64,000 nt of DNA from Halopiger goleimassiliensis (lineage in GTDB: Archaea > Halobacteriota > Halobacteria > Halobacteriales > Natrialbaceae): assembly GCF_000455345.1 (NCBI RefSeq), contig NZ_HG315690.1:2704339-2768338 (forward strand), given 5' to 3'. The stretch's first letter is position 1. Every line of letters begins with the position of its first letter. The notes beneath the pieces were generated by a model. That model worked only from the letters and a program-made list of their open reading frames with translations, did no database searches and was not told the DNA's origin. The translations under genes were made by a program, and so were the position numbers. Of this stretch, positions 1 to 64,000 are shown piece by piece.

Positions 1-768
1 GTAGTCGTACTCGACGACGGTCGAGATCTCGCCGCTGGTCATCGGCCCCTCGACGTTCCGACGGAAGTCCGCGCCGTGTTCGGCGATCTCCTCGTGGTAC
101 TCGATGACCGGATCCAGGTTCTCGAGGTCGCCGCCGTAGGCGCGGTTGACCGACAGCGCCGACGCCTGGCCGTTGGCCGTGTGCGGCGGGGTAAAGGCCA
201 GGTCCTGGGCGATGTCGGGGTGTTTGAGGTCCTCCCAGGTTTCGGGCGGCTCGAGGCCGCGCTCCTCGTAGACGTCGGTCCGGTAGGTCACCGCGGTGGT
301 CATCTGGCGCGTCGCGGTGACGTGGCCGTTGTCCGTCTTCAGGTCGTCGGGGACGACGTCCCAGTTTTCCGGTTTGTAGTCGGTCGTCAGGTCGTCGTTC
401 ATCGCCTCGAGGCCGAACGAGTAGCCGCCGTTGTACGCCGAGTGAGTCGGGTTCCCGGCGTTGGCGCGCATGTCGTCGAGCGCCTCGCCCGAGGAGCCCT
501 GCGCGTCGTACAGCGAGACGCCGTACTCCTCCTCGAAGGCCTCCATCACGGCCCCCCAGTTCGACCAGCCGGTCTGGACGCAGTAGATCTGCAGTTCCTC
601 GGGAAACGCCGACGAACTGACCTCCGTCTCGTACTCGCCGTGACCGACGGTGTAGGTTTCCCCGTCACCACCGCCGAAATCGCTCAGACAGCCAGCGGCC
701 GCGAGCGTTCCCACGGTAGCCCCACTTGCAAGCACCGATCGCCGCGTTCGTCCGGATCCATCGGACAT
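1..768 (-). CDS. ABC transporter substrate-binding lipoprotein (partial, C-terminus outside window)
   Basis: I translated this frame by hand: it opens at ATG 768 and runs without a stop to base 1, giving 256 residues with the C-terminus missing. The N-terminus has a twin-arginine signal with a lipobox (RTRRSVLASGATVG, then LAAAGC), so the mature protein should be a membrane-anchored lipoprotein exported folded by Tat. The body looks like a type-2 periplasmic-binding fold (ELQIYCVQTGWSNWG near residue 58, and a YRTDVYEERGLEPPETWEDL hinge-like stretch). This pattern is seen in thiamine, polyamine and ferric binding proteins. The substrate cannot be assigned. Permease and ATPase genes would be expected to the left of the window. 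Confidence 0.8.
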   Translation of the reverse strand, partial: MSDGSGRTRRSVLASGATVGTLAAAGCLSDFGGGDGETYTVGHGEYETEVSSSAFPEELQIYCVQTGWSNWGAVMEAFEEEYGVSLYDAQGSSGEALDDMRANAGNPTHSAYNGGYSFGLEAMNDDLTTDYKPENWDVVPDDLKTDNGHVTATRQMTTAVTYRTDVYEERGLEPPETWEDLKHPDIAQDLAFTPPHTANGQASALSVNRAYGGDLENLDPVIEYHEEIAEHGADFRRNVEGPMTSGEISTVVEYDY

Positions 769-826
769 ACGAGAGCCAATCCAGAAAACTACCTAATTCG
801 TTGCTATGTTCAGGATATTGAACTAT

Positions 827-840
827 GTACGGATCCGTAC
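827..840. promoter_or_regulatory. 14-bp perfect palindrome upstream of the binding-protein gene
   Basis: GTACGGATCCGTAC is a perfect palindrome lying 59-72 nt upstream of the start codon at 768. This is a plausible position for an operator of a dimeric regulator. The role is inferred from position and symmetry only. Confidence 0.35.
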
Positions 841-1024
841 CGGAACGGAACCGTCGGTATCGGGTTCGAAGAGCCGTCGATGGCAACGACGAAAAGCAGG
901 AATCGGCGACTAGCCGGTTGGAGCGGTTCGAGGAGCAACTACGGCCAGTGGGAAAGCAATGTCGTCGGTCGACACCCGGCCTCGAGCGTACGCCCCGACG
1001 AAGCCACGGGTGATCGGTCCCCGA

Positions 1025-1243
1025 TCAGCCGAGAAACAGGTCGATCATGTCGTTCGTCTTGCCGCCCTTGTACAGTTCCGAGTAGCCACAGTTCGTACAG
1101 GAGATGACGCGGAAGCGACGGTTCTGGATGTCGAACATCTTCGAGAGCCCGGTACCGGAGGTGGCGATGTCGTCGACTTCCGTCTCGGTGTGGCCACACT
1201 TCGGGCAGCCGCGTTCCCCGTGGCCGTCGTGCTGGTCGTGCAT
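1025..1243 (-). CDS. Small Zn-ribbon nucleic-acid-binding-type protein
   Basis: 72 residues. The N-terminal half has CPKCGHTE (first CxxC, about residues 13-16) and the C-terminal half has CTNCGYSELY (second CxxC), with a basic stretch RRFRVI between them. This is the layout of the short COG3478-type Zn-ribbon proteins predicted to bind nucleic acid. The length is complete for the family. It is divergent from the small membrane gene at 1305. An AT-rich stretch at 1258-1270 (tagtatagtaac on the plus strand) can serve as its TATA element about 20 nt upstream. No target is known. Confidence 0.75.
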   Translation of the reverse strand: MHDQHDGHGERGCPKCGHTETEVDDIATSGTGLSKMFDIQNRRFRVISCTNCGYSELYKGGKTNDMIDLFLG

Positions 1244-1304
1244 GCGTGATATTTCTGATAGTATAGTAACAAAAACTTTCTGGTGAGCGCCCTAACGTCG
1301 CCGT

Positions 1305-1592
1305 ATGGTCATTGGAATCGCCCTCCTGATGGTCCTGTTCGTGCTCGCCCTCTACGCGCTGATCGACGCGGAAACCTCGAGTCCGACCGTCGTCGACCGT
1401 GAAACAGCCGAACGGGAGGCCCAGCGACGCGGCGGCCTTCGGGATCGGAAACGAGGGTCTGCTCGATCGAACGACGACTCCCGCGAGTCCGAGCACAGGA
1501 ACGAGGACCTCGAGTACGGCCACTGGGACGACGACGAGGACGGCCTCGAGTACGGGTCGATCGCCGACGAGTCCGAGCGGGACGGACGGTGA
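1305..1592 (+). CDS. Small single-pass membrane protein with acidic tail
   Basis: 95 residues. One N-terminal hydrophobic segment (IALLMVLFVLALYALI, residues 4-19) is followed by a charged, mostly hydrophilic tail rich in Asp, Glu, Arg and Ser, with a doubled LEYG motif. The protein is probably anchored by its N-terminus. I do not recognise a family. It is divergent from the Zn-ribbon gene and its start lies 62 nt from that gene's start. GC-rich codon use matches the neighbours, which supports a real gene, but function is unknown. Confidence 0.55.
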   Translation: MVIGIALLMVLFVLALYALIDAETSSPTVVDRETAEREAQRRGGLRDRKRGSARSNDDSRESEHRNEDLEYGHWDDDEDGLEYGSIADESERDGR

Positions 1593-1642
1593 CGAGGCAC
1601 GGCACCGACGCGTCGCCGACGAAAGACGGTGCCCGACCCCGG

Positions 1643-3265
1643 TCAGCCCTGCCCGACCATCCGGTCCTCGTCCTCCCACTCCTCCTGGCGGAGTTCGTAC
1701 TTCTGGACCTTCCCCGTCGCCGTCGTCGGCAGGTCCTCGACGAACTCCACCTCGCGGACGGCCTTGTAACTCGCGAGGTTGTCCCGCGTGTAGTCGACGA
1801 GTTCGTCGGGCGTCACGCTCGGATGCTCCGGATCGGCGTTCCCTGGGACGACGAACGCTTTCGGCGTCTCGCCCCACTCGTCGCTCGGGGCCGGGATCAC
1901 GGCCACGTCCGCGACCTCCGGGTGGTCGAACAGCGCGTCCTCGAGTTCGATCGACGAGATGTTCTCGCCGCCGGAGATGATGATGTCCTTCTTGCGGTCC
2001 TGGATCGCGATCGTGCCGTTCTCGTCGACGGTCGCGAGGTCTCCCGTGTGGTAGTAGCCCTCGACGCGGTCGGAAAAGGCCTCCTCCGTCTGTTCGGGCT
2101 TGTTCCAGTACTTCTCCATGACCTGGTTGCCCCGGACGACGACCTCGCCGATCGTCTCGTCGTCACGGGGGACGTCCTGGCCGTCCTCGTCGACGACCCG
2201 AATCTCGGTCCCCAGGTACGACAGTCCCTGGCGTTTCTTGATCGCGAAGCGGTCGTCGCTCTCGTCGTCGAAGTGCCGACGCGCGTCGGAGGTCGTGATC
2301 AGCGGCCCCGTCTCCGTCGCGCCGTAGACGTGTTTGAGGTACCAGCCGAACTCGTCCTCGACCGTCCGGATGGTGGCCTCCGGCGGTGCGCTTCCGGCGG
2401 TGGCGATGCGGACGTCGTTCTCGCCCGTCGTCTCCGGCTGGTGTTCGGTATAGTAGTCGATCAGCATGTTCAGCACCGTCGGCGCACCGCACATGTAGGA
2501 GACGTCCTCCGTCCGCACCGCCTCGAAGATGTCGCCGGCGTCGACCCCGCGCGTACAGACGTGTTTCGCGCCGATCCCCGTCACGGCGTAGATGTGCCCC
2601 CAGCCGTTGACGTGGAACATCGGCAGCGTCCAGAGGTAGACGTCGTCGTCGCGGATCTCCTGGTGGGCCGCGACCAGGTAGGCGTGGATCGTCTCCGCGC
2701 GGTGGGTCCGACAGACCCCCTTCGGATCGCCCGTCGTCCCCGAGGTGTAGTTGATCGTGACGATCTCGTCCTCGCTCATTGCGGGGCGGTCGTAGTCGGT
2801 GCCCGCCTCCTCGAGGACCTCGTCGAACGCCTCCCAGTCGCCTTCCACGGCATCCGTATCGTTCGTGATGAACGTCTCCACCGGCACCTCCTCGCGGATC
2901 GGCTCGATCTTGTCGGCGTAGTCGTAGTCCGCGTAGACGGCGTCGACCTCCGCGTCCTCGAGCATGTAGGAGAAATCGTCGGGCGTCAGCCGGTAGTTCA
3001 ACGGCACGTGGACCGCGCCGGCCTGCATCGCCCCGTAGGCGGCCTCGAGGTGGTAGTGGGTGTTGGGATCCAGCACGGCGACGCGGTCGCCCTTCTCGAT
3101 CCCCCGCTGCTGGAGCGCGGCCGAGAACCGGTCGGCCCGCTCGGCGAGTTCTCCGTACGTGTACCGCTCGCCCGTCGTCGCGACCACCGCTTCGTCGTCG
3201 GCGTAGTGCTTGCGCGCCCGGTCGAGGAAGTCGGTCACGAGCAGTGGGTTGTGCATACGTGGCAT
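1643..3265 (-). CDS. Acyl-CoA synthetase (AMP-forming, fatty-acyl-CoA ligase type)
   Basis: 540 residues, a normal length for the ANL adenylating-enzyme superfamily. The ATP-binding P-loop-like motif YTSGTTGDPKG is at residues 173-183, the A5 motif YGATETG at 314-320, the hinge-region YHTGDL near 405-410, KKDIIISGGENISS near 425-438, and the C-terminal TGKVQK with the expected catalytic Lys at about 519. It activates a carboxylic acid as an acyl-adenylate and transfers it to CoA in the cytoplasm. The chain length cannot be told; haloarchaeal relatives are usually named medium/long-chain fatty-acid-CoA ligases. A second in-frame ATG three codons later (3256) is an equally good start. Confidence 0.92.
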   Translation of the reverse strand: MPRMHNPLLVTDFLDRARKHYADDEAVVATTGERYTYGELAERADRFSAALQQRGIEKGDRVAVLDPNTHYHLEAAYGAMQAGAVHVPLNYRLTPDDFSYMLEDAEVDAVYADYDYADKIEPIREEVPVETFITNDTDAVEGDWEAFDEVLEEAGTDYDRPAMSEDEIVTINYTSGTTGDPKGVCRTHRAETIHAYLVAAHQEIRDDDVYLWTLPMFHVNGWGHIYAVTGIGAKHVCTRGVDAGDIFEAVRTEDVSYMCGAPTVLNMLIDYYTEHQPETTGENDVRIATAGSAPPEATIRTVEDEFGWYLKHVYGATETGPLITTSDARRHFDDESDDRFAIKKRQGLSYLGTEIRVVDEDGQDVPRDDETIGEVVVRGNQVMEKYWNKPEQTEEAFSDRVEGYYHTGDLATVDENGTIAIQDRKKDIIISGGENISSIELEDALFDHPEVADVAVIPAPSDEWGETPKAFVVPGNADPEHPSVTPDELVDYTRDNLASYKAVREVEFVEDLPTTATGKVQKYELRQEEWEDEDRMVGQG

Positions 3266-3340
3266 ACCCCCACGACCGGCGGTAAGTCGGTTTCGGTGGG
3301 ATCGACGGTGGATAAATGTGGGTGCGAGCGCCGCTGGCCG

Positions 3341-4282
3341 TCAGTCGGCGACCACGACCAGTTCCGCGTTCGGTTCGGCGTCCACGTACGGGCTGTCCGC
3401 CGGCGGTTGAATCTCGACCTCGAGCGTCCCGGTGGCCTGGTCGGGTGCGAGCGAGACGCGATCCTCGAGATCGAGCACCCCCTGGTGGTCCTCGAGATCG
3501 TACGACCCGTCGACCGGTCCGTCGGACGACGCGTCCGCGTCGCCGACCTCCACCGCCACGGACTCGTCCAGCGTCGACGTCCCTTCGGTGACGACCACCG
3601 TCGCGTCCGGGATCGGATCGCCGTCCTCGTCGCGGACCGAGACGACCACTTCCGCGTCCGCGCCGGTCGCGTCGACCGCGACGGTGGGCTCCGAGAACTC
3701 GACGTCGACTTCCATCTCGGGTTCCTCGAGTTCGGCGAGGACGTACCACTCGCCCTCGAGTTCGATCCAGTCCTCGCGTTCGTGGTCGGTGGTCGTCTCG
3801 CCGCCCCGATCGACCGTAATCCCGACCTCGAGCCCGACGATCTCCGAGACGGTCGCGTCGACCTGGTCCTCGACGGCCTCGATGTCGACGGTCGGCTCCG
3901 TACGCTCGCAGTCAGTCTCGAGCAGATCGAGGGTCGCGAGTTCGTCCTCGGTTGCCGTCCACTCCTCGAGCGCCTCCTCGCGGGTCAGATCGGTATACTC
4001 GAGGGGGTGATAGTCGACCGCCGTCTCGAACTCCCCAGCGAAGAGAGCCTCGTAGTAGTCCGTCGCGGCCGTACACGGCGACGCCTCGGCGTCTGCGCCG
4101 TCGCCCTCCTCCTCGTCCGTCGCGGCTGACTCGTTGCTCGAGGCGGCATCCGTATCGTCGGTCGAGCCGGCGGTCTCCCCCTCGGCCGGTTCCCCGTCGA
4201 GACAGCCGCCGACGGCGACGCTGGCCGAAAGGCCGAGCGTTCCGAGCAGTCGTCGTCGCGTGATATCGTAGTCCATACCCAT
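3341..4282 (-). CDS. Tat-exported haloarchaeal lipoprotein of unknown function
   Basis: 313 residues. The N-terminus carries a Tat motif and lipobox (TRRRLLGTLGLSASVAVGGC). A very acidic Ser/Thr/Asp/Glu linker follows (about residues 30-70), then a domain starting at CTAATDYYEALFAGEFETAV that resembles the small alpha/beta DUF4878/NTF2-like helices. The C-terminal part (about 190-313) contains VSVRDEDGDPIPDATVVVTEG, which looks like a carboxypeptidase-regulatory or Ig-like beta domain. It should sit on the outer face of the membrane. It lies downstream of the ATP synthase operon in the same direction, with a 338-nt gap, so co-transcription is unlikely. Confidence 0.7.
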   Translation of the reverse strand: MGMDYDITRRRLLGTLGLSASVAVGGCLDGEPAEGETAGSTDDTDAASSNESAATDEEEGDGADAEASPCTAATDYYEALFAGEFETAVDYHPLEYTDLTREEALEEWTATEDELATLDLLETDCERTEPTVDIEAVEDQVDATVSEIVGLEVGITVDRGGETTTDHEREDWIELEGEWYVLAELEEPEMEVDVEFSEPTVAVDATGADAEVVVSVRDEDGDPIPDATVVVTEGTSTLDESVAVEVGDADASSDGPVDGSYDLEDHQGVLDLEDRVSLAPDQATGTLEVEIQPPADSPYVDAEPNAELVVVAD

Positions 4283-4620
4283 TGTTTTAACCCAAACTCC
4301 TCGTAAACATTTCGGTGTGTTGACTCGTTTCTCCGAGACTGACGGCAGGCAGAGACGACCGGCGTGACGTGGGTGCCCTGGAATCGCCTCGAGAAGGGAG
4401 GTACGAGAGCCGGGCTACCGGTCCGGCCAGTCACCAAGCTGCAAGTACCCGTCGAGGAAAGCAGACCACGGCGACCCCTGACGGGTCGGAGACGTGGAGC
4501 GCTACCCGGAGGAACGGACGGTCGATGGGACGAACGAATCGGACGAATCGAACTGGCGACGGGGGCGACCTTGGACGAAGCAGCGACCTCGAAACCGAAA
4601 ACGGCGAACGGCGAAGTCGA
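4283..4620. other. Intergenic region between atpB and the lipoprotein gene
   Basis: 338 nt without a convincing gene. Overlapping plus-strand frames here have no family resemblance. It should hold the 3-prime end of the atp transcript and, near 4283-4312 (AT-rich on the minus strand), the promoter of the lipoprotein gene. An atpD gene, expected here in many haloarchaea, is not present. Confidence 0.5.
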
Positions 4621-6033
4621 TCAGTCGGCCTGAACGGCCTCGGCTTGCTCGTCCTCGCGGTAGTGTTCCTCGATGAGTTCCTCGTCGATGCGGTTGAGTT
4701 CCTCCTTCGGGAGCATCGAGAGTAGATCCCAGCCGACCTCGAGCGTCTCGTCGATCGAGCGGTTGGTGTCGTACCCCTGCTGGACGAACTCCTCTTCGAA
4801 GCGGTCGGCGAAGTCGAGGAACTTGTTGTCCCGCTCGGAGAGGGCTTCGCGACCGACGATGTTCACGAGGTCGCGCAGGTCCTCACCCTCGGCGTAGGCG
4901 GCGTACATCTGGTCGGAGACGTCGCCGTGGTCCGCGCGGGTGAGACCCTCGCCGATCCCGTCGTCCATCAGCCGCGACAGACTGGGTAGGACGTTGATCG
5001 GCGGCTCGATGCCCTGGCTGTTGAGGTCCCGGTCCATCACGATCTGCCCCTCGGTAATGTAGCCGGTCAGGTCCGGGATCGGATGGGTGTCGTCGTCGCC
5101 GGGCATCGTCAGGATCGGGATCTGGGTGACCGATCCTTCCGTGCCTTCGATGCGGCCCGCGCGCTCGTAGAGTTGGGCCAGGTCGGTGTACATGTAGCCG
5201 GGGTAGCCACGGCGACCCGGAACCTCCTCGCGTGCGGCACCGATCTCGCGCAGTGCCTCACAGTAGTTGGTCATGTCCGTCAGGATGACCAGGACGTGAT
5301 ACCCCTTCTCGAAGGCCAGGTACTCGGCCGTGGTGAGCGCGAGTCGCGGCGTGACCTGCCGTTCGACTGCGGGGTCGTCCGCGAGGTTCATGAAGACGAC
5401 CGAGCGCTCGAGCGCGCCGGTGCGCTCGAAGTCGTCCATGAACTCGTTGGCCTCCTCCTGGGTGATCCCCATCGCGCCGAAGATGACGGCGAACTCGGAA
5501 GCCTCGCCCTCGCCCTCCTCTTCTTCGGGAACGGTCGCCTGACGGGCGATCTGCAGGGCGAGTTCGTTGTGGGGCAGGCCGGAGCCGGAGAAGATCGGCA
5601 GCTTCTGGCCCCGAACCAGCGTGTTCATGCCGTCGATGGCGGAGACGCCGGTCTGGATGAACTCCTCGGGGTACTCCCGGGAGTAGGGGTTGATCGCTTC
5701 GCCGACGATGTCCCGCCGTTCCTCGGGGACGATCTCGGGACCGTCGTCGATCGGGTTCCCGGAGCCGTCGAGCACCCGTCCGAGCAGGTCCTCGGTGACG
5801 GGCATCTTCATCGTCTCTCCCAGGAAGCGCACGGAGGCGTTGCGGTCGATGCCGCCCGTCCCCTCGAAGACCTGGATCGAGACGATGCCCTCGCTCGACT
5901 CCAGCACCTGTCCGCGCAGCGTCTCGCCCTGGGGCGTCTCGATCTCGACGATCTCGTCGTAGCCGACGGGTTCGTCGACCTCGGCGAACACCAGCGGACC
6001 GCTGATTTCCGTGATCGTTTGGTACTCTTTCAT
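4621..6033 (-). CDS. atpB: A-type ATP synthase subunit B
   Basis: 470 residues from the start [16 protein letters not shown]. An upstream extension of 22 codons is possible but would run into atpA. Subunit B is the non-catalytic nucleotide-binding partner of A in the A1 head. The RecA-like core contains [20 protein letters not shown] in place of a true P-loop, as expected for B subunits, and [20 protein letters not shown] and [13 protein letters not shown] are family hallmarks. The start is 2 nt after the atpA stop, consistent with tight operon coupling. It is the last clear member of the operon here. Confidence 0.97.
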
Positions 6034-6035
6034 CG

Positions 6036-7799
<1,764 letters not shown>

Positions 7800-7802
7800 A
7801 GT

Positions 7803-8135
7803 TTACTCTTGTTCGTCTTCGTCCATCAGGTCGATACCGATCGCGCGTTTGATCTGCTCGCGCAGGCCGCCGCCACCAGTGCCGCTCCCGATCGTGACGA
7901 CGACGGGTTCGACGCTCGTCTCGACGTTCTGTCGAACGTTGCGCGACAGGTAGTCGAGGTCGTCGTCGTGCATGACGACGATACCGACGTCGTCGTCGTC
8001 CAGGACGTTGGTGACGGCGTCGTCTAAGTCTTCGTCTTTCGACTCGTCCGGAACGTTCTCGAATCGCCGGACGCCGGCGAGTCGAAAGCCGGTCGTGAAC
8101 TCGGGACTGCCGACGACTGCGATTTCCTGGCTCAT
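7803..8135 (-). CDS. atpF: A-type ATP synthase subunit F
   Basis: 110 residues. It begins MSQEIAVVGSPEFTTGFRLAG, the typical Rossmann-like start of the F subunit, followed by an acidic VLDDDDVGIVVMHDDDLDYL stretch. Subunit F sits in the central stalk and regulates coupling. Its start overlaps the atpC stop by 4 nt, and atpA follows after 3 nt. Confidence 0.93.
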   Translation of the reverse strand: MSQEIAVVGSPEFTTGFRLAGVRRFENVPDESKDEDLDDAVTNVLDDDDVGIVVMHDDDLDYLSRNVRQNVETSVEPVVVTIGSGTGGGGLREQIKRAIGIDLMDEDEQE

Positions 8136-9184
8136 AGGATCACCAGCTCCTCCTCGATTTCGTTCTCCGAGAGGCCGACCTCGCGACCGCGCGCGATGGC
8201 GCGGATGTTCTCGACCTCCCGTTCCTTCGCGAGGATGTACGACAGCACGGCCGAGACCGACACCGGATAGATGCTCGAGAGCGTGTCCGCGTACTCGAGC
8301 AACGCAGCGTCTAGTGCGTGCTCGAACTGGATAAGACTGTCAGCGTCGCGCAGTCGATCGAGCGCTCCGGCGAGCCGGTCGCCGTAGCGCTTGTTCTCCG
8401 CGATGTGGTCGACGAGCTCGTCGTAATCCGTCACGAGCCGGTTCAGGTCGGACTCGTCGAACAGCACGCCGCCCTCGATGTAGTAGGTCGCGGGATCGAG
8501 ATCGGCACCGCTGCGAGCGAGTCGCAGGGCGTTGCGGGCGTTCCGGAAGTCGATCTCCGCCTGCAGGAACTCGACGTACTTCGCCTCCGGCCCCTCCTGG
8601 GGGCGGCCGAGGTCGTCCAGCAGGTGCTCGTAGAACTCCCGGTCGAGGGCGTTCTCGAGCGGCACGAGCGTTCCGGTCTCCTCGAACTCCTCGAGGCCCG
8701 CCGAGAGGGGCTCGTAGTAGATCGTTCCGTCGAGGATCTCGACCGCGTCCTCGATCGAATCGACCTCGAGCAGCCGGTCGATCGTCCGATCGTCGAGTTC
8801 GCCGGCGCGGATCAGGTCGGTCCGGATCTCCTCCGCGGCCGTGTCGGTGTAGATCCCGCGAACGATCGTCTTCAGGTTCCAGACGTCGAACTTCCGGAGG
8901 TAGCGGGCGATGAGGTCGTAGAGGTCACCCTCCGCCCACTCGAGGAGATCCTGGAAGTGTTTCGCGAGATTGCGGTTCAGCGTGTACTCGATCAGATCGA
9001 CTCCCGAAAAGCGTGCCCCGAGTTCGTTGATTTCGCGTTCGTACTCCGATTCTTCCATGAACCGGGCGATACCGCTTGGCCCCATGCGGACCAGCTTGCG
9101 GTAGTCCTCGTCGTCGAACAGCTTGGCTCGTCGTGACCGAACGCGAGCGTTGACGTACTCCGTGTTCGAGGCACCGAGACTCAT
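8132..9184 (-). CDS. atpC: A-type ATP synthase subunit C
   Basis: 350 residues, all-helical, with features of the V/A-ATPase d/C family such as NTEYVNARVRSRRAKLFDDE at the N-terminus, YLRKFDVWNLKTIVRGIYT in the middle and SYILAKEREVENIRAIARG near the C-terminus. Subunit C is the funnel that joins the central stalk to the membrane rotor ring. It overlaps atpE and atpF by 4 nt each. Confidence 0.95.
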   Translation of the reverse strand: MSLGASNTEYVNARVRSRRAKLFDDEDYRKLVRMGPSGIARFMEESEYEREINELGARFSGVDLIEYTLNRNLAKHFQDLLEWAEGDLYDLIARYLRKFDVWNLKTIVRGIYTDTAAEEIRTDLIRAGELDDRTIDRLLEVDSIEDAVEILDGTIYYEPLSAGLEEFEETGTLVPLENALDREFYEHLLDDLGRPQEGPEAKYVEFLQAEIDFRNARNALRLARSGADLDPATYYIEGGVLFDESDLNRLVTDYDELVDHIAENKRYGDRLAGALDRLRDADSLIQFEHALDAALLEYADTLSSIYPVSVSAVLSYILAKEREVENIRAIARGREVGLSENEIEEELVIL

Positions 9185-9762
9185 TGTTCGAAGAGTCGGT
9201 TGCTGATCGACTGGAGGTTCTCTTCCCAGACGTCCTCGAGCACCGAGTCGAACGTGTTGTTGACTCGGACGCGAGAGCCCTCGCTCTCGACCACGACGCC
9301 GCCGAGACAGTCGTACTCGCCGGCGTAAGCGTAGCCGTCGTAGTCGGCGAGGATCGACTCGATCAGCTCCCGGTCGTCTTCACGACCGTAGACGCTGACG
9401 TCGTCGCCCTCGTCGAACTCCGTACTCGCGGCCTCGAGCAACTCGCGAGTCAGCTCCTCGCGGGTGTCACCCTCGAGGGCGGCGAGTTCTTCCTCGACGG
9501 CCTCGCGAACCTCGGCGAGGACGTCCCGGCGCGCCTCCAGGCGCTTCTGTTTCGCCTCCAGCTTCGCGCTGGAGAGACGCTGTTCGCGCAACTGCTCGAT
9601 CTCGCGTTCGACCTCCCGCTCGGCCTCGGCGCGGATCTCCTCGGCGTCCTCCTCGGCCGCCGATTCGATCTCCTCGGCACGAGCCTCGGCCTCGGTACGG
9701 ATTTCCTCCGCACGCGCGTGGGCCTCTTCTCTGATGTCTTCGACGACTGTGTCCAAACTCAT
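9181..9762 (-). CDS. atpE: A-type ATP synthase subunit E
   Basis: 193 residues. The first ~100 residues are a long charged helix full of Arg/Glu/Ala heptad-like repeats (EIRTEAEARAEEIESAAEED), and the C-terminal half is a compact domain. Subunit E forms the peripheral stalk together with H. It overlaps atpC by 4 nt and lies 20 nt after atpK. Confidence 0.94.
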   Translation of the reverse strand: MSLDTVVEDIREEAHARAEEIRTEAEARAEEIESAAEEDAEEIRAEAEREVEREIEQLREQRLSSAKLEAKQKRLEARRDVLAEVREAVEEELAALEGDTREELTRELLEAASTEFDEGDDVSVYGREDDRELIESILADYDGYAYAGEYDCLGGVVVESEGSRVRVNNTFDSVLEDVWEENLQSISNRLFEQ

Positions 9763-9782
9763 TGGTGAAAGAAGGGGGTGTA

Positions 9783-10046
9783 TTACGCGCCGACGATGAA
9801 GACGACGACCAGGGCCAGAATCACGAGCGTCTCGGGGAGGACGGTCATGATCAGGCCGGGTACGAACAGGTCGTCGTCCTCGGCGATCGCGCCGATCGCA
9901 GCGGCCCCGATACCGCGCTCGGCGTAGCCCGATGCGAGGGCGGCGAGACCGACCGCGAGGGCGGCCGCACCGGCGTCGGTCAGGAAGGGCGATTCTTCGA
10001 CGGTTCCGTTCTGCAGTAGCGTGTTGACGAGTTCGAGTTCACTCAT
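9783..10046 (-). CDS. atpK: A-type ATP synthase membrane rotor subunit K (c-ring proteolipid)
   Basis: 87 residues forming one helical hairpin: a Gly/Ala-rich first helix (ALAVGLAALASGYAERGIGA) and a second helix with the ion-carrying Glu in VLPETLVILALVVVF. The single-hairpin form is usual for haloarchaeal H+-type rings. An extra stretch of about 25 polar residues precedes helix 1. It sits between atpI (2-nt gap) and atpE. Confidence 0.95.
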   Translation of the reverse strand: MSELELVNTLLQNGTVEESPFLTDAGAAALAVGLAALASGYAERGIGAAAIGAIAEDDDLFVPGLIMTVLPETLVILALVVVFIVGA

Positions 10047-10048
10047 TG

Positions 10049-12301
10049 TTAGTAGGCCTCACTGTGGTTTCGATCGTATCCGAACGGTTCGTATTTCTCC
10101 CCACCGCCATCATAAAACTTGTTAAAGAATTCGACGTACTCGAGGCGCACAGCCTGTAAGCCGGCGCTTGTCACGCCAAGCGCTAGCACGACGATGTGTC
10201 CGATGACGAGAATGACGAGGCCGCCGAGCAACCCGGCGGTCCCCGTGTGCATGAGTCCGTCGAAGATTACGGTGGCACCTTCGCCGTAGTGTTCGGCGAC
10301 GTAGCTCGGTTCGTGCGTTCGCAGGAAGTGGAACGCGCCGTCGGGGTCCTGGTACGCGCCGAAGAACAGCAGGTTGACCACGAACGCCATCCCGGCCTTC
10401 GCGAGCAACACTGCGCCCATTCGGGTGTACGAGAAGACGTTGACGACGACGTCGAGGAACTCCACGGCCTCGACGGGTTCGCTGACGATGAGCAGCACGA
10501 GACCGATCAAGAAGACGAGCAGCGGCACGGTGATCAGGGAGCCGCCAATCATCGGAATGACCTCCGGGATCGTGAACAGCCCCATCTCCGGGAAGCCGGC
10601 GAACCCGATCGGGAACGGGCCGTCGCTCGAGAACGTGTTGAACAGGAACTCGGGCTTCGTCCCTCGTCCGTGGACCGAGAAGATCCAGACCCAGATGCCG
10701 TTGAGCATCAGGAGCCACGGGCCGGTGTGCATGACGGCGTCTTTGACGCCGTGGCTGAGGTTCTCGTAGAAGTCCAGGATGTACCCGATGTTGAGGTGGA
10801 CGATGCCGGCGAGCACGCTCACGACCATCCAGCCGAGCGCGAACTCGCCCGCAGCCGGCTCGAGACCCTTGTTCAGGGGTAGCAGCTCCACGTCCAGCAG
10901 GTCGTGGAACAGCACCTCGCCGAGGACGTGTAGTCCGAAGATCTCGCCGTAGATGATCCCGAACAGGATCGTGAAGACGCCGGCCCAGATGGCGACGCCG
11001 CCGAGGCTGGTGATGCCCTTGCTGTCGAACTGGGTGGCCATGTACGCGCCGATGGCGACGTACAGGATCCCGTAGCCGACGTCCCCGATCATGAAGCCGA
11101 AGAACGCGGGGAACGTCAGGAACAGGAAGATCGTCGGATCGAGTTCGCTGTACTTGGGACGGTTGACCGCCTGTACCAGGACTTCGAACGGCTTCGCGGC
11201 GCTCGGATTGTCCTGGATCGTCGGCGGTTCGTCGCCCATCGTGACCGCGGAGCCGCCGTCGGTGACGGCCTTCTGGGGCTCCTCGTCGGCCTCGGCGCTC
11301 GGCTCGTCTTCTTCCTCGGCCGCGGACGGGGCACCCTTCTGGATCTCCTCCGTATGAGAGTGGGCTCCGTGACGGTCGTAGTCGGCGCGCTCTAACTCCT
11401 CGATCTCGACGCTGTCACCGACCGCGTCGCGCAACGCGTTGACCAGCCGATCGTACTCCGCGGTCGGGATCCACCCCTCCGCGACGAACGCGCGGTCGGT
11501 CGTCGCGAACTGCAGCGGCGCTTCCGCCCGCTGGACCTCGACGGTCAACTCCTCCTCGAGAGCCAGCAGGAACGCACCGTGTTCGCGTTCGATCGACTCG
11601 AGTTCGGCGTCGATCTCGTCGATCTCGGACTCGAGCTCGGCCTTCCGCGACTCGAGTTCGTCGACGTACGCCGCCGGGCTCTTCTCGGTGTCGGGCACCT
11701 CGTAGCGGGTGAACTCGACGCCGACGAGCGCGTCGTCGATCGGGTTCTCGACGCCCTCGGCGGGTGCGGCGACGATCGCGATGACGTCGCCGCCCGTGAA
11801 CGTGTCGAACGCACGAACGTCGTCGGACGCGGCTAACGCACCCTCGATCGCCTCGATCGGCCCGTCGCCGACGAGGACGTCGACCGTCTCGTAGCCCGAC
11901 AGGAGATCGAGGTCGATCCCTAGCTCCGCGAAGGGAGCGACGCGGTCGATCCGATCGTCGATCTGCCGACGCTCGTCCTGCAGTTCGCTACGACGGTCGT
12001 CGAGGTCGTTGACGCGAGTGCGGACTTCTTCGAGCCGATCCTCCCAGTCGTCCTCGAGCCGGTCCGCCTGGGCCGTCCCCTCGGATAGTTCGAGCGTGCT
12101 CTCGAGGGCGCGGACGGTCACCAGCTTCTCGGAGGCGTCGTCGGCCCCCTCGATCGGGTTCCCGTTGTCGAACCCCTCCCAGGAGCCGTCGTAGTCCGAG
12201 AGGTGGACCAGGTTCAGCTCGTGGATCGTCTCGATGACCGTGGGCATGACGCCCTTGGAGCCGGTCACCGAGACTTTGCTCATGCGCTCAGGTCTGAGCA
12301 T
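10049..12301 (-). CDS. atpI: A-type ATP synthase subunit I (a/stator membrane subunit)
   Basis: 750 residues. The N-terminal ~370 residues are a soluble, coiled-coil-rich arm ending in a Ser/Glu/Ala-rich acidic linker, and the C-terminal half has about seven to eight membrane segments starting at FLFLTFPAFFGFMIGDVGYG. It forms the ion half-channels against the c ring and anchors the peripheral stalk. The start MLRPERMSKVSVTGSKG overlaps the end of atpH by 14 nt; an internal ATG (12283) would remove the overlap, but the longer form matches haloarchaeal relatives. Confidence 0.95.
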   Translation of the reverse strand: MLRPERMSKVSVTGSKGVMPTVIETIHELNLVHLSDYDGSWEGFDNGNPIEGADDASEKLVTVRALESTLELSEGTAQADRLEDDWEDRLEEVRTRVNDLDDRRSELQDERRQIDDRIDRVAPFAELGIDLDLLSGYETVDVLVGDGPIEAIEGALAASDDVRAFDTFTGGDVIAIVAAPAEGVENPIDDALVGVEFTRYEVPDTEKSPAAYVDELESRKAELESEIDEIDAELESIEREHGAFLLALEEELTVEVQRAEAPLQFATTDRAFVAEGWIPTAEYDRLVNALRDAVGDSVEIEELERADYDRHGAHSHTEEIQKGAPSAAEEEDEPSAEADEEPQKAVTDGGSAVTMGDEPPTIQDNPSAAKPFEVLVQAVNRPKYSELDPTIFLFLTFPAFFGFMIGDVGYGILYVAIGAYMATQFDSKGITSLGGVAIWAGVFTILFGIIYGEIFGLHVLGEVLFHDLLDVELLPLNKGLEPAAGEFALGWMVVSVLAGIVHLNIGYILDFYENLSHGVKDAVMHTGPWLLMLNGIWVWIFSVHGRGTKPEFLFNTFSSDGPFPIGFAGFPEMGLFTIPEVIPMIGGSLITVPLLVFLIGLVLLIVSEPVEAVEFLDVVVNVFSYTRMGAVLLAKAGMAFVVNLLFFGAYQDPDGAFHFLRTHEPSYVAEHYGEGATVIFDGLMHTGTAGLLGGLVILVIGHIVVLALGVTSAGLQAVRLEYVEFFNKFYDGGGEKYEPFGYDRNHSEAY

Positions 12302-12620
12302 GGACGTCCTCCTGGAACAGTTCGACGACGTGGTCGGTCACTTCGTCGACCCGGTCCCGGGCGCGCTCGGCGAGTTCCTCGCGTTCGGCCTCGCCCTCCT
12401 CGAGGACGCGTTCACACTCCGCGTCGATTTCCTCGCGCGCCGCTTCGAGACGCTGTTCTTTGAGATCGGTGGCCTCCTGTTGCGCGTCCGTGCGGATCTC
12501 CTCGGCGCGTTCCCGTGCCTCGGCGATTCGCTCGTCGCGGTCCTGTTTGGCCTCTGCGACGATCTCGTCGGCCGCTTCCTCCGCCGACTGTATTCGTTCT
12601 AGAACCTCTGGCCTCGGCAT
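12288..12620 (-). CDS. atpH: A-type ATP synthase subunit H (peripheral stalk)
   Basis: 110 residues, almost entirely a single charged helix (AEEAADEIVAEAKQDRDERI and on), as expected of the H/AhaH stalk subunit that pairs with E. It is the first gene of the operon: upstream is a divergent intergenic region and a minus-strand TATA-like element near 12652-12659. Confidence 0.9.
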   Translation of the reverse strand: MPRPEVLERIQSAEEAADEIVAEAKQDRDERIAEARERAEEIRTDAQQEATDLKEQRLEAAREEIDAECERVLEEGEAEREELAERARDRVDEVTDHVVELFQEDVHAQT

Positions 12621-12651
12621 ACTCTAAGCACTCGAACGGTTGTGAAAGCGC

Positions 12652-12659
12652 GTATATGG
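12652..12659 (-). promoter_or_regulatory. Probable promoter (TATA box) of the atp operon
   Basis: The plus strand reads gtatatgg, so the minus strand reads CCATATAC, 32-39 nt before the atpH start codon. This would give a very short leader. Position and composition are the only evidence. The divergent methyltransferase gene has its own AT-rich element (acatatct) near 12760-12768. Confidence 0.45.
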
Positions 12660-12790
12660 TAGTTGCGAAAGTGATCCGGACGGGTCGGCGTCATCGCCCC
12701 GGTAGTGGCCGATTACGATCCCTCAGCGACGGACCGTATGCGAACGATCGGAACAGTAGACATATCTCTCTCGAGGCAACAGTTCCGCCA

Positions 12791-13414
12791 ATGGGAATTC
12801 TCGAGAACAAGGCCCGCGCACGGCTGTTTTATAAGTACCTCTCGACGGTCTACGACCGGGTGAACCCCTTCGTCTGGACCGAGGAGATGCGCGCCGACGC
12901 CCTCGAGTTGCTCGACCTCGAGCCCGGGATGACCGTCCTCGACGTCGGCTGTGGCACCGGGTTCGCCACCGAGGGCCTGCTCGAGTACGTCGACGAGGTC
13001 TACGCCCTCGACCAGAGCGAACACCAGCTCGAGCAGGCGTACGCGAAGTTCGGCAAACGCGCTCCGCCGGTCCACTTCCACCGCGGCGACGCCGAGCGGC
13101 TCCCGTTCGCGACCGACAGCTTCGACGTCGTCTGGTCCTCCGGCTCGATCGAGTACTGGCCGAACCCGATTCTCGCGCTCCGGGAGTTTCGACGCGTCCT
13201 CAAACCGGGTGGACAGGTGCTGGTCGTCGGTCCGAACTACCCGGACAACGTGCTCGCGCAGTATCTGGCCGACTCGATAATGCTGTTTTACGACGAGTAC
13301 GAGGCCGACCGGATGTTCAAACGGGCCGGCTTCGAGGACGTCAAACACGCCTTTATGGGGCCCGACTACGATCCCGACGTCGCGATCACGACGATCGGCC
13401 GCGCGCCACGATAA
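12791..13414 (+). CDS. SAM-dependent methyltransferase, MPBQ/MSBQ (quinone ring) type
   Basis: 207 residues from MGILENKARARLF; a longer frame exists upstream but lies across the divergent promoter region. The SAM-binding motif I is VLDVGCGTGFAT (residues 49-60). The stretches NPFVWTEEMRADALE, YALDQSEHQLEQA, and SGSIEYWPNP closely match plant and cyanobacterial 2-methyl-6-phytyl-benzoquinol methyltransferases. In a haloarchaeon the likely substrate is demethylmenaquinone or menaquinone, giving methylated menaquinones, but this is inference. A C-terminal amphipathic LFYDEYEADRMFKRAGF segment may touch the membrane. Confidence 0.85.
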   Translation: MGILENKARARLFYKYLSTVYDRVNPFVWTEEMRADALELLDLEPGMTVLDVGCGTGFATEGLLEYVDEVYALDQSEHQLEQAYAKFGKRAPPVHFHRGDAERLPFATDSFDVVWSSGSIEYWPNPILALREFRRVLKPGGQVLVVGPNYPDNVLAQYLADSIMLFYDEYEADRMFKRAGFEDVKHAFMGPDYDPDVAITTIGRAPR

Positions 13415-13418
13415 CCGC

Positions 13419-13913
13419 CTAGCTGGCCGTGGTCTCGAGGGTGGCCACCGGCCGACCGTCGGAACTGAGTATCACCGTTACCGTATCGCCCGACTCGGGC
13501 ACTGGATCGTTCGTTCTCGCGACCGTAAGGTGCACCCGTTCGCCGGGACGCCACTGTGGCGCAGCTTCGCCGTTGAACGCACCGCCTGGCGCGCCGTCGA
13601 AGCCGTCCGCGCCGACGAACGGGACCGGCGGTTGCGACGACAGCGCGGTCCCGTCCACCCTGATCGCCACCGACAGATCGCGCACGTCGACGGCATCGCC
13701 CGCGACGTGTTCGATCGTGATCTCCCCGGTGTCCCCGTCCGCTTCGAGTTCGAACGCCGCCGTCGGTGGTGTCGACCCGGGCGACATCGACGCTACCCCC
13801 ATCGCGAGGACGCCCGCCAGACAGACGGTGATCGCGAGCAACGCCACGACGCCGATCACGGGACTGATGGCACGGTCCGGGGCGTGTTCGACGCTGCGTT
13901 CCGGGGGTCGCAC
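13419..13913 (-). CDS. Archaeal type IV pilin-like protein
   Basis: 164 residues. The N-terminus has a charged leader followed by RAISPVIGVVALLAITVCLAG, the class III signal of haloarchaeal pilins (DUF1628/PilA type) that is cut by the prepilin peptidase PibD just before the hydrophobic segment. The rest is a beta-rich extracellular domain with AFELEADGDTGEITIEH. It would be assembled into a surface pilus or stay as a membrane-anchored pseudopilin. It is convergent with the methyltransferase (4-nt gap) and lies downstream of the secreted protein at 13972 in the same direction. Confidence 0.85.
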   Translation of the reverse strand: MRPPERSVEHAPDRAISPVIGVVALLAITVCLAGVLAMGVASMSPGSTPPTAAFELEADGDTGEITIEHVAGDAVDVRDLSVAIRVDGTALSSQPPVPFVGADGFDGAPGGAFNGEAAPQWRPGERVHLTVARTNDPVPESGDTVTVILSSDGRPVATLETTAS

Positions 13914-13971
13914 ACGCCACGCTGGCCGGGTGATCCGATATAAAGGTCAGCCCGAAGCCGAAACGGGGTCG

Positions 13972-15201
13972 TCAGCTACCGGCCGTGACGGTCGTGTTGA
14001 TGCTCCCCGTGTCGGTTTCGACGGTCAGTTCGAACTCGTCGGACGGCGGGACGATCCAGAGCGTCCCGTCCTCGTCGGTCACCCCTCGTTCCGATCCATC
14101 GACGATGATCGTCGCCTCCACGGGGTCGTCCGTCTCCGCGTCGGTAACGTTCAGTTCGACCGGTCCGTTCACCGGCGTCGTACTCGTTTCGAGCACGAGG
14201 CCGTCTGCGATCATCTGGTGACGGTCCTGGATCGGCAACGTATCGATCGACAGCTCCTGTAGTTCACGGTAGACCTCTCCGGAGCCTCCGTCGAAGTACA
14301 GCCGGAGTTCGAAGTGATCGCCGGTGAACCCGACGTCGTAGATTTTCCCGGCGGCGCGGAAGTCGGTCGACCCCTCCTCGGCTCCCCACGGGTACAGTTC
14401 GCTGGCGTAGTCGTTCGCGGTCTGCCCGACCGAGCCGTCGAACTGGTCCGGTGCGTCGGGATCGCGGTTGTCGAACCGCGTCGTCTCCGAGAGATACGTC
14501 GAGCCGTCGATCGCCGAGAGGCGATAGCTCTCCTCGCTCGTCTGGATCAGGAACTCGAACGAGTCGGGCGTCTCGAACCGTTGGCTGGTCGCTGCGAGTT
14601 GTGACTGCAGCGGAGAGCGGTGAATCTCCAGCGCCCGTTTGTTCTCTCGGACTTGATCGCGACCGAGCGAGTAGCCGGGTACTTCGTCAGCACGCTCCTC
14701 GAGTCCGCTCATCACGTCGAGCAGGGCCGTCGCCTCGTGGTAGTTCCGCAACAGCGTCTGGGTCAGTTCGGTATCGGACCGGACACCGGTTGCGTGTTCG
14801 CGAACGGCCGTCCGCTCGCGTTCCCTGAGGTCGTCGATGGCCTCGATGAGGTGCTCGTGTGCCGTCTCGAGCATCGCTTCTCGTTCGTCGTCGCTCGCTC
14901 GTTCGAACTCGCTATCGACCAGGACGTACTGATCGTGGTCGACCCGGAGTTCGTCGTCGACCGACGCGAGCGTGATCCCGAGGTCGGGACCGTACTCCGA
15001 ATACTCGCTTCCCGGCTCACCGGACAACGGCAATCGATTGGTCGTGTTCTCGGCGTGGACGGGCGTGTCCTGGGAGGTGGAACCGTCCTGGATGGAGGGG
15101 ATCGCATCGTTCTCGACTCCGACGTCGGCCGCAACGAGCGCCGTTGCAGGCAACGAGAGGACGAGAAGCAACGCGAGGAGGGACGGCGTCGCGCTCTTCA
15201 T
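13972..15201 (-). CDS. Secreted haloarchaeal protein of unknown function
   Basis: 409 residues. There is a Sec-type signal peptide (LLALLLVLSLPATALVAA, cut about residue 25), then an Asp/Glu-rich ectodomain. Residues ~90-200 form a helical stretch with HEHLIEAIDDLRERERTAV, and the C-terminus has VNGPVELNVTDAETDDPVEA, an Ig-like or PEGA-like beta domain. No membrane anchor is seen at the C-terminus. It is divergent from the membrane winged-helix gene at 15356, and 58 nt upstream of the pilin, suggesting a shared cell-surface role. Confidence 0.7.
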   Translation of the reverse strand: MKSATPSLLALLLVLSLPATALVAADVGVENDAIPSIQDGSTSQDTPVHAENTTNRLPLSGEPGSEYSEYGPDLGITLASVDDELRVDHDQYVLVDSEFERASDDEREAMLETAHEHLIEAIDDLRERERTAVREHATGVRSDTELTQTLLRNYHEATALLDVMSGLEERADEVPGYSLGRDQVRENKRALEIHRSPLQSQLAATSQRFETPDSFEFLIQTSEESYRLSAIDGSTYLSETTRFDNRDPDAPDQFDGSVGQTANDYASELYPWGAEEGSTDFRAAGKIYDVGFTGDHFELRLYFDGGSGEVYRELQELSIDTLPIQDRHQMIADGLVLETSTTPVNGPVELNVTDAETDDPVEATIIVDGSERGVTDEDGTLWIVPPSDEFELTVETDTGSINTTVTAGS

Positions 15202-15355
15202 CGTCGCTCCGTACGGCCTCCTGATATAAAAGCTGGTCGCACCAGTAGTACCGACCGCTCGAATCCCACAGTTCTGGGCCGAACGTGGCCGTCAACGGCG
15301 TTTTATTTCCGGATGGAAAGTGTTTTTTCCTCCCGGAATCCACCCGTGGGTAGGC

Positions 15356-16624
15356 ATGCGGTTATCCACCGCCGTTACATTCGCCCTGATAGCCCTCCTC
15401 GTTGCGTCCCTCCCGGGGGTGGTGGCCGCCGCACCGTTAGCGACCCCCCTCGAGGCCGGGTCGGCGGCGACCGATCGCGCCCTCCCGACCCACGACGGCC
15501 ACCAGTTCGCTCTCCAGTCCGACGCCGACGCGCCGGCGTCCCCGCTCGAGCAGACGGCGAACGACACGCTCGAGCCTGCGGATCCGAGACAGACGACCAG
15601 GCTCAACGTCACGGATACTGGCGACACCGAGTGGACGATAGAGATGCGGTTTCTCGTCACGAACGACGAGGACGAACGACGGTTTTACGAGTACGCCGAG
15701 GCGGTCGTCGCGGGCGATCGCGACATCGACCTCGACAGTCAGACGTTCGCACCGGTCGTCGAACTCGCTTCCGCGGCGACCGGTCGCGAGATGCGGATCG
15801 AACGTCCCGGCTGGGACGACCCCCATCTCGAAGCCCCCGACGAAGATGCGGAGCTGGCGGACGGAACGCGAATCGGCGTCGTCTCCTACACCTTTACCTG
15901 GACGAACTTCGCGACCGTCCAGGACGACGAAATCCACTTCGGCGACGCGTTTCAGACCCCCGAAGGCGAGGGGACGTGGTTCCAGACGCTCGAGTCCCAC
16001 CACCGACTCGAGATCGACTCACCGGCGGGCTACGCACTCGCTCCGGAGACCCCCTCGCCGCTGTCGTGGGACGGCCCACACGAGTTCACCGCAGACGAGT
16101 TCCGGATCGTCTTCGTTCGCGGCGGGGGATCGACGACCTTCGGCTCCTGGTGGATCGTCGCCGGTATCACCGGGCTGATCCTCGGTGCCGGCGGCTACGT
16201 CTCCTACCGGTACATCCGCGAGGTGTACGGGTTCGGCCTCCCCATCGTGATCGGGACGGACGACGCGTCGACCACGGACGAAGCGACTGAACCGAACGAT
16301 ACCGGCGCGACGACGGCCCAGTCGTCTCCGGCTCCCGACCAGGAGGCCGCCGGCGACTCGGGAACCAGCGTCAGCTACGAGGAGGAAACGGAGGACGACA
16401 TCGATCCGGAACTGTTGAGCGACGAAGAACGCGTGTTGCGCCTGCTCAGACGGAACGGCGGTCGGATGAAACAGGCGAACATCGTCTCCGAGACCGGCTG
16501 GTCGAACGCCAAGGTCTCACAACTGCTCTCGCAAATGGACGACGACGACGAGATCGAAAAACTCCGCATCGGCCGCGAGAACCTCATCACGCTCCCGGAA
16601 GTCGATCCGACGGAACTCGACTGA
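15356..16624 (+). CDS. Membrane-anchored winged-helix protein with large ectodomain
   Basis: 422 residues from MRLSTAVTFALI; a GTG 36 nt upstream is less likely because the signal peptide starts here. Order: signal peptide (1-29), beta-rich extracellular domain (~45-260), one transmembrane helix (WWIVAGITGLILGAGGYVSY), acidic linker, and a C-terminal winged-helix domain (SDEERVLRLLRRNGGRMKQA, then SNAKVSQLLSQMDDDDEIEK). This topology puts a DNA-binding-type domain in the cytoplasm and a sensor-like domain outside. A TATA-like stretch ttttat at 15300-15305 lies about 51 nt upstream. It is probably a membrane-bound transcription regulator. Confidence 0.8.
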   Translation: MRLSTAVTFALIALLVASLPGVVAAAPLATPLEAGSAATDRALPTHDGHQFALQSDADAPASPLEQTANDTLEPADPRQTTRLNVTDTGDTEWTIEMRFLVTNDEDERRFYEYAEAVVAGDRDIDLDSQTFAPVVELASAATGREMRIERPGWDDPHLEAPDEDAELADGTRIGVVSYTFTWTNFATVQDDEIHFGDAFQTPEGEGTWFQTLESHHRLEIDSPAGYALAPETPSPLSWDGPHEFTADEFRIVFVRGGGSTTFGSWWIVAGITGLILGAGGYVSYRYIREVYGFGLPIVIGTDDASTTDEATEPNDTGATTAQSSPAPDQEAAGDSGTSVSYEEETEDDIDPELLSDEERVLRLLRRNGGRMKQANIVSETGWSNAKVSQLLSQMDDDDEIEKLRIGRENLITLPEVDPTELD

Positions 16625-16765
16625 CCGCCTCCGTTCGCTTCCGATCTCGAGATCGCGTCTCGGTTCCTATCGTTCCACCACCCGTCGGGCTGGGACGTCG
16701 GTTGCCACCCCAGTCAGTGCGAAGCAGGGTCGGGCGTTAAGTGGTTATCCGTGGCACCTCGAGGC

Positions 16766-17143
16766 ATGTACGCGGTATCCGTCTCGCGTTCGTTCGTCGC
16801 CCAGCACTCGCTGACGGTGCCCGACGCCGGCCCCGACGGCACGGTCCACTCCCACCACTACACGGTCGAGGCGACGGTTCGCGGCCCCGAACTCGACGCG
16901 TACGGCTACCTCGTCGACGTCGGCGCGCTGACCGACGCGCTGGACACCGTCGTCGAGACCGTCCGCGACCGGACGCTCAACGAACTGCCCGCACTCGAGG
17001 GACAGAACCCGAGCCCCGAACGGTTCGCCCGGCTACTCGGCACGCGACTCTGCGAGGAACTGACACCCGAACCGGCGACCGAACTCGAGATCCGCTTGCA
17101 GGAGGACGACGCCGTCACCGTCGCTCACGAGCGAGCACTCTGA
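16766..17143 (+). CDS. 6-pyruvoyl-tetrahydropterin synthase / QueD family protein
   Basis: 125 residues from MYAVSVSRSFVAQHSL. The three zinc-ligand histidines of the fold are visible: H14 (FVAQH) and H28, H30 (VHSHHY). The usual catalytic Cys just before the HxH motif is absent (TVHSHHY follows GPDG). The family makes 6-carboxy- or 6-pyruvoyl-tetrahydropterin; in archaea QueD feeds archaeosine (preQ0) synthesis. No other preQ0 or folate gene is adjacent, so the exact reaction is open. Confidence 0.75.
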   Translation: MYAVSVSRSFVAQHSLTVPDAGPDGTVHSHHYTVEATVRGPELDAYGYLVDVGALTDALDTVVETVRDRTLNELPALEGQNPSPERFARLLGTRLCEELTPEPATELEIRLQEDDAVTVAHERAL

Positions 17144-17255
17144 GTCCACTGGCGCGACGCGGAACGACAGACGGCGAGTCGCCAGCCACGAAACGACCGA
17201 TCGACGAGCGGTGCCGAACCGCGCCGTCCCGACGGTTTCAGGACGCGAGTACCAC

Positions 17256-18680
17256 CTACTTCGACAGGGCGCGCTCGACGGCCTCGGCGACGGATCTGGC
17301 CTTCGCTGCCAGTTCCTCGCTCACCAGGCCGTCTTCGACGGCGGCCTCGAGTTCGTCGGCGTCAACGACGTCGACGCTGCCGTCCGGCGTGCGGATCACG
17401 TCCACGTAGAGGTCGACGTACCGGACGGTATCGGGGAACAACTCGACGGGTGTACAGACGTTGACGTAGGTCCCCTTGCTCGAGCCGTCGGCGGCTCTGT
17501 AGGTCGTCGGATACCACCACCGGCCCTCGCGGAACTTCGTGACGGCGACGTCGCCCTCCGCCTTCGGCGTGCCGAGCGCGTCGTAGGTGCCGCCGCCGCC
17601 CATCGTGCGCTCGAGGGTGAGCGAGCCGTCGGCGTCCCAGTCGGTGACCTCGCCGTAGCCCAGCGAGAGCCGCCGGCCGTCGGGCTTGCCGTGACCGATC
17701 TCGAGGCGGTCGCCCTCGCTCGGGCCGAACTGCCGGCCGACGGCTGCGAACGGGAACTCCCCGCCCTCCGCGGGCGACTCGCAGACGGCCTCGACGAAGT
17801 CGACGGCACCGCTGGCGGCCCGGTCGGCGGCCTTGATCCGGTGGTGGCCGGCCATCGTCGTCTCGACGTCGCGACGGATCGCGTCGAGTTCGAACCGCGA
17901 CTCGCGGCCGAACCAGAGCCAGTCCGTTCGTTGCGGCGCTGCAAGCACGCCGGGATCGGACGGCTCGTCCGGTTCGTCGGCGAGGGCCGCCTCGAGTGCC
18001 GCCGCACGCTCCGCTGCGCGCTCGAGGGCGGCCGTCATCGCCTCGAGGTCCGCGTCGGTCGCGGACCGGTGCCAGCGCAGTCCCCACCCCTCCGGACGGT
18101 CGGCCGACAGCAGGTCGGTCATCCCGACGAGTTCCTCCGCCGCCTCGCCGCTGGCGTCGGCGGAGACGCCGGTCCGGCCCCGCGAGAGCGTACAGAGGCC
18201 GTCGGCGACCTCGAGCGTCGGACGCACCCGCGGGCGATCGTCGTCCCACGGCGGCGTCGGCTCCTGTACCTGCACCCGGTAGCGGTTCCCCGCGTCGACG
18301 TAGCCGTCGACGTCGTCGTACTTGAGGTAGCCCCGGCGACCGTCGCCGAGGTCGACGACCGCACCGCCACCGCCGTCGGCCTCGAGCACCTCGGCGTCGA
18401 AGACGGCTCCGCGGGCGGCGTCACCGCGCCAGTGGAAGGTATCGATCGCGAGGTCGGCGAGGTCGCTCACGACCGTCTCGACCCCCTCGGGGTCGCCCGA
18501 GACCTCGAGCCCCTGCCTGTCGCGGGTCGTCCAGACGGCCACGTCGGCCGGCGTCGCCTCGAAGGCCCCGTCGAACCGCGCCCGGATCGGCTCCGAGGCC
18601 TGGACGACCTCGAGGCCGTGCTCGGTCAGCAGTTGCGTGACGGCCGTCGCGTAGATACCGCGAACGCGGACGGTCGTCAT
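17256..18680 (-). CDS. fau-1: FAU-1 type ribonuclease / AU-rich RNA-binding protein
   Basis: 474 residues. The N-terminal half matches the S1-like, RNase E/G-related part of FAU-1 (RGYLKYDDVDGYVDAGNRYR around 115-134), and the C-terminal third is a DUF402 domain (VAVTKFREGRWWYPTTYRAA, then VRYVDLYVDVIRTPDG). FAU-1 from Pyrococcus binds AU-rich RNA and has been linked to 5S rRNA maturation. The protein is cytoplasmic and of full family length. It is translationally linked to the upstream gene through a 15-codon frame (see 18677-18724). Confidence 0.9.
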   Translation of the reverse strand: MTTVRVRGIYATAVTQLLTEHGLEVVQASEPIRARFDGAFEATPADVAVWTTRDRQGLEVSGDPEGVETVVSDLADLAIDTFHWRGDAARGAVFDAEVLEADGGGGAVVDLGDGRRGYLKYDDVDGYVDAGNRYRVQVQEPTPPWDDDRPRVRPTLEVADGLCTLSRGRTGVSADASGEAAEELVGMTDLLSADRPEGWGLRWHRSATDADLEAMTAALERAAERAAALEAALADEPDEPSDPGVLAAPQRTDWLWFGRESRFELDAIRRDVETTMAGHHRIKAADRAASGAVDFVEAVCESPAEGGEFPFAAVGRQFGPSEGDRLEIGHGKPDGRRLSLGYGEVTDWDADGSLTLERTMGGGGTYDALGTPKAEGDVAVTKFREGRWWYPTTYRAADGSSKGTYVNVCTPVELFPDTVRYVDLYVDVIRTPDGSVDVVDADELEAAVEDGLVSEELAAKARSVAEAVERALSK

Positions 18681-18724
18681 CGTCGCCCCTCCGTTCGCCG
18701 CTGTAGTTCCGCCTGCACGTTCAT
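18677..18724 (-). CDS. Possible 15-aa coupling mini-ORF between two genes
   Basis: A frame of 15 codons plus stop (MNVQAELQRRTEGRR) starts with an ATG that shares one base with the TGA of the upstream 125-aa gene (TGATG), and its TGA overlaps the ATG of the FAU-1 gene (ATGA). It fills the 43-nt gap so that one ribosome could pass along the whole chain. It may be chance; there is no family evidence. Confidence 0.3.
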   Translation of the reverse strand: MNVQAELQRRTEGRR

Positions 18725-19101
18725 CACCGTAGCGTCTCGCGGTCGGGCGCGAACCGCACCCGGTCGTGGATCGTCGGTCCGAGCGTCAGTTCCACGTGAT
18801 CGTCCTCGAGGATCCGGCCGTCCTCGACGTAGACGCCCCAGCTATCGAAGCGCAGCCAGCCCCGCATCTCGTCGGCGTGGGTCGTCAGGTCCAGGTAGTC
18901 GACCGTGTGTTCGGGGTAATCGGCGCTCGAGTGTGCCATGTCCATGTCGGAGTAGACCGTCTCGTGGGCGTCGAAAAACGCCTCGAGAGCCGCGGCGTCG
19001 GCCTCGACGGCCTCGACGACCGCCTCGGAGGCGGCCCGGAGGTCCTCGGTCTCGAGGCCGACCTCCCGCAGCGCCCGCTGCGTTCGCTGATCGAAGTGCA
19101 T
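18724..19101 (-). CDS. Conserved-looking haloarchaeal protein of unknown function
   Basis: 125 residues, acidic, soluble, no signal or membrane segment. The N-terminal half is helical (REVGLETEDLRAASEAVVEA) and the C-terminal half is beta-like with WLRFDSWGVYVEDGRI. I recognise only that proteins of this type occur beside FAU-1 in haloarchaea. It is the first gene of a minus-strand pair with FAU-1, and may help it, but this is guilt by association. Confidence 0.65.
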   Translation of the reverse strand: MHFDQRTQRALREVGLETEDLRAASEAVVEAVEADAAALEAFFDAHETVYSDMDMAHSSADYPEHTVDYLDLTTHADEMRGWLRFDSWGVYVEDGRILEDDHVELTLGPTIHDRVRFAPDRETLR

Positions 19102-19265
19102 GTCCGGCCGTTCGGGTGGCCCACCTTTGAGAATTGTGAGTTTTCCCTGCCGGACTCGAGGGACGACCCGCCCTCGCGCCGGCCCCGAAGACTCGAGTAC
19201 AGAATCAATATCATACTAGGAGAGCGGCCACGAACGCTTACCGGATCGGACGATGACGGGCCGGT

Positions 19266-20273
19266 ATGCAGCGCAGGCGTGACCCGGTCGAGCGGGCCGA
19301 CGACGAGTCTCGAGACCTCTACGAGGTGTCGACGTGGGAGCCGCGGACGGCGGTCGATCGGCTCTCGTACCTGATCTACGCCGCCATCAACTACGGGCTC
19401 CACGCGATCGTCCTCGCGGTCGCGCTGGGGATCACGCTGGTCATCCTCGTCCAACCGGCGGTCCTGTTGCTCGCGGAGCCGTGGCTCGGCGTCTTCTTCG
19501 CGCTGTCGGTCGTGCCGGCGGCGTTGCTCGCCGCGTTCATCTGGTATACGGACGTGACCTCGTCCGAACCGCTCGGGCTGGTCGTCGCGACGTTCGTCCT
19601 CGCGATCCTGTTCGCGACGTTCGCGGCGGTCGTCAACACTGCGATGCAGCCGTACCTCGAGGCGATTCCGCTGGTCGGCACCGTCCTCTTTTTCGTCCTG
19701 ATCGTCGGCCCGATCGAGGAGTCGGTCAAACTACTGGCCGTTCGGATCTTCGCCTACCGGAGCGACACGTTCGACGCGGTGATCGACGGCGCGGTCTACG
19801 GCGCTATCGCGGGGCTGGGATTCGCCGCCTTCGAGAACGCGCTCTACATCACGAACCACGTCCTCCAGTCTCAGACCGGCCTCGTGACCGCCGCGACGGG
19901 GATCGCGACCGTTCGTGCGCTCGTCGGCCCGGGCCACGTCATCTTCTCGGCTATCGCGGGCTACTACCTCGGCCTCGCGAAGTTCAACGGCGAACACGCC
20001 GGTCCGCTCGTCGTCAAGGGGCTGTTGATCGCCGCGCTCGTCCACGCAACCTACAACTCGCTTGCCGGGTTCCTTCCCTCGCTCGTCGCGACGGTCTCGC
20101 CGGTCACGTTCGGGGTGGCACAGGTGAGCTACGTGGCCCTGTTCAACGTCGCCATCGGTGCCTTCCTCTACCGGAAACTCGACCGCTACCGTCGGACCTA
20201 CCGGTCCGTTCGGGACGACGTCGCGGACACGAGCCGATCGGAACTGACCGAGTTCGAACCACCCCAGCGGTAA
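19266..20273 (+). CDS. PrsW-family intramembrane metalloprotease
   Basis: 335 residues with about eight membrane segments. The family motifs are all present: EESVK at 151-155, FAAFEN near 186-191, GPGHVIFSAIAGYYLGLAK, and LVHATYNSLAGF. PrsW in Bacillus cuts the anti-sigma factor RsiW; haloarchaeal PrsW-like proteases have unknown substrates. The N-terminal ~30 residues are charged and cytoplasmic. Confidence 0.9.
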   Translation: MQRRRDPVERADDESRDLYEVSTWEPRTAVDRLSYLIYAAINYGLHAIVLAVALGITLVILVQPAVLLLAEPWLGVFFALSVVPAALLAAFIWYTDVTSSEPLGLVVATFVLAILFATFAAVVNTAMQPYLEAIPLVGTVLFFVLIVGPIEESVKLLAVRIFAYRSDTFDAVIDGAVYGAIAGLGFAAFENALYITNHVLQSQTGLVTAATGIATVRALVGPGHVIFSAIAGYYLGLAKFNGEHAGPLVVKGLLIAALVHATYNSLAGFLPSLVATVSPVTFGVAQVSYVALFNVAIGAFLYRKLDRYRRTYRSVRDDVADTSRSELTEFEPPQR

Positions 20274-20366
20274 TCGCCACCCACGACGGGGCATCGACGC
20301 AACTCGAGGACGGTCCCCGCTGGTGCAGGCATCACAAGCTTGCCACCCAGTGGCGCAGTGACGCCC

Positions 20367-22424
20367 ATGTGTGCGACGTTCACCGAGGACGACCTCGAGA
20401 AGCGGGTCGAGACCACGACGGGGGACGAGATCGGCACGGTCGCGTCGATCGAGGGCGAGACCGCGGCGGTCGAACCCAGGGCCGGCGTCGTCGATTCGAT
20501 CCGCGCGGCGCTTGGCTGGCGGTCCACGCAGGACACCGTCTCGGTCCACGAGGACGCCATCGTGGAGATCACGGCGGACGCGATCCGCCTCGAACCGGAC
20601 GCGCTAGACGACGCAGCAGTCGACGATGCAGGGGTCGAGACGGAGCCGGACGCGAGCGAGTCGACGGTGCCCGGGGATCGTGAACCGGACGCTCCCGACG
20701 CGAGCCCCGACGAACTCGAGGCCGAACGGATGGACGCGCCGCGCTCTGGGTCCCCCACCGGCGTCGACGAGGCGACCAGGGACGACGAGGGCGTCGGTAT
20801 CGCCGCCGACGAGATGGATCGGGGGATCGCCACGGACGACGACCAACGGGGCCTCGAAACCGACGAACCGTCGACGGGCATCGCGACCGACGAACCCGAG
20901 CGGGAGCCGGACGAATCGGCCACCGCCGACGAGTCGCCACCGGGGATGGACGATCGCTCGAACGCCGCGGAACGAGAGCCCTCGAGCGACCTCGAAACCG
21001 GCGAGCGTGAATCGGCGGACGACATCGGAGACGAGGCCGACGACCACGAGGCCGCCATGCGGGCCGACGAGCCGGCACACGAAGCGAACGCGGCCGAGCG
21101 GGATCCGGCCCTCGAAGAGAACGATACCGAGGGGACGGCGATCGATATTCGGAGTCCGGGCGGCGGTGCCGCGAGCGACGCCGACACCGCCACGACGGGG
21201 GAGACGGAGACCTCCGATCCCAAGCGATCGCCCGAGGACGTCGACGTCTCGGAGTCGGTCGACGAGCCGATGGACGTCGAGTCGTCCGACGAAGCCGGGG
21301 ACGACGAGCTGACGACCGAGGACGACGCAACCGGTGCGTCGGAATCGGACGACGGCTCCCCCGATCCGGGCGAGGCGCTCGAGCCGGGAATCGACGACGA
21401 GAGCCTCGCCGAGGCCGCCGAGGCGGACGACGCTCGAGCGAGTGCGTCGACCGAGGACCCGGCGGACGAACTGGATCGAGGGATCGACGTCGAGTCGGCC
21501 GTCGAGGACCCGGCTCCGGACGCCTCGGGCGGGGTCGAGGGGACCGAGACGGAAACGATGGATCTGGCCGAGGAACTCCAGCGCGAGAGCGAACTCGAGG
21601 ACGTCACCGAGTCGGACGCGGAATCGACGTCGGACGCGAGCGAAGACACGCCGGACGTGGCCGAAGAATCGGCGGACGCGACCGAAGCCCTCCCGGACGA
21701 GTCGGCGGTCGCACTCGGCACGGACGCGGCCTCGAGCGCCGCGGATCAGCGCCCGGAGACGGCGCTCGAGTCCGACGAGATGGCCGAACCGGAAACCCGG
21801 GAGCCGCCGGTGGGACCGGACGCGATGGCCGGGAGACAAACCGACGAGGAAGGGACTACGACCGACGAGCCAGGGACCGAGACCGAGGACAGCCTCGCGC
21901 GTCGAACGCCGGCGGAACGGGCGAAGTCGACGGACGCGCGGGGGTCGATGGACGAGATGCGGGGGGCGAGCGACCGCGACCGCCCCACGACGCCCGTGGC
22001 GGCCGCGGTCGCCACGCAACGGGCCGCCCTCGAGAACGCCCGGGCGACGATGGAACTCGGGCTGACTGCCCAGGGGGCGGCCGCACGGTCGCTGCTCGAG
22101 GGCTCGATGCTCGCCCAGCGGAGCGCGCTCGAGATGATGGACGCCGGCACGCGGGGAACGTTCGAAGCAATGACCCCGACGACCGGCCGCGAGCGGACGG
22201 ACTCGAGTGAGCGAAACCGGATCGACGACTCGGGATCGACCGCGGGCGGGGGATCGCTCCCCGACGACCTCGAGGACGAACTCGAGAGCCATCGCGAGGA
22301 ACTCAGGACGCTCCGGACGCAGTACGAGGACGGCGACGGCCCGGATCTCGAACGGCTCACCGCGGTGCTCGAGCGACAGACGACACTGCTCGAGCAGTGT
22401 CGGGAGCACCTCGAAAACCGGTAG
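20367..22424 (+). CDS. Very acidic protein with N-terminal PRC-barrel-like domain and C-terminal helices
   Basis: 685 residues from MCATFTEDDLEKRV; a longer TTG-start frame is less likely. The first ~75 residues resemble a PRC-barrel (GDEIGTVASIEGETAAVEPR). Residues ~80-520 are a low-complexity, extremely acidic Asp/Glu/Ser/Pro/Thr region with repeats such as GIATDE. The C-terminus has two helical blocks: an Ala/Met-rich phasin-like amphipathic stretch (TQRAALENARATMELGLTAQ) and a coiled coil ending at HLENR. PRC-barrel proteins act in RNA processing or photosynthetic complexes; here the role is unknown. It may coat a granule or scaffold, by likeness to phasins only. Confidence 0.7.
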   Translation: MCATFTEDDLEKRVETTTGDEIGTVASIEGETAAVEPRAGVVDSIRAALGWRSTQDTVSVHEDAIVEITADAIRLEPDALDDAAVDDAGVETEPDASESTVPGDREPDAPDASPDELEAERMDAPRSGSPTGVDEATRDDEGVGIAADEMDRGIATDDDQRGLETDEPSTGIATDEPEREPDESATADESPPGMDDRSNAAEREPSSDLETGERESADDIGDEADDHEAAMRADEPAHEANAAERDPALEENDTEGTAIDIRSPGGGAASDADTATTGETETSDPKRSPEDVDVSESVDEPMDVESSDEAGDDELTTEDDATGASESDDGSPDPGEALEPGIDDESLAEAAEADDARASASTEDPADELDRGIDVESAVEDPAPDASGGVEGTETETMDLAEELQRESELEDVTESDAESTSDASEDTPDVAEESADATEALPDESAVALGTDAASSAADQRPETALESDEMAEPETREPPVGPDAMAGRQTDEEGTTTDEPGTETEDSLARRTPAERAKSTDARGSMDEMRGASDRDRPTTPVAAAVATQRAALENARATMELGLTAQGAAARSLLEGSMLAQRSALEMMDAGTRGTFEAMTPTTGRERTDSSERNRIDDSGSTAGGGSLPDDLEDELESHREELRTLRTQYEDGDGPDLERLTAVLERQTTLLEQCREHLENR

Positions 22425-22460
22425 GACGGGGTGAAAGGGCAGATTCCTGGGGTGCTACCC

Positions 22461-23066
22461 TCAGTCGAAGCGCGCCTCGAGCAGCCGTTCGACGTACTTC
22501 GCGAGGACGTCGACCTCGAGGTGGACCGGATCGCCCGGCGCTTTCTCCGAGAGCGTCGTCAGTTCGTACGTCGTCGGGATGATCGCGACGGTGACGGTCC
22601 TCGCGTCGGTATCGAGGTCGGCGACGGTAAGACTGATCCCGTCGAGCGTGATCGATCCCTTCTCGACGACGTAGCGGTCGTAGCCTTCGGGGAGGTCGAA
22701 CTCGAAGAACCAGTCCTCGTCGACGGACTCGACGTTCCGTACCGTCGCCACGGCGTCGACGTGGCCCTGGACGACGTGGCCGTCGAACCGGCCCTCGGCG
22801 GGCATCGCCCGCTCGAGATTGACCGCGTCGCCGGGCTCGAGGTCGCCGAGGTAGGTCCGTTCGACGGTCTCGCTCGCGAGGAAGACTTCGAACCAGTCGC
22901 CGTCCTCGAATCGTTCGACCGTGAGACAGGCCCCGCTGACGCTGACGCTCTGGCCGTGCTCGAGTCCGGTCGCGACCTCGTCGGCCCCGATCCGGAGCCG
23001 GAGGCCGTCGTCGGTCCGCTCGCGGGCGACGATCTCGCCGGTCTCCTCCACGATCCCCGTGAACAT
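22461..23066 (-). CDS. ribE: Riboflavin synthase, alpha chain
   Basis: 201 residues, the normal size. It has the classic start MFTGIVEETGEI and two repeated beta-barrel halves; the second begins at HVVQGHVDAVATV. It converts two 6,7-dimethyl-8-ribityllumazine molecules to riboflavin plus the pyrimidine donor. This is the bacterial-type enzyme, rather than the archaeal RibC of methanogens, as is usual in haloarchaea. It is convergent with the acidic protein gene (36-nt gap). No other rib gene is in the window. Confidence 0.93.
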   Translation of the reverse strand: MFTGIVEETGEIVARERTDDGLRLRIGADEVATGLEHGQSVSVSGACLTVERFEDGDWFEVFLASETVERTYLGDLEPGDAVNLERAMPAEGRFDGHVVQGHVDAVATVRNVESVDEDWFFEFDLPEGYDRYVVEKGSITLDGISLTVADLDTDARTVTVAIIPTTYELTTLSEKAPGDPVHLEVDVLAKYVERLLEARFD

Positions 23067-23116
23067 ACGCGAGGGTGGGCGGCGGCGAGGGAAAGCCGTT
23101 CCGACTCGGGAGCCAC

Positions 23117-24061
23117 CTAGTCGCCGGGCGGAGTCGCCGGAACCCGGTCGACGGACTGCGTCTCCGTAACGGCCGAAAGCCGGTTGACGAGCGCACTACT
23201 GACGAGTTGCTGGACGACGTGGAAGACGGTGATGCTCGCGATGATCGCCCCGCCGCCGAACACCGTCCCGACCATCACGGAGACGCTCAGGTTCTTCATC
23301 GAACTCGAGAACAGGACGGTGACGCAGTCGTCGCTGCGGGTGCCGCGGGCGTACAGCGCGTACGCGATCCCCGCGCTGAGCCCCAGCGCCGCCACGGCGA
23401 TGACGCCGACGAACGCGAGTTGCACCCCGTCGACGGCGAGGCTCGAGCCGCCGACGCCGACGTAGATGAGCGCGCCGAGGGCGAGCAGGGAGAACCGATC
23501 CTGCTGGCGGTCGGTGACGACGCCGTCCGGGACGAGAGCGGCGAGCAGTCCACCGCCAGCGACGACGACGGCGAGGTCGACGACCAGATCCGCGACGGCG
23601 ACGTCGACCGCGGACCCCGCCAGCCGGGTGAGCAGCGTAGGCATCGCCAGCGGAGCCAGCAGCATCGAGACGAGGACGATCACCGTCGCCAGGACCGTGT
23701 TCCCGCCGCCCAGCCGCGTCCAGACGATCGAACTGCCGGCGGCCAGCGGCGCGGAGAGAACGATGAGCGCCCCGAGAAGAAGTTCGCCGGAGAGCACCGC
23801 CGCGGCGACCGGCGAGAGGGCGACTGGGACGAGCAGGTAGAGACAGACGATCGAGACGACGACCAGCATCGAGACGTCCCGCACGGCGAGGGTGGCGACG
23901 CTAAACCCGTAAAACGCCGTAAACAGCAGCCCGCCGACGAAGACGGGAACGAGCGGTTCCAGCGGCGCGGCCAGCGACGGCACCGCGACGCCGGCGACCG
24001 TGGCGACGACGACGATCAACAACGACGCCTGCGAGCGAAGACGGGTCCTGAAACGATCCAT
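23117..24061 (-). CDS. Bile acid:sodium symporter (SBF) family transporter
   Basis: 314 residues from MDRFRTRLRSQASLL; an upstream in-frame extension of 36 codons overlaps an AT-richer stretch that is likely promoter. About nine to ten hydrophobic helices, with Gly/Ser-rich SSSMKNLSVSVMVG near residue 260 as in the BASS/SBF fold. Family members move organic anions with sodium. The substrate here is unknown. It lies 50 nt upstream of ribE in the same direction, so the two may share a transcript, which would allow a link to riboflavin-related transport, but there is no direct sign. Confidence 0.75.
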   Translation of the reverse strand: MDRFRTRLRSQASLLIVVVATVAGVAVPSLAAPLEPLVPVFVGGLLFTAFYGFSVATLAVRDVSMLVVVSIVCLYLLVPVALSPVAAAVLSGELLLGALIVLSAPLAAGSSIVWTRLGGGNTVLATVIVLVSMLLAPLAMPTLLTRLAGSAVDVAVADLVVDLAVVVAGGGLLAALVPDGVVTDRQQDRFSLLALGALIYVGVGGSSLAVDGVQLAFVGVIAVAALGLSAGIAYALYARGTRSDDCVTVLFSSSMKNLSVSVMVGTVFGGGAIIASITVFHVVQQLVSSALVNRLSAVTETQSVDRVPATPPGD

Positions 24062-24239
24062 GTGTCGAGCGATATCGCGAAATTCGAAACGCGACACATA
24101 GGTCTTCTCAACCCGCCCTGGTCGAGTCCTGCCGATGATACGTTTCGACACGTCTGGCCGTGATCGCACCGGACGCGAGACAGGACACAGAGGTAGAGGC
24201 AGCCGTTAGCAGTGGGACGGAGAATCCGTCGGCGACCGC

Positions 24240-25352
24240 TTACTCCAGCAGCGCAGCGGGCTCGAGCGATCGGGACGGCGCGGAGAGCCACGCGACGCCG
24301 TCGTCCGCGACCGCGAGCAGATCGGCGATTCGGACCCAGCCGCCGTCGTCGACCTGTGCGGCCGCCTCGAGGCGGACGACGCTACCGGGACCGATCTCGG
24401 CGCTCGCCTCGCGTGGCGGATCGTGGGACTCGAGGCCGACGCCCGTCACGCTGCCCGCAGCGTCGTCGGGGTCCGGGAAGCCGAACGACCGGATCTCGGC
24501 CTCGAGGTCGGCCTCGACGGCAGTCACCGACTGCGCGTCGGCGGAGAGCATCGCCTCGCTCGAGCGGAAGGCGTGCGTGACCGCGACGTGGGCGCGTCGC
24601 TCCTGACCGCCCTCGGGGTCGACGACGAGCGTCCGTGCGAGGCCGCCGTAGTAGCCCCCGGGTTCGCGCGGCGCGACGCCGACGACGATCGGGTCGCCGG
24701 GGCGAAGCGTTCCGTCGTCGGCTCCCGGCTCGATCCGGGTGTTCCCGGCCGGGAGCGCGCCCGCGGCGACGATCGACTCGTCGATCGCGACTCGAAGCCG
24801 TTTCGGCGTCAGTTCGGCGTCGTCGACGACGAGCGAGCCGGTTCCGTCGTCCACGGTCGCCTCCGCCAGCACCGAGGCCGCGGTCCGAACGCCCTCGCCG
24901 GCCGCCGCCTGGGCGGTCTCGATCCGTTCTCGCTCGTCCGTCGTCTTCGTCGCTCGCGCCCGTTCCAGGGCGTCGCTCGAGGCCAGCGACCAGCCCGCCC
25001 CCTCGAGGTAGAGCGCCGCGTCGTGTGGCAGGCTGGCCGGCGTCAGGACCGGACCCGAGCGGTCGCGGTCGGCGAGGTCGGTCGCCAGCCGATCGGCGGG
25101 GCTGGGTACCTCCGCCGACGAACGGACGAGCCACCCCTCGTCGGGAACGTACGCGAGGGCGTATCGGGTGTGAGTGCCGGTTCCGACGCGATTCGATCCG
25201 GGTTTGGCGTCGATCGATTCCCGTAGAGCGGCCAGACAGTACTGCAGGTCGGGATCGCTGGCGGACCCGACGAGGACGAACGCCGCGGCGTCACGAGCGA
25301 CGAGGTCGCTCTCGAGCGTCCTCTCGAGGTGGTCGCGAACCTCCGCGAACAC
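24240..25352 (-). CDS. M24-fold (aminopeptidase P-like) protein lacking metal ligands
   Basis: 370 residues with the N-terminal creatinase-like domain and C-terminal pita-bread domain of M24B peptidases. The positions of the five metal ligands appear lost: the GDPIVVGVAP segment has Gly where the first Asp should be, YGGLART has Gly where the second should be, the H of GHG is missing in TGVGLESHDPP, and only one Glu (VRLEAAAQ) remains. It is therefore probably not a normal metallopeptidase. It follows the helicase gene by 3 nt, as the second gene of a minus-strand pair. Confidence 0.75.
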   Translation of the reverse strand: MFAEVRDHLERTLESDLVARDAAAFVLVGSASDPDLQYCLAALRESIDAKPGSNRVGTGTHTRYALAYVPDEGWLVRSSAEVPSPADRLATDLADRDRSGPVLTPASLPHDAALYLEGAGWSLASSDALERARATKTTDERERIETAQAAAGEGVRTAASVLAEATVDDGTGSLVVDDAELTPKRLRVAIDESIVAAGALPAGNTRIEPGADDGTLRPGDPIVVGVAPREPGGYYGGLARTLVVDPEGGQERRAHVAVTHAFRSSEAMLSADAQSVTAVEADLEAEIRSFGFPDPDDAAGSVTGVGLESHDPPREASAEIGPGSVVRLEAAAQVDDGGWVRIADLLAVADDGVAWLSAPSRSLEPAALLE

Positions 25353-25355
25353 GGC

Positions 25356-27224
25356 TCAGTGGGCCTCGGCCTCGGCTTCGACGTCCTCTCCCTCGAGGGG
25401 CTGCTGGGCCTCTTCGATCAGTTCCTCGAGCGGCGTGTCCGTCGGCTCGTCGTTGAGCAAGACGTCGATCGGCAGCGTCGGTGCGCCGTCGACCAGGTTC
25501 TCGAGCATGACGAGGCGCTCGCGGGCGCGGGACATGCCGACGTAGAAGACGCGCCGTTCGTTGTCCGTCAGGACGGGCACGGGCGAGGTGGCCTTGGTGA
25601 ACTCCTCGACGCCGGGGGCGTCCTCCGGGTCGTCGACGGTGGCGACCATCTGTTCGACGACCTTCTCGGTGAGGTCCGTGCCGACGATGACGTGATCGGC
25701 CTCGCGACCCTTCGCGGAGTGGATCGTGCCGACGCGGACCCGATCGGTGTCCATTCCGGTGTACTCGCCGATCGCGAAGTACGAGCGGACGCTCTTCTTC
25801 TGGAAGTTGGTCACCTTCCGGACCATGTCGGCCGCCGAGGCCGGGCCGGGCATGAACGGCGCGTAGTCCTCGACGACCTCCGCGGGGATCATGAGTTCCT
25901 CGAGGTCGTCGATGCCGGTCTGCTCCTGGCGCTCGTCGATCTCGTCGAAGAGGTCGTCGCGTTCGTTCGTGCCGAACGCCGAGTCCTGGAGCATGTCGGC
26001 CAGCCGGCGGGCCTGCAGGCCGGTGACGTCCTCGCCCTCGTCGATGGCCTCGACGGCGCGGACGTAGTCGGTCAGGCGGTCGGTCCACATCCGCTGGTCG
26101 GTCAGCGAGGTGAAGGGCACGCCCTCGGTGATGAACTCGTCGATGAACTGGAACATCTGGTAGCGCGCCCGGAACAGCACCATGATCGTGCCGTCGTCCT
26201 CGACGAGCGCGCGCCGGACCATCCGGACGACGTCGAGCATCGAGGCGTTCCGTCGGGCCTCGACCGTCCCACCTTCCTTGCGTGGGTTGAGATCCTTGTC
26301 CTGCCGTTGTTCGATGTGGCGAATCTCCTTGTTGACCACGTTGAGCACGTTCGAGGGGAGGCGATAGGAGTTCGGCAGGATCACGTCCTCGTCGACGTCC
26401 TCCTCGAGCAGCAAGGCGGGGTCGGCACCCTGCCAGGAGTAGACGACCTGGTCGTCGTCGCCGGCGATCAGGACCTGCTCCATGTGGGGTTTCCACTCCT
26501 CGTAGACGTCGTACTGCAGCGTCGTGATGTCCTGGAACTCGTCGATCACCAGGTAGTCGACGCTGGGAAGCAGGGAGCGCTGTTTGACGCGCTCGAGCAT
26601 GTCGGCGAAGCCGATCTTGCCCTGTTCGCCCTTGAAGGAGCGCCAGGCGCGGATCGCCTCGGGGACGTCGATCCGATCGTCGTCGCTGGGCCACGTCGGG
26701 GTGTACTTGTTGCCCTCCTGGGCGTTCGGGTCGATCTCGGGCGGCAGTCGGACCTCCTCCTCGTCCCACTGGAAGGGAACGTCGTACCAGTCGGCGACGT
26801 CGCGGCGGGTCCGCTGGAGCCACTGGCTCGTGGCGATGATCTTGTTGCCGATGGTCGTCGACCGCGCGGTCCGCCGACCGGCACCGGAGTACTCGTCCTC
26901 GAACTCGAGGCCGTACTCCTCGCAGAACTCCTCCTTGTCGGATTCGCCGATGACGTCGCTCCGGGAGAGATCCAGCAGGTCGTACGCCTTCGCGTGCATG
27001 GTACAGACGTTGCCCTGCAGCGCCCGGGGGCTCTCGCCGAGGCGGTCGGCCAGTCGCTCGCGAACCTCCTGGGCGGCAGCACGCGTGTACGAGACCACGA
27101 GAATGTCGCGAAACGTAACGTCGTCCTGCTCTAAGATCTCTTCGACGTGGTCGAGTAGCGCGGTCGTCTTCCCGCTACCCGGACCACCGAACAACCGGGT
27201 CACCGTCGTCTCCGTGGGAGCCAT
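25356..27224 (-). CDS. UvrD/Rep-type superfamily 1 DNA helicase
   Basis: 622 residues. Walker A GGPGSGKTT is at 13-21, motif II DEFQD at 228-232, motif III GDDDQVVYSWQGAD, motif V VGTIHSAKGREADHVIV, and motif VI RRVFYVGMSRARERL. These are the 3-prime to 5-prime DNA helicase motifs of SF1A. It is a cytosolic repair or replication-restart enzyme. The inserted region after motif Ia is long and poorly typical of bacterial UvrD. The start is 131 nt from a TATA-like stretch. It is transcribed before the M24-like gene. Confidence 0.93.
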   Translation of the reverse strand: MAPTETTVTRLFGGPGSGKTTALLDHVEEILEQDDVTFRDILVVSYTRAAAQEVRERLADRLGESPRALQGNVCTMHAKAYDLLDLSRSDVIGESDKEEFCEEYGLEFEDEYSGAGRRTARSTTIGNKIIATSQWLQRTRRDVADWYDVPFQWDEEEVRLPPEIDPNAQEGNKYTPTWPSDDDRIDVPEAIRAWRSFKGEQGKIGFADMLERVKQRSLLPSVDYLVIDEFQDITTLQYDVYEEWKPHMEQVLIAGDDDQVVYSWQGADPALLLEEDVDEDVILPNSYRLPSNVLNVVNKEIRHIEQRQDKDLNPRKEGGTVEARRNASMLDVVRMVRRALVEDDGTIMVLFRARYQMFQFIDEFITEGVPFTSLTDQRMWTDRLTDYVRAVEAIDEGEDVTGLQARRLADMLQDSAFGTNERDDLFDEIDERQEQTGIDDLEELMIPAEVVEDYAPFMPGPASAADMVRKVTNFQKKSVRSYFAIGEYTGMDTDRVRVGTIHSAKGREADHVIVGTDLTEKVVEQMVATVDDPEDAPGVEEFTKATSPVPVLTDNERRVFYVGMSRARERLVMLENLVDGAPTLPIDVLLNDEPTDTPLEELIEEAQQPLEGEDVEAEAEAH

Positions 27225-27295
27225 TGTACCTGTTCAGGGGCGCAATACCCATAAGTCACGTGGGTTTCTACCGAGGGGCCACGAGGCGGGTCGAA

Positions 27296-27454
27296 TCAGG
27301 GGTTTCGCGGGGACCGGGCGGATCGCACGTCGGCACCGTCGCGGATCTTGTCCTCGCACTCGGGACAGACCCGGGGATCGTCGACGTCACGCGGGGTAAA
27401 CACTCGCGCGTACGCCTCCGTCACGAACGAACCACAGTTCTGGCATTCCGGCAT
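27296..27454 (-). CDS. 52-aa zinc-finger microprotein
   Basis: I read this by hand on the minus strand. It starts MPECQNCGSFVTEAYARVF, continues to VCPECEDKIRDGADVRS and stops at 27296. The paired CxxC motifs (C4/C7 and C30/C33) mark a small zinc ribbon, the common haloarchaeal microprotein type (DUF7563-like, naming uncertain). It has haloarchaeal codon use. Function is unknown; related small zinc fingers have been linked to stress and growth control. Confidence 0.75.
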   Translation of the reverse strand: MPECQNCGSFVTEAYARVFTPRDVDDPRVCPECEDKIRDGADVRSARSPRNP

Positions 27455-27627
27455 TGTCCTTCTCAGTGAACTGTTCTAAAACGGAACACTATAATTATGT
27501 CGTCTGTCGCGCCCGGAAAATAGTCGTCCCACATTGGCGATACCGAGTGCCGATGCTCACTGCCGGCGCTCGGAGATGCGAACGCGACGAAAAAGGGCGA
27601 ATTCGAAACCGTTACCGGCGCGGACGG

Positions 27628-27813
27628 CTACGGCGCTGGTTCCCACCCACAGACGGTACAGGAACTCGCGGACGAGTCGTGGAGTCCCCCACACTCCGGA
27701 CACTGTTTCTTGTTATACTCCTGTTCCCACCCGACTCGTTCTACCGTGTGACCGCGATCCGAGAGGAATTGGTCGAACACGTCGTCACCGGCACCGTTGG
27801 GTGAGGATGCCAT
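27628..27813 (-). CDS. 61-aa zinc-finger microprotein (HVO_0416-like)
   Basis: 61 residues from MASSPNGAGDDVFDQFL. The C-terminal half is a zinc ribbon: CPECGGLHDSSASSCTVCGW, with C-x2-C and C-x2-C. The N-terminal DQFLSDRGHTVERVGWEQEY followed by NKKQ matches the haloarchaeal HVO_0416-type zinc-finger family as I recall it. The start at 27813 is preferred over an upstream one because a minus-strand promoter-like GGTTTTGTACTG lies about 30 nt upstream. Function is unknown. Confidence 0.75.
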   Translation of the reverse strand: MASSPNGAGDDVFDQFLSDRGHTVERVGWEQEYNKKQCPECGGLHDSSASSCTVCGWEPAP

Positions 27814-27964
27814 ATGTGTGTGAATGTACACCACAGTACAAAACCGTTTGGGTGAGCGAAAGCACTGCCTCGTTCTTGGGTGTCATTACCACGCGATGGT
27901 CGAGTAGGCCTCGAGCGGGGGGCTAACCACTACATTTACGGCCCCGTTGCGCGAATCGGCCCCC

Positions 27965-28798
27965 ATGTACGCCATTTTGACGGACGACCGCGACCTCGCG
28001 CGGGCCGACGTCGGCGAGGTTACGCACTTCTTCGCCGAGTCCGTCGACGGGACGCGTCGCGAGCCCCTGGCCGGGACCGTCAACTCGGTCGCCTGCTGGG
28101 GGGATACGGCGGCGATACGGGAGACGCCGGACCGGGCCGCCGTCACAGCCGACGGCCGGCGGGCGACGCCCGAGACGGACGGCCACCACTGGGGGACGGT
28201 CTGTCCGACCGATCCCGACTACCGGGCGGGGCTGCTCGAGCGCCTCGAGCGGGTCGGTGCGGCCGGCGACGTTCGGTTGACGACGCTCGGGTTCCCCGGG
28301 TCGGCCTTCTGTCGTTGCGAGCGGTGCGAACGGACGTTCGCCGAAAGCGAGTACGACGATCGGAGCGCGTGGCGATCGGCCGTCGTCACCGAGTTCGTCG
28401 CCGACGCGAGCGACCGCGTCGCCGGTGACCTCCTGGCGACGCTGTACCCCGATCCCTACCCGGGCCACCTCCGCGAGCGCGCGGGGCTCGCTCCCGCCGC
28501 GCTCGCGCCACACGTCTCGGAGTTCGTCGTCCCGCTGTGTAGCCCCGGCTACGAGACGACCTACTGGGTCGAGACCCTGGCCCGGGGCTTCGCCGACGAA
28601 CTCGCCGATCTCGATGCCGAGCTGACGATCCAGCTATCCGCCGGGAACGTCGACGCCGACCGCCTCGCCGGGTTGACGCGCCGGCTCGAGCCGTACGCCG
28701 AGACGATCGTCTACGGAACGCATCCCGGCGACGAGGACGTGGTTCGCGACGCGATCCGCCGCGTCCGCGAGGGCGAGGCGGTTGCGACCCCTGCGTGA
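27965..28798 (+). CDS. Protein of unknown function, possible TIM-barrel hydrolase-like
   Basis: 277 residues from MYAILTDDRDLARADVG. It is soluble, without signal or membrane segments. The middle has TLGFPGSAFCRCERCERTF, a cysteine motif like that found on a loop of some glycoside-hydrolase-type (beta/alpha)8 proteins, and the C-terminus has LTIQLSAGNVDADRLAGLTR. An AT-rich stretch at 27935-27942 lies about 25 nt upstream, fitting a leaderless promoter. I do not know a closer family. Confidence 0.6.
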   Translation: MYAILTDDRDLARADVGEVTHFFAESVDGTRREPLAGTVNSVACWGDTAAIRETPDRAAVTADGRRATPETDGHHWGTVCPTDPDYRAGLLERLERVGAAGDVRLTTLGFPGSAFCRCERCERTFAESEYDDRSAWRSAVVTEFVADASDRVAGDLLATLYPDPYPGHLRERAGLAPAALAPHVSEFVVPLCSPGYETTYWVETLARGFADELADLDAELTIQLSAGNVDADRLAGLTRRLEPYAETIVYGTHPGDEDVVRDAIRRVREGEAVATPA

Positions 28799-28816
28799 CG
28801 AGGGTCGCGACGGCAC

Positions 28817-29173
28817 CTACAGAAACTCCCGAACCTCCGAGTACCACATGTCGTGGTAGTCGACGTGACCGATCCGGCGAGCGATGGCGACGGCGAGCGC
28901 GTGCCAGCACTGCTCGGTCGGGTCCTCGGGATCGAGATTGTACTCGCTGTCCTTGCAGGTACAGCCGCCGTCCTCGACGATGTACTCGTCCCGGTAGCCG
29001 ACCACGATCGTGAAGTCCTTGTAGGTCTTGACCCGACCCTCGCCGACGGCCTCGATGGCCCGTACCCCGCGGTCGCCGTGAACCTGCGTGATCCGCTCGA
29101 CGATCGCCGGCGTGAGTTCGCCCTCCTCCTCGAGGGCGGCCTGCCAGCGCTCGACGGGGTTCGGGTCCGACAC
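28817..29173 (-). CDS. SWIM zinc-finger protein
   Basis: 118 residues starting at a GTG (SDPNPVERWQAALEEEGEL); an upstream extension exists but the GTG sits about 25 nt after a TATA-like TTAAAATC (plus strand gttaaaat near 29195). The SWIM motif is CTCKDSEYNLDPEDPTEQCW followed by H: C-x-C, a spacer, C-x-H, as in DNA- or protein-binding SWIM fingers. It is convergent with the 27965 gene (18-nt gap). Haloarchaeal SWIM proteins are abundant and mostly uncharacterised. Confidence 0.8.
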   Translation of the reverse strand: MSDPNPVERWQAALEEEGELTPAIVERITQVHGDRGVRAIEAVGEGRVKTYKDFTIVVGYRDEYIVEDGGCTCKDSEYNLDPEDPTEQCWHALAVAIARRIGHVDYHDMWYSEVREFL

Positions 29174-29675
29174 GCCCAACCCTCTATCGCGAACCGTTAA
29201 AATCAGTTCGGGTGTCGGATTCGGCAGGTGTACGCGATTCAGCAACCGGGATGTGTAGACGATACCTCATATATGCGTATTGATCGGGATGGTCGTAGTG
29301 GATTGGTGTGGAACGAAGCGTCCTGCTATCGTGGACACGGGGAGTGGCCACGCCGCTCACGGCTCACTTCGTTCGCCGTTCGCCTTCTCGAGGAGTTCGC
29401 TTCGCTCACTCCTCGCCCTCCCCAGCCGACTCGCTCGCACGATATCGTCGGCCAGCCTCGCAGTCGCTCACGGGTCGCACTGCTCCCCGTTCGCGTTTCG
29501 AGGTGGTCCCGGAGGTCGCACTTCGCTTCGCTCGGCAGGTCGACAGCGCGCGCCACCGCAGAGAGATTGCTACGTACGAACCGGTAACTGAACGGCCTGG
29601 ACTGATCGTTGGAGATGCTCCCCCCTCGAGCGGGAGACCGCACCGTTTTTCGCCGGCTACCCGCGAGTAGGGCGT
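29174..29675. other. Intergenic repeat-bearing region between SWIM and trm1
   Basis: About 500 nt with no credible gene although several frames are open. It is full of short GC-rich words such as ttcgcttcgctc and ctcacggctcacttcg. The same words occur at 36.9-37.4 kb. These open frames give peptides such as RTANEVSRE, a sign of repeated non-coding DNA rather than protein. Confidence 0.6.
29356..29384 (+). repeat. Dispersed 29-nt repeat, copy A
   Basis: The 29 bases starting ctcacggctcacttcg match, on the opposite strand, bases 37111-37139 with one mismatch (28 of 29). Copies sit in two unrelated intergenic regions. Confidence 0.7.
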
Positions 29676-30791
29676 ATGCGCGTCACCGAGGGCACGGTCG
29701 AACTCGAGGTCCCCGGCGAGCAGACCGAGGGGGTCGAGGAGTCGGTCTTCTACAACCCGCGACAGGAACTGAACCGGGATCTGACGATCGCGACGCTGCG
29801 GGCATTTAGCGAGCGCGAGGAGCGCGCCGAGACCTACCTCGACGCGATGACCGCGAGCGGCGTCCGCGGCATCCGGGCCGCGGCGAACGGCTGGGACGTC
29901 ACCTGTTGCGACCTCGAGAGCGAGGCCGTCTCTCTCGCCCGCGAGAACCTCGATCGGAACGACCTCGAGGCCCGCGTCGAACACCGAAACGTCAACGCGC
30001 TCATGCACGACGAGGCGTTCGACGTGATCGACCTCGATCCCTACGGCTCGCCGATGCCGTTCGCCGACGCCGCGTTCGCCCGGTGTCGCGACCTCGTCTG
30101 CGTGACGGCGACCGACACCGCGCCGCTGTGTGGAGCCCACTTCGACAGCGGTATCCGCTCGTACTCGGCGACGCCTCGTAACACCGACTACCACCCCGAG
30201 ATGGGCGTCCGCATCCTGCTGTCGGCGCTGGCCCGCAGCGCGGCCCGCTTCGACGTCGGGGTCACGCCCCTGTTCACCCACGCGACCAGCCACTACGTCC
30301 GCACGTATCTCGAACTCGATCGAAAAGCCAGCGCGGCCGACGCCGCGGTCGACGAACTCGGCCACCTCTATCACTGCGAGGACTGTCTCTACCGGGAGAG
30401 CGACCCCGGTCTCGTGGCCGACCCACTGGAGCGGTGTCCGAACTGCGATGGGACCCGCCTGCTCACCGCGGGACCGGTCTGGCTCGGTCCCTACCGCGAC
30501 CCCGAGTTCGTCGCCGCGGTCCGCGAGGAGATTCCGGACGCGTTCGGCACCGCCGACGAGGCCCGGGACCTCTGTGACGCGTTGTGCGCGGAACTCGACG
30601 AGCCCACCCACTACGACCAGCACAAACTCTGCAAGAACTGGGGGCTGCCCGCGAACGCGATGGACGAGTTCCTCGCGGACCTCCGGGAGGCGGGCCACGC
30701 GGCCTCGAGCGCCCACTACGGCGGGACGACGTTCAAGACCGACGCCAACGTGGGTGAGATCCGCGCAGCGACTGAAGCCACGCTCGAGTGA
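29676..30791 (+). CDS. trm1: tRNA (guanine-26-N2) dimethyltransferase
   Basis: 371 residues. It has the Trm1 pattern: [14 protein letters not shown], then [20 protein letters not shown], the SAM motif [20 protein letters not shown], the catalytic-region [11 protein letters not shown], and the zinc-binding cysteines in [10 protein letters not shown] and RCPNCDGTR. It forms N2,N2-dimethyl-G26 in tRNAs using SAM. It is a complete, typical gene. It is not in an operon. Confidence 0.96.
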
Positions 30792-30843
30792 CGGCGAGAG
30801 ACGCGGTAGCCGGCCGAATCCGCGGCGACTCGCGGAACCCCGA

Positions 30844-31044
30844 TCACTCGTCGTCGGCGTAGAGCCGAACGAGTCCGCACTCGGGACAGCAGACGCCCCG
30901 TAGCTTCGCGCTGTTCGTGATTCCGAGCGTTCCCAGCAGTCCCTCACGACTGCCGGTCGTGATCCGCAGTCCCATCCCCTCACTGTCGTGAACGGGTACC
31001 GATTTCATCGTGACGCCACAGTCGGGGCAGCGTCGCTGATCCAT
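30844..31044 (-). CDS. 66-aa Zn-ribbon protein
   Basis: 66 residues from MDQRRCPDCGVTMKSVPVHD; a longer upstream frame is unlikely. Two CxxC pairs, C6/C9 and the CCPECG near the C-terminus, define a zinc ribbon with RITTGSREGLLGTLGITNSA between them. It is transcribed divergently from the YihY gene (93 nt between starts). Function unknown. Confidence 0.7.
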   Translation of the reverse strand: MDQRRCPDCGVTMKSVPVHDSEGMGLRITTGSREGLLGTLGITNSAKLRGVCCPECGLVRLYADDE

Positions 31045-31137
31045 ACCGACCGGTGGACGTGACAGCGAAAGAACGTACCGATTGCGGCGTCGATCGGTCG
31101 AACCCGGCGACCGCACCACCATGCCACAGCATGGCAT

Positions 31138-32466
31138 ATGCCACTGGCCCTCGTAGGGCGACGCGTGATCGACTACCGCCGCGGCGTCGCGTTCACGATG
31201 CGAGTGCTCGAGCTCGCACGGACCGAACAGCTCACGCTGCTGGCGGCCGGCGTCGCCTTCTACGGGTTCATCTCGCTCGTCCCGCTGTTGTTGCTCGGGC
31301 TGGGGATCGCCGCCTCGATCGGGGGCGAATCGCTCGCAGCCTGGCTCGTGGTAGCCGCCAGCGAAGTGCTGACGCCGGCCGCACAGGAACTGCTCGCCGA
31401 TACCGTCCTCGATCCGGCCGGCCGACAGGGCGCGACCGTCGTCGGGGCTATCGGGCTACTGTGGGGCTCGAGTCGCGTCCTCCAGGCGCTGGATCGCGCG
31501 TTCTCGCTGATCTACGGGACCGCGGGCTCGAAGTCCCTGCTCGACGCCGCCTGGGACGCGACGATCGTCTTCCTGGTGATCTCGCTCGGACTCGCCATCG
31601 TGGGCAGCCTCGAGGTGGCGATCCGGTTTCTCCCCCTGATCGCGCTCGGACCGTTCGGACCGGCCTTCGTCGTCTTCGGGCTGACGGTCACGTTCCTCCC
31701 GCTGTACGTCGTCTTCCCCGACGCCGACGTCGGCGTTCGCGAGGCGCTTCCCGGCACGATCCTGGCTGCCGTCGGCTGGTTCGTGTTGAGTCGCGCGTTC
31801 TCCATCTACACCGCCCTCGCCACCGAAAACGCGGTCTACGGCGCACTCGGAGCGGTCTTTCTCGTCCTCGTCTGGCTCTACGTCGGCGCGGTCGTCCTCC
31901 TCGTGGGAGCGGTCTGTAACGCCGTCCTCGCCGGCACTGAACTGGATCGGCAGCTACAAAGTCCCGGCGCTCGACAGATCCGACCAGAAGCGATGACTGA
32001 CGACGTCACGGGTGCCGACGACGGAGACGCGGACGACGGCACGGAGACGGACGCGGGCGGCGAGGCGCGCACGAGTGCGCGGACGCGGGACCGGGCCGAC
32101 GACCCCGAGGCCCTGCGCGAGGAGATCGAACGCCTCCGTGACCGCGTCGACTCCTTCGAAGACTCCGTCGAGCGACGCACCGTCCGGAAAGAGTCCCTCG
32201 AGAGCGAACTCAAACGCTACGTTCGTCGCCGGATCCGTCGCGGTCACGCCCGCGGCTGGGGCCCGTACCTCGTCTTGCTGTACGGCACGGCGATGACCAT
32301 CGCGGCGTTTTACTTCCTCAGCGGCGGGTGGGCGATTCTCGCGATGTTCACGATCTGGACCTCGACGCTCGGGGTGTACACGCTGATGGTGCTGTTCGGT
32401 GCCGGGATGACGTTGCTCGGTCTCCCCGGCCGGATCAGCGACTGGATCGGCGAACGACGCTCCTGA
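31138..32466 (+). CDS. YihY/BrkB-family membrane protein with extra C-terminal membrane domain
   Basis: 442 residues. Residues 1-~270 are the usual YihY/BrkB fold with about six membrane helices (LTLLAAGVAFYGFISLVPLL and WGSSRVLQALDRAFSLIYGT). Then come an acidic linker (~285-320), a coiled coil (ALREEIERLRDRVDSFEDSV), a basic patch (KRYVRRRIRRGHARGW) and two more membrane segments to the end. An in-frame ATG at 31993 begins MTDDVTGADDGD and could start a second protein. The YihY family was once called RNase BN by mistake; its role is unknown. Confidence 0.8.
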   Translation: MPLALVGRRVIDYRRGVAFTMRVLELARTEQLTLLAAGVAFYGFISLVPLLLLGLGIAASIGGESLAAWLVVAASEVLTPAAQELLADTVLDPAGRQGATVVGAIGLLWGSSRVLQALDRAFSLIYGTAGSKSLLDAAWDATIVFLVISLGLAIVGSLEVAIRFLPLIALGPFGPAFVVFGLTVTFLPLYVVFPDADVGVREALPGTILAAVGWFVLSRAFSIYTALATENAVYGALGAVFLVLVWLYVGAVVLLVGAVCNAVLAGTELDRQLQSPGARQIRPEAMTDDVTGADDGDADDGTETDAGGEARTSARTRDRADDPEALREEIERLRDRVDSFEDSVERRTVRKESLESELKRYVRRRIRRGHARGWGPYLVLLYGTAMTIAAFYFLSGGWAILAMFTIWTSTLGVYTLMVLFGAGMTLLGLPGRISDWIGERRS

Positions 32467-32634
32467 ACGCCCAACCCGTCACGTCGTCGCATCGCAGTAT
32501 CCCCCGCGTCGATCGGTCGTTTTTCGCCGCGGCGCTCGTCCGTCACACTGCTAGATCGCAGGAACGCTGTCGAACGTCCGAGACGAAACCGAACGGAGAG
32601 TCGAAGCGATCGGGAGCGGTCGAACAGCCAGCGC

Positions 32635-33990
32635 TCAGTAGGTCTCGAGGTAGCGGTCGAGTTCCCACTGAGAAACGTCGACGAGGTACTCTTCGAACTC
32701 CTGGCGCTTGGCCTCGACGAACTTGGGTGCGACGTGTTCACCCAGCGCATCGTAGACGACCTCGTCCTCCTCGAGGGCGTCGACGGCCTCGCCGAGGTTC
32801 GACGGCAGCGTGTCGATGCCGTACTCCTCGCGCTTCTGTTCGTCGAACTCGTAGATGTTCTCCCGGACCGGTTCGGGACAGTCGAGGCCGCTCTCGATGC
32901 CGTCGAGACCCGCGTGAATCATGACCGCGAGCGCGAGGTAGGGGTTACACGAGGGGTCCGGCGAGCGCAACTCGATGCGCGAGGCCGCGGGAACGCGGGC
33001 CGCGGGCTTGCGGATCAGCGCCGAGCGGTTGCGGTCGGACCAGGCGACGTAGACCGGTGCTTCGTAGCCCGGCACCAGCCGCTTGTAGCTGTTGACGGTG
33101 GGGTTGGCGACCGCCGTGATCGCCGGCGCGTGCTCGAGCACCCCTGCGAGGAACTGTTTGGCAGTCTCGCTCAGGTTGAACTCGTCCTCGTCGTCGTGGA
33201 AAGCGTTCTCGCCGTCCTCAGTGAACAGGGAGATGTGGGTGTGCATGCCCGACCCGTTGATCCGCGGGATCGGTTTCGGCATGAACGTCGCGTGGAGATC
33301 GTGCTGTGCGGCGATGGCACGGACGACCGTCCGGAACGTCGCGACGTTGTCCGCCGTCGAGAGCGCGTCGTCGTAGGTGAAGTTGATCTCGTGCTGACCT
33401 TCGGCGACCTCGTGGTGGGAGGCTTCGACGTCGAAGCCCATGTCCTCGAGGCCGTAGATGATGTCCCGGCGCACGTCCGAGGCGAGGTCCTTCGGCGCGA
33501 CGTCGAAGTAGCCGCCGGCGTCGTTTGTCTTGGTCGTCGCCGACCCCTCCTCGTCCTCCTCGAAGAGGAAGAACTCGGGTTCCGGCGCGGCGTTGATCGT
33601 GTAGCCCAGTTCCTCGGCGCGCTCGAGGGCGTTCTTGAGGACCCGACGCGGATCGCCCTCGAACGGCTCGCCCGTCGAGGTGTCGTAGACGTCACAGATC
33701 AGTCGACCCGCCGCGTTGCCGTCCTTCTGCCGCCAGGGCAGGATGGCGAACGTCTCCGGATCGGGGACCAGACGCATGTCCGACTCCTGGATCCGGACGA
33801 AGCCCTCGATCGAAGAACCGTCGAAGTAGATCCCCTCGGTGAACGCCTTCTCGGCCTGTCGTGCCGGAATCGAGACGTTTTTTACTGTCCCGAGAATATC
33901 AGTAAATTGAAGGCGTAGAAAATCAACATTATTTTCGTTTATCTCGGCAATTACCTCCTCTTCAGACGCTGTGAGCTGTTCGGTTGTCAT
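32635..33990 (-). CDS. glnA: Glutamine synthetase, type I
   Basis: 451 residues from [20 protein letters not shown]. It shows the beta-Grasp and catalytic domains of [52 protein letters not shown] and [18 protein letters not shown]. It condenses ammonia with glutamate using ATP. The first ~40 codons are distinctly AT-rich compared with the rest. It is divergent from lrp. Confidence 0.97.
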
Positions 33991-34027
33991 CTTTCTCGTC
34001 GTCGTTACCAAGCATCCGCCCTGCTAA

Positions 34028-34039
34028 AACAGTGCTGTT
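34028..34039. promoter_or_regulatory. Palindrome in the glnA/lrp intergenic region
   Basis: AACAG-TG-CTGTT has 5-bp perfect arms and sits 38-49 nt upstream of the glnA start, overlapping the likely glnA TATA region (cTAAAACA). It lies 77-88 nt upstream of lrp. This would suit an Lrp or nitrogen regulator. Symmetry and position are the only evidence. Confidence 0.35.
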
Positions 34040-34115
34040 CCGAGCAAATCTTCTCCTCCGGACCGAAATTGTATATTCGTAAATTTCTAAAGGCTCCACT
34101 GAGAGGTTTCAGGTG

Positions 34116-34580
34116 ATGACGTACGAAAATCTCGATGCAAAACTAGTGAATGCGCTTCTGGGTGACGGCCGTGCTAGCCTGCGGAGTCTCGCGGAAGAAC
34201 TCGACGTCTCCGTTACGACCGTCTCGAACCACCTCTCGGATCTCGAGGACGAGGGCGTGATCGATGGCTACACGCCGCGTATCGACTACGACGCCGTCGG
34301 CTACGACGTGACCGCGGTCATCCAGTTACAGGTCGAGGGCAACGCCTTGCCCGACATCACGGAGACGCTGCGCGAGCACCGTCAGATGATCTCGGTCTAC
34401 GAGGTCACCGGCGACTACGACGTGATCGCCATCGGCAAGTTCAAAGACACGGACGGGATGAACGACCAGATCAAGGCCCTGCTGACCGATCCGGACATCA
34501 AGGCCTCGAACACCAGCGTCGTACTGAACGCCGTCTCCGAGAACGAGCAGTTCGAGCTCGAGGTCGGCGACGACGCCTAA
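34116..34580 (+). CDS. lrp: Lrp/AsnC family transcription regulator
   Basis: 154 residues from [17 protein letters not shown]; a GTG one codon upstream is possible. An N-terminal winged helix ([20 protein letters not shown]) precedes an RAM/ligand domain ([20 protein letters not shown]). Divergent pairing with glnA is common in haloarchaea, and this regulator is thought to act on glnA. An AT-rich box (aaatttctaa) lies 26-35 nt upstream of the start. Confidence 0.93.
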
Positions 34581-34693
34581 TCGACCGCCCGTACGCTCCG
34601 TGCTGTGACCATCCGACGGGACGCAGCGACGACCCGTCGAATCGGGGATCCGGTTCGATCCGTGGGTGGGGCCTCGATCGATTCTCTTCGTCC

Positions 34694-36628
34694 TCACTGA
34701 CCGCCGTCGGCGAGCGCGTCGAGCGCCTCGTCGACGGTGCCGGCCTGTGCGTTCCACAGCGTCGCGTACCGGCCGCCGTCGTCGAGTAACTCCTCGTGAG
34801 TCCCCCGTTCGACGACCCGTCCGTCCTCGAGGACGAGGATCTCGTCCGCGTTTTTGATCGTCGAGAGCCGGTGTGCGATCGCGAGCGTCGTCCGTCCCTC
34901 CGTCAGGCGATCGATCGACTCCTGGATCAGCGCCTCGGTCTTCGTGTCGACGGCGCTGGTCGCCTCGTCGAGCAGGAGGACGTCCGGATCCGCGAGGACG
35001 GCCCGCGCGATGGCGATCCGCTGGCGCTGTCCGCCGGAGAGTTTCACGCCGCGTTCGCCGACGCGGGTCTCGTAACCGTCGGGTAGCTCCGTGACGAACT
35101 CGTGGGCCTGGGCCGCTTTGGCGGCTTCGCGGACGGCCTCGTCGGAGGCGTCGAACTGCCCGTAGCGGACGTTGTCCGCGATCGTTCCGTCGAAGAGGAA
35201 CGTGTCCTGACTGACGTAGCCGACCGACGAACGCAGCTCCGACAGCGAAACGTCACGGACGTCGTGTCCGTCGATCCGTACCGACCCTTCCTGTACGTCG
35301 TAGAGGCGCAACAGCAGTTTCACGAGCGTCGACTTCCCCGCGCCCGTCGGGCCGACGAGCGCGACCGTCTCCCCGGGTTCGGCCTCGAAGGAAACGTCCT
35401 CGATCACGGTCTCGTCGAACGCCGTCTCCGTCTCGTGGGCGGTCGCTCGCACCTCGCTGTCGGCGTAGCTGAACGTGACGTTCTCGTAGGCGACGTGCCC
35501 CTCGACGGGCTCGAGATCCGCGGGATCGTCGGGGTCGTCGACGTGGACCGGGATGTCCATCAGCCCGAAGATGCGCTCGCTCGAGGCCTTCGCGTTCTCG
35601 TACTGGTCGACGATGTTCGAGACCTCGGCGAGCGGGTCGACGATCCGCTGGGTCAACATCAGGAAGACGACGAAATCGCCCACCGACAGCGTCCCCGTCA
35701 GCGGCCCCGGCGCGGTGTCGGTCGTCAGCCACAACCCGCCTACGAGGAACGTCGCGGCGAACGCGATTCCGGCGAGCAACTCCATTCCGGGTCGGTAGAG
35801 GTAGCTCAGTTTCAACACGTCCATCGTCCGCCGAAACAGGTTCAGCGACGACTCCCGGACGCGGTCGAGTTCGTGGTCCTCGCTCGAAGTGGCCTTCGTC
35901 AGTCCCATGCCGGCGATGGCGTTCTCGAGGCGCGTGTTGAGCCGCGCCACCGCCGACCGCTGGCGGACGTACCGGGGTTCGGCGACGCGCATGAACCAGA
36001 GCGTAAACAGGACCATCGCCGGGACGGCGACCAGCGTCACGACCGCGAGTTGCCAGTTGAGGTAGCAGAGGACGGCCGCGATGCCCCCGACCATCACGAC
36101 GAGTCGGGCGGAGTTCATGACCGCGTTGTCGAGGAATCGCTCTAAGTTCTGGGTGTCGTTGTTGAGGACGGCCATGACCTCGCCGGTCTGTTTCTCGTCG
36201 AAAAAGCTCATGTCGAGCCGTTGCATCTTCCGGAAGCTGTCGACGCGAACGGTGTGCATCACGTCGTGGGCGAAGAGGTTGGCAGCGACGCCGTAGATCC
36301 AGGTAAAGACCGCGACCAGCACGAAGGCGACGGCGATCGCGACGATCGTAAACCAGAACTGGTCCAGTTGCTCGGTCGGGAGCCAGGCGTCGGGAACCAG
36401 CGGGAGTTCGAACGCCGCCGAGTCGGGTTCGGTAAACAGCGCGTCGATGGCGACCCCGAGCAACAGCGGCGGGACGAGACTCGCCATCCGCGCGACGAAA
36501 TTTGCGACCATCCCCACCGAAAACCAGCCCAGCCGCCCCGGCGCGTACTCGCGGAACAGCCGCCAGAGCGGCCGGTCGACGTCCTCACGATAGGCGTCAA
36601 ACGGCGTTTCGTCGTCGGTCGTACTCAC
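34694..36628 (-). CDS. ABC exporter (membrane plus ATPase half-transporter)
   Basis: 644 residues starting at GTG. The N-terminal ~330 residues hold six membrane helices of the ABC type-1 exporter fold. The ATPase domain has Walker A GPTGAGKS, the Q-loop YVSQDTFLFDGTIADNVRYG, signature LSGGQRQRIAIARA, and Walker B VLLLDEATSAVD. It would work as a homodimer exporting lipids, drugs or peptides; the substrate is unknown. A TATA-like box atataaac at 36651-36658 lies 23-30 nt before the start, fitting a leaderless promoter. Confidence 0.94.
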   Translation of the reverse strand: MSTTDDETPFDAYREDVDRPLWRLFREYAPGRLGWFSVGMVANFVARMASLVPPLLLGVAIDALFTEPDSAAFELPLVPDAWLPTEQLDQFWFTIVAIAVAFVLVAVFTWIYGVAANLFAHDVMHTVRVDSFRKMQRLDMSFFDEKQTGEVMAVLNNDTQNLERFLDNAVMNSARLVVMVGGIAAVLCYLNWQLAVVTLVAVPAMVLFTLWFMRVAEPRYVRQRSAVARLNTRLENAIAGMGLTKATSSEDHELDRVRESSLNLFRRTMDVLKLSYLYRPGMELLAGIAFAATFLVGGLWLTTDTAPGPLTGTLSVGDFVVFLMLTQRIVDPLAEVSNIVDQYENAKASSERIFGLMDIPVHVDDPDDPADLEPVEGHVAYENVTFSYADSEVRATAHETETAFDETVIEDVSFEAEPGETVALVGPTGAGKSTLVKLLLRLYDVQEGSVRIDGHDVRDVSLSELRSSVGYVSQDTFLFDGTIADNVRYGQFDASDEAVREAAKAAQAHEFVTELPDGYETRVGERGVKLSGGQRQRIAIARAVLADPDVLLLDEATSAVDTKTEALIQESIDRLTEGRTTLAIAHRLSTIKNADEILVLEDGRVVERGTHEELLDDGGRYATLWNAQAGTVDEALDALADGGQ

Positions 36629-36718
36629 TGGCGGCGAGTTTCGGTTCGAAATATAAACGGTCTCCGATGGCGGCAGTTCGTGAGGATTCTCGTGGCGACG
36701 CGCGGTTCCGGCACCGGC

Positions 36719-36859
36719 CTACCGGACGTACAGCACCATGATGCCGACCGCGAGCAGCAACAGCCCCCACCACAGCGAGTCGCCGGGGAGCACCTTCAAC
36801 ACGAGCGTGACGACGCCCGAGGAGATCAGGGACCAGCCGAACGTGGTTCGATATGCCAT
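36719..36859 (-). CDS. 46-aa membrane microprotein
   Basis: 46 residues from MAYRTTFGWSLISSGVVTLV to LYVR. Two short hydrophobic segments, or one bent hairpin, separated by LPGDSLWWG. A longer upstream frame runs through repeat DNA and is not believable. Codons fit. Function unknown; similar DUF-type microproteins are common in haloarchaea. Confidence 0.55.
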   Translation of the reverse strand: MAYRTTFGWSLISSGVVTLVLKVLPGDSLWWGLLLLAVGIMVLYVR

Positions 36860-37110
36860 GGGCGGCCTACCACGGCGGCGCAAAAAGGTTGTTGCCTTGC
36901 CACCTCGGCCGTCGTGAACGGCCCCTCTCGACCGGTTCCGACGGGCTCGAGTCGACGGCTGACGGGATCTCGAGTCCGAGGACGTACCGTAGTGGCGGAG
37001 CCGATTAGTGCAGAAATACGACGAAAACGCCGCTCGAGCGTCGGCGAGCGAGCGGTTCGAAGAACCCGAACGGTGCGCGGTTCGGAGCCGAAGGGCGAGA
37101 ACCGCGGGAT

Positions 37111-37139
37111 GGCGAACGGCAAACGAAGTGAGCCGTGAG
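37111..37139 (-). repeat. Dispersed 29-nt repeat, copy B (inverted relative to copy A)
   Basis: The reverse complement matches bases 29356-29384 with one mismatch in 29. The two intergenic copies are 7.7 kb apart in opposite orientation. Partial relatives occur nearby at 37223-37243 and 37382-37401. Confidence 0.7.
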
Positions 37140-37267
37140 CAACGCCGTTCACCGAGCGCGGCACGGTGTGGCGCGCTCGGGCCGACGAGCGACCAAGGCG
37201 CGGCGCTTCGCGCCGCGGGATAGCGAACGGCGCTAGCCGTGAGCCCGGGAGCGAGGAGTGCTTTTAT

Positions 37268-37318
37268 ACTAAATTTTGCCGAGGGCCGCCAAAGGCGGCC
37301 CGCAGAGGAAAATTTAGT
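37268..37318. repeat. 51-nt nested palindrome (AT outer arms, GC inner arms)
   Basis: The outer arms actaaatttt (37268-37277) and aaaatttagt (37309-37318) are perfect 10-bp complements. The inner arms gggccgcc (37283-37290) and ggcggccc (37294-37301) are perfect 8-bp complements around a 3-nt loop. It can fold as RNA or a cruciform. It lies 141 nt after the thermosome stop codon (on the minus strand) and may also be a dispersed element. Confidence 0.65.
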
Positions 37319-37458
37319 TTCTCGCTCGCGGGTCGCGTCCGCTCCCCGCTCGCTTTCCGAGGTTCTCACTCGCTTCGCTCGCTCACGGCTTCGCCGTTCG
37401 CTGTCCGTGGTTCTCGCCCCTGCGGGGCTCCGAACCACGCGCTCGTTCCGAACCTCGC

Positions 37459-39129
37459 CTACATCATGCCGCCCATGCCGCCGCCCATGCCGCCCATGCC
37501 GCCGGCACCGCCGGGGGCACCGCCTTCTTCGTCGTCGCCCTTGTCGGTCGACAGGTCGCCGGCGGAGATGATGTCGTCGATCTTGAGCACGAGGTTGGCG
37601 GCTTCGGCAGCCGAGGAGACGGCCTGCTCCTTGGCGTGGGCGGGTTCGACGACGCCGGCGTCGAAGGTGTCCTCGACGTCGCCGGTGAAGACGTTCAGGC
37701 CGGCGCGGACGTCGCCGTCGTCGTGGGCCGCACGCAGGTCGACGAGCGTGTCGATGGAGTCGAGGCCGGCGTTCTCGGCGAGCACGCGCGGCACGAGCTC
37801 GAGCGAGTCGGCGAAGGCCTCGACGGCCAGCTGTTCGCGGCCGGAGACGGAGTCGGCGTAGTCGCGCAGGCGCGAGGCGAGTTCGACCTCGATAGCGCCG
37901 CCGCCCGCGAGGACGCGGCCGTCGGAGACGGTCTGGGCGACGACGTCGAGCGCGTCGTTGATGCCGCGCTCGAGCTCGTCGACGACGTGGTCCGTCGAGC
38001 CACGCAGCAGGAGGGTGACGCCGTGGGCGTCCTCGCCCTCGACGTAGAACAGCTCGTCGTCCTCGTCGCGGGTGACGTCACCGTAGCCGAGATCGTCCTC
38101 GGTCGCGCTCTCTAAGTCGGAGACGAGCGAGGCGTCGACGACCTCCTTCAGGAACTCGAGGTCGGACTTCTTGGCGCGGCGGACGGCGAGGATGCCCTCC
38201 TTGGCGAGGTAGTGCTGGGCGAGGTCGTCGATGCCCTTCTGACAGAAGACGACGTCGGCCCCGAGGTCGGCGATGTGGTCGACCTTCTCGCGGAGCTGCT
38301 GTTCCTCGCGGTCGAGGAACTTCTGGAGCTGGTCGGGGTCGGTGACGGAGACCTCGGTGTCGACGTCGGTCTCCTCGACCTCGATGGGGTCGTTCAGCAG
38401 CAGGATGTCCGCGTCGGTGGCCTCCGAGGGCATGTCGTCGTGGAGCGGGTCCTTGTCGAGGATGCCGCCCTCGAGGAGGTCGGACTCGCCAGCGCCACGG
38501 CCGGTCTGGGTCTCGATGTTGAGGAACTCGAGGTCGACGACGTTCTCGCCCTCCTCGTCCTCGACGGTGACCGCGCGGATCGCGTCGACGATCAGCTGGG
38601 AGAGGTGCTCCTTGTTGACCTCGGCACCCTTGCCGGTCATCGAGGTCTCGGCGACGGAGCGCAGCAGGTCCTCGTCCTCGGTGTCGACGTCCTCGGCGAT
38701 GTCGTCGATCTCCTCGCGAGCCTGCTCGGCGGCGAGGTGGAAGCCCTTGATGATCGCCGTCGGGTGGATGTCCTGCTCGAGGAGGTCCTCGGCGTTCTTG
38801 AGGAGTTCGCCGGTGACCGCGACGGCCGTCGTGGTGCCGTCACCCGCCTCGTCCTCCTGGGTTTCGGCGACCTCGACGATCATCTCGGCCGTCGGGTTGT
38901 CGATGTCCATCTCCTGGAGGATGGTGACGCCGTCGTTGGTGACGGTTACCGACCCCATCGAGTCGACGAGCATCTTGTCCATCCCTTTCGGGCCCAGCGT
39001 CGAGCGAACGGCTTCAGCGACCGCGCGGGCGGCGCTGATGTTGTGATCCTGCGCGTCCTTGTCCTTGACGCGCTGGGCGTCCTCGCTCATGACGATCATC
39101 GGCTGTCCCTGCTGCATTCGCTGGCTCAT
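37459..39129 (-). CDS. ths: Thermosome subunit (group II chaperonin)
   Basis: 556 residues. The nucleotide-binding motifs [14 protein letters not shown] and [10 protein letters not shown] (around 96-105) are present, as are the apical-domain [10 protein letters not shown] and the C-terminal Gly/Met tail [14 protein letters not shown]. It forms the double-ring ATP-driven protein-folding machine in the cytosol. Haloarchaea have two or three such subunits; which one this is cannot be told. The TATA box at 39157-39164 is strong. Confidence 0.97.
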
Positions 39130-39468
39130 AGTCGGTTGACTCGTTGTTTGTCCTTCTATATAAATATTTCTATCGTGGCGGGCTTTGGACGCGATACGGC
39201 CGACGGTCGAGGAATCGATAATCGACTGAATGAGGGCATTTCTACGTTCCGATCGGGGAAGTCGACGGGTCGAATCGTACGACAGGAATTCACTAGGAAA
39301 GCGGTACTATAAGTGTCAGCGTCGGAACCGCGGCCGACGGATCAGCGTCGGATCGCGTCCGCGGATCGCCGCCTCGAGTACGCACCGTACGTACCCCTGT
39401 AGCGCCGGTACGGGCCACAACATACCTCGAAATAGCAGAAATATAATTTTTCATATCAAATGCCGTCG
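39130..39468. other. Divergent intergenic region, thermosome / phosphodiesterase
   Basis: 339 nt with promoters at both ends: tatataaa near 39157 for the thermosome (minus) and atataatttt near 39441 for the phosphodiesterase (plus). I see no gene between, and the middle is unremarkable. Confidence 0.55.
39157..39164 (-). promoter_or_regulatory. TATA box of the thermosome gene
   Basis: The minus strand reads TTTATATA, 28-35 nt upstream of the start codon at 39129, preceded by an AT-rich GAAATA. It is one of the strongest AT clusters in this GC-rich window, as expected for a highly expressed gene. Confidence 0.65.
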
Positions 39469-41250
39469 ATGAATACACCGATGTCTGAAGATTCCACAAC
39501 CGCGGACGGCGACTCGAGCGCGAATCGACGCGGCTTTCTCGAGCGACTGGCAGCGACCGGCGTCGCTAGCGGGATCGCTGCGGCACTCTCCGGGCGGCCG
39601 ATCGCGGAGCCTGTCGCAGCACGACCGGCCGCCACTGACGATCCCTTCGAGTTCGATCCATCGGCGGATCCCGACGGGACGTTCCCACAGTCGATCGCCA
39701 GCGGCGGGCCAACGGCCACCGGGGTGATCTGCTGGACGCGGATCGATCCCGACGCCTACCGGGACGACTGCCCGCTCGCGATCGAAGTCGCGACCGACGA
39801 GGCGTTCGACGACGTCCGCTACAGCGGCGTCGTCGACGCGGACGCCATCACGCCGGAACACGATTACACCGCCCGGGTGGACCTCGACGGGGAACTCGAG
39901 TCGGATCGTCGCTACTACTACCGGTTCGTCTACGACGGCGTCGCCTCGCGGACCGGACGCTGTCACACGTTGCCGACGAGTGACGACGAGCGCGAGTCGC
40001 TGTCGCTCGCCGTACTCACCTGTCAGGACTATCAGAACGGGTACTACGGGGCCTACGCCCACCTCGCGGAGGAAGACGTCGACTTCGTCGTCCACCTGGG
40101 CGATTTCATCTACGAGTCGGCCGACGGCCAGTACACCTCGCCGACGAACGACGTCTACGAGGGCCGCGACATCGACCTCCCCAGCGGGAACGGACTCGCG
40201 GAGACGCTCGAGGACTTCCGCCACCTGCACGCCACCTACCGCGGCGATCACCTGCTGCAACGCGGGCTGGAGCAACACACCCTGATCGCCGGGTGGGACG
40301 ACCACGAGATCGGCAACAACTGGTGGTGGGACGAGGAACAGGAAGCGCCGCGCCTCCCCGAGAAGGACCGCGGCGACGATCCGGAGTTCGCCTTCGAGGT
40401 GGCGGCGAACGGGATCCAGTCGTGGATCGAGTACATGCCGGCCCGGATCGAGTACGATCCGGAATCCTCGGCCCTTCACGACCGACTTCGCCTGTGGCGG
40501 CGGATCGAGTTCGGTGATCTCGCTACGCTGGTCGTCACGGACGAACGCCTCTATCGGGACGGGCCGCCCTGCGGCGAGCAGCGACTCCTCTGTGGCGACG
40601 AGGACGATCCGGACCGAACGATGCTCGGGGACGAACAGCGCGAGTGGTTCCTCGAGACGGTCACGACCGACGACGCCCAGTGGACGGTGTGGGCGAACGA
40701 AGTGCTCACCATGCCGATCTCGGTCGGAAGCGGCTACCTCCAGGCCGAGATCATACACGATTCCTGGGACGGGTTCCAGGCCGAGCGGGAGACGCTGATG
40801 CAGGCGATCGCCGAGGACGGCCCGCGGAACTTCATCACGGTGACGGGTGATCTCCACTGTGCGATCGCCGGAGTTCAGGGGACCGAATACAACGAGTGGT
40901 GGTGGACCGAGTCCGAACCCGTCGGCGTCGAACTCATGACGCCGTCGGTCACGAGCGTCAACGCGGCCGACGTCATCGATTTCCCCGGCGACCTCGACGA
41001 CGCGGCCGTCGCGGAACTCGTCCGCGCGAACAACCCACACATGGAGTTCGTGAACTGGCACGTACACGGCTACTCGGTCGTCGAGTTCACGGAAGACGAC
41101 TGCACGTACACCGTCTACGAGGTCGACAAAACGGTCGACAGCGAGGACGCGACGAAACGAGCGGTTGCTTCGTATCGCGTCCCCGACGACGAGGTCGAAC
41201 TCGAGGAACTCGAGGTGCACGAGGGCGCGAACTACCTCGCAGAGGAGTGA
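39469..41250 (+). CDS. phoD: PhoD-like alkaline phosphatase / phosphodiesterase
   Basis: 593 residues. A Tat signal (ANRRGFLERLAATGVASG) exports it folded. A fibronectin-like N-terminal domain is followed by the metallophosphatase core: VHLGDFIYES, GWDDHEIGNNW, and TVTGDLHCA. It releases phosphate from organic esters outside the cell. The start chosen leaves the TATA box (tataattt, 39442-39449) 20-27 nt upstream; ATGs at 39460 and 39481 are alternatives. No lipobox or anchor is seen. Confidence 0.93.
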   Translation: MNTPMSEDSTTADGDSSANRRGFLERLAATGVASGIAAALSGRPIAEPVAARPAATDDPFEFDPSADPDGTFPQSIASGGPTATGVICWTRIDPDAYRDDCPLAIEVATDEAFDDVRYSGVVDADAITPEHDYTARVDLDGELESDRRYYYRFVYDGVASRTGRCHTLPTSDDERESLSLAVLTCQDYQNGYYGAYAHLAEEDVDFVVHLGDFIYESADGQYTSPTNDVYEGRDIDLPSGNGLAETLEDFRHLHATYRGDHLLQRGLEQHTLIAGWDDHEIGNNWWWDEEQEAPRLPEKDRGDDPEFAFEVAANGIQSWIEYMPARIEYDPESSALHDRLRLWRRIEFGDLATLVVTDERLYRDGPPCGEQRLLCGDEDDPDRTMLGDEQREWFLETVTTDDAQWTVWANEVLTMPISVGSGYLQAEIIHDSWDGFQAERETLMQAIAEDGPRNFITVTGDLHCAIAGVQGTEYNEWWWTESEPVGVELMTPSVTSVNAADVIDFPGDLDDAAVAELVRANNPHMEFVNWHVHGYSVVEFTEDDCTYTVYEVDKTVDSEDATKRAVASYRVPDDEVELEELEVHEGANYLAEE

Positions 41251-41308
41251 TCGGAAACTGGCCTGTCAGGGACGACAACGTTAACACGCGGTCCGAGGAC
41301 CATCCGGT

Positions 41309-42247
41309 ATGACCGTATCCATCGGACGCGCGCTGGTGACGGGCGGCGCAGGCTTCGTCGGTACCCACCTCGTCCAGCGGTTGCTCGCGGACGGGACGGC
41401 CGTGACGGTCGTCGACGACTGCTCGAACGGTGACCGCGACCGGATTCCGGACGACGCGGAGTTCGTCGAAGCGGACCTGACCGAGTCGGACGCGCTGGCG
41501 GGCCACCTCGAGGGCGTCGACTTCGTCTTCCACCTCGCGGCGTCGAAACACGTCGACACGGATCGCCCGCACGGCCAGTTCGACGACAACACCCGGATGA
41601 CTCGCACCCTCCTCGAGGCGATGGCCGACGCCGACGTGACCGATATCGCGTACACTTCCTCCTCGACGGTCTACGGCGAGGCTCCGCGACCGACGCCCGA
41701 GGATTACGCCCCGCTCGAGCCGATCAGCGCCTACGGCGCGAGCAAACTGGCCGACGAGGCGCTGCTCTCGGCGCGGGCACACAGCCACGACCTGACCGTC
41801 CGAACGTTCCGGTTCGCGAACGTCGTCGGACCGGGCTTGCGCGGGGCAGTGATCCCGGACTTCATCGAGAAACTGCAGGCCGATCCGGAGACGCTCACGA
41901 TCCTCGGCGACGGCCGCCAGGAGAAGTCCTACCTCCACGTCGAGGACTGCATCGACGCGGTGCTGCACGTCGTCGCCCGAACCGGCGGCGACGGTGGCTC
42001 GATGCACACCTTCAACCTCGGTACGCGAACGACGACCTCCGTCGACCGGATCGCTACCATCGTCGCCGACGAGATGGGGCTCGATCCCGCGTTCGAACAC
42101 ACCGGCGGCGAACGGGGCTGGACCGGCGACGTCCCGAAGATGCGCCTCTCGATCGAGAAACTGTCGGCGCTGGGGTGGGAGCCGACGTGCTCGAGCGACG
42201 AGGCCGTCCGTCGGGCGACGCGGGAACTCCTCGCGGAACTCGACTGA
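41309..42247 (+). CDS. NAD-dependent nucleotide-sugar epimerase/dehydratase
   Basis: 312 residues, extended SDR. The NAD-binding TGGAGFVG is at about 11-18, the catalytic YGASK triad element (ISAYGASKLADEAL) and Ser of YTSSSTVYGE are present, and the substrate-region GDGRQEKSYLHVEDCIDAVL matches UDP-glucose 4-epimerase-like enzymes. The exact sugar is unknown. It directly precedes the iron-operator locus in the same direction (97 nt to the next start) and is a likely sugar supplier, although no TAGG-N4-CCTA site precedes it. Confidence 0.88.
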   Translation: MTVSIGRALVTGGAGFVGTHLVQRLLADGTAVTVVDDCSNGDRDRIPDDAEFVEADLTESDALAGHLEGVDFVFHLAASKHVDTDRPHGQFDDNTRMTRTLLEAMADADVTDIAYTSSSTVYGEAPRPTPEDYAPLEPISAYGASKLADEALLSARAHSHDLTVRTFRFANVVGPGLRGAVIPDFIEKLQADPETLTILGDGRQEKSYLHVEDCIDAVLHVVARTGGDGGSMHTFNLGTRTTTSVDRIATIVADEMGLDPAFEHTGGERGWTGDVPKMRLSIEKLSALGWEPTCSSDEAVRRATRELLAELD

Positions 42248-42303
42248 CTTGTTGATTCGCAGGAGAGTCACTCGAGAGACGACGAGCGGTCCGCTCGGTC
42301 CCG

Positions 42304-42321
42304 TTTTAGGTGAGCTTAAAT
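42304..42321 (+). promoter_or_regulatory. DtxR/Idr-like operator site 1 (imperfect)
   Basis: TTTTAGGTGAGCTTAAAT has core TAGG-N4-CTTA, with one mismatch to the TAGG-N4-CCTA form of the other four sites. It overlaps the AT-rich stretch 42315-42323, which is the probable TATA box of the gene starting at 42345. DtxR-family iron regulators bind such palindromes; that identification is by motif only. Confidence 0.55.
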
Positions 42322-42344
42322 ATCTGGGCTAGCGAGTCCGGAGC

Positions 42345-43490
42345 ATGAACGACGGCGGGGACCACACGGCACCGGAACCGACGGGGGATCGGTCGTCCCG
42401 CCGATTTGTCGGACGGCTGACTCGACGGCACGTGACGATCGCCGGAACGGTGCTGGTCGTCCTCGGCCTGCTCGTCGCGATCCGAGAGATCGACGGGGGT
42501 GCGGTCCTCGCGGACGTCACCGATGCCGACCGCCGATACCTCGTGGCTGCGGCGGTCGCCTACGCCCTCTCGTGGCCGCTTCGGGGCCGCCGGTACGGCG
42601 ACGTGCTGTCGGCGATGGATCACCGCCTCGGGACGGCCTTCCTTACGGCCGCGGTCTTCGTCAGTCAGACGGCCAACCTCGCGATCCCGGCGCGGGCCGG
42701 CGACGCCGCACGCGCGTACGTCCTCAAAGAGCGGGACGTGCCCTACACCGCGGGCTTCGCCTCGCTGACCGTAGAACGGCTCTTCGACCTGGCAACGATC
42801 GCGGCGCTGGCCGGCCTCGCGACGGCCTGGCTCGCTGTCCAGGGTGACGCCGGCCCGCTCGCGAGCGCGGCGACCGACGGGGCGCGGACGGCCCTCCTCG
42901 CCGCTGGCGTCGTCAGCACGACCGCCGTCGGCGTCGGTGCCGTGGTCGTCACCGCGGCCAGATCGAACCGCGACCTCGCTGCGGAGCTTCGGACGCACGT
43001 CGGGGGATCGTCCCGACGCGACCGCGCGCTCGAGGCCGGACTCCGGTTCGCCGGCGACGTCGCGGTCGTCGCTCGCCGACCGCGTGCGTTAGTTACGATC
43101 GGGGCCGCCAGCCTGGCGGTGTGGGCGCTGGACGTCCTCACGGCGATACTCGTGCTCGCGGCGTTAGACAGCGGCCTCGCGCTCGGCCCCCTGGTCGCGG
43201 TCGGGACGCTGGCGGTCAGCGTCGGCAACCTGGCGAAGGTGTTGCCGCTCTCGCAGGGCGGCGTCGGTCTCTACGAGGCCGCGTTCACGGCGTTGATCGT
43301 CGCGCTCACGCCCGTCGGCGCGAGCACGGCCCTGGCCGCGGCGATCGTCGATCACGCGCTGAAAAACGCGATCACCCTCGTCGGCGGGGCGGCGTCGGTG
43401 GCGTCGCTTGGCGTCTCGCTGACGGCGGCGACCGACGAGCCAGGAGCCGACCGCGAGACCGGCAGTTTTTTAGGCCAGCCTAAAAGATAG
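42345..43490 (+). CDS. Flippase-like (LPG synthase transmembrane, UPF0104/AglD-type) protein
   Basis: 381 residues with about eight membrane helices. The family signature NLAIPARAGDAARAYVLKE and the C-terminal LPLSQGGVGLYEAAF match the lysylphosphatidylglycerol synthase transmembrane / UPF0104 group. AglD of Haloferax belongs here as a fused glycosyltransferase. Such proteins act in lipid-linked sugar handling. The last codons (SFLGQPKR) are encoded by operator site 2. The promoter carries operator site 1. Confidence 0.82.
   Translation: MNDGGDHTAPEPTGDRSSRRFVGRLTRRHVTIAGTVLVVLGLLVAIREIDGGAVLADVTDADRRYLVAAAVAYALSWPLRGRRYGDVLSAMDHRLGTAFLTAAVFVSQTANLAIPARAGDAARAYVLKERDVPYTAGFASLTVERLFDLATIAALAGLATAWLAVQGDAGPLASAATDGARTALLAAGVVSTTAVGVGAVVVTAARSNRDLAAELRTHVGGSSRRDRALEAGLRFAGDVAVVARRPRALVTIGAASLAVWALDVLTAILVLAALDSGLALGPLVAVGTLAVSVGNLAKVLPLSQGGVGLYEAAFTALIVALTPVGASTALAAAIVDHALKNAITLVGGAASVASLGVSLTAATDEPGADRETGSFLGQPKR
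43468..43485 (+). promoter_or_regulatory. DtxR/Idr-like operator site 2
   Basis: TTTTAGGCCAGCCTAAAA has TAGG-N4-CCTA flanked by matching TTT and AAA. It sits 13-30 nt upstream of the gene starting at 43498 and lies inside the last codons of the flippase-like gene. Confidence 0.8.
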
Positions 43491-43497
43491 CGGAGCA

Positions 43498-44664
43498 ATG
43501 AGTCAGGACATCTGCGTCGTCGTTCCGACGATCCGGGAGTACGAGTGCATGCGCTCGTACTTCGAGAACGCCCGCGAACACGGCTTCGACCTCTCGCGAC
43601 TCCACGTCGTCCTCGTCACCGAGGACTTCTGCGAGACCGACGCGATGGAACGGATGCTCGAGGAGGAAGGCGTCGCCGGCGAGGTCTTCGACGGCACCCG
43701 CCGGGAGGAGTGGTACGCCGAGCACGGCATCGAGGAGTACGGGCACGTCGTCCCCGCCGCGAGCCACGCCGAGACGAGTTTCGGCCTGCTGTACATGTGG
43801 GCCAACGACGAGTTCGAGTACGGCTTCTTCATCGACGACGACACCCTCCCTCATCCCGAGGAAGACTTCTTCGGGACGCACATGGAGAACCTCGCCTTCG
43901 AGGGCGAGATCGAGGAGATCTCCTCGGACGAGCAGTGGGTCAACGTCCTCTACCAGAACGCCGACGAACACGGTCTCTACCCGCGCGGGTATCCCTACTC
44001 GGCGATGGGAGAGACCGTCGAAACCGGGACGACCGAAATCGAGCGCGGCCAGGTCGTCGCCTCGCAGGGCCTGTGGACGAACGTCCCCGACCTCGACGCC
44101 GTCCGCATTCTGATGGACGGGGACCTCGAGGGACAGGCCCAGACGCGCACCTCCCGAGAGGACTTCGGCGACGACTTCGTCGCCGCTCGCGGGAACTACC
44201 TCACCGTCTGCTCGATGAACCTGGCGTTCCGCCGCGAAGTGATCCCCGCCTTCTACCAGTTGCCGATGGACGACAACGAGTGGGACGTGGGCCGCTTCGA
44301 CGACATCTGGTCGGGCGTCTTCCTCAAGCGCGCCTGCGACGTGCTCGGCAAGCGCATCTACAACGGCGCGCCGCTCTGTGAGCACAACAAGGCCCCCCGC
44401 AGCACCTTCGACGACCTCAACAACGAGGTGCCGGGACTAGAACTCAACGAGCACCTCTGGCGAATAATCGACGACGTCGGTGCCGGCGCGGACTCCTACG
44501 GCGAGATCTTCGAGGCGATGGGCCGCGAACTCGCAGAGGGCGACTGGTCCGACTACAACAACGGAGCGTTCTTCAACTACGTCGGCGAACACATGCTCGA
44601 CTGGCTCGAGGCCCTCGAGGCCCTCGAGCGGCCCGTCGCCGTTGCTGGGAATCGACGCCTATAA
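43498..44664 (+). CDS. RGP/UAM-type glycosyltransferase (GT75 family)
   Basis: 388 residues. The hallmark residues of reversibly glycosylated proteins/UDP-arabinopyranose mutases are present: DDD in YGFFIDDDTLPH, RGYPYSAMG, SQGLWTNVPDLDA, CSMNLAFRREVIPAF and GRFDDIWSG. Plant relatives interconvert UDP-arabinopyranose and UDP-arabinofuranose, and bear autoglycosylation. Haloarchaeal copies are often named alpha-1,4-glucan-protein synthase. The protein is soluble. The promoter carries operator site 2. It may make a nucleotide sugar for the neighbouring membrane glycosyltransferases. Confidence 0.85.
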   Translation: MSQDICVVVPTIREYECMRSYFENAREHGFDLSRLHVVLVTEDFCETDAMERMLEEEGVAGEVFDGTRREEWYAEHGIEEYGHVVPAASHAETSFGLLYMWANDEFEYGFFIDDDTLPHPEEDFFGTHMENLAFEGEIEEISSDEQWVNVLYQNADEHGLYPRGYPYSAMGETVETGTTEIERGQVVASQGLWTNVPDLDAVRILMDGDLEGQAQTRTSREDFGDDFVAARGNYLTVCSMNLAFRREVIPAFYQLPMDDNEWDVGRFDDIWSGVFLKRACDVLGKRIYNGAPLCEHNKAPRSTFDDLNNEVPGLELNEHLWRIIDDVGAGADSYGEIFEAMGRELAEGDWSDYNNGAFFNYVGEHMLDWLEALEALERPVAVAGNRRL

Positions 44665-44669
44665 GTATA

Positions 44670-44685
44670 TTTAGGCCGGCCTAAA
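44670..44685 (+). promoter_or_regulatory. DtxR/Idr-like operator site 3 (perfect palindrome)
   Basis: TTTAGGCCGGCCTAAA is a perfect 16-bp palindrome ending 4 nt before the start codon at 44690. The TATA-like ctataagtat lies at about 44659-44668, 22-31 nt before the ATG. A bound repressor would block a leaderless transcript start. Confidence 0.85.
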
Positions 44686-44689
44686 AAAT

Positions 44690-45805
44690 ATGACTCGAAA
44701 CCGCGTTTCGACCGATCGGCGGACGTTTCTCGCCGGTTCGGCCGCTCTCGGCGCGGCCGGTCTCGCCGGCTGTACCGGCCTCATCGGTGGTGAGGACGAC
44801 GACCAGTTGATCGGTCAGATCGGCTCCGGTCGCGAGGGACGGCCGGAACCCGGCGGCACGCCGATGGCCGAACTGCCGGACCTCGAGGGGGAACTCACCG
44901 TCTACTCGGGCCGCGGTGAGTTCCTCGTCGGCGAACTGCTCGATCACATCGAGGGGCTCTACGACGACTTCGAGGCGAACATCGATCCCGGTGGCTCCTC
45001 GGATCTCGTCAACCAGATCCTGACCGAAGGGGAGGGTACCCACGCCGACGTCTTCTACACCGTCGACTCCGGCGCGCTCGGCACCCTCGCGGACGAGGGC
45101 CGCACCCAGTCGCTCTCGAGTGACACCCTCGACATGATCGACGAGGAGACGTTCTACACCGACGACTGGGTCGGTACGTCGGGTCGCGCCCGGACGATCC
45201 CCTACAACACGGACGCGCTCTCCGAGAGCGACATGCCCGACTCGATCGACGCCTACGCCGACTTCGACGGCCAGCTCGGCTGGGCACCCGAGTACGGCTC
45301 CTTCCAGGGGTTCGTCACCTCGATGCGCATCCTCGAGGGCGACGAGGCTACCCGCGAGTGGCTCGAGGGCATCATCGACTCCGGGGTCGCGTACTACGGC
45401 AACGAGATGGCCGTCGCCGAAGCGGTCAACGACGGCGAACTCGACGCCGGGTTCACGAACCACTACTACATCCAGCGGGTCATCGAGGGCTCCTCGGATC
45501 CGTCGATCGCCACCAACTTCACCGCGGGCGACGCCGGTGCGACGTTCGACGTCGCCGGCGCGACCGTGATCGATCAGGCCGACGATCCCGAACTCGCCGA
45601 GAACTTCATCAAGCACCTCCTCTCCAGCGAGGCCCAGGAGTTCTTCGCCGTGGAGACGTTCGAGTACCCCACCATCGAGGGCGTCGAGCCCGTCGGCGAC
45701 CTGCCGACGCTCGAGGAACTCGACGTGCCGGACGTCGACCCGACCCAGCTATCGAACGTCGACGAGACGATCGAACTGATGCGCGAGGCCGGCGTCGACA
45801 TCTGA
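44690..45805 (+). CDS. Iron-type ABC transporter substrate-binding lipoprotein
   Basis: 371 residues. A Tat signal and lipobox (DRRTFLAGSAALGAAGLAGC) anchor it outside the membrane. The mature protein resembles Fbp/FutA ferric-binding proteins: LTVYSGRGEFLVGELL, YNTDALSESDMPDS, AYYGNEMAVAEAVNDGELDA and FTNHYYIQRVI with adjacent tyrosines of the sort that bind Fe(III). The operator at the promoter supports iron. It has a permease partner 6.6 kb away (52444) and no ATPase in the window. A large glycosyltransferase follows in the same direction. Confidence 0.87.
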   Translation: MTRNRVSTDRRTFLAGSAALGAAGLAGCTGLIGGEDDDQLIGQIGSGREGRPEPGGTPMAELPDLEGELTVYSGRGEFLVGELLDHIEGLYDDFEANIDPGGSSDLVNQILTEGEGTHADVFYTVDSGALGTLADEGRTQSLSSDTLDMIDEETFYTDDWVGTSGRARTIPYNTDALSESDMPDSIDAYADFDGQLGWAPEYGSFQGFVTSMRILEGDEATREWLEGIIDSGVAYYGNEMAVAEAVNDGELDAGFTNHYYIQRVIEGSSDPSIATNFTAGDAGATFDVAGATVIDQADDPELAENFIKHLLSSEAQEFFAVETFEYPTIEGVEPVGDLPTLEELDVPDVDPTQLSNVDETIELMREAGVDI

Positions 45806-45844
45806 TCGGCCCCCACTCGTCTCCAGCACCGTCTCCGCGTTCTC

Positions 45845-48058
45845 GTGACTCGAGCCACCGACTACCGGCGTCGACTCGCCCGCTTTTCCCGCCGCCTGCG
45901 TCGGGGTGATCTTACCGGCGGTGACCGCTACCGGATCGCGGCGCTCGTCCTCTCGCTGTCGGCCGGACTCGCGGTCTTCGTCGTCGCCAGCCGGCTGTTT
46001 CCGTACCACTCGAGCAACGACGACGAGGCCGTCTACCTCCTCCAGGCCGCGATGTTGCTCGAGGGGCAACTCGAGCTCCACGCGGGCGAGCTGGCCGACG
46101 CCTTCAGGCCCTGGTTCTTCGTTGAAGACAGCGGTCGACTCTACCCGAAGTACACGCCGGTTCCGGCGGCGATGTTCGCCGGCGGGATGGCCATCTTCGG
46201 CGAGCCGCGGGTGACGCTCGCGGTCGTCGCGGCTGGCAACGCCGCGCTGGTGTACGTCCTCGGCTCGATGGTGTTCGACCGGACGGTCGGTCTCGTCGCC
46301 GCCGCCTGCTTCGCCGCCTCGCCGCTGGCCTTGCTCACCTCGTCGGTGTTCCTGCCCTACGCGCCGACGACCCTGTTGAACCTGCTGTTCGCGGTGTTGT
46401 ACCTGCGGGGCGTCCGGGACGCCCACGCCCCGAGCGCCGCCGGTGCGGGCGTCGCTATCGGACTCGCCTTCTTCGCCCGCCCCTACACGGCGGTGCTGTT
46501 CGCGGCTCCGTTCGTCCTCCACGCGCTGTGGAGCGTCGTGCGGGTTTGCCGTCACGATGGGGTCGCCGCACTCCGGTGGCCCCTCCCCGATCCGATCCGT
46601 CGGAACGCCCTCACCGCCGGCTTCGGACTGGCGTTCGTCGGCCTCACGCTCGCGTACAACGCCCGCCTGACGGGGTCGCCGCTGGTGTTCCCCTACGAGG
46701 CGTTCGCGCCGCTGGACGGCCCGGGCTTCGGTTACCGCGAGATCGAGGGGCATTCGATGGAGTACACCCCGTCGCTGGCGCTCGAGGCGAACGGCTACGT
46801 GCTCCGGTACTTCGCCACCCGGTGGTTCACCGCGGGACTGATCGGCACCATCGCAGCGCTGGCCGGCTTGGCGCTCGCGCTCCGGCGCTGGCTCCCGACA
46901 GCCGACGGAGAAGGCGGTCACTTCGGCCGGATTGCCGGCCTCGTGCTGGCCGGCCTCCTGGTGACGGTTCCGCTGGGCAACGTCGCGTTCTGGGGGAACC
47001 GGAACATCCTCTCGACGATGGGCGACCCGACGAACGGCCTCATCTCGCAGTTCGGGCCGTTCTACCACTTCGACCTCCTCGTCCCGCTCTCGATCTTCGC
47101 TGGGTTCGCGGCCGTGGCGGGCTGGCGACGGCTCCGTAGCGGTCGCCTCCAGGACCGACTCGCCGCCCGCACCACCAGCGAGACGGCCCGCCGCATCGCA
47201 CTCGCAGCCCTCGTCTCGAGCGTCCTGCTCGTCGGCGCGGCGAACGCGGCGATCCTCGCGCCGCCCGTCGAGCGGAACGACGCGTACACCGAGGGGTTCG
47301 AGGAGGCCTACGAACCCTTCGAGGAGCGAGACCTCGAAGAGGCGCTCGTCTTCCTCCCGACGCCCTATGGCGACTGGCTGGGCCACCCGTTCCAGCCGCT
47401 GCGGAACGATCCCGGCCTCGACGGCGAGGTCGTCTACGCGCTCGAGGGCGATCCCGAGCGCGATTTCGCCGTCATCGACGCCTACCCCGACCGCACCTAC
47501 TACCGGTATGCCTACCACGGCGAGTGGACGGCCACGCCCGACGACCCCGTGACCGCCACGCTCGAGGAACGAACCGTCCGCGAGGCCGAGACGTTCGACG
47601 GGGAGATGGTCGTCGGCGTCCTCTCGACCGTCGACTACGCGACCGTCCGCCTCGAGGCCGACGTCGGCGGCTACGCGACCTACGATCTGAACGAACTTGG
47701 CGAGGACGTCACGGTCGACTGGACGCTCGAGGACGGGACTGCGTCGATCGACCGCGTCCACAGCGGTGACGCGAACCGGTCGCTCGAGAACGCCTCGGTC
47801 GACCTGGGGGCGACGGACGAACTCGCGCTCTCGGTGACGCTGCTCCAGTCCGACGGCTCGTCGCTCACCTACCGACAGGAGGCGACCGTCCGAACGACCG
47901 ACGACGGACACGAGGTCGTCTGGCCGCCCGAGCGGACGGTCTGTACGCTCGTCACCCAGTGTGGCTCGGAAGGGACGTACATTCCCGACGAACCCGACCT
48001 GTACTTCGACGGCGTGTCGTTCGAGACGCGACTCGAGGCAAGCGACGCGGGACCGTGA
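45845..48058 (+). CDS. Membrane glycosyltransferase (GT39/ArnT-like GT-C fold)
   Basis: 737 residues from GTG. The N-terminal two thirds hold about eleven to twelve membrane helices with the acidic loop SSNDDEAVYLLQA near residue 57, the site expected for the catalytic Asp/Glu of GT-C enzymes. The C-terminal ~220 residues are a soluble extracytoplasmic domain. GT39 enzymes transfer sugars from a lipid-phosphate carrier. It is 39 nt after the binding-protein gene, likely in the same transcript, and convergent with the GT2 gene (32-nt gap). Confidence 0.83.
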   Translation: MTRATDYRRRLARFSRRLRRGDLTGGDRYRIAALVLSLSAGLAVFVVASRLFPYHSSNDDEAVYLLQAAMLLEGQLELHAGELADAFRPWFFVEDSGRLYPKYTPVPAAMFAGGMAIFGEPRVTLAVVAAGNAALVYVLGSMVFDRTVGLVAAACFAASPLALLTSSVFLPYAPTTLLNLLFAVLYLRGVRDAHAPSAAGAGVAIGLAFFARPYTAVLFAAPFVLHALWSVVRVCRHDGVAALRWPLPDPIRRNALTAGFGLAFVGLTLAYNARLTGSPLVFPYEAFAPLDGPGFGYREIEGHSMEYTPSLALEANGYVLRYFATRWFTAGLIGTIAALAGLALALRRWLPTADGEGGHFGRIAGLVLAGLLVTVPLGNVAFWGNRNILSTMGDPTNGLISQFGPFYHFDLLVPLSIFAGFAAVAGWRRLRSGRLQDRLAARTTSETARRIALAALVSSVLLVGAANAAILAPPVERNDAYTEGFEEAYEPFEERDLEEALVFLPTPYGDWLGHPFQPLRNDPGLDGEVVYALEGDPERDFAVIDAYPDRTYYRYAYHGEWTATPDDPVTATLEERTVREAETFDGEMVVGVLSTVDYATVRLEADVGGYATYDLNELGEDVTVDWTLEDGTASIDRVHSGDANRSLENASVDLGATDELALSVTLLQSDGSSLTYRQEATVRTTDDGHEVVWPPERTVCTLVTQCGSEGTYIPDEPDLYFDGVSFETRLEASDAGP

Positions 48059-48090
48059 GTTCGCGACCGCAGGAAAGCGGCGATCCCGAA

Positions 48091-48843
48091 TTATCGCGAC
48101 GGGTCGTGCGGCAGTTCGCGCAGCCGTTCCTCGAGACAGACCTTGACGATCGATTTTCCGATCTCGGCACCGCCCTTCAGGGGGTCGAGTTTCGTCTCCC
48201 CGGCGCGCTCGCGATACTCGATGGGGTGTTCGCGGACGTCGTAGCCCCGCATGAGCGGACGGATCAGCAGTTCGGCCGAGAGGCCGGTGTTCTCGCTCCA
48301 CTCGATGTCCTCGATCACCTCGCGGCGATAGGCGCGCATCCCGGTCGTGGTGTCGTGGACGCGCGTTCCCATGAGGAGACTGGCAACGGCGGCGAAGACG
48401 TGGTTGCCGAAGCGGTTCAGCGTCGGCATCGCCTCCGCGCCGTGGTAGAGGCGGTCGCCGCTGACCACGTCGTAGCCCGCGTTGATCAGCTCGAGGAACT
48501 CCGGCAGCTGCTCCATCGGGTAGGTGTCGTCGCAGTCGGTCGTGACGACGATCGGCCGGTCGGCCGCCAGAAGCGCCTCGTGGACGGCGACGCCGTAGCC
48601 CTGTGGCTCCTGTTCGATCACCGTCGCGCCGTGCTCGCGGGCGATCTCGGGCGTCCGATCGGAGGAGCCGTCGACGCAGACGACCTCGGCCTCACCGTCG
48701 GTGACCGCCTCGATGTCCGACAGCACCGTGCCGATCGCCTCCTCCTCGTTGTACGTTCCCATGACGACGCTGACGTCCTCGAAGGTGTACGCCCCGGCGT
48801 CGTCGGCACCGCCCGTCAGCTCGGTCCCGTCCTCGCTACTCAT
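48091..48843 (-). CDS. GT2 glycosyltransferase, dolichyl-phosphate-hexose synthase type
   Basis: 250 residues. GT2 fold with VSVVMGTYNEEEAIGTVL, the nucleotide-sugar DGSSDRTPEI, the metal-binding TTDCDDTYPM, and the family feature DTTTGMRAYRREV. It would load a sugar from a nucleotide donor onto a dolichyl phosphate carrier in the cytoplasm, feeding a GT-C enzyme such as the one at 45845. No C-terminal membrane anchor is clear. The promoter has operator site 4. Confidence 0.88.
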   Translation of the reverse strand: MSSEDGTELTGGADDAGAYTFEDVSVVMGTYNEEEAIGTVLSDIEAVTDGEAEVVCVDGSSDRTPEIAREHGATVIEQEPQGYGVAVHEALLAADRPIVVTTDCDDTYPMEQLPEFLELINAGYDVVSGDRLYHGAEAMPTLNRFGNHVFAAVASLLMGTRVHDTTTGMRAYRREVIEDIEWSENTGLSAELLIRPLMRGYDVREHPIEYRERAGETKLDPLKGGAEIGKSIVKVCLEERLRELPHDPSR

Positions 48844-48873
48844 TGGCGGTACTCTCTGTCCGCCGTATTTATA

Positions 48874-48891
48874 TTTTAGGTTTGCCTAAAA
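48874..48891 (-). promoter_or_regulatory. DtxR/Idr-like operator site 4
   Basis: On the plus strand TTTTAGGTTTGCCTAAAA; read on the minus strand the core is TAGGCAAACCTA, the same as site 5. It lies immediately upstream of the minus-strand TATA box (ATATAAATA, complement of 48866-48874), which is 23-31 nt before the GT2 start codon at 48843. Confidence 0.82.
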
Positions 48892-48961
48892 CGTCGGAGT
48901 AGCCGCCCCGAACGGCGAGACCGATCGACCGCCGGCGACGCGCTCCTCTCGGGGACGGCGG

Positions 48962-49999
48962 CTACGCGGCTCCGGCGTTCCGTCCGCCGTCGACCTGCTC
49001 ACGGAGGAGGGTCTCGAGGTGAGCGATGCGCGTTTCAGTGCTGGGATGCGTCCGGAACGGTCCGCGCGACGCCGATGCGTCGCGTGGAAGAATATCCAGT
49101 ACGCTGGCCGACTTCGCCCAGGTGCGCTTGTCCTCGGACGGACGCGAGCGCCGGTCCGAGAGCGTCTCGAGCGCGCTGACGAGGGTGCCCGGAGAGCCGG
49201 TCAGTTCCGCGGCCCCCCTGTCGGCCGCGAGTTCGCGACCGCGCGAGAGGGTCGCGATACCGAACTGACAGCACAGTCGCTGGACGGCCGTGACGGCAGT
49301 CAGGAGCGCCCACAGGCCGACGTGAGCCAGGTAGCCGAGCGGTTGGCGGACGAGCAGTTCTCGCGACGGGGGATCGTCCGACCCCACGCGTTCGGCGACG
49401 AGCATCGGGACGAGCACGAGGTTCGTGATGCGACTGTCGCCGTTCGCGAGGTGGCTGATCTCGTGGGCGAGGACGGCCTCGAGTTCGTCGCCCGAGAGCG
49501 CGCTCACGAGTCCGGTCGTGACGATGATCGTCCCGTTCGACCGCCCGCCGACGGCGTACGACTCCGCTCGCTGACGGTCGGCGACGTACGTATCCGGCTC
49601 CGGAATATCCGCCTGCTGGGCGAGCCGACGGGTCCGGTTCGCCAGTTCGGGATGCGTTTCGGTGGCCGGCGCACCCGCTTCGCCGAGTTCGGCCCGGAAC
49701 GCCCGAATTTCGTCCCGGACCGGTCGGTAGTACAGGATCGGAAGCAGGGGGATCCCGGCTACCACTGCAACGCGAAGGGGAGACGTGAGGACGCTCCAGA
49801 ACAATCCGTAAGAGCCCCCGGAAAACGGCAGCAACAGCGTCTCGAGCGCGTACACGACGGGGAGCAGCGCGAGCCAGGCGAGTAATCCGCCCGCGAGGAT
49901 CGCCGTCGCCGCGACGACGAGCGAGACGACCGCGAGCACGGCCAGTGCGGCGAGCATCCGCCAGGCCAGCGACAACCGCATCCGACGACCGAGATTCAT
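48962..49999 (-). CDS. M48-family (HtpX-like) membrane metalloprotease
   Basis: 345 residues. Two or three hydrophobic helices at the N-terminus (residues 10-90), then the gluzincin motif HEISH at 179-183, and the third zinc ligand Glu in GRELAADRGAAEL. HtpX-type proteases degrade misfolded membrane proteins. It sits inside the iron-regulated region but no TAGG-N4-CCTA site precedes it, so it may be a bystander. Confidence 0.88.
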   Translation of the reverse strand: MNLGRRMRLSLAWRMLAALAVLAVVSLVVAATAILAGGLLAWLALLPVVYALETLLLPFSGGSYGLFWSVLTSPLRVAVVAGIPLLPILYYRPVRDEIRAFRAELGEAGAPATETHPELANRTRRLAQQADIPEPDTYVADRQRAESYAVGGRSNGTIIVTTGLVSALSGDELEAVLAHEISHLANGDSRITNLVLVPMLVAERVGSDDPPSRELLVRQPLGYLAHVGLWALLTAVTAVQRLCCQFGIATLSRGRELAADRGAAELTGSPGTLVSALETLSDRRSRPSEDKRTWAKSASVLDILPRDASASRGPFRTHPSTETRIAHLETLLREQVDGGRNAGAA

Positions 50000-50128
50000 G
50001 ACGGCGACTCCACACGAATCGATCCGATCGAGGGGCTGATCAATCTTCTGTGATACGTTCGCCGTCCCCGGCGGTCCCGACGACGGAACGCCCCGGTGCG
50101 GCGGCGACCGACGGGGGCACAGAACGGA

Positions 50129-51769
50129 TCACGAGAGCGTCGCGAGCACGTCCTCGGCGGCCTTCAGCGCGAGCGCCGCGATCGTCAGCGTCGGGTTCAT
50201 CGCGCCGCCGGTCGGGAAGACGCTGCTCGAGGCGATCCAGCAGTTCTCGAGGTCGTGGGTCCGCAGGTCGGGGCCGACGACGCTCTCGGCGGGGTCGTCG
50301 CCCATTCGGGTGGTTCCCATGTGGTGGAACGCCGGCCCCGTGTTCTCGGGACCGACGCGGCCGGTGATCTCCGCGCCGAGTTCCTCGAGAATCCGCTCCT
50401 GAACCTCGTTGGCCCGTTCGATCGTCCGCAACGCCCGGTCGCCGACATTCCAGTGGACGTCCGGGACGGGGTTGCCGTGGTCGTCGGTCGTCTCCGGGTC
50501 GAGAGCGACGTAGCTGTCCTCGCGGGGGAGTTGCTCGACCAGCGCCCCCATCCCGACGTGGGTGCCGTACTCGGAGCGGATCCGCTCGAGCAAGGAGTCG
50601 CCCCACTCGTTGCCGGAGAGGGCCATCCCCACGGGGGAGGGGCCAGCGTAGTTGAAGAACTCGAGTTTGAACGGGCCGACCTCCTCGTCAGCCTCGTCGT
50701 AGAACTGGTGGCACTCGCTGGTCATGAACCCGACGTGGTTCTGCCGGGTCGGCTCGTCCAGGACGCCGTCGACCCCGGCGAAGAGGTGGTCCATGAAGAA
50801 CCGACCCACGAGGCCGCTCGAGTTCGCGAGGCCCTCGGGGTGCTCGGGCGACTCGGAGAGCAACAACAGCCGCGGCGTCTCGACCCCGCCGCAGGCGATC
50901 ACGAAGGCGTCGGCCTCCTGGCGGTACTCCTCGCCGTCGGGAGTGGCGTAGACGGCCGCCTCGAGCGTTTCCCCGGCGGCGTCGTGTTCCAGCCGCTGGA
51001 CCGGCGCGCGGTCGATCACCGTCGCGCCCTTCTCCTCGGCGCGCTCGACGTGAACCGTCGCGTCGTACTTCGCGCCGGAGGGGCAGACGGGTTCGCAGGT
51101 GCCGTAGCCGACGCAGGCGCTCCGGCCGTCGTAGCCCTCGGAGTTGCGGGCGTTCGGCACCGAGTGCATCGCGATCCCCAGCTCGTCGCAGGCCTCGGCG
51201 AACAGCGAGTCGCTGTAGGAGGGCGGAAACGGAGGCATCGGGTGGGGCTCCTCGCGGGGCGGCGCGAAGGGATTGTCGTCGGCCCCTGCAACGCCCAGTT
51301 CGCGCTCGGCCTGCGCGTAGTACGGCCGCAGGTCCTCGTACTCGATCGGCCAGTCGACGCCGACGCCGCGCGCAGACTGGGAGTTGAAGTCGTCCTCGTG
51401 CAGCCGCATCACCATCCCCTGCCAGTGGAGCGTCGTCCCGCCGACGCCTTTCACGCGGGTCTGGTTGAGCGGGTAGAACCACTCGCCGGACGCCGAGTGG
51501 GCGTCCCGTTCGGGGTCGCCGTCCCAGACGTCCGGGCGGTCGTAGGCCGGCCGGATCGCGCGCTCCTGGCGAGCCAGCCGATCCTCGGCGGAGAAGCGAG
51601 GGCCGGCCTCGAGGATCACCACCTCGTACCCCTCCCCGGCGAGGCGGTCGGCCACCAGGCCGCCGGCCGGCCCTGCTCCGACGACACAGACGTCGGCGTC
51701 CTCGACGGGCGTCCGGTCCGTGGCACCCTCGAGCGGCGCGGCCGCCTCGGCGGGCGGACGGGAACTCAC
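50129..51769 (-). CDS. GMC-family FAD oxidoreductase
   Basis: 546 residues starting at GTG, overlapping the upstream stop by 4 nt (GTGA). The FAD-binding motif is ADVCVVGAGPAGGLVADRLA, then GVGGTTLHWQGMV, and the C-terminal active-site-like region has FHHMGTTRMG and PTGGAMNPTLTIAALAL. A cysteine-bearing ACVGYGTCEPVCPSGAKYDA is like that of gluconate/sorbitol-type dehydrogenases. It oxidises an alcohol or sugar using FAD. It carries no signal of its own and would need its partner subunit for export. Confidence 0.88.
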   Translation of the reverse strand: MSSRPPAEAAAPLEGATDRTPVEDADVCVVGAGPAGGLVADRLAGEGYEVVILEAGPRFSAEDRLARQERAIRPAYDRPDVWDGDPERDAHSASGEWFYPLNQTRVKGVGGTTLHWQGMVMRLHEDDFNSQSARGVGVDWPIEYEDLRPYYAQAERELGVAGADDNPFAPPREEPHPMPPFPPSYSDSLFAEACDELGIAMHSVPNARNSEGYDGRSACVGYGTCEPVCPSGAKYDATVHVERAEEKGATVIDRAPVQRLEHDAAGETLEAAVYATPDGEEYRQEADAFVIACGGVETPRLLLLSESPEHPEGLANSSGLVGRFFMDHLFAGVDGVLDEPTRQNHVGFMTSECHQFYDEADEEVGPFKLEFFNYAGPSPVGMALSGNEWGDSLLERIRSEYGTHVGMGALVEQLPREDSYVALDPETTDDHGNPVPDVHWNVGDRALRTIERANEVQERILEELGAEITGRVGPENTGPAFHHMGTTRMGDDPAESVVGPDLRTHDLENCWIASSSVFPTGGAMNPTLTIAALALKAAEDVLATLS

Positions 51770-52290
51770 GATTCGGGCCCCCGCTGGTAGGTCTCGAGGC
51801 CGCCGGCGTGGCCCTGCGGGTTCTCGATGCCGGCCAGTTCGCCCCCCGTCGGCGAGACGTACAGCCCCAGCAACAACTCGTTGACGACGTAGTAGCGGAT
51901 CCGCTCCGGCGTCGTGCCGTCGGGCCGTTCCGGCACGCTCGCCACGCCCAGGGTGCGCAACAGCAGGTCGCGGTCGTCGACGGACAGGTCGGCGAACGGG
52001 ACGCCCTGCCACCCCTCCGCCTCGTCGTCGAGGTCGGCGATGGTCGCCTCCAGTCCCGCCGCGTGGCCCGCCGCGTCGAGACGACCCTCGAGGAAGGTCT
52101 CGACGAATTCCTCGACGCCCTCGAGTTCGGAGGGATAGACGACCTCGGCGGCCGCGAGCATCGTCTCGATGGTGTGTTCTCGAGACGCCGATGAGCCGCC
52201 GGTTCGACTGCGGTGGAGGGCCGTGACCGCCGCGCCGCCGGCACCCAGCGCCGCGAGCGCGGCGACCGCGTCCCGCCTCGTCAACTCCAT
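51766..52290 (-). CDS. Gluconate 2-dehydrogenase subunit 3-type protein
   Basis: 174 residues. The N-terminus is a Tat-like signal (ELTRRDAVAALAALGAGGAA), and the mature part is all-helical with EVVYPSELEGVEEFV and LLLRTLGVA, matching the small subunit that partners membrane-bound GMC dehydrogenases. It can carry the flavoprotein to the outside by Tat hitchhiking. It is the first gene of the pair and has operator site 5 at its promoter. Confidence 0.82.
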   Translation of the reverse strand: MELTRRDAVAALAALGAGGAAVTALHRSRTGGSSASREHTIETMLAAAEVVYPSELEGVEEFVETFLEGRLDAAGHAAGLEATIADLDDEAEGWQGVPFADLSVDDRDLLLRTLGVASVPERPDGTTPERIRYYVVNELLLGLYVSPTGGELAGIENPQGHAGGLETYQRGPES

Positions 52291-52298
52291 GCACAGGG

Positions 52299-52314
52299 AT
52301 TAGGCAAACCTAAA
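52299..52314 (-). promoter_or_regulatory. DtxR/Idr-like operator site 5
   Basis: ATTAGGCAAACCTAAA has the TAGG-N4-CCTA core. It lies 9-24 nt upstream of the start codon at 52290, between the minus-strand TATA box (CTATAAGG, complement of 52316-52323, about 26 nt upstream) and the ATG. The permease gene at 52444 is divergent, 130 nt away, and could share it. Confidence 0.8.
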
Positions 52315-52443
52315 CCTTATAGCCGTTGAAACGAGACGCTTCGCGTACGTACCGCGTCGGGAGTGGCGACCGCATCGACGAGCGGGGGTTCGTCTCGGAC
52401 GGTCGCCGTCGCACCCGACCCACGTTGATTCGACTTCGACCTC

Positions 52444-54081
52444 ATGAAATCGCTCTTTCGACGCTACGGCCGGACGACGGACGACCTGCCGATCGGGCTG
52501 ACCTTGCTCTCCGGGGCCATCGCCGCGACGATCCTCTTCCCGCTCACGTGGCTCGTCGTCGAGGCGGTGACCGTCGAACCGGGACGGGCGTGGGAGATGG
52601 TCGTCCGCCCGAAGACGCTCGAGGTCGTCCTCAACAGCCTCCTGATGACGACCGGCGTGACGGTGCTGTCGATCCTGATCGGCGTCCCGCTCGCGTGGCT
52701 CACCGTCCAGACGGACCTGCCGTTCCGGCGATTCTGGTCCGTCGTCGTCGCCCTCCCCCTCGTGATTCCCAGCTACATCGGCGCGTTCGCGTTTGTCTCG
52801 GCGTTCGGTCCCCGGGGCGAGTTCCAGTCCCTGCTCGAACCGCTGGGCATCGAGCAGATCCCCGAAATCTACGGCCTCCCCGGGACGGTCCTGGTCATCA
52901 CGCTCTACACCTACCCCTACGTCTACCTGACCACCCGAGCCGCGTTGCTCTCGTTCGACACCACCCTCCTCGACGCCGCGCGGACGCTCAACCACGGCCG
53001 CTGGCGGGCGTTTCGCCGCGTCACCTTTCCGCAGATCCGCCCGGCGGTCGCCGCCGGCGCTCTCCTGGCCGCGCTGTACGCCATCTCCGACTTCGGGACG
53101 CCCGCGATCATGCGGTTTTCCGTCTTCACCCGGCAGATCTACCTCGAGATGAACACGTTCAACGTCGAGTACGCCGCGATGCTCTCGCTGCAGTTGCTCG
53201 GCCTCGTCCTCGTCGTGCTCGCGCTCGAGTCGGCCGTGCGATCGAACGAGTCAGTACAGAGCGACGCCGCCGGCGGGAGCGGGGCCTCCTCGGGGCCGGC
53301 CGTCACGCTGGGCGCGTGGCGCTGGCCGGCGACGCTGTTGCCCGCCGCCGTGACGACGCTTGCGCTCGTCGTCCCCATCTGGATCCTGGGGCTCTGGCTC
53401 GTCAACGCCGATCCCTCAGCCCGTCCGGAACTCGCGTTCGAACTCCACTACGCGACGAACTCGCTGAAGGTCGCCGGGGCCGCGGCGCTCGTCTCGGTAC
53501 TGGCCGCACTGCCCGTCGCCTACTTCGCGGCCAGAAACGACTCGCCGCTGTCGGGGCTGTTCGAGCGCGCCACCTACGTCGGCTTCGCGGTTCCGGGCAT
53601 CGTCCTCGCGCTCGCACTGGTGGCCTTCGCGACGTCGTACGACGGATTCGCCGGCGACTCGCCGCTGCTGCCGGCGATCTACAAGACGACGCCGCTGCTC
53701 GTCTTCGCCTACGTCGTCCGGTTCATGCCCCAGGCGGTCGGCTCGATCCGCTCGAGCACCCTGCAGGTTGATCCGATGCTCGTCGAGGCCGCGCGTACCC
53801 TCGGGACGCCGCCGCTGCGGGCGTTCCGGCGGATCACGCTCCCGCTCGTGACGCCCGGCATCGTCGCCGGGGCGGCGCTGGTCTTCCTGACCACCATGAA
53901 GGAACTGCCGGTGACGCTCATCCTCAAGCCCATCGGGTTCGAGACGCTGGTCACCCTCATCTGGGAGGCCCAGGAGCAGGCGTACTTCCAGTACGCCGTG
54001 ATCCCCTCGATTCTGTTGCTCGTCATCTCCGGCCTCTCGATGGTGATCCTCCTCTCGGCCGGTAACCAGGAAGGGCTCTGA
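52444..54081 (+). CDS. Ferric-type ABC transporter permease (fused FbpB form)
   Basis: 545 residues with about twelve membrane helices, arranged as two homologous halves. Each half carries an EAA-like coupling motif: LLDAARTLNHGRWRAFRRVT in the first, and LVEAARTLGTPPLRAFRRIT in the second. This doubled form is typical of ferric iron (FbpB/SfuB) permeases. It is divergent from the gluconate-dehydrogenase pair. The ATPase gene is not in the window. Confidence 0.9.
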   Translation: MKSLFRRYGRTTDDLPIGLTLLSGAIAATILFPLTWLVVEAVTVEPGRAWEMVVRPKTLEVVLNSLLMTTGVTVLSILIGVPLAWLTVQTDLPFRRFWSVVVALPLVIPSYIGAFAFVSAFGPRGEFQSLLEPLGIEQIPEIYGLPGTVLVITLYTYPYVYLTTRAALLSFDTTLLDAARTLNHGRWRAFRRVTFPQIRPAVAAGALLAALYAISDFGTPAIMRFSVFTRQIYLEMNTFNVEYAAMLSLQLLGLVLVVLALESAVRSNESVQSDAAGGSGASSGPAVTLGAWRWPATLLPAAVTTLALVVPIWILGLWLVNADPSARPELAFELHYATNSLKVAGAAALVSVLAALPVAYFAARNDSPLSGLFERATYVGFAVPGIVLALALVAFATSYDGFAGDSPLLPAIYKTTPLLVFAYVVRFMPQAVGSIRSSTLQVDPMLVEAARTLGTPPLRAFRRITLPLVTPGIVAGAALVFLTTMKELPVTLILKPIGFETLVTLIWEAQEQAYFQYAVIPSILLLVISGLSMVILLSAGNQEGL

Positions 54082-54108
54082 GGGGGGCGGCGAGAGCCCC
54101 ACTCCGCG

Positions 54109-54807
54109 TTAGCCGTCGGCCGCCTCGAGCAGCGACGGGTCGTCGATCGACGGATCGTTGACCGCCGTCGAGACCGGATACGCGCGCATCTCGTCGGCCG
54201 GGTACGGCTCGAGCAGGTCCCGCGGGTCCTCGCCCGCGAGCCACCGACGCTCGTCCGCGGGGTCGAGGATCACCGCCATCCGGTGGTGGAGGTCGGCGAC
54301 GAGGTCGTTCGGCTCCGTCGTCACGATTGTGAACGTCTCGAGCGGCTCGTCACCGTCCTCGTCGACGTCTGCACCGCCGCCGAACGCCTCGAGTCCCGCC
54401 TGCGTCGTCTCGGGCTCCCAGCGATCCCACAGCCCCGCCATCGCGAACGGCCGGTCGTCCTCGAAGGCGACCCTGTAGGGCCGTTTGCCGTCGTCCGTCT
54501 CGACCCACTCGTAGAAGCCGTCGGCCGGGACGAGACACCTGCGTCGCTCGAACGCCTCCCTGAAACTGGGCTTCTCGTCGACCGTCTTCGCCCGCGCGTT
54601 GATCAGACCGTCGCCGTCGTCCTCGGCCCACGAGGGCACCAGCCCCCACTCGAGCCGCCGGATGCGCTCCGGCGCGTCGTTCGTGATGACGGGCAGCTGC
54701 TGGCCCGGCGCGGCGTTGTACCGCGGCGCGAACGGGGCGTCGAACGCGGCGTCGAACCGCTCCTCTACGTCGTCGCGCTCGAGGGCGATGGTGTAGCGGC
54801 CACACAT
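54109..54807 (-). CDS. SRAP (SOS response-associated peptidase / HMCES) protein
   Basis: 232 residues from MCGRYTIALERDDVEE. The essential Cys2 and the residues NAAPGQQLPV, RRLEWGLVPSWA, NARAKTVDEKPSFREAF and RRRCLVPADGFYEW are present. SRAP proteins form a thiazolidine link with abasic sites in single-stranded DNA to protect them. A 26-nt gap separates it from the permease; the two are convergent and unrelated. Confidence 0.95.
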   Translation of the reverse strand: MCGRYTIALERDDVEERFDAAFDAPFAPRYNAAPGQQLPVITNDAPERIRRLEWGLVPSWAEDDGDGLINARAKTVDEKPSFREAFERRRCLVPADGFYEWVETDDGKRPYRVAFEDDRPFAMAGLWDRWEPETTQAGLEAFGGGADVDEDGDEPLETFTIVTTEPNDLVADLHHRMAVILDPADERRWLAGEDPRDLLEPYPADEMRAYPVSTAVNDPSIDDPSLLEAADG

Positions 54808-54936
54808 GTCCGTGGTGTCGGCAGGCCGGGACAAATCGTTGTTCCCTTGGAGCGGGGTCCAATCCGTGTGCGTGCCACCGGAACGGTCGTTGCACCGATA
54901 ACGACGTACCGAAACGCCAGAACAGGGATATCAACT

Positions 54937-54963
54937 GTCGACCTGCTCGATTACGAGGTCGAC
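54937..54963. repeat. Inverted repeat across the tnpB stop codon
   Basis: GTCGACCT (54937-54944) and AGGTCGAC (54956-54963) are perfect 8-bp arms around an 11-nt loop. The repeat spans the tnpB stop codon on the minus strand. In IS200/IS605-type elements the end of tnpB and the right end form the omega RNA scaffold, so this is a candidate part. Confidence 0.5.
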
Positions 54964-56195
54964 TTGTCCGTAGACTCGTCCGCTGGCTCCCCTCCGTACG
55001 GGGAGAATCCAGTGTTCGGAGTCACCGTCCCGGACTTCAGGGCGTATTGACCGACGCCCCTCCGACGAGACGACTGTTGGCCTCGTCGGAGATAGGCCGC
55101 AGCGACGTTTTTCGACGCGATATAGTCGGCGTGACCAGTGCACCCACAAGACTGGCAATCGAACTTGTCGCGCGATACTCGATTGGCAGAGTCGGTAGAT
55201 CCACACTCCGGACACCGCCGACTCGTGTTCGCGGGCGACGTCGTGTCGACGAACAACCCTTCAGCCTTCGCCTTGTACACCACGTACGAGCGAAGGGTAT
55301 CGAACGCCCACTCGGAGTGCCAGTCCGCGTTCGGTAGCCGTTCGCGGATTCCGTTCAACTCTTCGAACACGATCCCGTCACAATCGTACTCGAGAGCTTC
55401 CTCGACGATACCGTTCGCTACCTCGTGGAGGACGTGCTTGACAAATTCTTCCTCCCGGCCGCTTACGTCCTCGAGCGTCCGGTACGCGCTTCGACTTCCC
55501 GACGACTGAATGTTGCTACGGATCCGCTCGAACTCACGCCGAACGTGGTTGAGTTCTCCAGCCGAAAAGAACCGTGCGGTACTGGTAACCGCAATCTCGG
55601 AGACGCCGAGGTCAACGCCGAGAACCGTTCCGTTCTCGGAGTCAGGATCGACATCGACCGGTTTTCGAACGCCGAGGTGAAGATACCAATCACCGTCCCG
55701 GTAGTGAAGCGTCGACTCAGTCGGCTCCCAGTCGTCGTTCCCGAGGTATTCGTACTGGTAGCCGTCATCGTCGTCCGGTAGCACTAGATCCGCACGGACT
55801 CGAGGGTGATCACCGCAGGTCGTGAGCGACACTTCCTCGCGCTCCGGGAACACGGTCATCGTTCGCGCGTCGAACGTCATAGAACGAGACGTAAACTCGG
55901 GACGAGTCGCGCGGTAGCCGGTTCGACGACGCTCGAGTCCCGACCGAATCGCCCGCGCGACGTGATGCGTTGCTAAAACGGAGTGTTGGCTTCCGAGGGC
56001 CGTCTCGTCCCGAATGCGATCGTACGTGAGTTGCTGTACGTCGATTGCGGTATCGGCCACACCCCAAGCCATCTCGGATGCGATGTTACAGCCCTCGAGC
56101 CAGTGATCTATCGTCCGCTCGAGTAGATTCGAGTCGGACTCGGCGACAGCTAGGCGTGTGATCACAGTTCGGCGATGGTACTCGTCTGTCGCCAC
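54951..56195 (-). CDS. tnpB: Stand-alone TnpB (IS200/IS605-type RNA-guided nuclease/transposase accessory)
   Basis: 414 residues from GTG; a GTG at codon 11 is an alternative start. The RuvC-like catalytic residues appear intact: D195 in GVDLGVSEIAV, E279 in IVFEELNGIRE and D357 in GHADYIASKNVA. The zinc finger has C328, C331, C347 and C350. The gene has no tnpA beside it, so it is a non-autonomous or domesticated-like IS1341-type unit. TnpB proteins cut DNA guided by an omega RNA from the element end. Confidence 0.92.
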   Translation of the reverse strand: MATDEYHRRTVITRLAVAESDSNLLERTIDHWLEGCNIASEMAWGVADTAIDVQQLTYDRIRDETALGSQHSVLATHHVARAIRSGLERRRTGYRATRPEFTSRSMTFDARTMTVFPEREEVSLTTCGDHPRVRADLVLPDDDDGYQYEYLGNDDWEPTESTLHYRDGDWYLHLGVRKPVDVDPDSENGTVLGVDLGVSEIAVTSTARFFSAGELNHVRREFERIRSNIQSSGSRSAYRTLEDVSGREEEFVKHVLHEVANGIVEEALEYDCDGIVFEELNGIRERLPNADWHSEWAFDTLRSYVVYKAKAEGLFVDTTSPANTSRRCPECGSTDSANRVSRDKFDCQSCGCTGHADYIASKNVAAAYLRRGQQSSRRRGVGQYALKSGTVTPNTGFSPYGGEPADESTDKSTS

Positions 56196-56229
56196 AGTAA
56201 AATTACTTTACCGAAGTGTATGAATCTAT

Positions 56230-56244
56230 TTCCCTTCCAGGGAA
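56230..56244. repeat. Small hairpin upstream of tnpB
   Basis: ttccct (56230-56235) and agggaa (56239-56244) form a 6-bp stem with a 3-nt loop. It lies between tnpB and tRNA-Ser and may be part of the left end of the element. Confidence 0.35.
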
Positions 56245-56269
56245 TAGGTTGGGAGAACGGAGTTTATAG

Positions 56270-56289
56270 CGAACAGGGGGGCCTGTTCG
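56270..56289. repeat. 8-bp hairpin between tnpB and tRNA-Ser
   Basis: cgaacagg (56270-56277) and cctgttcg (56282-56289) are perfect complements around a four-base loop. It lies 30 nt after the tRNA end on the minus strand. It could be a transposon end or a terminator-like hairpin. Confidence 0.4.
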
Positions 56290-56318
56290 AAATTTTTACT
56301 ACGATAGTTAAAAACGAG

Positions 56319-56400
56319 CGCCAGGACTGGGATTTGAACCCAGAATCCCGAAAGGGAACACGCTTTCCAGGCGTGCGCCTTACCGTTCGGCCATCCTGGC
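56319..56400 (-). tRNA. tRNA-Ser (anticodon GGA)
   Basis: 82 nt on the minus strand, reading GCCAGGATGG at the 5-prime end. The 7-bp acceptor stem GCCAGGA/TCCTGGC, the anticodon stem-loop CACGC-CTGGAAA-GCGTG (anticodon GGA), a long variable arm and the T-arm CTGGG-TTCAAAT-CCCAG all fold. The discriminator is G and CCA is not encoded. The long variable arm confirms Ser. A minus-strand TATA-like AGTTAAAC (complement of 56426-56433) lies about 26 nt upstream, and a run of five T follows downstream. Confidence 0.95.
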
Positions 56401-56427
56401 TCACGTGTTGCTAACCGGGTCCGTCGT

Positions 56428-56703
56428 TTAACTCTTACTTTTACCGTCGCCGCGGTGTGCCTCGGTTTCGTTCGCCCCGGGATCGGCGTCGTCCGTCGCC
56501 CGGCGGGCGGCCCAGTCGGCGATCCGGTGCTCGAGCGCGTAGGCACACCCGGTCGTCACACAGCCGACGAGCGCGGCGACGGCCGCCGCCTGTCCGATCG
56601 AGAGGAGCGGCTCGACGAGCAACGCGTACCCCTGGACGAGCGCCAGGACGGCCACCACGCCGACCGCACCCCACAGCAGGGCGGATTTGGCACGGACGTT
56701 CAT
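56428..56703 (-). CDS. Small two-helix membrane protein
   Basis: 91 residues. Two hydrophobic helices (LLWGAVGVVAVLALVQGYAL and SIGQAAAVAALVGCVTTGCA) are followed by a polar, charged tail. The C-terminus reaches into the likely tRNA-Ser promoter region. I do not recognise a named family beyond a haloarchaeal DUF type. It lies 33 nt after ridA in the same direction. Confidence 0.65.
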   Translation of the reverse strand: MNVRAKSALLWGAVGVVAVLALVQGYALLVEPLLSIGQAAAVAALVGCVTTGCAYALEHRIADWAARRATDDADPGANETEAHRGDGKSKS

Positions 56704-56736
56704 CGCGGGATGGAACGGTCGAGACGGTCGATCACG

Positions 56737-57117
56737 TCACTCGAGCGCGGCCACGGCCTCGATTTCGACGCCGACGCCCTTGGGGAGGGCGGCGACCTCG
56801 ACGGCGCTGCGGGCGGGCGGTTCGTCGTCGAAGTAGTCGGCGTAGGTCTCGTTCATCGCGTCGAAGTCGTCGATGTCGTCGAGGAAGACGGTGACCTTGA
56901 GGACGTCTTCGGGGGCCGCGCCCTCTTCCTCGAGGATGGCGACGAGGTTGTCGAGCGCCCGTTCGGTCTGGACCGCGATCGGTTCGTCGTCCAGCAGGTC
57001 GCCGTCCGGTGTCAGCGGAATCTGTCCGGCGGTAAACAGCAGGTCGCCGTTCGTCGTCGCCTGGCTGTAGGCACCGACCGCTGCGGGTGCCTCGTCGGTG
57101 TCGATGATCCGTTTCAT
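56737..57117 (-). CDS. ridA: RidA/YjgF family enamine/imine deaminase
   Basis: 126 residues from MKRIIDTDEAPAAVGAYSQA; an upstream extension is not needed. RidA motifs GAYSQATTNGDLLFTAGQIP, LKVTVFLDDIDDF and the final ARSAVEVAALPKGVGVEIEA (the R contacts the carboxylate) are intact. RidA hydrolyses reactive enamines such as 2-aminoacrylate, made by threonine/serine dehydratases. Such a dehydratase is 380 nt away at 57500. Confidence 0.93.
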   Translation of the reverse strand: MKRIIDTDEAPAAVGAYSQATTNGDLLFTAGQIPLTPDGDLLDDEPIAVQTERALDNLVAILEEEGAAPEDVLKVTVFLDDIDDFDAMNETYADYFDDEPPARSAVEVAALPKGVGVEIEAVAALE

Positions 57118-57235
57118 ACCTCCGTGATCGACTCGCCGGCGCTTAAAAGGAGGCGAAACGGGATCGGTGTCCCGTCGGGGACCCCACGTGTAACGTCGCC
57201 AACTATTTATCGCGGCCGTTCGTACGTCGGGTCGC

Positions 57236-57499
57236 ATGACAGTCCTTTCGACCGAAGACGAGGGGAAGTTCCTGATGGACGTTCGCGGCGAGCAGATCGG
57301 TATCGTGACGGAAGTCGATCCGATCGAGCAGGTGGCCTACGTCGATCCGGAACCGAGTCTCACCGAAGCGTGGATCCAGGGCCTCGGCCGCGGCGACGCC
57401 AACGAAGACGACCTCGAGATTCCGGCTGAAAACGTCGCGACGGTCACCGACTCGGAGGTGCGCGTCGACGCGGACCTGAGCAGCGACGCCGAAGAGTAG
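57236..57499 (+). CDS. PRC-barrel domain protein
   Basis: 87 residues. It is a single PRC-barrel: FLMDVRGEQIGIVTEVDPIE near the N-terminus, acidic C-terminal tail. A leaderless promoter fits: ctatttat at 57203-57210 lies about 26-33 nt upstream of the ATG. PRC-barrel proteins occur in RNA-processing and photosynthesis contexts; role unknown. Its TAG stop abuts the TGA of the convergent ilvA (57499/57500). Confidence 0.8.
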   Translation: MTVLSTEDEGKFLMDVRGEQIGIVTEVDPIEQVAYVDPEPSLTEAWIQGLGRGDANEDDLEIPAENVATVTDSEVRVDADLSSDAEE

Positions 57500-58711
57500 T
57501 CACACGAGTACGTCGACCTCGTAACCCGCCTCCCGCAGCGCCTCGAGGAACGCGTCGACGTGGTCGGGGCCGCGCATCTCGAGTTCGATCTCGACCTCGG
57601 TGTCGTTCATCTCGACGTCGCGGGACGTACGGTCGTGGTGGATCGCGTAGATGTTCGCCCGGTGTTCGGTGAAGATCTCGAGCAGTTTCTCGAGCGCCCC
57701 GGGTTCGTCGGTGAGGACGGTGCGGATCTTCAGATAGCGGCCGGTTTCGACGAGGCCCCGGACGACGACGTTCGTGAGGGTGTTGAGGTCGATGTTCCCG
57801 CCGGAGAGCAGCGGGACGATCGTCTCGTCCTCGTCGTAGTCGAACGTCTCGAAGAGCAAGGCGGCAAGCGGGACAGCGCCGGCACCCTCGACGACCGTCT
57901 TCGAGCGCTCGAGCAGATAGGTGATCGTCACGGCGATCTCGGGATCGGAGACGGTGACGACCTCGTCGACGTACTCCTCGATGTGATCGAAGGTGTGCTC
58001 ACCGACGCTGCGGGTCGCGATGCCGTCAGCGATCGTATCGACGCCGTCGAGCGTGATGCGCTGGCCTTTCTCGAGCGATTTGGCCGCGCTCGAGGCACCG
58101 TCGGCCTGGACGCCGATCACGCGGACGTCGGGCCGTTGCTCCTTGATCGCGGTCGCGACGCCGCTGATGAGACCGCCGCCCCCGATGGGGACGACGACGG
58201 TTTCGACCTCGGGACAGTCCTCGAGGATCTCGAGGCCGAGCGTCCCCTGGCCGGCCATCACCATCTCGTCGTCGAAGGCGTGGACGTACGTCCGGCCCTC
58301 CTCGCGTTCGATCTCGTGGGCGCGTTCGGCCGCCTCGTTGTAGTCGGTACCCGAGAGGACGACCTCGGCCCCGTAGCTCCGGGTCGCTTTCACCTTCGCG
58401 ATGGGGGCGTACTCGGGCATGACGATCTTCGCGTCGACGCCCGCGCGGGTGGCCGCCAGCGCAACGCCCTGTGCGTGGTTGCCCGCGCTGGCGGTGACGA
58501 CGCCGGCCGCCTTTTGCTCCTCCGAGAGGGTCGCGATCCGGTTGGTCGCACCGCGGATCTTGAACGATCCCGTCCGCTGGAACGTCTCGAGTTTCAGGTG
58601 GACGTCGGCACCCGTCATCGAAGAGTACGTGTGCGAGTACTCGAGCGGCGTACGTCTGGAGGTGTCCCGTACTCGCTCGCGTGCGTCGAGAATATCCGAG
58701 CGTTCGAGCAT
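57500..58711 (-). CDS. ilvA: Threonine ammonia-lyase (dehydratase) with ACT domain
   Basis: 403 residues from MLERSDILDARERVRDTSRR. PLP-lysine GSFKIRGATNRI, the phosphate-cup SAGNHAQGVAL and GGGGLISGVATAIKE are present, and a C-terminal ACT domain (about 325-403) for feedback control follows. It converts threonine to 2-oxobutyrate and ammonia through an enamine, the RidA substrate. Length and ACT domain resemble the biodegradative/biosynthetic TdcB-ACT form. Confidence 0.93.
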   Translation of the reverse strand: MLERSDILDARERVRDTSRRTPLEYSHTYSSMTGADVHLKLETFQRTGSFKIRGATNRIATLSEEQKAAGVVTASAGNHAQGVALAATRAGVDAKIVMPEYAPIAKVKATRSYGAEVVLSGTDYNEAAERAHEIEREEGRTYVHAFDDEMVMAGQGTLGLEILEDCPEVETVVVPIGGGGLISGVATAIKEQRPDVRVIGVQADGASSAAKSLEKGQRITLDGVDTIADGIATRSVGEHTFDHIEEYVDEVVTVSDPEIAVTITYLLERSKTVVEGAGAVPLAALLFETFDYDEDETIVPLLSGGNIDLNTLTNVVVRGLVETGRYLKIRTVLTDEPGALEKLLEIFTEHRANIYAIHHDRTSRDVEMNDTEVEIELEMRGPDHVDAFLEALREAGYEVDVLV

Positions 58712-59046
58712 AGTTCGGGGTTTCGTCTCGGTGCGTATAGTAGCCACTGCCACGGAAGAGCCGTGTGTACCGTTCCCAGGAACCGGAGCGGTAGTCTACT
58801 GGACGCCAGTTCCGGAGGGAGCGCCGTTCGGGTCGCGGTCCTACCGGTACATAGTCCGTCGGTGACAGGGGCGCGCTGTCCCGGCGGTCGCCCGGACAGC
58901 ACGACAGGGAATACAGGATGCACGGCGTGTGACGTGCAACTGAAGACGGGGACGCGGGGCACATAAAACCCACCCCTCCGCGGTGAAAGTGAAATAGCAG
59001 GACAGAGAGGCGATAGACGGTCCGTCAGACGGTCGGCGGACGATCG
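58712..59046. other. Intergenic region between ilvA and the GGCT-like gene
   Basis: 335 nt without a credible gene. Apart from the likely ilvA promoter near 58725-58745, I see only short imperfect palindromes (such as ccgttcccaggaaccgg). Confidence 0.45.
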
Positions 59047-59523
59047 TCATTCGTGAGGGCGTACCACGACGTCCGTCGACGCGAGGTACTGCCGGACCCC
59101 GGCCGGAAACGGTTCACAGGCGGGCCAGTCGATTCGCTCGGCGACGCCGAGTTCGGCCGGATCACCGACGTAGACGTGTGCGTGCGCCTCGTCGCGACGT
59201 CCCGGCTCTGGGTCGTCGTGACCCGCTCCCGACGCTGCGATCGGGACCCTCGTCCGGACGTAGCGGCCGTCTTCGACGCCCTCGTACGCGTCGAGCCGTT
59301 CGAGCGCGAGGCGCTCGACGGCCAGCACTCTGCCCTCGACGCTCCCGCCGGGTGCGAGCGTCGGATAGCGGCCGTCGACGCGGTGGAGGCCCTCGAGCGT
59401 CGCCGCCCCGTCGAACGCGAACCCGTCGGCCGCGAGGAGTTGCTCGACCTGTGCCCGGTCGGTCAGCGTGCCGTAGACGAAGACGAACTCGAGCGCGCGA
59501 TCCGATCGTGACCGGTCGACCAC
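59047..59523 (-). CDS. Gamma-glutamylcyclotransferase-like (GGCT/AIG2) protein
   Basis: 158 residues from a GTG (VDRSRSDRALEFVFVYGTLT); a longer frame reaches the divergent promoter of the next gene and is less likely. The YGTL motif and RLDAYEGVEDGRYVRTRVPI match the GGCT fold. Members cut gamma-glutamyl bonds or act on other gamma-glutamylamines. In haloarchaea the natural substrate is unknown (gamma-glutamylcysteine is a possible thiol). The start is moderately certain. Confidence 0.72.
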   Translation of the reverse strand: MVDRSRSDRALEFVFVYGTLTDRAQVEQLLAADGFAFDGAATLEGLHRVDGRYPTLAPGGSVEGRVLAVERLALERLDAYEGVEDGRYVRTRVPIAASGAGHDDPEPGRRDEAHAHVYVGDPAELGVAERIDWPACEPFPAGVRQYLASTDVVVRPHE

Positions 59524-59695
59524 GTTCGAGCGTGCACCGCGTTCGTACTTCCCAGTTGTGCTCGACGGGCTCTCGAGTCGCCTCCGGTCTCGGCGTACTC
59601 CGGAGTCGTTCGGAGCATCGCTATCTACCGCCTGACGGATTTGTTTCACTCCCAACAGTACAAAGCACTTATATGTATGTTCGGGAGAGGAGTCC

Positions 59696-60355
59696 ATGAA
59701 CCGCGAGTACGCCCTCGCGATTGCCGCCCTGTTGGTCGTCGTCGCCGCCGGCTCGACCCTGGTCCTCGGGGGTGCGATCGATACCCCCGCCGAACCCGAG
59801 ACGGAGGCGTCCGTCGACGGCTACGCGTCGCTCGTGGAGGTGACCATCGCCGCCGAGGAGGCCTCGGGAGAGACCGTAACGCTCGCGGTCGATAGCTACC
59901 TCGAGGGCCGCGACGGCCCCGTCGAGAACGTCACCGTCGTCCATCGGGCGACCGATACCGACTCCAATCTCGTCGAAGAGACGACCGAACATGCGGTCGG
60001 GACGGTTGCGGCCGGTACCGAAACGGTCGCGGAGGGAACCGCCGACCACGCCTCGGCCGAACCGGACCTCGAGTCCACCGATACGGACGCCGGAGGAACG
60101 ACGGGGAGTTCCAGCACCCGAGCCGCCGGCCCGGACCTTCCGGAAGACGTCCGGACCTACGTCGCGTGGGGTGGGCTGGCGATCTGTTCGCTGTTCGCGA
60201 TCTTCGCCGTGAGTCAGCTCTACGGGAGCGTGACAGAAGCGATCCACATCTGGGTCGAGCCAAGACACCAGCCGCTGATCGAGGCGGCGTTCAACCTCGT
60301 CGTCCTGCTGGGGTCGCTGATCGGAATCTCCCTCGGCGTCCGAGAGCTGAGTTGA
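59696..60355 (+). CDS. Haloarchaeal membrane protein of unknown function
   Basis: 219 residues. A signal-anchor-like N-terminus (YALAIAALLVVVAAGSTLVLG) precedes an acidic extracellular region (30-155) and at least two C-terminal membrane helices (AWGGLAICSLFAIFAVSQLY and AFNLVVLLGSLIGISLGV). A TATA-like cttatatg at 59668-59675 lies 21-28 nt upstream and ggagagg provides a ribosome-binding-like sequence. I do not recognise the family. Confidence 0.65.
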   Translation: MNREYALAIAALLVVVAAGSTLVLGGAIDTPAEPETEASVDGYASLVEVTIAAEEASGETVTLAVDSYLEGRDGPVENVTVVHRATDTDSNLVEETTEHAVGTVAAGTETVAEGTADHASAEPDLESTDTDAGGTTGSSSTRAAGPDLPEDVRTYVAWGGLAICSLFAIFAVSQLYGSVTEAIHIWVEPRHQPLIEAAFNLVVLLGSLIGISLGVRELS

Positions 60356-60386
60356 CGCGGCGAGAAAACGAGTTGGTCGCCGACCG

Positions 60387-61535
60387 TTAGCGATCCTCGA
60401 GGGCCACGAACTCCTGATCTTCGGGACCCGTGTACCGACCGCGCGGGCGGATGAGCCGGTTGTCCTCCTGGTACTCGAGGGTGTGAGCGATCCAGCCGCC
60501 GGCGCGGCTCATCGCGAAGATGGGCGTGTACATGTCGATCGGGATGCCCAGCTGGTAGTAGACGGAGCCGGAGTAGAAGTCGACGTTCGGGGCGATGCCC
60601 TTCTCGACGAGGCCCTTCTCCTCGGTGAGGTACTCCTCGATGGTCGTGGTGATCTCGTACCACTTGTCGTCGCCGTTTTCGGCGAGTTCCTCGCTGCGGC
60701 GCTGGAGGATCTTCGCACGGGGGTCCTTGACGTTGTAGACGCGGTGACCGAAACCGGGAATGCGACGGCCCTCCTCGGTGGCCCCTTCGACCCACTCGAG
60801 CGGGTCCTTGCCGCTCTCGTCGATCTCGAACAGGACCTCCATCACGTCCTGGTTCGCACCGCCGTGCAGCGGGCCGGAGAGCGCGGCGATGCCGCCGGTG
60901 ACGGCGCTGTAGATGTCGGCCATCGTCGAGCCGATCACCATCGAGGTGAACGTCGAGGCGTTCAGACCGTGGTCGGCGTGCAGGATCAGCGCCTGATCGA
61001 ACGTCTCGGCGTGGACGTCGTCGGGCTCCTCGCCGGTCAGCATGTAGAGGAAGTTCGCGGCCAGCCCCAGGTCCGGATCGGGATCGATCGGCTCCTCGTC
61101 GAGGCGGTAGCGCTCGAACGCCGCGAGCGCGGTCGGGATCTTGGCGGTGATGCGCCGACCCTTGCGCAGCGACGCCTCGAGGTCGTCGGGCTCGGCGTCG
61201 TCCTCGGGTTCGGTCGCGGAGAACATCGAGACGGCCGTCCGGAGCGCGGCCATCGGCGCTTCGTCGGCCGCGGCGAGCCGTTCCATCGTCGCGAGCACGT
61301 CCTCGCTGACCTCGCGTTCATCGGTGAGAGCCGCGGAGAACTCCTCGAGTTCCGCGGTCGTCGGCAGATGACCGTGCCAGAGGAGATACAGGACCTCCTC
61401 GTAGGTCGCCTCCTCGGCCAGATCCTCGATGGAGTAGCCGCGGTAGACCAGTCGGCCGGCGTCGCCGTCGATCGAGCTGAGCTCGGACTCTGCAACTAAA
61501 ACACCCTCCAGCCCTTTCTTGAGGTCGTCTGCCAT
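60387..61535 (-). CDS. gltA: Citrate synthase
   Basis: 382 residues from MADDLKKGLEGVLVAESELS. The catalytic His of GPLHGGANQDVMEVLF, the His of GFGHRVYNVKDPRA, and the Asp of NVDFYSGSVYYQLGIP are present. It makes citrate from oxaloacetate and acetyl-CoA. The length matches the archaeal/Gram-positive type. A minus-strand AT-rich box near 61561-61570 lies about 26-35 nt upstream. The 68-residue N-terminal extension of the longest frame is not credible. Confidence 0.96.
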   Translation of the reverse strand: MADDLKKGLEGVLVAESELSSIDGDAGRLVYRGYSIEDLAEEATYEEVLYLLWHGHLPTTAELEEFSAALTDEREVSEDVLATMERLAAADEAPMAALRTAVSMFSATEPEDDAEPDDLEASLRKGRRITAKIPTALAAFERYRLDEEPIDPDPDLGLAANFLYMLTGEEPDDVHAETFDQALILHADHGLNASTFTSMVIGSTMADIYSAVTGGIAALSGPLHGGANQDVMEVLFEIDESGKDPLEWVEGATEEGRRIPGFGHRVYNVKDPRAKILQRRSEELAENGDDKWYEITTTIEEYLTEEKGLVEKGIAPNVDFYSGSVYYQLGIPIDMYTPIFAMSRAGGWIAHTLEYQEDNRLIRPRGRYTGPEDQEFVALEDR

Positions 61536-61807
61536 ACTGTTGGATTTCCGTCGCCGATGGAAAAGTATTGTCGTTTGGTCGCTGTTAGAACCGCCAGCGT
61601 GAGAGATCCGGATCGATTTTCGATTCCGTTTTAGGACAGTTCGTTTGACGGGTCGAACCGGACCGTCCGTTCCACATAATCGATCATACGAAACAGTCTC
61701 GGTGTCTCCGATGATCGATCGTTCGAAAGGGTGGTACACAGGAGTGTACCGGCGACCAGTACCCTCGGCGGGGAGCCGTCACGACCGCGGCCGCGACTGA
61801 CGTCCCG

Positions 61808-62461
61808 TCAGCGTTCGACGATCGATTCCATGAGCTTCGTCTGTGCGGCCGCGAGGTGTTCGGTGAACGTCGAACGGGCGACGCCGAGTTCCTCGGCGAC
61901 GTCGGTCGCGTTCGCCCCTTTGGGGTACTCGAAGTATCCCATCTCGTAGGCCGTCTCCAGAATCTCCTGCTGCCGGTCGGTGAGCACGTCCCGGTCGACG
62001 ATGACCGGGTCACCAGAGGCTTCCTCGTGATCCTGCGTGAGGTCCTCGACGAGGACGCCGTCGAACCGATCGCGCAGTTGATCGACGATCTCGGCGATGT
62101 CCTCGAGTTCGAGGGTCCGGAACGACAGCAACAACGCGCCGTCCTGAGCGCGGACGGACGTCACCGGCGTTCCGGTCTCCTCGACGACCTCACACGCACA
62201 GTTCGAACTGGTCTCGCGTTCGAACCGGTAGACTGCTTCCCGTTCGTTTGACTGTACCGGGACCATCTCGTGGTCGTCAGAGACCACGCTGTCGTCGACG
62301 GTCGCGTCGGCCTCGACGCCGAACTCCTCGACGACCGTGCCGTTTTCCCCCGCCCGGGTACGACTCACCGAGTCGATCGGGTCGTCGGTGGTGGCCGAGA
62401 TCTCCGCGACCGGACACGTCGCCGGCTCGTCGACCACGACTGTTGCACGAAAGCCTGACAT
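61808..62461 (-). CDS. HTH_10 (bacterio-opsin activator-like) transcription regulator
   Basis: 217 residues from MSGFRATVVVDEPATCPVAE. The C-terminal HTH_10 domain is clear: LTDRQQEILETAYEMGYFEY, then GANATDVAEELGVARSTFTE. The N-terminal part is the haloarchaeal sensor-like domain with the TCPVAEI motif. Haloarchaea hold many such regulators; the target is unknown. It is upstream of citrate synthase in the same direction, 272 nt away. Confidence 0.9.
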   Translation of the reverse strand: MSGFRATVVVDEPATCPVAEISATTDDPIDSVSRTRAGENGTVVEEFGVEADATVDDSVVSDDHEMVPVQSNEREAVYRFERETSSNCACEVVEETGTPVTSVRAQDGALLLSFRTLELEDIAEIVDQLRDRFDGVLVEDLTQDHEEASGDPVIVDRDVLTDRQQEILETAYEMGYFEYPKGANATDVAEELGVARSTFTEHLAAAQTKLMESIVER

Positions 62462-63095
62462 ACTCGAGTCTATCCGTGCCGGTACCATAACCGCCACAGG
62501 AATTCCCGCCCGGTGAAAATACCCACCGAACGCGGGGCGAACGTGTTCGACCCGCTATTCGTCCCCTCCCCAGTCGCGACTCGTCCGTACCCCGGTCGAC
62601 CGCTGCAACGCGTCTCGGCCTCGCGTCGCTCGCCGAGGAGTTCCTGAATCTCCGTACAGCCGGCCTATCGAGGGCGTCCGAGCGGTGTTCGTCGTCGCGG
62701 TCGTCGCCGTCCTTCCGTCGGTCGCTTCGACCCTCGTCGTCGCTCCTGCCGTGGCACGGTCGAACTGGTGTACCCGCGCGGTTCAGCGGTTGGGGCTCCC
62801 GATTCGTGCCGTCGTACTCGCTGCGATCTTGCTCGTGCGTGATGCCGACCGACCCTCTGGGATCACGCTACGCCCGTGCTTCGGATCGAGCGTTCCGTCA
62901 CCGAACGCAGTACGCCCTGGCTCTGCCAGGGGAGTTTTAATAAACCACATTCAGAAATAAGAATATTTATTAATACTGTGTTCGCCTCTATTAACTGTGG
63001 GAGACCTACCAGCACAGGTGGTACCTGATCAGCACGAGACGACGGAATGATCGTAACAACTAACAAGTGAGATTTAATTAACTAAATTGAGATTG
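62462..63095. other. Intergenic region with AT-rich 3-prime part
   Basis: 634 nt. The first ~470 nt are GC-rich; a 91-codon GTG frame (62685-62960) there is not convincing. The last ~160 nt (62935-63095) are distinctly AT-rich for this genome, with runs like tatttattaatac and tttaattaactaaa. A 5-bp-arm inverted repeat (CAGGT-GGT-ACCTG, 63015-63027) lies 69-81 nt before the next start. These suit a regulated promoter. Confidence 0.5.
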
Positions 63096-64000
63096 ATGGA
63101 CGAGACGAACGGAGACCACACTAGACCAGCCCCCACGAGACGACGACTGCTCGCCGGTCTCGCCGGCGGAAGCGTCGTCGGAATCGCCGGGTGCGCGGAC
63201 GGTGCGTCCGACCACACTGGCGAGAAAACCATTACGATCGTTCCGCCGTTGAACCCGGCCGACAGCACCGATCGATGGGACCGGTGGGGCGGCATGACCC
63301 CCTACTGGACCCGCGTCGTCGAACCCCTCGTCTGGGGAACCGAGGAGATGCAACCGAAGCCGTGGCTCGCCACCGACTGGGAACCGACCGGCGATACGAC
63401 GTGGGTGTTCGAACTCCGCGAAGGCGTACGGTTCCACAACGGCGAAGAGCTGACCTCCGACGACGTCGTCCACTCCTACGAAAACGACATCCTCGAGCGC
63501 TACGGCGACTTCGTCTACGGCTGGCTCCACCTCGAGCCGGGAAGCGTCGAGAAGATCGACGAGTACACCGTCGAGTTTACGACCACCGACCCGTTTCCGG
63601 ACTTCCCCGGAACGATCGGCCACAACATGCTCGATATTCACCCACCGTCGGCCGATCCGTGGAACGGCGACGTCGTCGGAACCGGCCCGTTCACGCTCGA
63701 GCAAGTCGAGAACGGGCAGTACGTCGAACTCGGGACGCACGACGAGTACTGGGGAGGCGACGTCGAACCAGACGGGCTCACGTTCCGTGCAGCCGAGGAC
63801 GAAACCACGCGGACGAACCTGCTCGAGTCCGGCGACGCCGACGTGGTGTTCGAGCCGGCGAAACCGCGTCTGGGATCCCTGCGAGAACGCGACGAGTATA
63901 CCGTCGCGACCCAGCAGTCGTCGGGATCGACGTTCGTCTCGTGCAACCTGTACAGGGAGCCGACCGACGACGCGGACCTCCGGCGAGCGCTCAACTACGC
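63096..64000 (+). CDS. Peptide/nickel-type ABC substrate-binding lipoprotein (partial)
   Basis: Translated by hand from ATG 63096; it has no stop by 64000, so about 301 residues are visible and the C-terminus is missing. It starts with a Tat signal and lipobox (TRRRLLAGLAGGSVVGIAGC). The SBP_bac_5 family signature follows: VEPLVWGTEEMQPKPWLATD, WVFELREGVRFHNGEELTSD, and VVGTGPFTLEQVENGQYVEL. It binds peptides, nickel or other solutes outside the cell. Its permease genes should lie right of the window. Confidence 0.85.
   Translation, partial: MDETNGDHTRPAPTRRRLLAGLAGGSVVGIAGCADGASDHTGEKTITIVPPLNPADSTDRWDRWGGMTPYWTRVVEPLVWGTEEMQPKPWLATDWEPTGDTTWVFELREGVRFHNGEELTSDDVVHSYENDILERYGDFVYGWLHLEPGSVEKIDEYTVEFTTTDPFPDFPGTIGHNMLDIHPPSADPWNGDVVGTGPFTLEQVENGQYVELGTHDEYWGGDVEPDGLTFRAAEDETTRTNLLESGDADVVFEPAKPRLGSLRERDEYTVATQQSSGSTFVSCNLYREPTDDADLRRALNY

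Follow-up and report, generated by a model that had tools for sequence, protein, structure and literature searches.

A putative iron-repressed haloarchaeal module linking a ferric ABC importer to surface glycan-assembly genes

In the present study we analysed a 64,000-nucleotide stretch of the Halopiger goleimassiliensis genome (the window), which probably (about 0.68, judged from sequence) holds an iron-repressed haloarchaeal module in which ferric import by an ABC transporter is coupled to the assembly of a surface glycan. Gene order and operators tie a dedicated set of glycan-transfer genes to ferric import. The link is genetic and regulatory, and we infer the chemistry, the acceptor and the purpose of the glycan. 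The joined genes and their shared switch sites, conserved in most of the haloarchaea, suggest that cells alter their surface sugars when iron is short. The features of the locus are:

41309..42247, + strand: sugar-nucleotide epimerase/dehydratase (PF01370), possible accessory, without operator
42305..42320, + strand: imperfect operator TTTAGGTGAGCTTAAA before the UPF0104 gene; core at 42307, TAGG-N4-CTTA
42345..43490, + strand: UPF0104 / LPG_synthase_TM membrane protein (PF03706, E 1.4e-43)
43469..43484, + strand: perfect operator before GT75, within the final codons of UPF0104
43498..44664, + strand: GT75 (RGP family), NDP-pyranose/furanose mutase-type (PF03214)
44670..44685, + strand: perfect operator between the TATA-like TATAAGTATA and the lipoprotein ATG
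44690..45805, + strand: candidate FbpA-type ferric-binding lipoprotein (Tat motif, lipobox LAGC; PDB 7w3w, E 5.4e-52)
45845..48058, + strand: GT-C membrane glycosyltransferase (PMT_2) with extracellular DUF7846 tail (PF13231, PF25230), without its own operator
48091..48843, - strand: GT2, dolichol-phosphate-sugar-synthase-like (PF00535; PDB 5mlz)
48875..48890, - strand: perfect operator immediately upstream of the GT2 TATA-like element
50129..51769, - strand: GMC flavoenzyme, FAD-glucose/fructose dehydrogenase type (PDB 8hdd, E 5.4e-89)
51766..52290, - strand: Tat-signal small subunit (Gluconate_2-dh3, PF13618; TRRD motif), export partner of the GMC protein
52299..52314, no strand assigned: perfect operator in the divergent promoter region of the flavoenzyme pair (-) and the permease (+)
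52444..54081, + strand: FbpB-type two-domain ferric ABC permease (PF00528, two stretches)

A first-pass annotation had described five TAGG-type sites of 18 bp, four of them near perfect and each just before a gene. All five are present, and they are the sole ones in the window: a pattern scan of both strands gave no sixth dyad in the 64 kb, and nine strand-matches were found where shuffles predict 0.32. Four of the five dyads are perfect TAGG-N4-CCTA palindromes, and the conserved operator, TTTAGGYNNRCCTAAA, measures 16 bp, not 18; in the imperfect one at 42305-42320 the right half fuses with the TATA-like element CTTAAATA. Each dyad has a start codon at most about 45 bp downstream, belonging to UPF0104 (+), GT75 (+), the FbpA-like lipoprotein (+), GT2 (-) and the Tat small subunit (-), and the dyad at 52299-52314 also lies 130 bp before the FbpB-type permease (+). 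The position just before genes thus holds, except that the GT-C gene, which had been counted in as 'GT39', lacks an operator and follows the lipoprotein gene on its downstream side.

The dyad, a TTAGG-type inverted repeat, occurs beyond chance and with strict spacing. TAGGN4CCTA was found 284 times in 80 related loci, against at most 4 occurrences with any other spacer from 0 to 12, and the T/A flanks beyond the searched core are kept at 92-99%. The reversed control pattern is commoner than the dyad in the present genome (74 vs 28, forward strand), an excess probably explained by the rarity of TAG/CTA words there; we therefore relied on the spacer controls and on a reversal test in one Haloferax genome, where TTAGGN4CCTAA occurs 25 times and its reversal 0 times. 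With one mismatch allowed, an operator lies within 200 bp of GT75 and GT2 in 100% of cases, of UPF0104 in 95%, of the lipoprotein in 84% and of the Tat subunit in 81%, the figure being 9% for other genes and 0-1% for operon-internal genes. The CTTA variant before UPF0104 is found in the window, in 12 of the 12 Natrialbaceae-type loci holding the upstream region and in one Halovenus locus (L098). The half-sites are like those of DtxR boxes, TTAGG/CCTAA (PMC1382209), and iron uptake and siderophore genes are among the targets, as in DtxR-type iron regulons. However, the half-sites stand 4 bp apart here and 9 bp apart in the corynebacterial 19-bp consensus, and glycan genes are among the targets here. 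Given this spacing, the dyad is no corynebacterial DtxR box, even if it may work like one.

The DtxR-type iron reading of the sites agrees with what lies behind the same dyad elsewhere in the genome. The whole genome contains 27 perfect cores, and 11 of the 23 outside the window precede genes for siderophore uptake or synthesis (the latter diaminobutyrate-type), a DtxR-type regulator or the FbpC ATPase; thus, it is well supported, at the level of sequence, that the dyads belong to an iron regulon. A genome-wide motif scan had been proposed earlier as a check, with random occurrence at unrelated genes as the refuting outcome; it came out in favour of the reading, the dyads outside the window standing mainly before siderophore uptake and synthesis genes and the DtxR-type regulator gene. 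The repressor of the module is putatively a DtxR-family protein, with several candidates: the genome has four strong PF01325 matches, one of them directly behind a dyad (L031). Haloarchaeal Idr/SirR/FerR iron regulons are reportedly treated by Leyn and Rodionov (2015; cited in PMC11349517).

The lipoprotein and the permease, both annotated as ferric from the start, retain this assignment. Most of the lipoprotein can be aligned with ferric-binding proteins of solved structure, and the iron-ligand YY pair of FbpA aligns as Y259 Y260 in the C-lobe (kept in at least 97% of the 75 compared), which supports it as a candidate Fe(III) binder of the FbpA type. Of the 71 sufficiently long loci, 66 hold the two-domain FbpB-type permease, and an FbpC-type ATPase with a TOBE domain is encoded about 2.56 Mb away behind its own dyad. 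In these three components the system resembles FbpABC, HitABC and SfuABC, but here the genes are interleaved with GT75 and GT-C, several iron-type operators are present and the ATPase is detached. Plain iron-type Fbp operons occur in genomes without glycan genes, and thus the glycan is dispensable for such import.

The flippase-like protein, GT75 and GT2 reported beside the sites were recovered as PF03706, PF03214 and PF00535 matches. The GT75 protein scores 65 bits against PF03214 (cut-off 23.8) and has MtdL as its best PDB match (2.1e-22). Residues D113-D115, R163, D198, S239, R266, D269 and H296 are kept in at least 97% of 81 sequences, and include the DxD (D113-D115), the autoglycosylated Arg (R163), the catalytic Asp (D269) and the Mn-binding His (H296) of MtdL and plant UAM/RGP. 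Two sugar contacts differ, Asp87 and Gln229 of MtdL being His90 and Met240 in the window; a mutase activity yielding an NDP-furanose is predicted. A limited literature search found no characterised archaeal member of GT75.

The UPF0104 protein is 46% identical to residues 255-624 (the C-terminal half) of the Haloferax AglD-like protein and is a candidate Dol-P-sugar translocation factor; GT2, whose best PDB match is the dolichol monophosphate mannose synthase 5mlz (E 5.9e-12), is 29% identical to the N-terminal half. In the Haloferax AglD-AglR-AglS system a sugar is loaded on Dol-P, moved across and transferred outside (PMC3871713). The same logic is apparent here, GT2 and UPF0104 resembling the two halves of the AglD-like protein, although they are separate genes and AglD is one chain; at most, they would work like AglD. 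The GT75 mutase, the DUF7846 tail, the iron-type control and the importer linkage further distinguish the module from this dolichol-phosphate mannose branch of N-glycosylation. The transferase named GT39-type is indeed a glycosyltransferase of GT-C fold, its AlphaFold model (pLDDT 87) giving Z 24-27 to OST, ALG12 and ArnT, and it carries an invariant acidic motif, N58-x-D60-E61, in the first outer loop. The GT39 assignment, however, comes down to a weak PMT_2 match (PF13231), with other GT-C families fitting equally or better, and a PDB sequence search with this protein gave no match. The DUF7846 tail is beta-rich and showed no clear PDB fold match, its top Z of 5.5 being shared by unrelated folds.

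The genes of the Tat small subunit and the GMC protein overlap by 4 bp. The pair had been described as gluconate-dehydrogenase-like; among solved structures the large subunit is nearer to FAD-glucose/fructose dehydrogenases. Its C219, C225 and C229, kept in at least 97% of 43 sequences, align with C212, C218 and C222 of 8hdd, which we take to be ligands of a 3Fe-4S cluster. GMC domains, three matching cysteines and a Tat small subunit together assign the pair to the FAD-GDH/FDH type, from which it differs by the iron-type operator in front; no multi-haem cytochrome subunit was seen beside it among the neighbouring genes covered by Pfam.

A comparison of the locus in relatives had been proposed earlier as a check on the sites; operators and gene set proved to be kept across haloarchaeal families. 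All 71 loci of sufficient length contain GT75, the FbpA-like lipoprotein and GT-C/DUF7846 together. The presence of GT75 and DUF7846 is identical in 295 genomes (40 with both, 255 with neither), always at a distance of 3.2-6.9 kb, and judged by its GT75 marker the glycan-transfer set is present in 77 of the 97 genomes sampled from the class. Operators are repeatedly found upstream of GT75, FbpA, GT2, the flavoenzyme's Tat subunit and UPF0104, and hardly ever upstream of operon-internal genes. The core module is present in Haloferax, where the GT2 and epimerase orthologues lie elsewhere in the genome and lack a dyad; UPF0104 had no stand-alone orthologue among the matches found there, and GMC was found neither in the Haloferax loci nor in most Haloarcula-type loci.

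We propose that in iron-replete cells a DtxR-family repressor would occupy the dyads and block initiation. For the lipoprotein, the Tat subunit and probably GT75 the dyad would act between the TATA and a near-leaderless start; for GT2, and for UPF0104 in Natrialbaceae, on the BRE/TATA side. Iron starvation would free the promoters, the FbpA lipoprotein, the FbpB permease and the FbpC ATPase encoded far away importing Fe(III) and GT75 forming an NDP-furanose in parallel. GT2 would load a sugar onto dolichol phosphate, the AglD-C-like UPF0104 protein would aid the membrane crossing of the dolichol-phosphate sugar, and the GT-C/DUF7846 enzyme would transfer the sugar onto an outside acceptor. The Tat-exported FAD/3Fe-4S dehydrogenase could oxidise a sugar or a related alcohol at the surface. 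Such a glycan may be made jointly with iron uptake. Its most likely purpose, put forward tentatively, is to hold or present Fe(III) near the lipoprotein; otherwise it would modify uptake proteins or serve general surface remodelling. We regard as improbable the full version, a cell-bound, furanose-bearing and possibly oxidised glycan or glycolipid, made in starvation only, that would hold Fe(III) and pass it to the FbpA lipoprotein independently of siderophores, with the flavoenzyme making an acidic ligand or reducing iron.

The GT-C model is like protein oligosaccharyl- and O-mannosyltransferases, and the lipoprotein and GT-C genes always share one locus. Both observations would fit a glycan arm that modifies the uptake proteins (the lipoprotein or its partners) for stability or outside placement, as in archaeal protein glycosylation, with a sugar that holds no iron. 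We consider this rather unlikely. The conserved linker at the N-terminus of the lipoprotein, tried as a module-specific glycosylation target, was rejected: it also occurs in homologues from transferase-less genomes, and thus no module-specific acceptor site was seen. A general envelope remodelling under iron starvation (adhesion, virus receptor, S-layer), with the iron signal merely shared, appears equally doubtful; GT75, GT2 and UPF0104 each have a separate promoter and operator, and the plain Fbp operons indicate that the importer is separable from the glycan, but the lipoprotein-GT-C linkage suggests a closer functional tie.

The two remaining alternatives concern the metal and the ligand. 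The DtxR family includes manganese regulators and the solved GT75 uses Mn2+ (PMC9937993), so that an MntR/SirR-like regulator could answer to manganese on account of the Mn-dependent GT75 family; the dyad, however, also precedes siderophore uptake and diaminobutyrate-type synthesis genes, which are iron functions, and manganese control seems very improbable. That the binding protein takes sugar phosphate or thiamine, like some members of its fold, would agree with Pfam matches to general SBP families only and with a neighbourhood rich in sugar genes. Against it, the 28 solved homologues among the matches listed are nearly all named iron-binding, including the best one, and the Tyr pair is kept, which leaves this reading hardly credible.

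The first-pass annotation knew of no described system with this gene set; this stands for the glycan arm, for which we found no description in the literature covered here, but iron control of Fbp transport had been predicted earlier. Archaeal surface glycans have mostly been studied for salt, S-layers and viruses. The module offers a concrete, testable job for the uncharacterised archaeal GT75, DUF7846 and exported Fe-S flavoenzyme, and raises the question of the role of the cell surface in archaeal iron capture, which is amenable to genetics in Haloferax.

In Haloferax volcanii iron starvation induces HVO_1859 (UPF0104, +11.6-fold) and HVO_0655 (GalE-like, +12.7-fold) (PMC11349517). In Haloferax denitrificans the UPF0104 protein of the window matches only an AglD-like fusion, and the Haloferax epimerase orthologue lacks a dyad; the identity of both genes with those of the module is therefore unproven and they were excluded from the evidence. 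Among the loci compared, the epimerase is found in 27 of 81, including the window, at varying positions and never with an operator. In this genome only, an HtpX-like protease gene (48962-49999) separates the GT2 operator from the flavoenzyme pair.

Five sites matching TAGGN4CYTA were found in the 64-kb window, confined to 42.3-52.3 kb; shuffles gave an expectation of 0.32 strand-matches for the window. The first-pass annotation had placed five such sites directly before genes, and the scan located them within a few bases of its coordinates, with a start codon just downstream of every site. Across 80 related loci totalling 1.54 Mb there are 284 copies of TAGG-N4-CCTA, against 0 to 4 for each other spacer of 0-12 nucleotides, counts that are not independent events as the loci have common ancestry; four unrelated control palindromes gave no comparable N4 peak in these loci. 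The flanks beyond the searched core are kept: the two bases 5' of TAGG are T in 99 and 92% of cases, a mirrored A flank lies 3' of CCTA, and the full operator is TTTAGGYNNRCCTAAA. Two geometries recur, TATA-dyad-ATG at the lipoprotein and Tat subunit genes and dyad-TATA-ATG at GT2 and, in Natrialbaceae, at UPF0104, and both would be compatible with repression. The Natrialbaceae UPF0104 operator has an imperfect CTTA half merging into CTTAAATA, a variant retained across species. At up to one mismatch, an operator precedes 100% of GT75, 100% of GT2, 95% of UPF0104, 84% of lipoprotein and 81% of Tat-subunit genes; the rate is 43% for permeases, many of which are operon-internal, 9% for other genes and 0-1% for GT-C, GMC, FbpC and epimerase. 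Operators track promoters across the related loci.

The window genome (haloarchaeal, 3.9 Mb, 99.7% complete) holds 27 perfect cores, and 11 of the 23 outside the window precede iron-type genes. The targets of these 11 cores, a DtxR-family regulator gene among them, are:

Core upstream: siderophore-binding proteins and FecCD permease operons
Core upstream: diaminobutyrate aminotransferase/decarboxylase pair, schizokinen type
Core upstream: FbpC-type ATPase
L031:3427-4106 (a segment around a dyad), one dyad on each side: 133-aa DtxR-family regulator gene, candidate autoregulated repressor

A Dps-like ferritin gene lies near this regulator gene on the opposite strand. A few perfect cores, lacking T/A flanks or outside any promoter, look like chance. 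Because of this share of iron-type genes, and because independent work reports a FerR signal at Haloferax siderophore transport genes and a rise in their expression in low iron (PMC11349517), the assignment of the dyad as an iron operator is well supported by the position of the sites. DtxR boxes have the same half-site, whereas the corynebacterial 19-bp DtxR consensus differs in spacing.

Neighbours were mapped in the 80 loci with GT75 as anchor, the nearest named relative of the window GT75 being that of Natronococcus jeotgali (91% identity). Where the sequence extends 7 kb or more past GT75 (71 loci), the lipoprotein and GT-C are each present in 71, the permease in 66, GT2 in 58, the Tat subunit in 54, GMC in 43, UPF0104 in 38 and an adjacent FbpC in 24. 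The gene orders include (SBP, lipoprotein; PMT, GT-C; Perm, permease):

GT75-SBP-PMT plus a divergent flavoenzyme/permease block
GT75-SBP-Perm-PMT
GT75-SBP-Perm-FbpC-PMT, in Haloferax and others

GT75, lipoprotein and GT-C make up the invariant core, accompanied by the permease at nearly every locus; it is limited to these three because the Haloferax GT2 and epimerase orthologues are located elsewhere, without a dyad. One further gene interrupts the window module:

48962-49999, minus strand: HtpX-like M48 protease gene, with the GT2 operator on one side and the flavoenzyme pair on the other

In the 80 mapped relatives nothing related to it was found at this position, and the protease gene therefore looks like a late insertion. 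In two Haloarcula-type loci (L093:14064-19968 and L101:14127-19940) the GT-C/DUF7846 gene occurs twice, and the genes for the Tat subunit and for an ABC ATPase lie between the copies. In further loci of the Haloarcula type, such as L074:17168-17785, GT2 has the Tat small subunit as its neighbour, with no GMC large subunit adjacent to that subunit.

Since the loci had been collected via GT75, the reverse test was run. Within the class, 77 of 97 genomes have GT75; the GT-C protein is in 16/16 GT75-positive genomes tested and 0/20 GT75-negative ones. Across 295 genomes of the phylum, PF03214 (GT75) and PF25230 (DUF7846) select one identical set of 40, in every one of which the two genes are separated by 3.2 to 6.9 kb (within the class, Fisher 1e-12, in a test that ignores shared ancestry). 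Most GT75-negative genomes carry Fbp-type lipoproteins in plain operons, often with TAGGN4CCTA sites of their own; thus the glycan genes are not a requirement for import, being a frequent, dedicated partner of one ferric importer branch.

The lipoprotein has a Tat motif and lipobox, its closest solved relatives are ferric-binding proteins and the Tyr pair is kept. The closest solved relative of GT75 is MtdL, a Mn-dependent NDP-pyranose mutase; catalytic residues are common to both, but two sugar contacts differ in the window protein. The AlphaFold model of GT-C (pLDDT 87) has a clear GT-C fold, nearest to oligosaccharyltransferases, ALG12 and ArnT and then to arabinofuranosyltransferases, a predicted fold from which neither donor nor acceptor can be read. 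Two cysteines are invariant in the DUF7846 tail of the protein, for which the structure comparison gave no clear relative. GT2 is similar to dolichol-phosphate mannose synthase and, weakly, to the N-terminal half of an AglD-like protein, the C-terminal half of which UPF0104 resembles. In the Haloferax AglD-AglR-AglS branch a sugar is loaded on dolichol phosphate, crosses the membrane and is transferred outside (PMC3871713). GMC is of the FAD-glucose/fructose dehydrogenase type with three 3Fe-4S cysteines and the Tat subunit as partner; no cytochrome partner was found nearby.

The most economical reading is that import and a surface glycan are the two arms of a single response to starvation. 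The analysis itself establishes linkage, co-inheritance, operators and family membership. We infer from these that a DtxR-type protein represses the operator-bearing promoters, and likewise the sequence of the sugar steps and the benefit. The glycan may hold or present iron, a role judged slightly more probable than modifying proteins or remodelling the surface in general, though either of these may be its purpose instead. The open papers searched do not mention the GT75/GT-C arm; regulon tables from 2015 may already list some of the genes.

Other dyads of the genome lie beside further genes:

L024:3041-3087: double dyad preceding two haloarchaeal genes (DUF7551/DUF7552 and DUF7260), both candidates for new members of the iron regulon
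L028:1374-2902: dyad upstream of a lipoprotein gene; the protein combines DUF5059 with a plastocyanin-like copper domain and may be a copper redox protein controlled by iron
L029:2948-4042: FAD oxidoreductase gene, dyad upstream
L036:2946-3132: dyad separating a methyltransferase gene from a 6-phosphogluconate-dehydrogenase-like gene
L033:2962-4026: dyad where the gene for an NMT1-like ABC binding protein begins

The genes at the last three are possible additional targets.
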